DNA of 64,000 nt from Bugula neritina (lineage: Eukaryota > Bryozoa > Gymnolaemata > Cheilostomatida > Bugulidae), in the NCBI GenBank assembly GCA_964035545.1, contig OZ037767.1, positions 22,487,128 through 22,551,127 of the forward strand. The letters are read 5' to 3'. Made by a program: the position numbers and the translations under genes. The notes under the pieces are model-generated. The model searched no databases, had not been told where the DNA came from, and was given only the letters and a program-made list of their open reading frames with translations. Below are positions 1 to 64,000 of the stretch, piece by piece (the stretch's first letter is position 1; each line of letters begins with the position of its first letter).

Positions 1-586
1 CAAGTCCAACTTATATACAAAAAACTACACAAGCATACTACAACAACTACAAGCACACTCAGTTTCACACTCACAGGGATAATTGTTGAGTATAACTATA
101 AGTATAACATTGACTATATAAGTTTATACAGTCTGAATCATTATCAAAATAACATGAGAATAAAATATATCATCCCAACGATTACATATTTAATTGTAAA
201 TTATTCTTTAAAACCAGCGCGATCTATGAGCGTTAACCATTTGTTAAAAACGGGCTCGCGTAAAATAAAAAATATATAACAGCAAAGCCCGTTTTTGTTT
301 TTATCAAGAAAGGAAGGTAGCTCTGAATGGCATCAACTGCAGCAATGAATATGGGTTTGCATTCACGTTTGTATTAGTTTATAAAGTGTGTGAATGCATA
401 ACACGTCACGAAAACATTACGCTGCTTTATTTTGGATAACATAACTCTTTAGTTGCGCAGGCTAAACCTAGAAAACAGTGTCATTCTTAAATGTCTATTC
501 GGGTCCAGTCTTGAGCTAACGAAGTTCGGACTATAAAAACATCACCCAAGTCTCTTGGCTATGACCGATAAATGTATATTGTTCTA

Positions 587-722
587 TAAGCAGCTTTGAG
601 TTGGGGGTGAATAAAATTGTAGCTCTTGAGGGTAAAAGTGGGGGTTTGAGCAACACCAAGTCCAGACTAAAGAGCTACAAACTACTGCACTCATTCACTC
701 CCCAACTCGGAGCTGCTTTTAA
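587..722. repeat. Imperfect foldback (hairpin) element
   Basis: The left arm (AGCAGCTTTGAGTTGGGG, from about 590) is mirrored by CCCCAACTCGGAGCTGCT ending near 718. A second inner pair, GTAGCTCTT and AAGAGCTAC, is symmetric about the same centre. A 130-bp foldback like this is typical of a small MITE relic. A structured RNA is possible but less likely. No target duplication was recognised. Confidence 0.5.
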
Positions 723-1513
723 GAATTGAGAATATTTAGCTATCCACCTTCAAGTTTATTACAAGTTTAGTCACAAAGCGTTATGATTGAATAAGAGCAC
801 GCTGAGCTTAATTTTTTTCACTTTAAATTAAATATTAGCATGGCGTTTTGCCATAAAATTCGCTGTACGGTGTAGTAATTGTGAAATTCTTATGGCTAAT
901 TAAGTTAAAATAAGAATGTAACAATTGCCTTTAGTTCAAGTGTCTCACACCCCGGTCCTAACGACTTACCTAAGTTTCAATTTCACTCATTTGATTTAAC
1001 AGTAGAAGTAAAATCTTATTATAGTTAATGTTATAGTATTAGTTTATACTTTATAGTTATACTTTTACTTATACTCATAGTCATACTGATACCGATACTT
1101 ACGTTTATAGCTATATTCTATGCACTTGTAGTAGGAAAATTAGTAATAAAGTCCAAGTGTAACTGTAAGTATAACTTATACAGTTATACAATAATACTTA
1201 ATCTTATAGTCATACTTAGAGTTAGTCTTATACTTATAGTTATAGTTATAATTTTAAGTTGTAATATTAATATTAATTTGAATTAAACTTTAGTTAATAA
1301 TAATAGTAAATGTTACACTTATTATCTATACTTCATATTTATATTATAGTTATACAGTATACTAATAGTAATAGTAATAGACTTACTCTTACTCCTAAAG
1401 TTATACTTACTCTTAGTCTTATATTAATATACTATAGGGTTACTGTTAGACAATGACATAGTTTATGTTTTGCTGTTTAACTTATAGTTATATAGAAATA
1501 GTTGAGTTCTGGT

Positions 1514-2012
1514 CAGGGTTGGGGTCAATTACATATGAATGTAATTAATTACAAATATAGTTAGTACATGATGAAGATCTGTCAATTACAATTATTATTA
1601 CAGTTAGAAATTAATGTAATTAATTGTAATTACAAAAAGTATTTTTGTTTTCACAAGGGATAAATAAAAGTTATGCAATCTCACTTTATAGTCTAGCTAC
1701 CTGGGGAAATTTAGACAGTGGAGAACCTCCTTTGTTTAAGACAGTGATTAATATGGCGATGCAATACTACATTGAGTTAATCTGAACTTTTTATTAAACA
1801 GTAGGCGTGGTAGGAGAAGTATGAATTATTTAAGATTTAAAAATTTGAAGTAAGTAATTGAGAAGTAATTATAAAGTAACTGTAACAATCATTGACATCA
1901 GATGTGTAATTAATTACAATTATGATTACATTTGTATACATCGAGTACAAATTGCATTCAATTACTTGAAAATTGTAATTGATTACAATCAATTACAATT
2001 ATCCCAACCCTG
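1514..2012. mobile_element. hAT-type MITE with 8-bp target site duplication
   Basis: The element starts CAGGGTTGGGG and ends CCCAACCCTG, which are terminal inverted repeats. It is flanked on both sides by the same 8 bases, GTTCTGGT (1506-1513 and 2013-2020). A CAGGG terminus with an 8-bp duplication is the hallmark of the hAT superfamily. The inside is AT-rich, built on GTAATTAATTAC-like palindromes, and has no coding capacity, so it is non-autonomous. A shorter relative with its own near-perfect duplication lies at 59232-59433. Confidence 0.88.
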
Positions 2013-3174
2013 GTTCTGGTAATTGCAATACTTATATTTAGTCTTACTAGTTAGTAGTTTATATGAAGTTAAACATCTGAATGTGAATCATATACTTTTA
2101 ACTTTACTATTCAGTATTCAGTTTAACTTTATGCTTAATCTTATACTTATATTCAATTTGAATTCTGATTTTGAGACTCGTAAAAGTAAATGCTAGAATT
2201 TAGTTTTACTAATAGTAATAGTGTAACTATGTTATTAGTGGGTGTAAGTCATTTCATACACAAATCGTTTTGTACCCATAAATATAAATTAACTAAATTA
2301 CATATTTTTTGAAATTTATTTTTATTTGGGTTTGAAGTCAATTCATTATTCATATTGTGTACAGCGGTTTGTGTTTGAAACGACCATTTTGTGTACGAGA
2401 TGACAACTGTACGAAACGACTCGTGTATGAAATAACAGGAACCCATTATGAGTATATGTAGTACTATTAGTAATTCTTGCAGTTTAGTGTCACTAATAGA
2501 AATAGTTTAAGTTTTAGTGTTACTGTTAGTAATGGTTTTACTTTAAATTTTAGCAATTTGATTTTCAATTTGAAATTTATCCATTAATCACAATTCAGAC
2601 ATACTGAATGAGTCATTCTATTTGATGATCATAATGATATTGGTAACGAATAATGGTATCTATAATCATTTAGTTTAGCAGACTGTTTAATCAATAACTG
2701 TAAGTTAGTATAACTATAAGTATTGTCTTAGCCGATTGAAGAATTTTTAAAGTTTGATATATACAGATAGTGATAATCACACTGACCACTCATACTGAGA
2801 CTCTTACTTGTTGTGTTTTGAAATATATTGTTCAGCCTGACAATGATGCTACTTTGTAGTGTTATGATAATGAGTAACGCTACTGATTTACAATTTCGGT
2901 TAAGCCTATATTGATTGCTTGAAAAATTAGTAGTTGAGGACCTACTATGATCATCAAAGTAGCGGAAATTTATCGTTGCTTCTGTAATTACCTATAGGTT
3001 TTGACAATTGAAAGTCTGATTATGAATACAATAAATGTTTAATTGGCTCATTATTGCAAACTTACAGACATTTCAAATTAAAGCAAATACCATGTGTCAT
3101 TAAAAGTATATAAAGAGTTTCAACTGCTGAGACTTAGCAAACACTAACATGCATTTAAGGTTAAAGGATTCAAT

Positions 3175-6100
3175 ATGGCCGATGATTATCGAAAGAATCT
3201 GTATAAAAATGCTGCGCTAAACACAGACGAAATGAGACGTCGGAGAGAAGAAGAAGGTGTATCATTGCGAAAACAAAAGAGAGATGAACAGGTTTGTATG
3301 TTTATAAAACTTTGACTTGGTATGTTTACTAAGATCAACTATTGTTTTTTATTATATTTGTCTAGGAAATTATGTTTTTTGTAACAACAATAAATATGAT
3401 CTTCAAATAGTTCACTGATGCAGGTGTAATCTGCATCACTGTGCCGGACCATGTTTCAAGCTGCAGATTTTAGACTGCTTGTCTTATGCCTGAAGCCTTT
3501 TTCCTTGAGTGAAAGCTGCGCTATGAGTAATTTCTTGATACTTGTAGTTTTGTTGTTTACTATTCCTTAGGGAATAGGAAGGGCTGACATGCAATTCTAG
3601 TAAACAAAATCTCAATTTTTGGGCTTTAAAAAGATGAAATGTCAAAAATCTTCAGTTTGTAACTATATCTGTAAACAGCAGTTGTGTTTAGTTAATGGTT
3701 GTAAAATATTAGATAGCTCTGAATGTGGATAGAATTATGTAATTCCTTATGTTTGAAGCCAAATTCACTATTGCCCATTTGTGTAGCTAAGATAACATAA
3801 TATTGTATATTTCTCATGTCAATTCAAACCACTGCCACAGTTGATGTTGTCTATATATAGCTGAGTAAGAGAAGGAATGTTGGACTTGGCCAGATAGACG
3901 ACACAGAAGAAGGTGGCCCTGCCGACAGCACCATGTCAGATGCTGACTCCACCTCTTCAGTTGGAGTTGTTGACGAGGAACTGCTGCACAGCTTATACTC
4001 GGACTCTGTGGAAGTCCAACTTCAATCTACCGAAAGATTTCGCAAGTTGTTGTCTAGAGGTTTGCCCGTCTTACTCACTTAATTCCAGCGTCTGATGCAT
4101 CGTCTTGCGTTCCCTTTTTCCGTAAAATTTGTTTTGCTCTGTTCTTGCTTTGTATTGTTTACTGTTTGAATATTACTAATATTAACATATCAACTTTATA
4201 TAATGAATGCAGTGTAGCCTACCTCTTTCATATAACTCTAAATCATGTCCTGTAATTACTATAGGTAGAAACTATGAAATATATGGCTGTTTTAGTAGGA
4301 TTGACTTGGCCTATTTTGCTGTGTTATCCTTGCACTTTTTAATACTGTTGAAAATTTCACTCTTTTGGGTTTAGATTATATGTTCTATTTTACAGAGCCG
4401 AACCCACCTATAAATCAAGTGATAGAAGCTGGAGTTATCCCCCGACTTATCCAATTCCTACATACCACTGACAATACTACCCTTCAGGTTAGACGCTATA
4501 AATTATAGTTGTCTTTTTCGCGCATTTTTTTATAAATATTCTTCAAAATACCAGGGTAACCTATGATACGACTTTTCTTCACATGTATTACAATTGTAGG
4601 ATACATAATGTATGGTGGGAAATTCTTAGTATATATGTACAATTATCTATGACAGTGGCCTGCACATGGAAATGAATGTGACATCTTATGGCAGAGTTAC
4701 TATTCATTGTCCGAGAATGTTAGCTGTATTAGCTTTATGTTATAGTTTGAGGCAGCCTGGGCATTAACTAATATTGCCTCAGGTACTTCCATACAAACCT
4801 CAAAGGTTGTGGAAGCCGGCGCCGTTCCTGTATTCATTTCTTTACTGGGCTCACCATCTTCTGAGGTTAAGGAGCAGGCAGTCTGGGCTCTAGGTTAGTT
4901 ACTCACTTGTATGGATGTGTTGGCATGCACAGAAGGTGTAAATAATATTAATTAATGTTGTTGCTACAGTAATTGAAATTTATTTCTTAATTATTTATCT
5001 CTTAAATTTTATAATGTGTTCTAAACTTTGGCCAATGTTGTTGTCTGCATTTAAAAATGAAATTTTAATCAAGATTTGACATATTTCTTATTGTATATGT
5101 TAGCTCAGTGAATTGTTGCAAATAACAAAATACAAAATACATTCTGCATCATAAGAAAACATTTAACCAGTCTCTCTATTTGATTACCAGGTAACATTGC
5201 GGGAGACAACTCTAAATATAGGGACATGTTGCTAGAACTGTCGGTTATGGGCCCCCTTTTAAGAATACTTCAGGAACGTTCGACCAGAGTTTCTATGGTT
5301 AGAAATTGTGTCTGGTGTGTATCTAATCTGTGTAGAGGGAAAAACCCAGCGCCAGATTTTACAAAGGTTGGCATTATATGACACAATACATACAGTAGAA
5401 TGTAATACATACTATATGCGAGCGCACACAGTGAAGTGGGACACCATACATATCTAACTCTCTCAGTGTTGCTGTTCGCTTTATTGTGTTGCACTCCATT
5501 TTTTTAAAATATGTAGTATTAGCCTCAGGCTTTTTTTATCATTTTCTAGTATTTTTACATATTTTTGCTTACGTTTAACGTCATTTTATCAACCACTAAA
5601 GTTGCACACAACGGAGTTCTGAGTTGCGCATTTTCATAGACCAGGTGATTAATAATATCCGTTGCAGACGTCAGTGTGCCTAGGAGCGTTGGCTACTCTA
5701 ATATACTCAGACGATGAAGATATTCTGTCAGATTCATGCTGGGCCATTTCCTACCTCTCAGACGGGACTAACGATCAAATACAGAAAGTCTTAGAGTCTG
5801 GCATAGCGCGGCGACTAGTGGAGCTTCTGATGCACTCCAATACCAAAGTGGTGTCGGCAGCTTTAAGAGCTGTCGGGAACATAGTTACTGGCAACGACAT
5901 ACAAACACAGGTATGGTAGCATGTCCAATGTGGTAAAACACAGCTTTCTTCTGTCCCTATTCTAGTTTTTTATCAATATCAAGTGGGACTTTTAAGCATA
6001 CAGAAAGGTTATATAAGCTTGAAGTTGCTATTGAATCATATTTAAAGCATATTGAGGTCTAGTTACATGTTACTGCAGTTTATTTCAGTACATAGTTTAC

Positions 6101-8327
6101 TGAAAATGTTTGTATGTTTTGGTTCCATGCATGTATATCATTTAGCACATGGATTTATGTGATTTATTTTTGAATCTTTTTAAAATCATACAAAAATTAA
6201 TAGTATAATTTTTGTTTACACATTTCAATTAAAGCTCGACAAACAATTTGTGCTCTAGGCTCTTTTTCTATAATTTAAAAGTTATTCAGTTTTGATTATT
6301 TGATTTTATCTACCATTTTATTAAATCTATTTATAAATGACCTATTTGTTGTCTGACATGTTTTTAGATTATTATCAATTGTTCAGCTTTGCCCTGTCTT
6401 CTGCATCTCATGAGTAACGCCAAAGAATCTATCAGAAAAGAGGCCTGCTGGACTATATCTAATATAACTGCAGGAAACAGGGGGCAGATACAGGTGCGTG
6501 AACAGGGGGTTCATACAGGGGTGTATAGTGTGTATAGGGGGAGGTGTTTAATGTGAGCGAAGAACAGATACATCTAGAATTAGTTTGGACAGGGGCTAAG
6601 TATCGCTTTCTTGTGTTCTTTATTTATTTTTGTAGGGATTAGTTTCTCATCATATTACTGTTGCTGTTTCGATATAACAAGTATTTATTTTAAAGTAGTT
6701 AGCTTAGGTAGACAATTTTCAGCGTTAAATATATAAATATTTTCCCACACTCTTAATTAGTATAAAAACCTAAGAGTTATCTTGACACGCAGTCTTTAAG
6801 CAAGTAGTTACAGTAGATGCTGAGGTTTAATTTGTTTGTAGTATACCTTGATTATACTAGCCTTTGCAACTAAAGTGTAGTTGAAAATAAATATTCATCA
6901 TATGGACTGAAATGTTAGATGTTGGGCTACATGCCTCTCGCCTAATATTCAAAGTTATGAGAGATTGGGCTTGTGAGATCCAGCTTTTCTCACTCGAAAT
7001 GGTTTTTAAAAAGATATTTAATCAAAGTAATGTTCTTATTCTTTTATTTTACAACTTCACTATCTATCAACATTATCACAACATTATTAGCAGTGAGGGT
7101 ATGTTGTTTTGAATGTTGCAGGCAGTAATAGATGCCAACATTGTACCAACACTCATAGAGATTCTCCATCGGGCAGAGTTCAAGACCAGGAGAGAGGCGG
7201 CGTGGGCGATAACTAACACAACTTCCGGTGGAACTCCAGATCAGATCAGGTGACTATCATCCTACTTACCAGGTGGTCATGTGACTCGCATATAAAGCTT
7301 ATTTTTCGCTATAAAGGAACTTAGAAATGTTTAAAAATTGTGGGCTGCGTGCTCAGTATTTACTGAATAGCGTATATGTGACTTGGTGGGTTTAAACTTG
7401 ACTGTATCCTTTTCTAAAAGTCAGTGTTGTCTAGTGTGTTATGTACGTGTCATATATAGCAAGTGACATGTGTAACAAGTTGACATGTGTAACAAGTTGA
7501 CATGTGTAACAAGGTGACATGTGTAACAAGGTGACATGTGTAACCTAGCTTCTGATTGTATTCAACAGGTACTTGGTCTCACAGAACTGTGTGCCGGCGC
7601 TCTCTGGTCTGTTGCAAGTTCCGGATATAAAGATTCTGTCGGTGTCTATGTTGGCTCTGGACAATATCCTCAAACTAGGAGAGCATGAGGCGAAGAGCAT
7701 TGGCTACAACCCCTACGCCATCCTGCTGGAGGAGTGTGAAGGTATGGTGCCTGTCTGTAGACTTTACTTGTTCTCTCTGGTTTAATAGACTATTTTACGC
7801 TGCTGCGTGTGATGACCCCCAACGCCAGTCTTGTGGCTTAAGTTTTTTTTTGAGAGAAATTTAGTCATTGATTAATTACATTTAGTGATGAAATTAATTC
7901 TGTCAAAATAAATGATTTTTTTGTTGATAAATAATATGTAAGAACTGTATGTATCTATCACTAAGTTTGTCATATTTTTAAAAGGTGGTAATTTAAACTC
8001 AATGCACACTATGCATAATTAAAGTTTTGTTTCATTTTACATTCTGTCTTCGTGTTAGTTAAACATTGTTGGTGTAGCTGTTTTTGTTCTAACTAAATAT
8101 GCCATGTGGTTGCAGGCCTCAACAAGCTGGAATACCTGCAATCCCATGAAAACCAAGACATCTATAAGAAATCCTATAATATCATAGACAGATATTTCTC
8201 GCACGATGATCAGCACGAAGATGAGGACAACCATCTAGCACCTCAGCAACACAACGGACAGTTTACATTTGGCGTGGCTAGCGGGGCGGCTGGTGACGCC
8301 CCTAATACCACAACGTTTGAGCTTTGA
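3175..8327 (+). CDS. Importin subunit alpha (karyopherin alpha), 10 exons
   Basis: Nuclear import adaptor: its armadillo (ARM) repeats bind classical NLS cargo and its N-terminal IBB domain binds importin beta. Exons read as 3175-3291, 3861-4059, 4396-4487, 4746-4893, 5191-5366, 5668-5910, 6368-6493, 7122-7249, 7569-7741 and 8116-8327. All introns are GT-AG and phases join, giving 537 aa, a normal family length. The IBB domain spans exons 1-2, with basic clusters [14 protein letters not shown] and LSKRRN. ARM repeats show the NLS-binding Trp...Asn ladder: [37 protein letters not shown] and AWAITN. The C-terminus has [19 protein letters not shown] and an acidic tract, where CAS-type exporters bind. 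It looks most like the KPNA1/5/6 (SRP1) group, judged from recalled family features. The start is chosen because [15 protein letters not shown] begins the IBB region. No defects seen. Confidence 0.96.
7463..7545. repeat. 17-bp minisatellite in importin intron 8
   Basis: About five tandem copies of a TGACATGTGTAACAAGT unit lie just upstream of the exon 9 acceptor. No function is evident. Confidence 0.85.
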
Positions 8328-8977
8328 GCTGCCAACTCCTTTTTATCTGTAAATACAAGATGGCATCCGCCGAGCTGCTGTATTCCCAACTCCGTTTTCT
8401 TAATTCTCACTTCTTGGAGTTGTCTACCCACACTGTTCTAGACCCTCTACACTTGAAGGAGTCAGCAGAATAACTCCAGTCCTTCTTACACACATTCATT
8501 CTTCACCTACATTAGTCCTTCATTGCTCAACTACCTCTTGATCAGCATGACAGAAACAAGAAGATAACTCTACACACAGTAACTAATTAATTGACGAATG
8601 CAAGGCTTGTCTTCTCTTGGTTTCATTGCTTTGCTTCTTCGCTTATGGATAAGAAAGTGAATAAAACATGTCAAAGAAAAGTATTTGTGTTAGACTTTTA
8701 TTCTAAGATGGTATCTCATGCCTCTCCTATGTACATAATATTATATAACTCTCTCACCATTGGCGAGAAATGTCAGCTTTTTCATACTATTGTACTTACC
8801 TACTGAAAAATTGTTTGTTTCTTTAGTTTAGATTGTCTTGCATTTATTAATCAGTTGTTTATGCAATGGTTTAAAGCTTTGCCTTAGTATATATGGTTTG
8901 TACTACTTTTCAGTGGGATGTCTATTTTATAAGGTAATTTGAAATAAATGTATTTTAACCAAACTTAACATTCAATA
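8328..8977 (+). other. 3' UTR and flank of the importin alpha gene
   Basis: Non-coding DNA after the importin stop codon. Possible polyadenylation signals AATAAA lie at 8660-8665 and 8943-8948. The second sits just before the satellite that starts near 8978. No other gene is seen. Confidence 0.6.
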
Positions 8978-9672
8978 CTAAAAAGTTAGCCAGTTGGAGC
9001 CATTTGTGGTGTAAGCTACATTTGTGCTGTAAGCTACATTTGTACCTAATCTTCTTGCTATACTGTGTATTTAAGAAGGAAATCACACTAGTTTAGGTGA
9101 GTTACTAAAAGGTTAGCCAGTTGGAGCCATTTGTGCTGTAAGCTACATTTGTGGTGTAATAAGCTACATTTGTACTTAATCCTCTTGCTATACTGCGTAT
9201 TTAAGAAGGAGATCACACTAATTTAGGTGAGTTACTAAAAGCTTAGCCAGTTGGAGCCATTTGTGCTGTAAGCTACATTTGTGCTGTAAGCTACATTTGT
9301 GCTGTAAGCTACATTTGTGCTGTAAGCTACATTTGTGCTGTAAGCTACATTTGTACCTAATCCTCTTGCTATACTGCGTATTTAAGAAGGAAATCACACT
9401 ATTTTAGGTGAGTTACTAAAAAGTTAGCCAGTTGGAGCCATTTGTGTTGTAAGCTAAATTTGTGCTGTAAGCTACATTTGTGGTGTCAGCTACATTTGTA
9501 CCTAATCCTCTTGCTATACTGTGTATTTAAGAAGAAAATCACACTATTTTAGGCGAGTTACTAAAAAGTTGGCCACTTGGAGCCATTTGTCCTGTAAGCT
9601 ACATTTGTGGTGTAAGCTACATTTGTGCTGTAAGCTACATTTGTACCTAATCCTCTTGCTATACTGCGTATT
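8978..9672. repeat. Compound satellite: about 130-bp unit with nested 18-bp subrepeats
   Basis: Five higher-order units each begin TTAGCCAGTTGGAGCC (near 8986, 9112, 9243, 9424 and 9568). Each continues through a variable number of AGCTACATTTGTGCTGTA subunits and ends in a common block TCTTGCTATACTG.GTATTTAAGAAGG. The subunit number differs between units, with the third longest. Short open frames across it are by-products of the repeat. Confidence 0.9.
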
Positions 9673-9879
9673 TTTTGCCTGCCCACCTGCCCTCCTGCCT
9701 GTGGCAGGCATCTGATGACCAAGAGATAGACGGCAGAAAGGCTAATCATTCTATATTAATCACTCTCTGGCAGAAGAACAAAACTCCAAAGAAAACACAA
9801 AAGAACTCATCAGGATTAGCACCAGAAAACACAGGGTTGGTTTAAACTGTCCCTCAATTGGGCGAGTTTCATTCCCATA

Positions 9880-10584
9880 ATGCCTAGTAGAGGGAGTAAA
9901 ACATTAAGTTCAACGCCTTCATAAACACCTGGTTCAATTCATGAAAAATTAGATTTAATATTAGCAAGATTACATAACTTTGATTCCAGACTTAAAAAGT
10001 TAGAATACGAGCAAACGGAGATAACAAAAAGTTTAAACTTCATGTCAGAAGAAATGCAAAAATTCAAGGTTAATCTAAAAGGTGTAAACGCTAAAAAGAT
10101 TGTAGACTTAGAAAAGCAGTTAGATCAGCTAACCCACCATGGAAATAAGAAGAACCTGGTTATTGATGGAATTCCTTACAAAGCAGGCGAAGATATTTTT
10201 CAAGCAACTAAAGTGTTTTCAGATAAAGCGAGCTATGAATTCAACCCAAACACCGACATGAATAATCTTTACAGGATAAAAAAGTCAGACAAGATTGTAA
10301 TGAAATTTTTACAAATACGTAAGCGTGATAAATTTCTATTTAGTTGCAAGAGAGCAAAAGTTGTTGCTAGTGATTAAGGTTTCAAGTCAAACAAAAGCAG
10401 AATTTTTGTAAATGAAATGCAAACACCTGAACAAGCCGCTCTTCTTCATCAAGTCCGAACATATAAGAAGGAAAATGATTACAATTTTGCATGGACCAAT
10501 AACAACAGGATCTTTTTAAGAAAGACGTCAGACAGTGAGGTTATATCAATTAGAACTATGAATGATTTAACAATGTTGGGTTAG
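9880..10584 (+). pseudogene. LINE ORF1 (coiled coil plus RRM-like RNA-binding protein), broken
   Basis: Nucleic-acid-binding companion protein of the LINE. The frame opens with MPSRGSKTLSS and continues through a coiled-coil-like stretch (LDLILARLHNFDSRLKKLEYEQ). It then enters the NLVIDGIP and IRKRDKFLFSCKRAK blocks typical of ORF1 proteins of many invertebrate LINEs, and ends ...NDLTMLG. Two in-frame stops interrupt it: a TAA soon after the start (within TPS*TPG) and another TAA at 10375-10377. No frameshift was noticed. The start is the first ATG that stays in phase with the conserved part. Confidence 0.82.
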
Positions 10585-10699
10585 CTTTCTGTTACTTGTC
10601 TTTGACTCTTTTTTTTAATCACCTACGCAGAAATTCATGCCTGTGATTATATGTAAAGAATTTTCCACTAAAATTTTCAAAATAAATGTACAGGTACTG

Positions 10700-13542
10700 A
10701 TTTTTCTTGTCCTACAACATTTCTAAATATTAGTATTCAAAGCTTGTGCTCAAATTTTAAGTCCCTTGAAGTTTTTGTGAGTAGTGTTAATAAACCTTTT
10801 GACCTTATATGTATTACTGATACTTTTTGTATGATGCCGAGGCTAGTAATTATCCTTTAAATGGTTATGCTTTTGTAGGCAAACAACGTTTAACTAGAGG
10901 AGGGGGAGTTGGGGTCTATGTGCGCAATGGTGCTGCAGAGGCATTTAAATGTAATGATATCATGATAACTGGCACAGAATCCTTGCTATTGAAGTTGAGA
11001 GGTAGAGTCTTTAGCATGTTTGGATCGTTTCTCTGCCTTACTGTTGTCTACCGGCAGCCTTCCTCAGACACTGGTGCCTTTCTCTGCGATCTCGAGCGGT
11101 ATATTTTTACTAATAAGGGACACAGTCACGTTATATTGGGTGATATGAATATTGATACACTGAAATCGGATAGGGTAAGCCAAAATTATCTTAATATCCT
11201 TGCTAGCGCAAATTTCTCAAATGTTATTACTATACCGACTAGAATTAAATCCTGTATAGACCATATCAATATAAACTTTAACAACAAAGTAGTTACCTCA
11301 GGAACAGTGATGACTAAAGTTGTAGACCACCTACCAACATTTACTAGCTTTGAAAATGATAGTAGTCATTTTAAACCTACCGAAAACATCACATCCTTTG
11401 ATACAAACACTTTTTTAAAAGAACTGAGTAACATAAATTGGGAAAATGAAGTTTATTGTAAGCCCGAAGTTCACAGTAAATACAGTAGTTTTGCAAATAA
11501 TTTTTTAAATATTTGTTACAAGCACGCTTCTCTTGAAACACAAGAAAATAAGATTGAAATGCCGAAAATTCCTTGGATGACATTTGAAATTATAAAATTA
11601 ATTAATAAAAGAGATTATGTTTATAGAAAATTCTTACACTCTCCCTTCAACACTAAACTAAAACATAAATTTAAAACACTAAGAAACCAGGTATCTAAAC
11701 AGATCCGTGAAGCTAAAACTCGGTATTTTCAGACCATTTTTTCAGACATCAGAAGCTTCAAAATGTTGGAGAGTGATGAATGAGCAATTGGGAAAACAAC
11801 GCAAAATTGTTTCATCAGGGCCTAATCAGCTTTGCTACAACGGTTCTGTTTTCACAAGTGATCAAGACATAGCAAATTGTTTTAACAAATATTTCATATC
11901 AGTCAGAGCATCTTTGGCAAAAAAATTTAACAACCAGGCTGAGGCAACCAATTCTAAAATTACAGCAAAAAAGCCACATTATAGCTTTTAATTTTTACCA
12001 GTTTACAGCCAATATGTAGAGGCTTTGCTAAAAAACATGGATATTAAGAAAGCTACTGGTTTTGACCAAATGCCAGCAAAATTGATTGTAACAAGCGCAC
12101 ATATACTATCTATTCCTTTAACTCACATTATTAATGAAAGTTTCCAAAATGGCGTATTTCCAGATACTTATATGAAAATTGCAAAGGTAAAACCTTTACA
12201 CAAAAAAGGTATAACAACTGACTGTACCAATTATAGGCCTATTTCGATTCTTCCAGCTCTTAGCAAAATTATAGAAAAACTTATGAATTGCCAACTAACA
12301 AACTTTTTAGAAAGTGAAAATATTTTAAATCCTCAACAATATGGCTTTAGGAAAGACAAAAGTACTTCACATGCACTAGCTCAATTTACAAATAGTGTAC
12401 TGGAAGCGTTGAATGATGGAGATTCTGTGTCGGGAATATTTTTGAATTTTAGTAAAGCTTTTGATACAATTGACCATTGTATTTTAATTGATAAACTAAA
12501 AAGTCTCAATTTTTCAAACACTAGCGTTGCCCTTATTTCAAACTACCTTTCAAATCGTAAGCAACTTACTAAGATAAACTCACATTTTTCTAATTTAAAT
12601 GATATAACATGTGGCGTGCCTCAAGGCTCCATCTTAGGTCCCACCTTATTTTTGATTCACATAAATGATCTACCAACGGTTACTAAATTACTCGATCCAA
12701 TACTATACGCTGATGATACAAACTTATTCTTTAGAAGCAAAAATTTAAATTCACACATTAATACAATAAATGATGAATTAGAACTTATAAAAAATTGGTG
12801 CAACTTGAATAAACTTACTTGAAACGTAGAAAAGACAAATTATCTTGTATTGCAAACACCTCAAAACAACCGCAAACTAAACCTAAATTCAATAAAAATT
12901 GGCGACTCATATTTAAAAGAAACAAATTCAATCAAATTTTTAGGGGTTGAAATTGACAAATCTCTGTCATGGAATTTGCATATAGACAAATTGTGTAAAA
13001 ATCTGAGACCAATGATAGGAATGCTATTTAAATGTTCAAGTTTCTTACCAAGAAATGTGTTAATCGTAATATATAACTCTTTTATAAATTCCAAAATCAA
13101 CTATTGTCTTGAATCATGGGGAAGCGCAGCAAAAAGTTATATTAACCAAATCCACTTATTACAAAAGCAATTAGTAAGAATAATTTATGAAAAATCTCCA
13201 CTGACACACACTAAACCATTATTTTTACATTCCTTAACACTTCCTGTCCAATTACAATACAAATATAAATTATCATTACTTGCTCATCAAACCTTTTACT
13301 CCAATGATTCACATTCTTGCCACAATTACTTAACTAGAGCTGCCAAATATAATTTAAAACTGCCCAAACCTACAACCGCTTCCGGAAATCGCAGAGTGAG
13401 TTACCAGTGTGCATCCTTGTGAAATGGGCTGCCGAAGTCAATTCGTGCTGTTGCAGGAGATGGTGATTTCAAGCGTGCTGTAAAGTCTTATGCTTGCTTG
13501 GCTCAATGTAACTTGTTTGACTTTGTACTTTTAGACAGCTAA
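10700..13542 (+). pseudogene. LINE ORF2 (endonuclease and reverse transcriptase), broken
   Basis: Would nick target DNA and copy the LINE RNA. The endonuclease part shows SLCSNFKSLE, GGGVGVYVR, VVYRQP, HVILGDMNID and a degenerate VVDHLP. The RT part shows KVKPLHKKG, NYRPISILPALSKIIEK, QYGFRKDKST, GVPQGSILGP and the catalytic YADDT near 12705. Breaks: a frameshift near 10828, another near 11750, an in-frame stop after HYSF (about 11989), a TGA at 12820-12822 and one after QCASL (13420-13422). In RT motif A the usual Asp is replaced (FLNFSKAFD, AAT at 12445-12447), which by itself should abolish catalysis. Confidence 0.88.
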
Positions 13543-13690
13543 CTGTTAGTTCTCTTCAGCAAAGGCCTGGTGCCTCGACTAGCTGCAGTGCTATTTATTG
13601 CACCATAGGCCTAAACACATTTTTTTCCTCATTCTTGTAAACTTTTTATAAGTGTTAAAATAAAAAAAAACAAACAAAACAAAAACAATT

Positions 13691-14667
13691 GCATTTGTTT
13701 GGTTTCATTAACTCTACTAATGTTAGCCTGGGCATAGGCTAAGGCCCCGCTTATCTTAGAATCAATGTTTACATACTCTAAAACCTAGATAGACACTTTC
13801 ACTGGTGTATAGCTCTCTTAATTAGTTACTAGACTTATCACTCCGTGATGGATCTTACCATTCAACTTCCTTTAGCAGCTCACGTAAGTTTTCTAACGAA
13901 AATATTTCAAATGCGATTACCAAACCAGCTGTTTTTGTTGGTGCAGTTGCATATTGTCAATCTATTGCTATTCTAATTAAACTCCTAACTGAGGAGATAA
14001 AGGCTTCATCTTCACTATTGGTTAGTTTAATATAGTTGTAATGATTTGCATCTTGCGTTTTATTAGTATTCATTGTGAAAGTTATGCATAATGGTAATGC
14101 ATTGACAAAAAAATTGAATTGTGTGAACTGTTAAAGCCTTTGTTTACTAGAAAAGTTGAATCAAATTTATCATTATTGTTCCTGCAAAAACAAGCATGCA
14201 CTGTAAGTCTTCCAGTCTTAATAACTGTTTATTTTAATGCATTGCACTTCGTCTATAACTTACTGAATATTGAGTATAATAGTTAATTATGTAATGATAA
14301 TAAAGCATCTTAGCTTTAGTTATTCATGGTTCAAATTTTAAAGTTAAATTTGAATCTAAATTTGTTTATACTCCACAAACATACAACAGCAAGCCGTTGC
14401 TGTGCTCATTATATTATGTTCTTTGAAGCTGGGAAGCTGCCATAAAAGTAATCTTAGCGCACGGCGTTTAGAAAATACATGTATTTAAAGACAGGTATTC
14501 TAAAGTCTTAACATTCAACCATTAGTCTCTATCAAGTTATTTTATGTTGATAGTAGGCAACTGGTAACAACATTGTTTATTCATTCTTTTTCTGCATTAG
14601 ATACTTTTGCTTTATCTAAACAAATTTTAATGATACTTTTGCATCACACAGCCACAGAAAATCTAGA
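13691..14667. other. Intergenic DNA between the LINE and the LicD-domain gene
   Basis: AT-rich with no convincing coding sequence. It should contain the promoter and 5' UTR of the gene starting at 14668. I did not find a clear core promoter. Confidence 0.5.
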
Positions 14668-22203
<7,536 letters not shown>

Positions 22204-22479
22204 TAAAAAACCATTGACTTGTTTATAGTTATTTTAGTTGTTATGCATTTAGTTAGCAATGTTAACTTATAGAGTTCCTTGTAGAAACACTGCAATACAC
22301 AACCTTTTTCATTGTAAGGACTGATTGAAAGTGTGTTTATGAGTGAAAGAATTTAGATAAGACTTATAATTCCCATGATGCCTGCATACCTACAGAAGTC
22401 TATTAACAAATTACATATAATAATATAGATATTATACACTTGGGTATGTTTATAGTCTCTATCCCTTTGAGAATCCCTG

Positions 22480-22640
22480 CTATTAAGGTTTTCTTTTTGT
22501 GTCAGTTTTGGCAAAGGAGCAATTATGACTGAATGCTCTTCCTAACATCACTAATAGTCTCTTTATTGAGACTCAAAACACTGACCTTGTGTTTACTAAA
22601 CTGGTGTTCTAAGCACTAAACTGCAGCTTCTCAATTTCTT
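22480..22640 (-). mobile_element. tRNA-derived SINE, decayed
   Basis: Read on the minus strand, a tRNA-like head (GTTTAGTAAACACAAGGTCAG) leads into the body TGATGTTAGGAAGAGCATTC. The same body and head occur at 22760-22960, so this is a repeat family with a pol III type head. Confidence 0.55.
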
Positions 22641-22754
22641 TTAGACTTAAAATAACTCGAATGGTAAACAGTCGATCATGATCATCCACTAACTCTAAGG
22701 TCAAATCAAAGGTTATATATAATAAATCTTCAAATGCTTTTACAACTTACTCAC

Positions 22755-22960
22755 ACAAGTTTATAGTCACCATCCCTGTAAAAAAAACCCCTGATGAAAA
22801 AGTTTCTTTGTTAAATCAGGCTAAGGACTTATTCAGATGGGGTACAGGAGTAATCATGACTGGATGCTCTTCCTAACATCACCAATGTTTGGATTTGAAC
22901 CCATGACTTTGTGCTTACTAGACAAACGTTCCAACCCCTAGACCACTGCTGCTCCCTTCA
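22755..22960 (-). mobile_element. tRNA-derived SINE, better preserved copy
   Basis: Minus strand: GCAGTGGTCTAGGGGTTGG (A-box region), TAGTAAGCACAAAGTCA, then a good B box GGGTTCAAATCC (plus-strand 22891-22902). The body GATGTTAGGAAGAGCATCC follows. Related copies are at 22480-22640 and 58095-58260, with remnants at 29105-29225, 35195-35315 and 52545-52640. Confidence 0.65.
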
Positions 22961-24680
22961 AATACTTTTACAACTTAGCTGCTAAACTTATGCCGCAGCA
23001 TGTTGAATGCTTTACTTCCTACATAAAGCACCACCCTCTGTGTTTAAAGACATGTTAATTCTGTGGATTTATCAATTAAACATCATGCATGAACCAGTTA
23101 CTCATATTTTTACATTCATAATCATTTTTTATAATTATGTAATGTACTTGATTGTGTCATATTATAATGTAATCAGTGCAACAACACCAATTTTGCCAAT
23201 ATACAGTATGTCTGTATATATAATAAACAGTTTATGGTTATTTATAAAACTTTGTACCCATAACTATATACTGTTTAATAATTATGAACAGTTTGTTCAA
23301 TTTAATCGCTATATATACTCACTGGTTTTTTCAAATTTAATTATTTATGTTAGTAAATATGTCTTTAAATAAATGAATGAAATTTGAATTAAAAAGAGCT
23401 ACTAGCTGTATACATTTATTATGGTCACGGGAATGCTAAATGACATTATAAATTATACTTTGTATATTAATATAATCATAATTTGTCATGCTTCAAGATA
23501 AAACTTACTGTAAATAATAAAAAGAAAGGCAAAAATTTAAATGCATTTGACAAAAATAAAATCTAAATGCATGATTGTTGTAAGTATAAGTAATGGTCAT
23601 TATGAGCTTCAACCTAACTAAACATAACAATTTGCATGTTTACAATAAACTCTCACAGGATATGCTATATCATCATAGTACTAGGTAAGAAATTCTTTGT
23701 ATATGTTTGTTGAATAGCATGGAAAACTTTATATGAGGATTTTTTAGCTGATGATAATAGCTATCAATATGATAATTTCGTTTTTGCAAAATACAAGAAT
23801 CCCACTTTTTTGCTAGTGTCAGATCAGAGATTACACAGTACTTTATATTTTGCAGAGTAGATACTGTACAGCAACTTGATGTATTTACAGAATGGTATGC
23901 TAATAGTGGTTATGATTGGAACTAATGGTTTGAATATATAGCTTAAGAGTTATTAGTAAAAGTAGTGGAGAGGAAAGTCAAAACTCTATCATGGCCTTGC
24001 AAAATAATCTACCAGGTAAACAGAAATAATTTTTTTTACGTAGAAAATGCTTATTTTATTGATGGGAATAGAAGTGTCAAAACAATTGTGTCCTCATGGT
24101 GACCGATACAAAGACTGAAACTATTTGCTAATGTAAACAAAATAGAAATGTTAGATAGCCTCATTTCTACGAAGTTTGCAAGGACTGCGGGAAATATTTT
24201 GTAATAATGTTAGAAGTAGAATTTCTATAAATTATGTCATAAGTGATTAAACTAAAGTATAGATATATATATCATTATTCTCAGAAAATTCTTAAAAAAC
24301 TATATTCTCGGTAGGATGCATGATTACACATATACTGTTCTTTTATGTTAATTCTTACTTCTGTGCTTCACAAGTTATGTATCTGAGATATTCTGCCAGC
24401 TCACTAAAATATGGCTTCGGAGATGCTGATGTTTGCTTAAGACTTCCAGTAAGATGGCCGCTGTAGCAGGTTGATGCAATTATAAATTATTATATCTGCT
24501 CCATCACGGTATGTAGACTACAATTTATCTACAACATTTAAGAAAGAGTATAAGTACATTCAAGTAATAGGATACATGAGGCTCAATAATTGAGTGAAGT
24601 TAATGTTTAAAAGTACAAGTTTTGAGTGAGTTAGATATCTTGGTCTTGCATAGAAATTACTTTAAACAAAGAATGCATTA

Positions 24681-24723
<43 letters not shown>

Positions 24724-25149
24724 CACATGAATTTATAGCTTCTGGCAATGCAAATAGTATTATTTAGTAGTGTGGCTTTTAAATAAGTAATCGCGGTGCT
24801 GAGATAGTACTACATGCCATGATCACGTGTTAAAATTTGTAATATTGACTTTTGAAATAAAAGACTAATTGATGAACAAATGGAAATGGATAAAAAAGCT
24901 GAAACATATAACAAATGCTGTTTACAAATAGAGATATACATATGTATATGTGTGAATATTTATTCATGCTAACATATAGATGATATAATACAATAATTTT
25001 AAATGCTTAATAAATTATTTAACATTAATATAGCCTATTACAAAGATCGACACGTGAGCATTGGCTAATATATTTTATCATATTATAGTCAAAAAAATTA
25101 TTCTTTAATTTATAAACTGAGGTACAATTAACGATGATATAGCCTACAA

Positions 25150-25510
25150 AATACAAAGATGAGCCAACAACAGCAGATCCTCTTACGTCAATCCCTATCT
25201 TGGCTGTAAACTGACAGCATACCTGACCAAATTCCGCGTCAATTTCTGCCGCCAGTTTTCGTCGGCCAGTTTTTACCAGTTATTGCCGGTATCCTTGAAA
25301 TCTGAACCACCGCCAGGAAGATCCGGTATAAAAGGAGCCGCCGAATCTCTGGAAAATTATAAATATATATTGGTTCATGAAGAAGATAGAAGCGAGCAAC
25401 GACAACAAAGACAGTCGGAATACAAGATATATATATATCAGTAGTAACAGTAGTAGTAATAATATTATTAACGCTAAAAGAAATATCAAGGAAACTGACT
25501 ATAAACATAT
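25150..25510 (+). promoter_or_regulatory. GC-richer TATA-bearing island, possible promoter or LTR remnant
   Basis: This stretch is clearly more GC-rich than its surroundings and contains GGTATAAAAGGAGCCGCCG (TATA at about 25327). No coding exon follows. The purine-rich sequence after the TATA box leads straight into tandem repeats. A solo LTR of a retrotransposon is one reading and an orphan promoter another. I found no paired termini or target duplication. Confidence 0.3.
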
Positions 25511-25619
25511 TGATATAGACTGATTGCAGTAAGTAATGTTACAATTTTATGTTAAGGATATGTTTATGTATTAACTTCTTGTATTATGCTATTTGAACTA
25601 ACAAGTTTATCAATGTTCT

Positions 25620-26160
25620 TTTAACGCAGCACGAATTTATTTTAAGGAAAATTGTTTGAATTAACCTTTTTATTTTAAAGCAGCACAAATTTATTTAAAG
25701 AAATTGTTTGAATTAATCTATTAATTTAATTTTAAAGCAGCACAAATTTATTTGAGGAAAATTGTTTGAATTGATTGATTTTGATAGCAGCACAAATTTA
25801 TTTGAAGAAAGTTTTTGATTTGATTTATTGATTTGAAGCAGCACAAATTTATATTTGAGAAACATTTGAATTGAGAAAATTTATTTCAAGGCTGCACAAA
25901 TTTATATTTGAGAAACATTTGAATTGAGAAAATTTATTTCAAGGCTGCACAAATTTATATTTGAGAAACATTTGAATTGAGAAAATTTATTTCAAGGCTG
26001 CACAAATTTATATTTGAGAAACATTTGAATTGAGAAAATTTATTTCAAGGCTGCACAAATTTATATTTGAGAAACATTAGAATTGAGAAAATTTATTTCA
26101 AGGCTGCACAAATTTATATTGAGAAAATTTATGTCAAGGCTGCACAAATTTATGTTAAAG
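25620..26160. repeat. Minisatellite of GCACAAATTTAT units, 53-bp in the 3' half
   Basis: From 25620 the motif AGCAGCACAAATTTATTTGA recurs at irregular 50-60 bp spacing. From about 25850 to 26110 it settles into near-identical 53-bp units (TTGAGAAAATTTATTTCAAG then GCTGCACAAATTTATATTTG). The gradient from irregular to regular suggests recent expansion at the 3' end. Confidence 0.9.
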
Positions 26161-26824
26161 GAAATATTTTAATATTGATGTTCTAACTGCAATTCTTTTG
26201 TGTATTTAGTTTGGATAACTTGTCTATCTCGATTGTCAGATTTGTCAATTTATGTTTGCTAGTATAATGTAAACACAGCAAGATTTCAAAGGATCGCTAG
26301 GATAATCTTTGTTTTGGTTTGGCCAATTTCTTGTAATATTTTATTATTGTAATTTGCTTGCTTCAATATTATTATCAAATAGATATACATATTATACAAA
26401 ACATATATATATTATAACTTCAATTCTTCTGGGGGAGCAAATCCCAAGTTTGTCTCACAGAATATTAACCTGAGTGCTAACCATTACACAATACACGTAG
26501 AACCACACATACACATTACTACATGATTTCCAAACCATAATATTTGTCGAGCGAAGATAACCCTCATCTTTGATTAATCAATTGCAAATTATAAAGAAAT
26601 TTTGAAACTAAAAGCCAATAAGTAACTTCGCTTCATCTTAACTGACCAATCTAACTAAATCAGAAGTTCAATTTAATTTGATTCAAAACTAATTCAGTTA
26701 TTTAATTCAGTTATTTAATATAACTTACAAAATTTAAATAAATTATAAATTACAAAATTTATTTTTTTATTTTACTTTTATTTTAAATTTTTGTTCGACA
26801 CTAGCTTGGTCCTAGATACAAACA

Positions 26825-26864
<40 letters not shown>

Positions 26865-26872
<8 letters not shown>

Positions 26873-27077
26873 GAATTGAAATGACACAGTTAAAATTGAT
26901 AAAACATTTTATTACTAATAGTTTCATGTATGTTAAAATATACACTCTTCAGATAAAATGTTTAAATTTTAAACATTTAAACATTTTATCTGAAGAGTGT
27001 ATATTTTAACATACATGAAACTATTAGTAATAAAATGTTTTATCAATTTTAACTGTGTCATTTCAATTCTATTTTAT
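26865..27077. repeat. Perfect palindrome: 102-bp arms, 9-bp spacer, set in (TA)n
   Basis: Arms 26865-26966 and 26976-27077 are exact reverse complements by base-by-base reading. The spacer is TTTTAAACA. The left side abuts a TA microsatellite (26828-26866) and a second one follows at 27135-27191. It is probably a foldback MITE inserted at TA sites, or a recent inverted duplication. No coding capacity. Confidence 0.95.
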
Positions 27078-27132
27078 GATATGCTCTGTTTTAAACATTG
27101 AGCTCTTTTAAGCAGCGCACTATATCTCACAG

Positions 27133-27195
<63 letters not shown>

Positions 27196-27599
27196 GATAG
27201 CATACATCGTATGCAATAGTAAATAATAGCAACCAATTAAACATGCTAAAAAAACTGCAATTATTGTCCCGAACTTACCATTTGAAGTATACAGTAAATA
27301 CTCTTATACAACTTCGAATTATTAAAGGAAGAACTTTCATTTAGCAATAGTTGAATATACATGCAATTGAAACAGAGTATGGGCAGAGGATATAATTGTT
27401 TAACGTGTATCGTATGTTAAATATCCTATTGATACCATATAGCCTATTAATTCATTTTATTTGAGTGGCTTTTGCAAGGCTCCTAAATATTACTATTCTA
27501 TACCTACTACCGTTATAAGTATCTGGTTGCTGCAGTTGAGCTAGATAAAGAATTGACACAGTGCCAGTTCATGCAGTTCAAAATATATGATCTGCTAGA

Positions 27600-28031
27600 A
27601 ATAGTTTAGTGCTCAAGAGCCAATGAAGTTTCTTGATTTCACAGCTTCCTTGTTAGTGGCGGTACAAAATACTTGACTTTTTGAAGCCAAATTTGGGGGT
27701 AACTGCTGCATTAATTATTAAAATGTCTTGTAGAAAACACAGCCATATGATTGGCTAATAATTTATATACTTGTACATCTCTAATTGTTTGCTTCCTGAA
27801 AGACACGTCTGGAACATTTATATTACATCACAAGCTTCCTGTTATATTTTGAATATACAGATTTATACGAATCACTCAAACACTATAAGGAAGTGTCTGT
27901 TAAACTTTCAAAATTCTGAGCATATATAAAGCAGCACACACAAGTATTCTAAACACAGACATCTACAACCACACCGGCCGGAGACACCTTCGCAGGCATT
28001 TTCTATCCAGAACAGAGCTGAAGTCTAAAAC
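27600..28031 (+). promoter_or_regulatory. Promoter and 5' UTR of BRICHOS gene 1
   Basis: A TATA box (TATATAAAG, 27923-27931) lies about 100 bp before the start codon. An inverted CCAAT-type motif (GATTGGC) sits near 27749. About 400 bp here is nearly identical to 33690-34108 upstream of gene 2, which fits retained promoter function in both copies or simply a recent duplication. Confidence 0.7.
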
Positions 28032-30422
28032 ATGGACAGCAAAGATCTGAAGGTAAATTAGTTGAAACAGCCGTTATATGCAAAGAATATTTCAACTATG
28101 TATACTATATAGTCTTGCAGTTGCTTGAATAAATGATATCATTTTATCCTATGCTGCATGCATTAATTTAGCACTGTAGAATTTCAATTTTAAGAATCTA
28201 GTTCAAAATTTGCTGGCATATGATAATTTATGCAACTTAAAAATTTACAATTATGTTCATTCAGCATGAAGAAAATAAATCTAAAGTGACAGGCAGATGG
28301 CAGGTGCTTGCTATGATTACTCTCATACTGGCAGTTCTACTGACAACTACTGTGGGTGTTATCATGTATATAGCCTTAAATCCTACAACTGGTTGTACTC
28401 AAAAAGTGACAGGACCCCCTGACTATGAAGAGACGATTCACGTGGTGAGTACAAATATTTAACATTCTCTATTCTTCTACAATGAACATTTACGTCATAC
28501 CACAGCATTTACTCATTGTATATAATATTATTACTATTATAATTATTATGTATCATTTATTCTGGACTTAGTCTTTATATATGCACTTAATCTTAATAAG
28601 TTAGCTTTAGACTAATCAACATTTATAGATTATTCTGTTATAACCCAACATTTAATGTTTCAGACCAACAAACCTGATGTACAACTGGCATTCAACAGCA
28701 AAGAAAATATTGCAATTTTAACCACTACAGATGGAGGTTTTGATCTGGAAGATTATGGAAAGGTAAAACCTTTAGCACTCAGTATTGTGATCTATATATT
28801 TGATATAGATATAATTGATCAATATTTGATAGATATAGCTTTGTTAATTAGTGCATTTGATTTATTATTTATGATAAAGGCACGAATCACAATGTTTGCT
28901 TGAATACACTTCATTTGCTGCTGCATTTCTAAATTTGAACTAGCTACATAGATGGCAAAATTTCTTTCAAACTAAAAATTTTTTAAGTCATGTTTCAAAA
29001 GCATCTTACAGCAGTATAAAAATGCAAATTTTTCATTTGATTTGATTTTTAAAAATTCAAAAAAGATCTAAAATGTTTTTCTTACAATTATTAAAAAAAT
29101 ATCAATAAAAGTCCATCACTCTAGTCCTAGTGGGTTAATCCATCTGGTGATGAAAGGCTTAGGATTTGTTTTCTATTGTGACTAATGTTCACTAATCCAG
29201 TGCTCAAACTATTAGATCACAACTGTTACCTAGAAAAGTCAATTCTAAATAATTAGTAAATTACATGCCTAATTATAAGAATAATGTACCATTTTAGTAA
29301 CTATGAAATTAAAGTTTTGAAAAATTGAGATAAGTTTTAGATCTAAGTTTAGGTATTCAAATAAAATAGGATAAAAAGTGTTTAAGCAAAGTGAGTAATT
29401 TTAATAGCTTAAGTTAAAAATGATTGCAACATGATAAAATAAAAGCAATACCAAAGACTATACAAAAAACTCTATGAAAGGTTTCTGTTGGTATATTTTA
29501 CTTGTATATATATTAAATAAACAGTGCTAGTAGTTATTTACAACTATGTATGTTTAGGGTATACACATAACCAAGGACACCAACTCTGGCATCTGTTACA
29601 TCCTACCATCCATAGTCTCTGCTGCTGATAGTCAAATACTCAGAAGACACTTCCAAGGTCAGCAGGTCAACGTGACAGCAGAATCTCACCTCACATCTGT
29701 GACTGTACATCCTGGGAAGGTCTCTGATACCAGTTTCATACCGACTGAGGCCAAGTCATTCTGCTTCAATGGCTACCAGTGGGTGACTATTTACCAAGAG
29801 ACAGCAAGCTCTAGTCATGGTAAGACATTTTTCTACTATTTTATTATGAGAGTTTAAATTATTTGCTCTGAAACAATGGCTTGCTTTGAAGTTCTATAAA
29901 AACAGAGCTCTGTTTTTTGAGCTCATTTGAAACCAATGCTTTTCAATACTTTAGGAGTTTTAACATAATGCAAGTAATGAACAATAGCATATATAAGCAC
30001 AAGTAAAATAAAATCAAGTTTAGTATATGCTATTTTTTTAGGAAAACAGGATAAGTGTTTTAAAGATGATTTCTTTTATAGAACTGTGGCTGTAATGAAA
30101 TATAACCAACATTGTAATTTCTTTTTCAAGAATATGTAATTGTTCTTTCTCATTAAATTGATAGATATATAATCATAAAAATATGATTTATGTTTTGGAA
30201 ACCCAAAAGTAGTATATATGCCTCAAGTTATAATATATTAAAATATGTAATTATGTATATACCCAAGTTTTCCTTTGTGTAAATGATGATTTATGTATGC
30301 TGAATACTTGTAAATGCTTATTGTTGATTTTACAACGTCTTCTCAATTTTGTAGAAATAGTGAAAAGAAGAATAAAGTGGCCTAAAATAACAATCACAAT
30401 AAAAATCACTATCAGGTTTTAA
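28032..30422 (+). CDS. BRICHOS-domain precursor 1 with C-terminal cationic beta-strand peptide
   Basis: Exons 28032-28052, 28265-28444, 28664-28762, 29558-29819 and 30355-30422 give 209 aa. Residues 1-18 are basic and about 20-45 are a signal anchor (type II). A linker with Cys51 follows. The BRICHOS-like region (about 70-180) has strand VQLAFNSKENIAILTT, an Asp-rich turn, GICYILPS (Cys113) and SFCFNGYQW (Cys169), the expected conserved Cys pair. NVT at 138 is a glycosylation sequon. The last exon encodes EIV-KRR followed by IKWPKITITIKITIRF and stop. BRICHOS domains chaperone strand-forming client peptides (proSP-C, Bri2), and in annelids the C-terminal clients are antimicrobial peptides. 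I infer release after KRR of a 16-residue amphipathic strand: Ile on one face, Lys/Thr/Arg on the other, with no cysteine. An antimicrobial role is inference; the domain call is good but made without a profile search. Confidence 0.85.
29105..29225 (-). mobile_element. SINE remnant in BRICHOS gene 1 intron 3
   Basis: The minus strand shows a degraded tRNA-like head and body (CAATAGAAAACAAATCCTAA, CATCACCAGATGG) matching the SINE at 58095-58260. The same remnant occurs in gene 2 at 35195-35315, so it was inserted before the duplication. Confidence 0.5.
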
Positions 30423-30682
30423 TTCTACCTGTACTATTCTACCCTTACACTGCTGTGGGGAAAGCTACTTGGTTGACTGTAAAGCAGTAGTGGTTAGAGG
30501 GTGCAGTAGAGAAAAAACTGAGAAAAATTTTATGGTCATGTTGAAAATTTTTAAAGGATTGTTTTTTTAGAAACTTCAACAGCAATTTATTGAGAAAATT
30601 AAAGAATTTAGGCTATATATTTCAATTTCTGTACTACTGCATCTTGATATAAGCATTGTATATTGAGCATATTGTAGTTTTT

Positions 30683-30795
<113 letters not shown>

Positions 30796-31231
30796 TAAAC
30801 TAACTTATGTCTTTATGTAATGTGTATTATTGGTATCTAATTTCTTGTTGAAAACAGTACTGCACGCTGTGTAATGGTTTTCTTTTTTCTAAAATGATAA
30901 CAATTTCTTATGGAACAAGCTTTATGTGTTGTTAGCTGTTGATTATATTATTGCTTTTCAAGTTTTCTAAACCAACAGGCCTTTGTTTAATATTTGTTTA
31001 TTATAATAAAGAAATCTTCAAGTAAAAAAATGTATTATAAAACCAGCCATTTAGGAAGATATTGAATAGATGACACAAGTGTTCCTGTTATGTTTAACTC
31101 AATGTTCATAACTATTGCACACATTCAGAATTTAAAGAATCTTTGACATGCTAGGTTTATATTGTAATAAATTAATCACATATATTTTGGCTGTCAGCTA
31201 GTTGTTGCTTCAAACATAGTATGCCTTAGCG

Positions 31232-31570
31232 CAGGGGTGTCTAAACTTTTCAGAGTGAGAACTATTTAAGGGGAATATTTTGTGTTGAGGGTCACATAGT
31301 AAACTTTAGCTTGAGCTGGGGGCCACAACGTCAATATTGGTCAAATTATTCTATTGTAATTTCTTATAATCATTACACAAAAAGTCCCAATAGTTAATGC
31401 AGGTTGTGTGTTTTGTATAGCATGTGTATAAATAAAACACCTAGAAGTTGGTTTTTCACTCTAATTCATATACACTGTGAAAAATAATTTTAGTTTTATG
31501 TCTTTGAGGGCCACATAAATATAGACTGGGAGCCACATCCGGCATTGGGGCTGCCTGTTAGACAGCCCTG
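31232..31570. mobile_element. hAT (Charlie-like) MITE, 339 bp
   Basis: Begins CAGGGGTGTCTAA and ends with the reverse complement of CAGGGCTGTCTAA. Interior words GGGTCACAT, GGGGGCCACA and GAGGGCCACAT resemble Charlie-type hAT termini. The flanking octamers CCTTAGCG and CTCTAGCA are only partly alike, so the target duplication has decayed. It lies in the segment present only downstream of BRICHOS gene 1. Confidence 0.75.
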
Positions 31571-33689
31571 CTCTAGCATATTGGTGCATGTAACTATCGA
31601 GTTAATTAGGAATGATGGATCACTTGTTGATGACATATTAATTAGTCACCTCACTATCCATATCACAATCAAACTGAGAGCAATTATTGCTAACAGTGAA
31701 TCTTAATATTTACTGCAGGGTTGTTTCATTTGTTTTGTCACCTCCCAGCAAGTCTACCCTGTGTTGTACAATCAATTTCATGTCAAAATCACTGTATTTA
31801 TAAGTTTAGTGAATATTACACCTTTTTTTAATACCTAATAATCTCAACTTCTTTATATTTAAAGTTGTACAAGTACTATAATATAGCTACACATTAATTT
31901 TTATGTCTACAGCTATCTTCTTTATTTGTTAATTGGTCTCCGTGTCAAAAGAGTTAAGCTAAAACTGCAAATTTACAGTCTTTTTCCATAGTTTTATACA
32001 AATCAATATTTTTTATTTATGGAAAAGTTTGCATGTCAAATTTTCTATATATTTACTATTTTGTGGCAAATCTTTTGCAGATATAGTGTTAGTCAGAAAT
32101 CAGTCAACATATAACGAAATGCAAAACTAAAGTTCTAAACTTTCTCTATAAAAAAATATAATTATTATTTTTAAAATCTTGTCTTATGGGCAGTTGAAAT
32201 AGTTAACTAACATTAGGTTTAATTTCAGCAATTTTCTGTAAGAATTCAAACATATAAAAATGAAATAGTTGATCAGGTTGATTTGCTTCTAGATAATATA
32301 TTGTTTTTATGGAGATTAAAAAATGTTAGAATAATATAATTGTCAACAGATTAGTTTGCATAACAATTCAAATGTGCGGAAACAAATTGATTGTTGAAGA
32401 TTCAACGAAAATAATAAAGACTCAATGCTTATTCCAAAAACCATTGTTACTCATTTCACTTGCAGCAAACTTTTGTATGCAGCTAGTAGATGTTTTCTGT
32501 ACAAAATAATAATTTAATTGGTGTAAATGTAGTATTAATCTGATTTTTTTTGTATTTACAACTGATTATATATTCTATTATGCACAACATACTTGCCCTT
32601 AAATAACCTTGAAGAACTGGATAAGCAACAATTTTCTTGCTCCAAGCTTTTTTGATTGATATACTTTTAGTTTTACCATTAGTCTTACAAGTATAACTAT
32701 ATTAGTGCAGTAAATTTAACTAAATACATAAAATATTATACAATGTATAGTAATATGTGTGGCAATTCTTTTTCCTTATTAAAATTATACCATTAGTCTA
32801 AGTATTACTATTATAGTGCTGTTTAAATAAATTATTAGAATATTATGTTACAAGCATTCAGCATGTCAATTGCAATTTTACTTATTCAAATATGAGAAAA
32901 ACTTTATTGCAGTGTTTAAAATTGTAATTAGGATAACAAATCAATAATTTTCATCCCGCACTAAAACTTGTGATTTTGTGTTTTCATGTTGAAAAAAACG
33001 AAAGTCATTTCTTCAAAGGGTTATGGAATATTTGTAAATACTTTCAACTGTGAAAGCTTAATAATACCAGTTTCTGTCTGTGAAATCTATGTACTATATG
33101 TACGTATGTATGTACTATGACAGTTTAATGAAAATATGTTGCATGAGTTATGTAATCTTACAAATACAAATAAAAGTGCTAAACGTTTTCTATTTCTTAA
33201 ATTACAAGCTTTTAATTTTTTGCTTTACTGTCTGAGAAATTATGCTATGACTTACAAGTTAACCATTAAATCTCAAAATCGTTTAAAATTTGTTCAAAAG
33301 TTAAAGTATTTTGAAAAAGAATATGGCATGTGATTTTTCCTAAGTACATATATAATTTATAAAATCACTTAAAGAATTGGATAAAAGTTGTTAGACTATT
33401 GGCAGCTAACTTTCATAATCTATTTTCAATGTGATTACTTACTAAATGATATTTTAGTTATGATGTTGAACCACCACATGTTACAAATATATTGGAATGT
33501 AAATTTCTAGGTTATACATTATTTTACAAACCTGTTGACACAGTGCGCTAAGTTTTATTTAATTCATTCTGTAAAAAACTTTAAACTACATATGTTAGTC
33601 TTTTTAGATGTGATTTCATGCAACTTTGAAATACCAGTATTAGCAGAACAAGGTACTGGAATATATCATGTGCTAAAAACAGGTTCATT

Positions 33690-34108
33690 TTAAGAGCCAA
33701 TAAAATTTCCCGGTTTTAGCGCTTTCCTTGTTAATGGCGGTACAAAATACTTGACTTTTTGAAGTCAAATTTGGAAGTTAATTGCCATAAATTATTAAAA
33801 TGTCTTGTAGAAAACACAGCCATATGATTGGCTAATAATTTATATACTTGTACATCTCTAATTGTTTGCTTCCTGAAAAACACATCTGGAACATTTATAT
33901 TACATCACAAGCTTCCTGTTATATTTTGGATATACAGATTTATACGAATCACTCAAACACTATAAGGAAGTGTCTGTTAAACTTTCAAAATTCTGAGCAT
34001 ATATAAAGCAGCACACACAAGTATTCTAAACACAGACATCTACAACCACACCGGCCGGAGACACATTTACTAGCATTTTCTATCAAGAACAGAGCTGAAG
34101 TCTAAAAC
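33690..34108 (+). promoter_or_regulatory. Promoter and 5' UTR of BRICHOS gene 2
   Basis: TATA box TATATAAAG at 34000-34008, at the same distance from the start codon as in gene 1. Nearly the whole interval aligns with 27600-28031, including the GATTGGC motif. Confidence 0.7.
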
Positions 34109-36240
34109 ATGGACAGCAAAGATCTGAAGGTAAATTAGTTGAAACAGCCGTTATATGCAAAGAATATTTCAACTATGTATACTATATAGTCTCGCAGTTG
34201 CTCGAATAAATGATATCATATTTTATCGTATGCTGCATGCATTAATTTAGCACTGTAAAATTTTAATTTTAAGAATCTAGTTCAAAATTTGCTGGCATAT
34301 GATAATCTATGTAGTTTATAAACTTGCAATTGTGTTCATTCAGCATGAAGAAAATAAATCTAAAGTGACAGGCAGATGGCAGGTGCTTGCTATGATTACT
34401 CTCATACTGGCAGTTCTACTGACAACTACTGTAGGTGTCATCATGTATATAGCCTTAAATCCTACAACTGGCTGTACTCAAAAAGTGACAGGACCCCCTG
34501 ACTATGAGGAGACGATTCACATGGTGAGTACAATCATTTAACATTCTCTATTCTTCTACATAAACATGCATGTCATACCACAGCATTTACTCATTGTATA
34601 TAATATTATTACTGCTATAACTGATATTTCACATATTCTAGATTTAGGGCTTTTATATGCACTTAATCTTAATAAGTGAGCTTTAGACTAATCAACATTT
34701 ATAGATTACTCTGTTATAACCCAACATTTCATGTTTCAGACCAACAAACCTGATGTACAACTGGCATTCAACAGCAAAGAAAATATTGAAGTTTTAACCA
34801 CTACAGATGGAGGTTTTGATCTGGAAGATTATGGAAAGGTAAAGCCTTTAGCATTCAGCATTTTGATCTATACTTGACGGTTGAGTGATCCAGGCATATA
34901 GATAGATAGCTTGGTTAATTAGTGGAATCTTCAGTAGCAAAATACTGCATTTAATTTATTATTTATGATAAAAATATGCATCACAATGTTTGTTTGAATA
35001 CATTTCATTTGCTGCTGCATTTCTAGCTTATAACTAGCTAGATGGTAAAATTTATTTCTAAATAACTTTTTTTAAAGTTATGTTTCAAAATCATCTTACA
35101 GCAGTATAAAAATGCAAATTTATCATTTGATTTGATTTTTAAAAATTGAAAAAAGATTCAAAATTTTTTTTACAATCATTAAGAAAATATTAATAAAAGT
35201 CCATCACTCTAGTCCTAGTGGGTTAATCCATCCGGTGATGAAAGACTTAGGATTTGTTTTCTATTGTGACTAATGTTTACTAATCCAGTGCTCTAACTGT
35301 TAGATCACAAATGTTCCCTAGAAAAGTCAATTCTAAATAATTAGTAAATTACAAGTCTAATTATAAAAATAATGTACCATTTTAGTAACTATGAAATTAA
35401 AGTTTTGAGAAATTGATATAAGTTTTAGATCTAAGTTTAGGTATTCAAATAAAATAGGATAAAAAGTGTTCAAGCAAAGTGAGTAATTTTAATAGCTCAA
35501 GTTAAAAATAATTGCAATGATACAATAAAAGCAATACCAAAGACTATAAAAAAACTCTATGAAAGGTTTCTGTTGGTATATTTTACTTATATATATATTA
35601 AATAAACAGTGCTAGTAGTTATATACGACTGTATATGTTTAGGGTATACACATAACCAAGGACACCAACTCTGGCATCTGTTACATCCTACCATCCATAG
35701 TCTCTGCTGCCGATAGTCAAATACTCAAAAGACACTTCCAAAGTCAGCAGGTCAACGTGACAGCAGAATCTCACCTCACATCTGTGACTGTGCATCCTGG
35801 GAAAGTCTCTGATACCAGTTTCATACCGACTGAGGCCAAGTCATTCTGCTTCAATGGCTACCAGTGGGTGACTATTTACCAAGAGACAGCAAGCTCTAGT
35901 CATGGTAAGACATTTTTAGTACTGTAATTCCTTTTTATAAAAATCTATTGTTCTTAGTCACTAAATTGTAAATTTATCATGAACATATTTAAACAATTGT
36001 TTATTCTTAAACATAGTGAAATATTTTAATATGATCACCCAAGTTACAGTATAAGAAAAATTGTAATACAACGTATACCTATAAGTTTTCTTTTGTGTAA
36101 ATGAGAATTTATGTACATTGAACGCTTGTAAAAATTTTATAGATCTTACTTTAAGTTTTCCAATTTTTGTAGAAATCGTGAAAAGAAGAATAAAGTGGCC
36201 TAAAATAAAAATCACGATAACAATCACTATCAGGTTTTAA
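34109..36240 (+). CDS. BRICHOS-domain precursor 2 with variant C-terminal strand peptide
   Basis: Exons 34109-34129, 34344-34523, 34740-34838, 35643-35904 and 36173-36240 give 209 aa, with the same exon sizes as gene 1. Same plan: seven-codon first exon, signal anchor, BRICHOS-like domain with Cys113 and Cys169, KRR site, then the last-exon peptide. Differences from gene 1 are few: V67M at the end of exon 2; AI to EV in strand NIEVLTT; R129K and G134S; and two swaps in the peptide, which reads IKWPKIKITITITIRF here. Net charge and the Ile alternation are unchanged, but the inner Lys moves from the middle towards the start of the strand. Open frame and splice sites are intact, so both copies are probably functional. 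Role inferred as for gene 1. Confidence 0.85.
35195..35315 (-). mobile_element. SINE remnant in BRICHOS gene 2 intron 3
   Basis: Counterpart of 29105-29225 in gene 1, at the same place in the intron. It marks an insertion older than the gene duplication. Confidence 0.5.
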
Positions 36241-38453
36241 TTCTATCTGTACGGTTCTACCCTTACTTTGCTGTGGGGAAAGCTACTTGGTTGACTGTAA
36301 AAACGTAGTTGTAGGTGCAGTGATGAAGAAATTGAGAAAAACTATGTGTTATAATAAGTTATAAATTTTGCAAAAAAGACTTTTTTTAGCAAGTTTAAAC
36401 AGAACTTATTTAGAAAATTAAAAAAATTAGGCTATCTTAATTTCTCCACTACTGCACCAACTGACAAAAGCATTTTTATATTATGCATATATTTTAGCTT
36501 TTATACATGCATCTCAATAAAATTATGTCTTTTTGTAATGTATATTACTAGGTATCTAGTACACTTTTAAATGCTTCATTCTTTCGCAAAATAATAACAA
36601 TAACTATTTTTATGGAACAAAATTGATGTATTATTATCTGTTAATTATTGTTATTAGTTTTTTCAAGTTTTCTATGCCAACATGCCTTTGTTTAATACTT
36701 GCTAACTATAATAAAAAGTCTTCATGTAGAAACAGTTATTATACAACTAGTCATTTAGGAGTGGGAAGTATTGAATAGAAGACAAAAGTGTTCCTACCCA
36801 ATTTTTAACTCATGTTTCATGCACATAGGAAAATTTTATGGCAGTGCTTGAGATTGTAATTGAGTTAACAAGATAATATTCTTTTAATTACTAAAAAGTT
36901 GTACTTTTCTGTTACAATTTCAGATAAATATTTTCATGTCGAGAAACCAAAATCAGTCGTTCACAAATTTATTAAATATATGTAAATACTTTCAGCTATA
37001 AAATTGTGCACCTGTAACCGCTTAATAATAGCAGCTACTGTCTGCATGTGAAAGGTTTCATAAACATAAAAAGTGCTAGAATTTTTGTTAAGCTGCAACG
37101 TTTTTTTCCATAGAAACTGTTTATTCTACTGATTTCTTTTTTAAGAACAACAGCCTAATAATTAAATAAAATACATTGCTGACAAATTTATGTATTACTG
37201 TGAAAGTAAGATGGAAACGTGTTGAATAAGTTGCATAATCTCACAAGTACAAATAAAAAAAGTTAGGCTTTTCTGCCATGAAAGTTTATACTAGGAATTT
37301 TTATAAAATAACCACAACAAGTCTGATGATTTGTAAAATTTTGGATACTTTTTAGGTAAATGGTTAACAAAGCTATAAAAAAATTTCCTAAGAGTCACTT
37401 AATTACTGCAATGTCAAATATATGTATGATTTTTACATTCGTTTAAAAGTTTATTTTGTTTTGTAAATAATTATACGAGCATTTGCTATCACATTATTGC
37501 ACATTTGCAACGTATTTATTTCATTGCTAATATTATAACTAAAATGTTTATATTATATATAATAGCTTAAAAACAAAACACTTGATTAATTTAGCAAATT
37601 TGCTAATATTACAAAAATGTTTACATAATATCACAGCTTTAGCTAATATTTTATTGATTTAGCAGTTTACTTGCAGTTTCTACATTTACAAAACTGCAAA
37701 GTAGGACAAGAAAGCATATAAACACTGCTGTGCCTTTCATTGTGCACCTGGCAAGTATTAACGTCTCAAAAGCAAACTAACTACCTTAGCTGCTGATGTG
37801 ATAGTATGCATACTGATAGGATATGTGATGTGTACTAAGTAGAAAAAAGGGCACTTGGAAATATTTTTAGCAAGTACTTGATGAAGCAATAATCATTTGT
37901 TCTACATGATGAAATGCTGGTACAGATATTATTAATAATTGTAAATCTTAAAATTTCGTGTTTCTTGTTGAACCTAATAAAGTATTTATTATTAAAAAAC
38001 AAGCTGATGGTACATCTTCTGGATAAAAAATGTATGTAATATAAAAATATTGATAATTTTTTACTAGCAAACCACAGAAGAATAAAAACCTTCAAGTATG
38101 ATCTAATTAACATTAAACTGATATTTTGAAATAAACATAATTTAAAAAAAAACAAAATCAATAAAGTGGCTAACAGTTTAAAAATGCTACACAAACTGGT
38201 TTTTAAAAAGAAAACCTTCAAGGTTTTGGTGATGACATTTGTTAATAACATATTTGTATACTCCAATAGAAAATCAGATAGCAATCAGTAGCGTATAACC
38301 ATTTGCTGCTGTGTATAAAGTACAGCTTGTCAGCTGATGTATTACAATATTGTCATTTCATCATAGTTCAATATATTATAAATTTTGTTCAGCATTATAG
38401 GACAGTGACATCTTAACATTATAGTTTATTATTCTAACTTAAGAAAGAACTGT
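36241..38453. other. Flank of BRICHOS gene 2 and 3' flank of copy A
   Basis: 36241 to about 37290 is the 3' UTR and flank of BRICHOS gene 2 (AATAAA at 36516-36521), matching the gene 1 flank with gaps. From about 37330 on, the sequence instead matches the 3' flanks of copies C (41555-42480) and B (45622-46640, inverted). A minus-strand AATAAA for copy A lies at 38425-38430. No gene is seen. Confidence 0.6.
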
Positions 38454-40430
38454 TTAGCTAGAAATTTGGCTATACTTATCAACTGTTTTTTTTAGAACTG
38501 TTACGCTAGGTTCGGGTTTAGCAGTGCCTCGGTTTACCTGAACACCATGGCTTGGTAGGGTTCTAGTAGTATGAGACCCTTGTCTTGCATTAGTATTATA
38601 TCTTGGCTTTGCAGTGGTGTAATACTTCAGTCTGTACCTGAACTTTCCTAAAATTACAAATAGCGACATAATATGTAGAAAACAAATTCATCTTGCTTTA
38701 AGCACAAACAAAGTAGGTAAGAGACTATGTTTATATTTTGAGCAGCATGAAGTTTTTAGTCTCTGTTAAAAAATAATTGCCTCCACTGGGAATTGAACCC
38801 GAGTCCTCTGGCTTGCAAGCAAGTGTGCTACCATTACACCACAGAGACTACCTGGTAAACTCAACACTACATCCCACCCAGTTCTCTGAACTCCACTGGC
38901 CTATCTACTACTCCTTCAGTCATCAGGCTTTCCTGGCCTCTCAACTCCCTCGGAGTACTGCAACTACACTTCACTAAAGGCCAAACTAGCTTGAAAAATA
39001 ATTGCCCCCACCGCGAATCGAACCCAAGTCCTCTGGCTTGCAAGCAAGTGTGCTGCCATTACACCACTGGAGCCACTGGGTAAACTCAACTCTACAACTG
39101 TCTAAGGAATTTGATACAGTTGACAGTTTTAAAATGGCTAATAGCAAATCTGAAATAAACACAATTTGTTGTGTTTAACAAAACAAAACAGATTAATTAT
39201 TAGTTTTCACCTGGTGGGTATAGACTAGGTCTTGTAGTAGGACCAGCTGTTGAACCAGTTATTGAACTCCATGTAGCTGTTGTTGGTGGTCCAACTCTAG
39301 CAGTGGGGGGACAGAAAGGTGTTGATGAAGATGGAGTTGATGACTCATGTTTAGGTTTAAAGTCACTGGCTCTGATATGTACTTCTATGGTTCCATATTC
39401 AGACAGGCCCTGCAAGTGATTGGTTAGTATAAACAGAAGTTGTAGATGTTGTGTGACAAACACATATAATGAGAGGTACAATGGGCAGGAGAGTATATAC
39501 ACATAAACTAATAGTATTTCAATATACATTATAAACCAGTAAGTGAGCTATGTGTCATTTTCTTTTTGTTGAGATATTGGAATTGTTGTTGTTAGATTTT
39601 CTTTACATTATTTCCAAGGAGTCATTTTTGTATGTTAGCATGTTTTCAAACCTCAATATAATTATTCTCATTTTTGTTTATTTCGAACATATACATATAG
39701 GCCTATAGTGAATTTTTTTTGTAAGGCCTTTTATGTTCTTTCAGATTTAGCATCTGCCTCGTGATATAACATACTTCTAGTAATTATCAACTGTATAGTG
39801 ACTGGAGACATTGCTGGCCATTACTAACATTTTTGATACGTTTAAAATTTTTTTACACATATGACTGTCTGCCAAACAAGTAAATAAAACAGCTTTTGAA
39901 ATTCATAAGTATAAGTATATAGCTATAACCTCACAGTGTCTATGTATCAAGCAAAGTTGACCATAATGTTACAATAACTATATATATTCAAGTACCCAAA
40001 ACCTTACATTAGTATTGTACAATTATGCACACAGTTTTGTATAAATGCAGAAAGTTGTCTAACACCTTTACTCACCTGAGAAGTAAGCTGAGGTAATAAC
40101 TTGTCAACGTCTAAAGTCAGGGTGGCCACAACTGGGTCCTAGAATTCAAAACAAACTATACAGCACCTTGGTGAAAAAAATTCAGATTGTTTGTAAGCTC
40201 AATAGCAATTAAAAACTTTCTTAAATGACAATTTGGTCAATCTTATACAAAATAAATCAATAGTATAGTTTTTTCTGATAAGATTTGAAACTTTTTATCG
40301 TCATGTATAATAATTTGTGCCAATAGTAAATGAGGATAGAATAAAATTGGGTTGTGTTACTTACACTTTCTGCAATTGTAGAGCTGAAGAATGTTACCAG
40401 ACAGAGAACCAGCTGTATCGAAAGATCCAT
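38454..40430 (-). CDS. Secreted repeat-tail protein, copy A (minus strand)
   Basis: Minus-strand exons 40365-40430, 40076-40138, 39211-39409 and 38454-38647 give 173 aa. Exon 1 is a signal peptide (MDLSIQLVLCLVTFF...AES). Exon 2 reads DPVVATLTLDVDKLLPQLTSQ. Exon 3 opens GLSEYGTIEVHIRASDFKPK and runs into a Ser/Thr/Pro-rich, probably O-glycosylated, linker ending SLYPPG. Exon 4 is basic and Tyr-rich (KFRYRLKYYTTAKPRYNT) and more diverged than in copy B. I do not recognise the family. It should be secreted. Frame and GT-AG sites are intact, so it may be functional, although the TATA box seen upstream of copy B is degraded here. Intron 3 carries a 340-bp insertion with two tRNA-like segments. 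Confidence 0.75.
38761..39100 (-). mobile_element. Insertion with two tRNA-derived segments in copy A intron 3
   Basis: Compared with intron 3 of copy B, about 340 bp are extra here. Within it, minus-strand segments near 38778-38850 and 39000-39076 both read like tRNA bodies: TGGTGTAATGGTAGCACA (D arm), TTGCTTGCAAGCCAGAGGAC, then GGGTTCAATTCCC (B box). The anticodon stems do not pair properly, so they are tRNA-derived SINE heads or pseudogenes, not working tRNAs. Confidence 0.65.
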
Positions 40431-42482
40431 ACTTTAAATATGAAAGCTGATAGTTTTAAGAGATCTGTGCTTTCAATTTTCTTTTGTAATGTGTTACCAG
40501 GTGTGTCTTGCTCGTCAAATGCTATATTTATATCTGCGTTAAATTTGCTTAGAATGTGGTATTATATGTGCTTCAGATCTTTCTACTTCATTTAATAATC
40601 AATCAGCCATGTTAATATCCATATATCTGTCTAAATAAGCTCTTAATATCTAAAAGATGTTCCAGTCAGTTAGATTACACAGAGTATGAAATGTCACAGT
40701 GAAATGTACATTATATGTATATTACATGTATATCATACATAACAGAAATAGTTGTAGATAAGGTTAGATGCCAAATGTTAAAATAGATTTTGGTGTGAAT
40801 GTCCTGGTTATTTATGAAGTACCTAATGATGCTTAATAGAGCCTTCCTCAAAATACTAACTGGAGTGCCAAATTTTTTAAATAAGGCAAAAAGTTGTCAA
40901 ATTTTGTTTAAATACATAATCAAGTTATCAAGCGTAACGCTAGCATATAACAAACATATTTTGGTTTCATAACTTTCCTACAATCATTACATCAGAAGTG
41001 AAGTTATAAAAGCTCATCAGTTATTACACATAAAAGCTCATCTCTATTTTGCTTGTAATGAAATGTTAAATATATAATTTAATTTAATGTCATTGACCTT
41101 CTAATGTCAAAGGAGATGGGCTGATTGTAGCATCAGTGACTTGCAGTAAAGTAATTGAAATTCATAACCCTAATAATATATTATAATCAGCAATATATGA
41201 GCTGTATATAGCACCTGTTTATATAAAGTCATTATTATATTTACTAACTTATTTATCTACTACACAAAACTGTATCTAATAACATTTTTGAGTACTAAAG
41301 AATAGGAACTAAAATGAAGTATGTTTGCAAGCGTGTATGTACGTGCGTGCGTGTGCGTGTGCATGTGCGTGCGTGCGTGTGTGTGTGTGTGTGCGCGCGC
41401 GCGTGTGTGTGTACACTGTAAATCACAACTAGTAAGAATCTCAGTGACGTGTGCTATTTATTGTGAGATTAGGATAAAGGTACTAGACAGTTCTTGACTT
41501 CTCCTAATCTAACCACATACATAACCTACATTAGTGAAATCTTGAATATATTCCAGGTAAATGATTAACAAAGCTGAATATAATTTTGCAAAAAATTCAC
41601 TTTATTACAATGATCGCTATATGTGTGTTTTTATTTTGTTCTACAATGATAAGAGCGCAGAATATCACATTGATTCACATTTGCAAGCATGCTCATTATT
41701 TTACAATATTATAGTTACTATGTTTATGTTATCTAATAATATAGAAATATGACATTTTATTAATTTAGCAGTTTTGCTAATATTACAGAAGCTTTTATAA
41801 CATAATATTATAACTTTAACTAATGTTATATTGATTTGACAGTTTATTTAAGTTTTCAGAATATACAGAGCTGCAGAGCAGAACCAGTTAGCATATCAAC
41901 ACCGCTGTGCTGTTCATTGTGAGACTAAAACATAGTTACCTGATGATGTACCTGATAAGTATTTGTGTGTTGCTGAACCCAATAAAGTTTTTATTATTAC
42001 GAAACGAGCTGTTGGAATATCTTTTGGATTACAAATGTACGTGATATAAATCAAGGATACTCTCCTTAGTAGCAAAAAACAGGAAAATAAAACCTTCATG
42101 TATGATCAGATTAACATTAAGCTGAAACTTTGAAATAAACGTAATGTAGAAGAACAAAATCAATAAAATGGCAAATAAATAAAAGTTTGAAAAGTACTAT
42201 ACACAAGCTTGTTTTAGAAAAAAAACAATAGTAAAGATGTTGGTGATGACATTTGTTAATAACATCTTTGTATACTCCAATAGAAAATCAGATAGCAATC
42301 AGTAGCGTATAACTATCTGCTGCTGTGTATAAAATATACAGTTTGTCAGCTGATTTATTACAATATTAGTATCTCTTCATAGTTCAATATATTGATCATG
42401 TGACATCAAATATTGGTCATTATGGGGCAGTGATATCATAAAATTATAGTTTATTATTCTAAGAATTCTGTTTAGCTAGATG
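40431..42482. other. Upstream flank of copy A and 3' flank of copy C
   Basis: 40431 to about 40800 mirrors the upstream region of copy B in inverted orientation. A (GT)n/(GC)n tract lies at 41339-41412. From about 41555 on, the sequence matches the 3' flanks of copies A and B, with a minus-strand AATAAA at 42450-42455. No gene was found. Confidence 0.55.
41339..41412. repeat. (GT)n/(GC)n microsatellite
   Basis: Alternating GTGCGTGCGTGT, then pure GT, then CGCGCG. This is a potential Z-DNA-forming tract. Confidence 0.9.
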
Positions 42483-43107
42483 TTAAGGTTTGCTATACTT
42501 ATCAGCTGTATTTTGTAGATCTTCTGGGCTAGCAGCAAGTTTTGCAGTCGGTATGTTTCCTTCAATACCAGGCCTGTCTATTGGTCTTGTAGTAGTATAA
42601 TACTTTTGTCCATACCTGAATTTTCCTAAAGGTACAAATAGTGACACAATATAAAGCAACTTAAATCTTATTTTAAACATGCGCAAAGCAAAATAAAAAA
42701 TTAGCCTCAGCTATATGATATACTATATTACGATGCACTTCTAGTAATTCTCAAAAAATAGTGACTGGATTAAGTTGTCAAATATTATTTACACATATGA
42801 CTGTCTGCCAAGCAAGTAAACAAAACAGCTTTTGAAAAACACAAGTATAAGTACATTGCTATAACCTCACAGCCTCTATATCAAGCAAAATTAACCATAA
42901 TGTTACAATAACTATATATAAAACAACTCTCAATCATGTGAACTTGATGAAATTAAAAATATACAAGTACCCAAAACCTTACAATCATATTGTACAATTA
43001 TGCACACAGTTTTGTGTAAATTATGCAGAAAGTGTTTTCATACTTTTACTCACTTGAGAAGTAAGCTGCGGTAATGTTTAAAGTTAGGGTGGCCACAACT
43101 GGGTCCT
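42483..43107 (-). pseudogene. Secreted repeat-tail protein, copy C (truncated pseudogene)
   Basis: The last exon (42483-42625, minus) is still open and reads GKFRYGQKYYTTTRPIDRPG...NTADKYSKP with a good acceptor. Exon 2 remains near 43049-43107 (DPVVATLTLN...) but has lost about 11 bases in the middle, shifting the frame. Exon 3 is missing: introns 2 and 3 are joined directly near 42700, evidently by deletion. No exon 1 was found upstream. The last exon has one KYYTT unit where copy B has several, so the repeat number varies between paralogues. Confidence 0.75.
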
Positions 43108-43649
43108 ACAAATCAAAACAAATTACAGTGTGCCTTGTTGAGCAAAATTGCAGTCTTATAGCTTGTAGTTGTCTAAATGCAATGGGAAGTGGTGCCAGTG
43201 TGTCTTGTTCTAGAACATTGACTTTATTAAACTGATAGTCAGCCCAAAGGCGCTGCAAGCCTGGGGAAGTTTGATAATTTGATTGTATATCAAAATAAAA
43301 TTTATCAATTTTTTTATCTTATTGCATCAATCTAGTACTCCGACTTTATAATATTTAGAGGAAGACTGTGTCTGTAATGCACTATCTGGTATTTCATAAA
43401 TAACCTGCGCATTCACCCTGACAACTAATTCAACATTTCACATCTAACCTAATTGTGCTTGTTATGATAGGTCATTACTTATTTTCACACTTCAAATATA
43501 TATTTAAAAAGATTATCCAAAACTAATTATGTTTAATACATGTATATTTCACTGTGAGATTCCATACTCCACATAATCTAACTGACTGAAACATCTATAA
43601 ACTATTAGCAGAAGCTTATTTTGACAGATATGGATATTAACATGACTGA

Positions 43650-43817
43650 TTGGTTTATATAAAGGAAATAGACATATTTAAAGCACCTATAATGCCACAT
43701 TCTAGGCAGATTTAAAGCAGATAGAAATATGGCATTTGATCAGCAAGACTCACCTAGTAGCAGATAGATTTGCAAACACAGACCTCTGTTACAAAACTAT
43801 CAACTCCAACACTAAGT
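43650..43817 (+). promoter_or_regulatory. Promoter and 5' UTR of copy B
   Basis: A TATA-like box (TATATAAAG, 43656-43664) lies about 150 bp before the start codon of copy B. The inverted counterpart upstream of copy A reads TTATTAAATGAAG, which is a poor TATA box. Confidence 0.55.
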
Positions 43818-45621
43818 ATGGATCTTTCAATACAACTGGTTCTTTGGCTGATGGCATTCTTCGGCTCTACAATTGCAGAAAGTGTGAGTAACACAACCCT
43901 ATTTTATTCTGTTCTCATTTACTACTGACCTAAAATACTATTTATACAGAAAGTTTAAGAATTTCAAATCTTGTCAGAAAAAACTATAATATTGCTTTAT
44001 TTTGCATATATGTGTGGTTGATCAAATTGTCATTTAAGAAGGTATTTAATTGCTATTGAGCTTACAAACAACCTGAATTTTTCTCAGCATGGTATGTTAT
44101 AGTTTGTTTTGAATTCTAGGACCCAGTTGTGGCCACCTTGACTTTGGACGTTGACAAGTTATTACCTCAGCTTACTTCTCAGGTGAGTGAAAGTATTTGA
44201 AGACTTTCTGCATTTATACAAAACTGTGTGCATAATTGTACAATACTAATGTAAGGTTTTGGGTATTTTGTATTTTTAATTGACTCAAGGTCACATGACT
44301 TATACTTGTTCTATATTATATAGCTATTGTAATATCATGGTCAACTTTGCTTGATACATAGACACTGTGAGGTTATAGCTATACAGTTATACTTATGTTT
44401 TCAATAGCTGCTTTGCTTACTTGTTTGACAAACAGCTGTTATATATGTGTAACAAATATTTTACAAGCATAATTATGGTCAGCAACTTTATTAAGTAACT
44501 ATGTACTTGATAATTACTAGAAGTACATTGTAATATATATATCACAGCAGATGCTAAATCTTCAAAAACACGTATGCTTTACGCCAAATATTATTTAATA
44601 TGTGATATTTTTTCTATATAAATTACCTGAAAACTATTGTTGTGTTGTATAAATACTCACTATAGATATATGTTCAAAATAAACAAAAATAAAAATATAC
44701 TGCCGTTTGGATGCACACCAATTTAGGAAAACCGCTCCTTGGAAATAGTATTAAAAAATCTAGCAATTTAAAAACTCTAATATCTCAACAAAAAGAATAT
44801 TGTTTGAAGTTTTAGTATTGCATATTGCTCACTTACTGGTTTATAATGTATATTGAAATACTATTAGTTTAAATGTATATACTCTTCTGCTCATCTTACC
44901 TCTCATTAAATGTGTTAGTCACACAACATCTACAACCACAGTTTATACTAACCAATCACTTGCAGGGGCTGTCTGAATATGGAACCATAGAAGTACATAT
45001 CAGAGCCAGTGACTTTAAACCTAAAGAGAAATATCTTCAACATGAGTCATCAACACCACTCTGTCCCCCCACTGCTAGAGCTGGACCACCAACAACAGCT
45101 ACATGGAGTTCAATAACTGCTTCACCAGCTGGTCCTACTACAAGACCTAGTCTATACCCACCAGGTAGTAACTAATAATTATTCACTTTGTTTTGTTAAA
45201 CACAACAAACTGTGTTTATTTCAGACTTATTGCTAACTATTTAAACTGTTTAATATTGTCAAATTGCTTAGAGAGTAACTAAAAAGCTTTATGCTGCTCA
45301 AAATATAAACATAGTCTCTTACTTGCTTTGCTCGTGTTTAAAACAAGATTTGGTTTGTTTTCTATTATGTCACCATTTGTAATTTTAGGAAAATTCAGGT
45401 ACAGACCAAGATATTACACTACTGCAAGGCCAAGATATTACACTACTGCAATGCCAAGGTATTACACTACTACAAGGCCAATAGGTTATAATAGTGTGAG
45501 ATTGAGATACTATACTACAAGCCCAATTAGCAGTGGTATCGAGGCAAACGTGCGAACTGCTAAACCTGCTGTTAGCCGAAAAGATCTACAAAATACAGCT
45601 GATAAGTATAGCAAACCTTAA
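43818..45621 (+). CDS. Secreted repeat-tail protein, copy B (Arg-Tyr-Tyr-Thr repeats)
   Basis: Exons 43818-43883, 44120-44182, 44966-45164 and 45389-45621 give 186 aa. Signal peptide MDLSIQLVLWLMAFF...AES is followed by exon 2, DPVVATLTLDVDKLLPQLTSQ. Exon 3 starts GLSEYGTIEVHIRASDFKPK, then a Thr/Pro/Ala-rich linker with one Cys. Exon 4 holds 8-residue repeats of the RPRYYTTA type (three good copies plus a decayed RLRYYTTS), then a tail ending LQNTADKYSKP. The tail is strongly basic and Tyr-rich. The family is unknown to me. A secreted structural, adhesive or defensive protein is possible, and nothing in the sequence decides between them. AATAAA at 45649-45654. Confidence 0.8.
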
Positions 45622-47008
45622 CATCTATCTAGACAGCATTTTTGGGAAAATAAACTATAATGCTATGATGTCACTACCCCATAACGCTGACCAATATTTG
45701 ATGTCACGTGATCAATATATTGAATTATGATATGTCAACATTGTAATACACCAGCTGACAAACTGTATGTTATGCACAGCAGCAGATAGTTATGCTTCTG
45801 ATTGCTATCTGATTTTCTATTGGAGTATACAAACATGTTATTAGCAAATGTTATTACCAACGTCTTGAATATTGTTTTTTTTTCAAAAACAAGCTTGTGT
45901 AGTATTTTTCAAACTGTTTTTCATTTGCCATTTCATTAATTTTGGTTTTCTAAATTATGTTTATTTCAAAGTTTCAGCTTAATGTTAATCTGATCATACT
46001 TGTGGTTTTTTTTATCTTTGTTTTATATCACATAAATTTTTAATTCAGAAAATGTTCCAACCAACAGCTCGTTTTTTTTAATAATAAATGCTTTATTGGA
46101 TTCAACAACACACACAAACACACAACATTTCAAGATGCACGGCTATAAATAAAACTTTTTAAGGCATTTCATAATGTGGAAAAACGTCTATTTATGCATC
46201 TTCATTAACTGCTTGCCAAAAAATATCAGAATGATATGCTTATTACTTAGCAGGCATGCATCATATCTGGTCAGTAGGTAGTTTACTTCAGAGAAGTTAA
46301 TACTTATTATCAGGTACACAATAAACAGCACAGCGGTGTTGATAAGCTTACTGGTTCTACTCCACAGCTTTTTAAATTCAGAAATTGCAAATAAACTGTT
46401 AAATCAATAGAATATCAGTAAAAGTTATAATATTATGTTATAAACACTTTTGTAATATTAGCACAACTGCTAAATTACTCAAATGTCATTTTGTTATATT
46501 ATTAGATAACATAAACATTGCAACTGTAATATTAGCAATACAATAAACAGGCTGCAAATGTGAACTGATGTGATATTCTGTGCTTTTATCAATACCTATA
46601 TACAAGGCAAAATCAACTTTTAAGCCTTAAGAATGTAAAAAACACACTTAGTAATCTTTGTAATAAAGTGACATATCTAAGATATTACTAAATATGTGTG
46701 TATGTGGCTTAGATTAGAAGTCAAGACCTGTCAAGTACCTCCATCCTAATCTCACAATTAATAGCACACTGTCACTAATATTTCTGCTGGTTGTGATTTA
46801 CTCTTTGCAAATGGAGAAGATGTAAGCCTTAATAGCTAAATCAGTAGAATATCAGATTTTTAAATTAGTATCCTTACATTCAGTACCAGACGCCATGTCT
46901 TTGTAGCCCTGCATAAACATTTTAGTGCAGGATCTGGAACTTTTGGCTTCTAAAAATTTTACTTGTTTTAAATATGGCATGAACCCCAAATTAAATGTTT
47001 GCATCTAG
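45622..47008. other. 3' flank of copy B
   Basis: 45622 to about 46640 mirrors the 3' flanks of copies A and C in inverted orientation, for example CTGATTTTCTATTGGAGTAT near 45808. No exon 1 or exon 2 for the following copy D was found between 46640 and 47008. Confidence 0.55.
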
Positions 47009-47900
47009 GGCTTTCTCAGATATGGAATTATAGAGGTACAAATCAAAGCCAGTGACTGTAAATTAAAATGCCCATCTCCAGTGCAGAATCAGTTGTCTGC
47101 CAAGGTTTATTCTGCCACCATCATACCTTCACCATTATCATTCTATTATTCTAGTAGTAACACTGCGTAGATTTTTCTATTTTAATTATTGTTAAGCTCC
47201 AGCTACAAGATCAATACATTGTACTACTGCAAGCTCAACTCTAGCTCCTCCCACTATTCATTGCACTACTACAATACTAAGAGCTCCTACTACAACAAGA
47301 TCAATATATCACACCACTACACGAAAAAAATATCAAACTACTACAAGACCAAGACACCACAATACTACAACACCATAATCCAAGTTACTACAAGATCAAG
47401 ATTTGACACTACTACAATACTAAGGTGCCACACTAATGCAAGCTCAACTCAAGCTTCTCCTCCTATTCCTTATGCTATTACCAGATCAGGAATTCCAGGT
47501 AATACAAGACCATGAAACTACACTACTGCAAGCTTAACTCCAACTCCTTCCTATGTTCCTCGCACTACTACAAGACTAAGATACAACACTGCTACAAGAC
47601 AAAGATACCACACTGGTCAAGACATCAAACTACTACTAGACCAAGACACTGCACTACTAAAAGACCAAGATCCCACACTATTACAAGTCCAAGATACCAT
47701 CATAACCGCAGATCAATACATTATATATAATACTTTGAAACCAGAATATTATACACTGATTAGGACCAAGGTATTAGTTACTATTGTAAGACTAAGACTT
47801 CACACTACTGTAGGACTAATCAAGACAAATACACTTTACCATAGCAAAGCCAAAGCAACAAATTACTGCAAGACATCAAGCTACCACAACATATATTTCT
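47009..47900 (+). pseudogene. Secreted repeat-tail protein, copy D (decayed, expanded tail)
   Basis: Exon 3 (47009-47153) is readable: GFLRYGIIEVQIKASDCKLK, then a Ser/Pro-rich stretch. The next acceptor (47196/47197) opens an exon of Thr/Arg/His/Tyr-rich repeats (HCTTASST, YHTTTRKKYQTTTRPRHH) in the correct phase until a TAA at 47376-47378. Beyond it, the same TTR-type words continue in shifting frames to about 47900, with further stops. Exons 1 and 2 are not visible. I read it as a dying paralogue whose tail had expanded much more than in copy B. An alternative is a gene with unusual splicing that skips the stops. Confidence 0.6.
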
Positions 47901-49475
47901 AATCACAGCATTGACTCTGCTGGCCATGCTTTAAATCGCACAGTTATATAAAAGACAGCTGATGCATATGCTAAGACAGCTACATGTATTTGAAAATTAA
48001 AGTTTTATGTTATATTACCACTGGATCATAATAGTCACATAACTGTTGCTGTATTACATACCCAAGATAATAAAGTATATCTTTATAACACCCTGTCTTA
48101 CAATGTTGAGGGATTTATCATATTATGAGATCAAAATATTAAACTTGTAATAATGTAACTGTCCCATAATGCCCAACATAATGTCATACTGCTTAAATTT
48201 TAGACAATAACTTTAGTTGATATTTTTAATGACTTACTTTGTTTCTTGAGCATCTAGCATCCTTACGGCTTCTTGGGGGGGGGGGGGAAGCGCTGCTTAT
48301 ATAAAATTAGAACAATCCTATTAATTATGAAATATAACACAGTTGATCCCCTAGCAGAAGGAAAGACAGCATAAATTGTCAGTATTAGCAATGAATCCAA
48401 ATATGAGCAGTAGCGAAAACATGGAATCTACCCTTTTTTCACAAAAACAAAACCGGCTATAGATGTATAATAAAACAACAAGCGTCAGTAGCAAAATAAC
48501 TGAAACAATAAAACTTTATAAGCAATGCTACCTTTTTTTCAAGGTGCAACATAATTTCCCAGAGATAACTCAGAACTATTCTGTTTGTTTAGAGCTTATA
48601 GATGAAAAGATTAGTTGATGCAGATTGATGTTTTACGGATGTTTACAATTATATTTCGCTATTACTTAAAAGTTATTTCATATTTATGCCAGAAGAACTT
48701 TTGCAATCTGCAGAGATTTTCAGTTGCTTCTATAAGACAACAATATTTAGTAGAGTAGCTCCAAATTTACAGATTACAGTGTGTAGTGAGTAAAAAGTAT
48801 AAACACTTTTATACTTTTGAAATAAGTTTCTAAAAATATCAATACCAATAATTAAACAGGTATATACTGCAAAATTCCAAGTATTTATAGAAACTTAAAA
48901 CTTGAAAACATTTGAGGTAAAACACATAAATTACTGAGATGTTTTTGCAGTAAGCCCTATTTACATCATCATTCTTACAAGAATTGGCAGTAGACATTAT
49001 TATAAATTACATAATATTAAAAAGCTGTTGCATATATTGTCTCTATAAGATTTTTTGATGAAAGGTATCAACTGCATGTGACAAAACCAAAATCTAAAGC
49101 AGAGCTTGAGGAGTAAAGTTAGGTCTTACTCACGGTGCAAATAATTAGACGAAATGTAGGTCATGGTTCTTCTATGATGGAATACAGAGTTTTTTCAGCT
49201 AGTAACTATATTTCAAAAAAAATTATTCTGGCTATAAATAGGAATACTTGTAACTGTTATTTATTTAACAGCTTACGATAAAGTTTTATTTATAAATATT
49301 AATAATTATAATCCCAAGGAATATCCTAATTTCTTATTGCTTAGTATATAGCAGATTTCATCAGTAGGTGGCTAGATTAGGTGAAGTTAAGACTTGCCAA
49401 ATACGTAACTCGGTTAATAGGTGGTTGAAGTTACAAGGGTTTAGACCAGTCAAGTGATTTTATTATAATATCACA
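47901..49475. other. Intergenic DNA upstream of copy E
   Basis: AT-rich, with a 13-bp poly-G run near 48276-48288 and no convincing gene. A TATAAATA box at 49233-49240 lies about 240 bp before copy E and may be its core promoter. Confidence 0.5.
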
Positions 49476-51589
49476 ATGAACAGCACAGCAGTGATATTAT
49501 TTCTGGTTGCAATATGCAGCTTTTCAAGGGCAGAAAATGTAAGTCAGTTACTAAACCAATGAAATTAATATTAAGCTGTTATTTTCAGTGAGATTTATCA
49601 ACTATATTTTACACTCATAAAGATAACTATTTCATACTTTTATACTTGTACTATTGAAATTTCTTTTCTATTAGGATGACTGTTTAATTTGTGCTAATAA
49701 AGAAGATTAGGTAAACATTTGTAATCTTCAATCTCAAATCACAGTTCTATTTTTACTTCCAGGACCCGGTTGTAGCAACTTTGAGTTTAGATGTGGACAA
49801 ATTTCTGCCTCAATTTTTCCCAAAGGTGAACCAGCCACTCTGAGTGATACAGACTCAAAAGTAGAGAAATTTATAGATTTAGAAACTTTTTAGGAGTTAC
49901 CTAATTTTTATGCGTTGGTTTAAAATTTGCTCTACATATGCACACAACTGCGTTGTTTCAGCTATACATTTGCCAAACATAAAAGCGCAATAGAATCACT
50001 TCATAGCTAAATGTCATTTACATTTGTAAGGAACATGTGTGTTAAACAGGTTAAACTAAATACGTTTTTATCACAAGATAAAAAATCAAGTTTATGATTT
50101 TAAAATCTGTCATTAATCTGTCGATTAATGTTGTATTATTTAATTGCTACTCACTAAAACTTTGTTCAAGTAAAATCTTTACTTGAAGTGAATCTAAAGT
50201 TATTTTAGAATCTTCTGAAAAATAGCATTACTTAGTTTATCTTTAGAGTAATAGATTGCAAGTCTATTAATTAAGTAACAACATATAATTTCTAGCTTTT
50301 TTTCAGCTAAGTTTCTATTAGATAGTAGCTAGGTCTAATGCGCTTGTGCCTATCTTGCTATATGACTACCTGTTTGTGTAACCCAGCTTACTAGAATTTT
50401 AGCAAAGGCGCAGGCACTTTTGGTTCCTGGAAATTTTGCTCCACTTGAGTATTGGGTAAAACCTATAAAATGAATTTACTTTAATGTTTCGATCTAGGGT
50501 TTTCCTAGTTGTGAAACCTTAGAGGTTAAAATCAGAGCCAGTGACTTTAAATTAAAAAACACGTCTCCTGAGAAACAGGTATCTGCCCAGTTCCATCCTA
50601 CCACCACCAGACCATCACCATCACCATGGGTACCACACCATTTCTCTACCACCACCAGACCTTCACCATTACCATGGGCACCACACCATTTCTCTACCAC
50701 CACCAGACCTTCACCATCACCATGGGTACCACACCATTTCTCCACCACTACCAGACCTTCACCATCACCATGGGTACCACACCATTTCTCTACCACCACC
50801 AGACCTTCACCATCACCATGGGTACCACACCATTTCTCTACCACCACCAAAACTTCATCATCACCATGGGTACCACACCATTTCTCTACCACTTCCAGAC
50901 GTACATCAAGAACTAGAATAAGACCCACCAATGCACCAGCTGTTTCAATGGAGAGAAATAGTCATAGTGAGTAACAGTTGATAGCAAAAATGCAACACTT
51001 TGTGTACATAGTGGTTGCTTTGAACCATTATATTTTGTGAATTGGTGTAGTTTGTGTAAATGGCTTTGAACAACTAATTTTCAATTGCATAAAAACGTGT
51101 TCTCAATTCTGTACAGAACTCTTGTCTTTTAATTATATAAATTATAGAGTCCTAGGCTCATGCTTTTAGCCTCAAAAAGGGCCTGCATTGTTAAATGGTG
51201 GTTTCTGAGATTATATAAACTGCAATAGTAAACTATTTACAATTACATTTCAATGGCACTTGATAAACTAGTTGTGTCGCCATCTTAGTTTATGACTTCA
51301 ACACATGAGACCTACAGACATCAGTTGTTTAGTATATTTTCTCTATTATATCAAGTGTATATATATATGATCTTTGTATCCTATGTAGCTGTACAGTTTC
51401 ACTGGTCTCTAATCATGCGTTATATGCAAGCAGTAAATTTGAGTGCCATTCAAAAACTTTTCTATTTATTCAGGTTCACCACCAGTACCTCAAGGAGCCT
51501 CAGGGTTCAGTGGCAATGTGAACAATCCTCGATTTGGTCCCAGTTTTCAAGTTTTGAAAGATTTAGCAAATAATGCTGCTTCAATATAA
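49476..51589 (+). CDS. Secreted repeat-tail protein, copy E (Pro/Trp/His 16-residue repeats)
   Basis: Exons 49476-49538, 49763-49825, 50498-50966 and 51474-51589 give 236 aa. The N-terminal plan matches copies A and B: a signal peptide (MNSTAVILFLVAICSFSRAEN), then DPVVATLSLDVDKFLPQFFPK in an exon of the same 63-base length, then GFPSCETLEVKIRASDFKLK. The tail is quite different. Six tandem 16-residue units RPSPSPWVPHHFSTTT (48-bp DNA repeat, about 50604-50890) lie inside exon 3, followed by an Arg-rich bridge (RRTSRTRIRPT). A short final exon ends NPRFGPSFQVLKDLANNAAS plus one Ile. Low Lys, high Pro/His/Trp/Thr. Probably secreted, function unknown. The repeat reads open on the minus strand too, which is a by-product of its 48-bp period. 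Confidence 0.78.
50600..50895 (+). repeat. 48-bp coding minisatellite in copy E exon 3
   Basis: Six units of about 48 bp encode RPSPSPWVPHHFSTTT. Most differences between units are silent or conservative, and the last unit is the most altered (TKTSSSPW). Confidence 0.92.
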
Positions 51590-51929
51590 TTTTTAGTGAT
51601 TCAAACATTTATAATGATACCTAAATTACTGCTATACTTGTTTATTACCTATGAATGCAACGTGTGTTTTTTTTAGTAATAAGGCAATATGCATAAAAAA
51701 GTGTTAAGATATTACAGTTCTATCTTTTCTAGCAAATATCAGACATTCATGGTTGATTAAATCTGCAACTATTGCACTATAAAAATTTATTGTAAGCTTT
51801 GTTGAATGTTATTTTTATTGTAATATCTATAAAAATGAAAGTGAACTTAGTTACACTTGATGGTACAATATCTAAAAATACAATGATTGCATGCATTGTA
51901 AGATAGATCATAATAATAAATAAAATGAT

Positions 51930-51998
51930 GTGTGTGTGTGTGCGTGCGTGTGTGCGTGCGTGTGTGCGTGCGTGCGTGCGTGCGTGCGTGCGTGTGTG
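51930..51998. repeat. (TG)n/(TGCG)n microsatellite
   Basis: About 70 bp of TGTG and TGCG units. It also produces spurious Thr/His/Arg-rich frames on the minus strand. Confidence 0.92.
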
Positions 51999-54900
51999 TT
52001 TTATTTTCATCATAATATAGTGTTTTACAACTAGCATAAGTTACAAGAGCAGACAAACAATTAGAAAGGAAACATAGTAACAAATAACTGTATATAAAAA
52101 TAAAGCTGTCGGAAGTGATGATGGGGCCCAGTGCAAAATAGCATGGCTAGTGGTACGCGGGCCCAAAGTTGGCATAACCATACAAGGCACCACAGATCAC
52201 TCAACATTTGTTTTGGGTTTTGTAGAATGACTCATGATTTTCAGTTTATAATGCTATATAGTTGCTTTTACTTTACAGTGGCAACCAAATTTTAGCTCTA
52301 TAAATTAACAATTTTTTAATTGTTTTTGTTATATACTATATGTATAAGTATTCTATTATAACTACAATATTATAGTAACATATAGCTAGGCCTATCATCA
52401 CGATGCTTGCTCATGGCTAAAGATATATGTAAAAAATAATCATTTGTGCCAGACAAATTCTGTGTCATTTGGAGTAGGAAAAACCAATCTAACTTGATTT
52501 GAATATATAACAAAACTATGTGGGCTTATTATTGCTATCCCAGTAAAAATGGTTTACTTAGAGGACTAAAGACCTTCGCTAATTTCTCAAAGGAGTGATT
52601 AGGGCTGATTGCTTTTTCTAACATAACCACTTGTCTTTGTTATGAAAGTTATAGAAATTAGAGGTTATTTGCATTGCAAATGTACAATAGCTGTAGAGTG
52701 TAGAATTATCATATTTGCATGTGTTTTAGAAATTTATAAGATGTCACTGTAGAGCTGTGTCAACATATTTTCGTCAAGTGATACAAGCATTGCAATTTGT
52801 TGCTATGTATGTCATACTATAATGTGCTAAGCTAAATATCCCAAAATGTGTTCATGAAAATGCTAATTATATGTTGATTTAATTGAATTAATTAATTTTA
52901 TTTTTTCAACTCTTTTAAATTTATTTTATAATAATTTGTGGGGTGTCAATTATTTATAATAAAATTATATAATTCCTCCTAGAAAATTACTCAACTACTT
53001 CTAGTTCACCCTTTTCTTATAGCAGGAGACCCTCAAATGGAAAACTGTGTGCAACAAAAGTTTAGTATTAATGGGTTCCACCCGCTAATTTTTGTATGTT
53101 GGCAATTCCACTAAGCATATGAGTAAACAGACTAAACTACAGCCACAAAGTTCAATCTCTTATGCATTGATAAGTTGCGCTTTCACTAATACACACCATA
53201 GCTTTCTTTGGTCACCTGGTTTATGTCTAAAGTAACAGATATTTACAGTTGCTGATAAAATTTATAGATTTTCTGTGCGGATTTTTATCTGTAGAATCAA
53301 TTATATATAATGTATAACATTTGCTTGAAAAAATTTACAGTCACTATAATGTATTTTCTAAATGCAAGAAGTAGTGCAATCAGTTGTTTTTGATTTATAG
53401 AGATATTAAAATTGTTACCAGAAACGTTTTTTGAAAATAGAGAGTGATAAGTTGTTATATAGTTGATTGAAAAAATGGATAAAATCAATTTAATTGGTGA
53501 GAACTATGTTATAGTTAAAAATCAAAGCACAGAATAATAAGTAATTTTAGATAAAGTTTTGTGACTGAAGGAGAATATAGAGCATTAACATTCATGCAGG
53601 TGACCATGAACTATGAGGATTTAGTTTATGAAAGACAAATACGTGTGAAAGTTGACCAGCAACCTAAAACTTATAATACCATTAATCTATAATTAATAAA
53701 ATAAGCTCATAATCATGCCTTGCTGTGGTATTATAGACATAAATCATATAATCCAACCCATCAACTTTTTTTCCCTTAATACTCATTATGCTGACGTAAT
53801 TAATGTGATTGTTTGAGCTGCTTTGCCTAAGGAAGTACAACCTGGCACAGATTGATGAAACAGTTTTATGCATAAATTAAAAGTATATTCAAACTGGATT
53901 TGCACTGGCATAATATTATTTACATTTAAAACTGTGAAATTTAGCAGAGAAGGAAGTATTATATTACCAGTAGAATAATATACTAAGTTATTTTTCTGTA
54001 GTGTATGCAGACAGAAAGCGAAACCGGAGATTAGAATGATTTTGCTTTACAAATAATATTATTTATGCTGTTAGCAAAGTTTATATGCAGTTTATACATA
54101 TATTCTATTATATTATACACAGTATCAATCAAGTATTATGCTACTGAATTCAGCCTGGAAAGAAAGATTTTCAGACATTCCTGTCTTTGCACTAAACTTA
54201 ACTCTCTGCCGTCTATACATGTAAGAGATATATTGTGTTGTATTTAAAACGCACTTATGATGGAACAAGGCCAATCTAGTGGTAGCTTCATATTAAAAAG
54301 GAAAGCTTTAACTTGCCAACATATATAGAAAAATATTGCACTATAACCAGATTATTGTAATTCTGGTTGATCGTTCAGCATATGGTTTTCCTTTTTCATC
54401 CTATTTCCTAAATTGTGTTTTGACAATTTTATTACAACTTGAGTGCGGCAATAAGCAGAGTATTGATTAAGGATAGTGTTTACACTTATATGTATGACAT
54501 GCAAAGTGGCTATAAAAATTTATCTCATACTTTATTATAAATGCTAGCAAAAAATCTTAAACTATTATCCTTCTTCATATGCTTACATAGTTTTCATGTG
54601 AATCTAGAATTTCTTATTCATTTTCATTATTCAAGCTAGTGAATTAAATTATCATGCTGAAATTTTGACCATTTGACATTGTTATTTTCATAAGAAGCTT
54701 TACCTATAGCAGATAAGTGTTGGAATCCTGAATTATCATAGGTGTTTGAAAATTAAGATATGCTTACTTAATGCTTTTATTATGTTTCTAAAAGCCTCTT
54801 CTAGCTTTTTTTATTATGTCACATAGCTACATCCTGAAAAAAAATATAAGCAAAAAATTTTCATTTAATTCAGTTCTTTCATCTATCCTAAAATGAAAGC

Positions 54901-55564
54901 ACAACGTAGATTCCGAAGCATCAAATCACCAGTGAATCATTAATAAATACGATTAGCTCATAGTAGTATGAATATTTCTCTAGCTTTGTGTTTCTAATCT
55001 CATACTTATCTTAACCTATGTCTGTTTTTGTCAACCAACGCCCAACATATGTAGCACTGATCACCATCACGGTAGAGGTAGCTACAAACTTTTGTGTAAT
55101 CAATTATATTTTCAAACTTACTATGTTGGTCTAAATTACTCTTTTTTGGATGCATTTTACATATCGCAAGCAAAAGATGCTATAATACTTGTTTAACTTT
55201 TAGAATGTGTGAAATTATACATTGTAAGTGTTTTTGCAATGCTTTTGTGTTATTGGCTCTTAAAACTGCGACTTTTGACTCCATAATGTGTGTTTGACAG
55301 TGTGAATAGACCATACATTTTTTCACTATTTTACACTTATTCTATAATAGCTTTTTTTAAATATTGTAAATGTTTTTTGTTTTTCTTGCAGGTTTTGTTT
55401 CTAATTATTGAATTGTAGCTTGCCTATGTATTTAGACATATTTAAAACATAAAAGACATGTAGTATGTAGTATATAACTACTTCCTATTCTCTATTATAT
55501 CAAATGACATAGCAACCAGTATGTTAGTTAAGAAAAATATAGATTGGGTCATATACCAGTGTAT

Positions 55565-55775
55565 ACACAAAGTTCTGGATATCCCACTGTATCCACCACT
55601 GGATATACTACTGTATCCACCACTGGATATCCCACTGTATATACAACTGGATATCCCACTGTACCCACCACTGGATATACTACTGTATCCACCACTGGAT
55701 ATACTACTGTATCCACCACTGGATATACCACTGTATCCACCACTGGATATACTACTGTATCCATCACTCTACCTG
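55565..55775. repeat. 24-bp minisatellite (GGATATACTACTGTATCCAC unit)
   Basis: About eight to nine tandem 24-bp copies. Read on the plus strand from 55544 they give GYTTVSTT repeats ending LPVPLALAL at 55798. The other frames are open too because 24 is divisible by three. The 8-residue Thr/Tyr-rich period equals that of the copy B tail, so a relic exon of that family is possible. No flanking exons could be shown. Confidence 0.85.
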
Positions 55776-56828
55776 TACCACTGGCTCTTGCACTATAACT
55801 TTATTCATTACTAAATCTACCCAAAGCCAAGTATATATGTAAATAAATTTGGAAAAATTAAGACGTGCAATAGTAGTAAATGAATAATTTCTACTTACAG
55901 AACTTCACTTCAACACAATAATGTGAATTTTCTCAACATCTACACAGTTTTTAGACACTTTAGAGTGTTAGAGCTGCATAATATATAACAATTCTCAACA
56001 ACTTTGTTTACTAAGGCACAATTTTTGAGCTTGTGTATGCTGTTGTATACATGGGAACATGATATTTTTGCAGTTAGCGTTTGTATTTGCTAACTTTTAT
56101 TGTGGTTGGACAACCAGGAGAACATACAAATGCACAATGTGAAGGTGGCTTTTCTAGTTAGACAAATTTGTAAGCAGCAGTGAGAGCATGATCCATAATT
56201 ATCTATTACTAACGCACTGACTTCGCTAAAATTGCAATAACAAGAAAAGAAATAGAAACAATTTACTAAGTCAAGGCGATGATACTGTTGAGTGGAATTA
56301 TTCAAATCAAACCATCAAAATTCAACACACATCTCTATATTTTAAAAACATTAAATAAAATAGCACAGTAATAAAATAAAATTTCAAACCACATCACTAT
56401 TATTTAAAAAAAACTATAAACATTAGGTACCTATCAATGACAAATTGGACAACCTTTGAAATGCATAGAAGAAATAGAAATGTGAGGCAGAGATCAACAG
56501 TTGGATATATAAATTACAGCTACACGTCTACAGTAAGAACGCTGTTATGCAAGGACACCACATTAGGTTGTCACAAAAATAATTCAATATGCATCATAAA
56601 GTTTCTGGCACTAAAACACTCAAATCTAGCTATCAGCAATGAAAGAGCTTCTAGTCACTCATTAGATAAATGCCAACTAATTTACAGAATTACCATAAAA
56701 CTAATCAACAAAATTTAAAAGATAGTAAAATGGTGCTTACAAGTAAGTGAATATTACAAAAAAAATTGCAATTACCAATTGTAAAAGCTTTCTACTCTAA
56801 ACTGGTAAAAGTTAGGTGATGAGAACGA

Positions 56829-59800
56829 CTACTTTTTAGGTACAATCTCCCAATAGTCAACATCTTTCATGGAGTTGTCATCTGCTATTGACTTGTCTTC
56901 AGTTTCATTGTCCTAAAATAATTACTAGATTGTATTACAACTACTACTTAGAACTAGCATAATACTACTTAGAACTAGTAATACTACATCTACTGGGTCA
57001 TAATAATCTTACATCTACTGAGTCATAATACTACATCTACTGGGTCATAATCCTACATCTACTGAGTCATAATACTACATCTACTGAGTCATAATACTAC
57101 ATCTAATGAGTCATAATACTACATCTACTGATTCATAATACTACATCTAATGAGTCATAATACTACATCTACTGAGTCATAATACTACATCTACTGAGTC
57201 ATAATACTACATCTACTGGGTCATAATACTACATCTACTGAATCATAATACTACATCTACTGATTCATAATACTACATCTACTGATTCATAATACTACAT
57301 CTAATGAGTCATAATCCTACATCTACTGAGTCATAATACTACATCTAATGAGTCATAATACTACATCTACTGAGTCATAATACTACATCTACTGAGTCAC
57401 AATACTACATCTAATGAGTCATAATCCTACATCTACTGAGTCACAATACTACATCTACTGAATCACAATACTACATCTAATGAGTCATAATACTACATCT
57501 ACTGAGTCATAATACTACATTTACTGAGAACGGAAGTTAGCAAAACTAAACCATTAAACATGCATCATGTTACTATGTATTTGTAGAATAGAGTTTAGTA
57601 ATTCTGCGCCACATCATCATTAATTCAAAATGCTTAGTTCACTAACATTTTTAGATAGTTCATCAATATCGTCGTCATCATTGATCTTATCGGTGAGATC
57701 TTCTGTGGAGACAGAGTCAGCAGTTGTTATTGACTCATCATATGACTTCTTACTAGACTTATCAAAACTGCTCCGTCTACAACAATATTTATATAAACAC
57801 TCTCTATTCATATATCTTCAATTCACTCTTCAGGTAACTGAACAATCTCCACCATTTGTCAGTGCAGTATTTGTAAATATCCAAACAAAAAGCATGCATG
57901 GGAGACAACGGATTAAACTACTTACTCGAAATCATCATCATAGTCACTCTTTGTCTTGATACTCTCATCGTCATCAGGCACTTCTAGAGATAGCAACAAA
58001 CATCGGGTATATGTCAACAGTTAGCATGTATATTCAACAATTAACCTAAATTTAAACACTAAATAAATGAAAGGCTAATTAGCACTTTATTTAAGGGGTA
58101 GCTGTGACCCAGTGGTTAGATTGCTGACTTAGTAAGCACAAGGTCAGTGGTTTGAATTCCAGTAAAGGCCATCGGTGATGATACAAAGGGCAATAGAAAA
58201 CAAGTCCTTAAACTGGTTTCCTTCACCAGAGATTTTCTAAGGAATGACAACTATAACCCTCATGCCGTCAAGTCTCTTTTTTAGCCTTTTATTTATTACG
58301 AAGCGACAATAAACCTGTCCGCAATAGAAATGATAAGGGACCTTCTACGACTCTGTATATCACTCAGCTGCTTCATGGCCGCCACGTAACAACTACCGAC
58401 ATACACTACTATGCTATTAGTTACACCAAGTTAAGGTGGCAGATATACTCACCAAATCCCAGTTCTGTAAGACTTCTCTTGTCAATCCCCTTTCTTCTTG
58501 ATTCTGAGTTGTTGCCTTGAATGGAAAACATTATACAACAATACAGCAGATGCTATAATTTCTTTAATCAAATATACATTGTGAGTAGTGCAATATACAT
58601 ATAATAAATATACATTGTGAGTAGTGTGATATACATATAATAAATATACATTGTAAGTAGTGTGATATACATACAATAAATATACATAGTGAGTAGTGTG
58701 ATATACATACAATAAATATATACATTGTAAGTAGTGTGATATACATACAATAAATATATACACTGTGAATAGTGTGATACACATATAATAAATATACATT
58801 GTGAGTAGTGTGATATTAGCTAAGCACCATTAAACTAGATACAGTACCATGCCAAACCTAGCTGCACCCAGACATACACATGTGTATACATACTAACTAG
58901 TATGCAGAAAAGACATAATCATATATGTTACATAATATTTGCTACAGAATATCTGCTACAGAACACCTAGTAGAGCACAGGGCAGTCTAACCTGTAACAT
59001 TATATGAGTTAGGAGGAGAGGTTGATGGAGAGATTTTAGCGTCCAAGTCTGGTAGACCGGAGAGGAAGCTCCCTGAGTTCTTGTCAGCCTCAACGTCAGC
59101 GTTGCTGTTTGTCCCGCCTGGTTTACTAGAGAATACAAAGTCGTGGGCTGTGAGACATGCACAAGTAATGATAGGAGCCATCAAAGCATCCACGGAAATG
59201 GATGTCAAGAAAAGCAACACATAAACAGCAACAGGGTTGGGGTCAATTACATATGAATGTAATTAATTACAATTACATAAAAAAATTGTCAATTACAATT
59301 ATAATCACAGTTGAAAATAAATGTAATTAATTACAATTACAATTTTTTATACATCAATTACAAATTACATCGAATTACTCGAAAAAATGTAATTAATTAC
59401 AGCCATATAAAGTTTACAATTTCCCCAACCCCGAACAGCATGCAGTTTGACAGAATGACACTGAAGCACCTGATAACACAGTATACCACCTGCATCAGTG
59501 TGTCAACACAACTTACTACCCAATGAGTCAGGACTATTAAAACCATGCATTCTACAACTAGTATTTGGTTCCCAGGCAAACAAACCTTTTTCTATACAAA
59601 TTGATATTAGTAATAGTCTGCAAGCTGCCTAAAGAGTCAATGCATTGTGCCGAATTGAGGCAGTCACACATTATACATGTGTACAACTGTTCTACTGGCT
59701 AATATTTGAAGTCAATAAAATGGGAAAAGACAACTCCATACGTATTTTAGCATCTAAACGACATTTAAAGTTCCGTGGCGATGCGCTTAATAACTACAAG

Positions 59801-62800
59801 AAACTTGCTTTAATAGGTTTTCCAACACCACAAAAATACATGCTCGTATACATTAGTAGGAACTTTTTAGGCTTCTATAACTGACATGAGCTATGAGCTT
59901 ATGTTAATATAAACCGTACACAGACACATAAGCAGTAGGTCTATATAATCATATAGACACAGTAACTGCAGGTCTATATTATAGAAAGCTGTAACCCAAG
60001 CAGCTGAAACTGAAAGAACATAAGGAAAGATAACTGAACCCAATATAAAGCTGGTGGGGGAGAGAAAGCAAAGCTTGTTAAACAAACATGAACTAATTGA
60101 AATCCATGCTGGCAGAACCTTGCCTGTTACTAATAGAAACTAAAGGTGAAAATATACCTGCTGCTACCACTAGGAAATATCCCAGGGCTAGAGGCTGGTT
60201 GAGGGATTTTTGAACCCTGGCAATTCCTGAACCAATAGTAATTACACAAAATAATTCAGTCTGAAAACATATCTACAGTTTAAACACTTTTATAAACTAG
60301 AAGAGTTTATAGAACCTATTTATAAATATATTACTATAGTGTAGAATACAGCATGCATCCAGTAGCTCAACATAAAAAAGATCATAAAACCATAAAAGAC
60401 TTGCCGCTCTTTCTCTACGCAATGGCATATTAATCACCCAGACAAGTTTACAGAACTTGTAAACTGCGCTGAGTATGGATCCAGTGTGACTCGGTGGTAA
60501 CAGAATGTTGCTTGGTTTCAACTATATTTGGCTCAGTATTATGGCCAGCTCAGACTACAGCTCCAAAAGAATTATTTTTTGAGCGACAAATTCATCGCTC
60601 TGACAAAACAGCTGTATGATTTGCAATGAGCGTATGTTGCGCTGTAGTCTGAATGTGCCATTACAGATTACATTTTGTAATAATCAGGTACTAGCAACAT
60701 TTAATAGCTTAAGGGACGCGGGTCAGCAGGTAGGTTTATGTGCAAGTCTTGTGCTACCATGTACTAACCGTGTACTAGCTGTCTACTACATGTGTACTAG
60801 TAATGTGCTAACCATATACGAGGGTTGCGTAAACAGTGTACTGACTGTGTACTAACCATGTACTAACAGTGTACTAACCGTGTACTAACCGTGTACTAAC
60901 CATGTGGACTAACTGTGTACTAACCATGTGTACTAGCTGTGTACTAATCATATAATAAATGTATACTAAACCAGCACTAACATTGTACTAAGTGTATACT
61001 AACCGTGGACTAGGTGAATTGTCTTTGCGAGAAGAACTTGAAGATTGTGAATCACTCTAAATATAAGATATACAAAATAGCATAACGTATTATATCATGA
61101 ATGCTGCATTACACAAGGCAATATGGATACAAAGTGATGAACATGGAGCATGCTATTATATTATGTAGTATAAAAGGCAGAGCAGCTTCTGAATAATAAC
61201 CTTAAAGTAAACAGTTGAATACAACAACATAAAATCCTGACTTGAATTACAATTGCTAAGAGAGCCAAATAACTTACAAAAATTACTAAAAACCTTATAA
61301 ATACTTTACTATAAAAATAATGAAAATTAAAAAATAAAATTAAGCGAAATCGATACATTTTTTCTGAAAAACACATTTCACTTTCCACTTCCATTATTTT
61401 CATAAAACAGTATTTTAAAATGCATTTAGTGAAAATGATAATAAAATAAAATAATTGGCAGATTTTGGCAGAAACTTTTAATCGAAGAAGGTTTCAACAG
61501 AACTAGTCAAGAGAAAGAAACCCTAAGAATAATACCAACAACACTCTTGGCTAGCGAAACGGCTTCCCGTTTTATAGTAATTAACAAACCTTTACTGGTA
61601 TTTTAGACGATCTGGGAGAAGGACTACGGGGAGTGCTGATTGGCGCAATTATGTCAGAGAGATCATGTGACACTACAGATCTGCATGTGATAAACAACCG
61701 CCTGTATAAGTCAAGGAACTCATCGAAATCTATACCTGCAACACAAGCAACAATATATACGTAGATATGTATGTGATGTTCAGACTACTCTGCATTCTAT
61801 GGTAATGTTTCTCAATACAAATCTTATTATACCAATGACAAATAAGTATACTGGATAACATATATGCATATTTCAGTATATAAAATCATATAATTATTAT
61901 ATATACAAAGACAGGCATCAGTAGTAAAATCCTCAGTAAAAAAGATGCACAAATGACAAGTCAAAGGTTTAAATTGGGATAAGACTATTAGTAATGTAGA
62001 AAAAATATCTTATCATTCAATCACGATTGCTCGTGTGCCACAGTAAAAGCCCCCGAGCCATGACCTAGGTTTATATGTTTAGAGTGACATGTATATTTGC
62101 ATATGATCGATCTAAACGCTAAGAGCGAAATTTTCATGGATGCCACCAGCAAGAGAGACAACAGTAATAAACAATAAATACAGCATCTATTGCTATAATA
62201 TATTTACTGCAAATGCAAATCTGTATCTATCGATTTTCAAGTCCATGAAAAATACACTAATTAATATTAATATATATATTAATACTAATACACACAAACA
62301 TAATATTATTATTATGAAAAGGAGTATCTAATAACTAAGAATGTTCTAGTAACTAGAGTAATGAGTAACTAGAGTAATGAGTAACTAGAGTAATGAGTAA
62401 CTAAGAGTAATGAGTAACTAGAGTAATGAGTAACAAGAGTAATGAGTAACTAAGAGTAGTAACTAACCAGCGGAGAAGTCCGTGTCTGCTGCTCGGAACT
62501 CGTCTGTCACGTATCTGTCTAGCATGTTTCTGTTGAAGTTAGGAAACATGTCTACAAACAGCTGCCTCAGCTCATCCTTTTCTATGGTCCCATTGCCATC
62601 CTACAGTATAAGACACACATTATAAGGACTGAGCACAGATGATGCTTATTGAGATATGTTTACAGTACATGGGAATTACTAGCATGAACATATATTGACG
62701 ATAAAGATATCTTCTGTAGCTGCTTCAAATTAATTATAGATATATAAACTATACCTACTATTACTAGTGTAAATGTATATTTACAATAAATGTATCTACT

Positions 62801-63895
62801 ATAGCTGTTATGTATATAAATAAGTATATAGAATCAGTGCATCTAAATGATAACCTAAGCTGAATCAAATACGTAACAGAGTGCTGTAAAAACATTACTG
62901 AAAAAAATTCCTTACAATACCTTAGAACTTGTAGTGTAACTCAAAAATAGTGCATTATAAATACTAGGTAGGTATTACCAATGTAGATACAATAAGGATA
63001 TGGATAGGTAAGAAGAAAAATCAAAGGAATTTTGCACCTGGTCATATTTGGAAAACTTGGTTTTGGCATCAGCTATCTGTTTGGAGGTAAGATCCTGGAA
63101 TAAAAGAACAAACTGGATTAATTCCCATTAGACCTGCACAGACTTTCTTTCACATTAACTATTAGGGCAAAAAGAGAAAATTATGAGAAAATCAAGGGCA
63201 GACGAAAACACATATTCCGTGGGTTACACAGAGCATACATAAAACAGATACATGATAGGTTTGAGAAAATACAGCTGACAGGCTAATGCAGGGTCAGCAC
63301 GCCACATGACTCGTTCTTGTAAGAATAGAACAAGGCTAACGCAGAATACTGTAGTTGGCAATTGCGTAACCAGATATGTTCACTATATGCAGACTGACTG
63401 GTGAATAGAAAATACCCCAATAGCACAAAGGTTAAGAGAGAAGAGTAAAATATAACTGTATAGACCTTAGAGCAAGCACACCGAAACATGTCATAAGATG
63501 TAATAGACAAATACATACAACATTAACCACAGTACATTACCTTTGGGATCAGAGACTCTATCTAAGATAATAGACATAAACTGCAATACACCATATAGGC
63601 AACAATGAGTCAACCAGAGCAGCCTTAATACAAGCTTTAGCAAAAAAAGTGTTGATTTGCAAATGAAAAAGTAGTCAATAGGTGATGTATACAACAGAGC
63701 CTATTGAAAACAATACGTATAGTCTGACAACACAGGCAGACATACATTTTGTGGTCGCCGTGGTGATAATGATTGATCTCCGGTACCAGCATGAGAGTTC
63801 TTGATGACTTGGGCTAGAAGAGGAAGTTGTTTATCGGAGGGTAGGCTGATACCAAGTGATTTGCACAGAGAGGGTCTACTCATTGACTGACAGTC
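56829..63895 (-). CDS. EF-hand calcium-binding protein, 10 exons, 5' end possibly outside window
   Basis: Minus-strand exons 63746-63895, 63038-63094, 62468-62600, 61590-61735, 61004-61056, 58992-59125, 58453-58515, 57926-57983, 57647-57776 and 56829-56912. All are GT-AG and phases join to 335 codons plus stop. The first exon follows a good acceptor, so upstream exons may exist. Met at the fifth codon (MSRPSLCKSLG) could also be the true start. EF-hand 1 has loop DQDGNGTIEKDE (residues about 68-79), fully canonical. EF-hand 2 has loop DTDFSAGIDFDE (about 108-119), with Ala instead of Gly at position 6. After these come Ser/Pro-rich basic stretches (TPRSPSPRSSK, RKDNSPSPR), then an acidic C-terminal half with SDYDDDFE and KSYDESI, ending DYWEIVPKK. 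Probably a cytoplasmic calcium-responsive protein. The SDYDDDFE-type motif recalls ciliary and centrosomal proteins, but I cannot name the family. Confidence 0.82.
56990..57535. repeat. 22-bp minisatellite in the last intron of the EF-hand gene
   Basis: About 25 tandem copies of ACTACATCTACTGAGTCATA plus two bases, with recurrent GAGTCA, GATTCA and GGGTCA variants. The period is not a multiple of three, so it is non-coding. Most units contain TGAGTCA, the AP-1 core, which may be chance. Confidence 0.95.
58095..58260 (+). mobile_element. tRNA-derived SINE
   Basis: Head GGTAGCTGTGACCCAGTGG (A box) and GTGGTTTGAATTCC (B box), followed by the family body (CAATAGAAAACAAGTCC). It lies in an EF-hand gene intron. 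Same family as 22755-22960. Confidence 0.65.
58563..58812. repeat. 37-39 bp minisatellite in EF-hand gene intron
   Basis: About seven copies of a unit reading ATAAATATACATTGTGAGTA then GTGTGATATACATACA. Length varies by an inserted TA. The Tyr/Cys-rich frames on the minus strand are artefacts. Confidence 0.9.
59232..59433. mobile_element. hAT-type MITE, short copy of the 1514-2012 family
   Basis: Starts CAGGGTTGGGGTCAATTACA, the same as the first copy, and ends CCCCAACCCCG. Flanks AACAGCAA (59224-59231) and AACAGCAT (59434-59441) are a 7-of-8 target duplication. At 202 bp it is an internally shortened relative, inserted in an EF-hand gene intron. Confidence 0.88.
60542..60660. mobile_element. 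PIF/Harbinger-type MITE with TTA duplication
   Basis: Terminal inverted repeats TGGCCAGCTCAGACTACAGC and TGGCACATTCAGACTACAGC (the latter on the minus strand). The 119-bp element is flanked by TTA on both sides (60539-60541, 60661-60663). A TWA duplication is typical of PIF/Harbinger elements. Located in an EF-hand gene intron. Confidence 0.8.
60765..61003. repeat. Degenerate GTGTACTAACC minisatellite
   Basis: Irregular units of GTGTACTAACCGT and GTGTACTAACCATG run up to the donor site of the SDSQSSSSSRK exon of the EF-hand gene. The splice donor itself (minus strand CG|GTTAGT) fits the repeat consensus. Confidence 0.85.
62336..62460. repeat. 16-bp AACTAGAGTAATGAGT minisatellite
   Basis: About seven tandem units end at the donor site of the EF-hand exon 62468-62600. 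The last unit provides the GTTAGTTAC donor region on the minus strand. Confidence 0.88.
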
Positions 63896-64000
63896 CTACA
63901 AGAGAGAGAGAGAAGAAAACTTCAATAAAATACAAGTATAGAGCCAAAAGCACTGGGTGTAACTCTAACGAGCAAATATTTCGAACTAGCAAGAAATGAT

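Follow-up and report, generated by a model that had tools for sequence, protein, structure and literature searches.

The BRICHOS protein ITM2B/Bri2 combines a type II membrane anchor, a BRICHOS domain, a convertase site, and a short C-terminal peptide, which is released and contains cysteines. The ITM2 genes are few and conserved, and to our knowledge ITM2B/Bri2 is not a family of defence peptides. BRICHOS precursors of a second kind, the BRICHOS-AMPs, are known from annelids. In 2019 they had been identified in polychaetes only and were disulfide-bridged β hairpins, as stated in the available part of that account (PMC6780910). The same part describes arenicin, alvinellacin, and capitellacin precursors as having a BRICHOS proregion and a C-terminal peptide (PMC6780910), and preproalvinellacin adds a peptide encoded by the last exon and a tandem duplication, according to the portion of its description available to us (PMC5431198); these features recur in the gene models analyzed here, with a very likely BRICHOS region.

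Two cysteine-free families of BRICHOS peptides were reported in 2023 from the annelid Heteromastus filiformis (PMC10745061). The accessible text of that report presents HfBRI-20/-23, of 20 and 23 residues, as amphiphilic, as probably a β-hairpin pair (probably salt-bridged) released from transmembrane precursors, and as similar to synthetic (VR)n hairpins (PMC10745061). Synthetic peptides of the [XZ]n type ([IK]4, [IR]4, [IRIK]n) are man-made alternating hydrophobic/cationic strands with no cysteine and a fully charged polar face, and they are aggregation-prone when long, as given in the available part of the source (PMC8757834).

Here, we analyze a tandem pair of bryozoan genes in a window of 64,000 nucleotides, the whole stretch of DNA under study (positions 22487128-22551127 of contig C3), within a 216-Mb genome that set the scope of the genome-wide searches. 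Both genes share with HfBRI-20/-23, as far as the accessible text describes these, a probable transmembrane precursor, a very likely BRICHOS region, a dibasic site, and a predicted cysteine-free amphiphilic β peptide, a likeness drawn from the description (PMC10745061). The window peptides differ from HfBRI-20/-23 in having 16–17 residues, in containing WP, in forming a single long strand, and in coming from another phylum. The first-pass annotation of this DNA knew of no described peptide of this form; as worded, that statement is not supported, because the idea of a cysteine-free BRICHOS peptide is already in print, as the available part of the 2023 report makes plain (PMC10745061). BRICHOS strand-peptide precursors are apparently new to Bryozoa. 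Neither a bryozoan BRICHOS peptide nor alternative client exons were found in a literature search lying outside most subscription journals and preprints, and the available text of papers mentioning both BRICHOS and Bugula names Bugula only as a fouling target. The paper that combines BRICHOS with bryozoans does so just in its references, and, to judge by title, the matches listed for alternative splicing of antimicrobial BRICHOS genes deal with other subjects. One broad literature search on natural alternating strands returned, among the matches listed, no natural single long Ile/Thr/Lys strand with WP.

The reading that we favor, and consider probable, is that the tandem pair encodes bugulid BRICHOS-type precursors of a host-defence peptide. 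The precursor would be inserted into the ER membrane in type II orientation, and its BRICHOS region would hold the C-terminal strand as a client and prevent it from aggregating. A furin-like convertase would then cleave after Lys-Arg and release a 16–17-residue cysteine-free amphipathic strand, RIKWPKITITIKITIRF, which would act in host defence by assembling into β-sheet on membranes, those of bacteria being the likeliest targets. This reading builds on the gene structure, a conserved last exon, a KR site seen in the sequence, and a family with other last-exon clients; from these it predicts membrane topology, BRICHOS fold, chaperoning, cleavage, assembly, and antimicrobial action, defence being its weakest step. 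The bryozoan client is probably a defence peptide of a kind so far reported from marine worms and from chemists' designs. Such a family would extend BRICHOS-AMP precursors to Bryozoa, and would give synthetic alternating strands a natural, genetically encoded set with a chaperone-type domain in the precursor.

Gene structure and the BRICHOS-like region

Gene 1 (28032-30422, + strand) has five exons, with all four introns bounded by GT..AG and in phases 0, 0, 0, and 1, and encodes a 209-residue protein. Its features, in window positions, are the following.

27923..27930, + strand: TATA-like box of gene 1; the identical sequence lies 5' of gene 2 at 34000
28032..28052, + strand: exon 1, encoding MDSKDLK; this seven-residue exon is identical in gene 2 and reads MNSKEIQ in the C2 paralog
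28265..28444, + strand: exon 2, encoding the short N-terminal end, the membrane helix, and the first part of the linker
28304..28378, + strand: likely transmembrane segment, residues 21-45, read from the sequence; charges suggest N-in
28664..28762, + strand: exon 3, linker and first part of the BRICHOS region, with the conserved Asp97 at 28751-28753
29558..29819, + strand: exon 4, carrying Cys113 (29594-29596) and Cys169 (29762-29764) in the BRICHOS core; phase-1 donor
30355..30422, + strand: exon 5, the last exon, encoding the client; phase 1, 68 bases, EIVKRRIKWPKITITIKITIRF then stop
30363..30368, + strand: Lys-Arg, likely proprotein-convertase site; KR stands before 13 of the 14 tails read
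30369..30419, + strand: likely mature peptide RIKWPKITITIKITIRF, of 17 residues, or 16 without the first Arg
30794..30799, + strand: AATAAA, the first exact poly(A) signal 3' of gene 1

The spliced five-exon model ends in KRR-IKWPKITITIKITIRF and a stop, as the first-pass annotation had read it, and the gene models of gene 1, gene 2, and the C2 paralog all agree with its further claim that the client is encoded by the last exon. The membrane-anchored, BRICHOS-type layout that it proposed is likewise borne out by the sequence, although with a BRICHOS match below the cut-off. Gene 1 has the layout of a BRICHOS-AMP precursor, that is, an N-terminal hydrophobic region, a BRICHOS-like proregion, a dibasic site, and a C-terminal peptide. 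Its product is probably a type II membrane protein, to judge from the predicted helix and its flanking charges, and both structure models of its ortholog P0001 have a helix at residues 3-45.

Gene 2 is a tandem copy at 34109-36240 with the exon plan of gene 1 and the tail EIVKRRIKWPKIKITITITIRF.

34109..34129, + strand: gene 2 exon 1
34344..34523, + strand: gene 2 exon 2
34740..34838, + strand: gene 2 exon 3
35643..35904, + strand: gene 2 exon 4, BRICHOS core (Pfam BRICHOS, 15.4 bits, E 0.022)
36173..36240, + strand: gene 2 exon 5, EIVKRRIKWPKIKITITITIRF then stop

DNA identity between the two genes is 91% over 27582-29832, to just past exon 4, and 74–77% in two aligned pieces beyond. The sharp drop past exon 4 (91% to 74%), at 29819-29832 against 35904-35917, resembles the boundary of a gene-conversion tract. 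A simple pattern search upstream of gene 1 and gene 2 found neither NF-κB-like nor AP-1 sites.

The region between anchor and tail is very likely BRICHOS, judging from its profile matches and conserved residues. A search of the 209-residue product with PF04089, the check proposed in the first-pass annotation, did yield a match, but at E 0.073 and 13.7 bits against a curated BRICHOS cut-off of 25 bits. Pfam scans of 15 query sequences, two being exons of proteins already scanned, gave PF04089 matches in four, all under the cut-off (13.7–15.4 bits) and over most of the profile, the other three being gene 2 (E 0.022), the Bugula neritina protein P0002 (E 0.04), and a paralog with a four-Cys tail (E 0.051). 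The remaining 11 queries, P0001 included, had no BRICHOS match. Since BRICHOS had been named before the scan, we used the single-family chance value, which by arithmetic is E divided by 24736 models, or ~1e-6 to 3e-6. CD59 matches in Pfam were set aside because what they align to is the membrane helix and linker.

The conserved residues of the BRICHOS superfamily are two Cys and one Asp, the Asp preceding the first Cys in 97% of single BRICHOS domains, according to the part of the source available (PMC9627735). Cys113 and Cys169 are invariant in all seven rows of our alignment, and Asp97 is kept in six, the exception being the four-Cys paralog, which has Leu. We take Asp97 to be in register with D148 of Bri2. 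P0001 and P0002 both carry the UniRef name BRICHOS domain-containing. Two AlphaFold models of P0001 reached pLDDT values of 47.8 and 60.8, with a pTM of 0.51 for the better one. No BRICHOS chain appeared among the 31 Foldseek rows of the first, weak model, which were noise, or, for the second model, in the best 50 of 166 Foldseek rows and the best 50 of 592 VIA-aligned chains, and sequence searches of the PDB gave no BRICHOS match. A genome-wide scan with the BRICHOS profile was uninformative, as it gave no match in the genome or in any of the 14 controls.

The last exon and its predicted peptide

The tails of gene 1 and gene 2 contain no Cys, which supports the cysteine-free amphipathic strand proposed for the C-terminus. 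A disulfide-bridged C-terminal peptide, as set out in the available part of the 2019 description (PMC6780910), is found in neither. Arenicin, alvinellacin, and capitellacin are disulfide-closed hairpins, whereas the window tails lack Cys and those of a gene cluster at 12.2 Mb on C2 have four or five.

Fourteen tails were read, two annotated B. neritina tails included. The one tail not preceded by KR follows RR, in a broken C2 copy near 29.424 Mb, and the residue right after the dibasic pair is, tail by tail, R, R, G, V, R, K, K, K, K, G, R, Q, R, and E. Because KR is conserved and the following residue varies, we place the cut after KR, so that the peptide probably begins with the third basic residue of the window tails. 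Cleavage had been proposed at KRR; the dibasic site stands, but KR and not KRR is the conserved part.

The strand was also said to alternate strictly, which holds over ITITIKITIRF after WP but not before the proline, where I and W sit in the opposite register, so that the flip falls at Trp-Pro. Hydrophobic and other residues alternate at 15 of the 16 steps of RIKWPKITITIKITIRF, and 17 of the 24310 arrangements of eight hydrophobic and nine other residues (7e-4) alternate as well or better. The β moment of the whole tail was matched by 989 of 5000 shuffles for gene 1 and 1007 of 5000 for gene 2, and falls short of significance because the register flips at WP. The corresponding counts, each out of 5000, were 274 for P0001, 474 for the C9 copy, 3104 for P0002, 4003 for a four-Cys tail, and 167 and 15 for the two tails of a C2 gene.

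Past the proline, the polar face of gene 1 consists of Lys, Thr, Thr, Lys, Thr, and Arg. As Thr makes up half of this face, the net charge is moderate (+5; +3 in P0001); it ranges from +3 to +7 over the tails of the window copies, P0001, and C9. In contrast to synthetic [XZ]n peptides, the window peptides are encoded, have Thr at half of the post-proline polar positions, contain a WP kink, and come with a chaperone-like domain in the precursor. We infer that the aggregation seen with long synthetic strands would be eased both by a chaperoned precursor and by the Thr residues of the polar face.

The coding sequences of gene 1 and gene 2 differ in 16 codons, nine of which (9/16) are silent differences. 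In exon 5 there are two silent and two coding changes, the latter being a reciprocal Thr/Lys swap at polar positions that leaves all Ile residues and the net charge unaltered. Divergence amounts to 4 of 68 sites (5.9%) in exon 5 against 137 of 497 (27.6%) in its flanks (Fisher p 1.7e-5). Exon 5 is thus conserved inside diverged flanks, which argues that the last exon is constrained; alternatively, a short conversion tract spanning exon 5 could have produced the pattern. The constraint test matters because short dibasic frames behind AG are common, the + strand of the window holding 11 peptides of 12–30 residues with KR or RR near the start behind pyrimidine-rich AG sites, and it is through its conservation that the tail of gene 1 rises above chance.

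The tail might instead be translated low-complexity, hexamer-like sequence without a role of its own. The strand is indeed coded by four near-repeats of a hexamer (ACAATC, ACAATA, AAAATC, and ACTATC units), and the C9 copy reads past its missing stop into another repeat. However, the conservation of exon 5 within flanks diverged by 27.6% and the recurrence of the tail design in P0001 make this explanation very unlikely.

No further phase-1 last exons with KR or RR were found for gene 1. A candidate extra last exon of gene 2 at 38068 was dropped, since its likeness to the gene 1 tail was reached by 266 of 2000 shuffles and the window holds 11 such peptides.

Related genes, their clients, and possible roles

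With E values of up to 10 allowed, the genome-wide search returned 33 exon-level places. Four sites in the genome matched a DNA pattern for K-R-(R or like)-I-K/R-W-P, three of them the known tails; the fourth, at C5 12717320, reads KRSIKWPTMPNFVF with no strand and was taken as chance. In the C9 copy, exon 4 carries a frameshift, and the tail, EIVKRRIRWPRIRIRIRVLIR, has no stop at the usual place and runs into a repeat. Arg predominates on its polar face, and of the five Ile past the proline it retains four (IRWPRIRIRIRVLIR).

A protein search of 5.8 billion sequences gave four proteins with E values of up to 1, each of them from B. neritina. The best of these, P0001 (EB796_003392), has 209 residues and ends in KRGIKWPKIKITITITINF (EIAKRGIKWPKIKITITITINF), with the tail design of gene 1; its identity to the query is 93% across 94% of the query length. 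The window therefore comes from B. neritina or a closely related bryozoan. P0002 (EB796_015074) carries past its KR, at residues 170-186, the tail VAVQEPKTDVVIIIIVT, which is Ile/Val-rich, ends in VVIIIIVT, has a net charge of -1, and is in our view reminiscent of the SP-C client. This tail was absent from the loci read and had no convincing counterpart among the 30 genome places listed, where so short a query could be missed.

A C2 gene near 29.414 Mb (C2:29413770-29416625) is open across five exons and has two candidate last exons, which start 228 bases apart, are both phase 1 behind AG, and code for GIVKRKADVTIEIKLIIKK and GVEKRKADVSIEIKIVVKF. AATAAA signals lie after the first of them and before the start of the second. 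The two tails, ADVTIEIKLIIKK and ADVSIEIKIVVKF, carry opposite charges on an alternating strand, with net charges of +2 and +1 including the preceding Lys. A C2 copy near 29.424 Mb, in the other orientation, has a broken exon 4 and still shows remnants of the two last exons.

The C2 12.2-Mb cluster, at C2 12250000-12289000, comprises five BRICHOS-like copies, one of them inverted, with tails past KR that contain four or five Cys, for example, RVSCYNRYYCYIIFRRAYCYVRRICTIRG. In the three sequences followed across exon 3, namely L045 and L048 of this cluster and P0011 of B. neritina, Leu replaces the conserved Asp, and Asp, Glu, or Asn stands one place earlier. A further BRICHOS-like cluster at C6 10964000-11021400 has a probable signal peptide and possible phase-1 donors, and no last exons were convincingly found for it. 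Proteins similar to this cluster, P0005-P0010, occur in metagenomes. At C5 8129000-8375000 there are seven fragments resembling exon 4; each is interrupted by an in-frame stop at one shared position, and they are probably a duplicated pseudogene piece.

Within this one genome, then, the same phase-1 junction and KR lead either to cysteine-free tails or to tails with four or five Cys. The first-pass annotation had called the window client a different design; a cysteine-free client is real, but it co-exists with tails of four or five Cys and so represents one branch of a family and not a separate design. A broader reading, which we offer tentatively and somewhat doubt, is that of a chaperone cassette with exchangeable client exons at one phase-1 junction (cysteine-free alternating strands, mixed-charge strands, and four-Cys hairpins), in which a single locus with two alternative last exons would make two clients. 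The window clients would then correspond in nature to the synthetic [IK]n/[IRIK]n β-strand antibiotics, with a built-in chaperone solving the aggregation that limits the long synthetic forms. Together with the Arg-rich copy and the locus with two last exons, the window pair forms a series in which one could ask which features of a client BRICHOS recognises and how cells store a peptide expected to form fibres.

The layout itself, with type II anchor, BRICHOS, convertase site, and short strand-prone tail, is also that of Bri2, and would suit an ITM2/Bri2-like membrane protein whose BRICHOS ectodomain and shed peptide regulate other secreted proteins, the tail being no defence effector. The genes described here, however, are tandem, expanded, and partly broken, with diverse last exons, whereas ITM2 genes are few and conserved, and we regard such a role as quite unlikely.

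The net charges of the sister tails, those of the C2 gene (+1 and +2) and of P0002 (-1), fit a bactericidal role less well; the P0002 tail is also hydrophobic, and some members of the family may thus have a different function. The property common to these tails is strand propensity and not cationicity, as would be expected if the released strand were a self-assembling structural or adhesive peptide, a functional amyloid of cuticle, mucus, or adhesive, whose assembly BRICHOS delays until secretion. We nevertheless consider a structural peptide in place of an antibiotic unlikely, because the tails of the window copies, P0001, and C9 are cationic (+3 to +7), and because tails with four or five Cys that resemble hairpin AMPs are found on the same type of precursor. 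Past the same junction, these Cys-containing tails match the annelid BRICHOS-AMP pattern as laid out in the available parts of both reports (PMC6780910, PMC10745061), and host defence is still the role that we favor for the window peptides.

Other features of the window

About 1 kb 5' of gene 1, at 26869-27073, lies a MITE-like inverted repeat flanked by TA microsatellites. ORFs at 39200-39547 (- strand), 44873-45175 (+ strand), and 50498-50974 (+ strand) have in common an 'EV.IRASDFK.K' stretch followed by Ser/Thr/Pro-rich sequence, with no Pfam matches. An exon at 21323-21724 has a LicD-like match (PF04991, E 0.0015, below the cut-off), and a tRNA gene (Rfam RF00005, 39 bits) is located at 38778-38848 on the - strand. 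LINE-like ORFs occupy 9925-13422, with a reverse transcriptase match at 11992-12819 (PF00078, E 8.9e-29).
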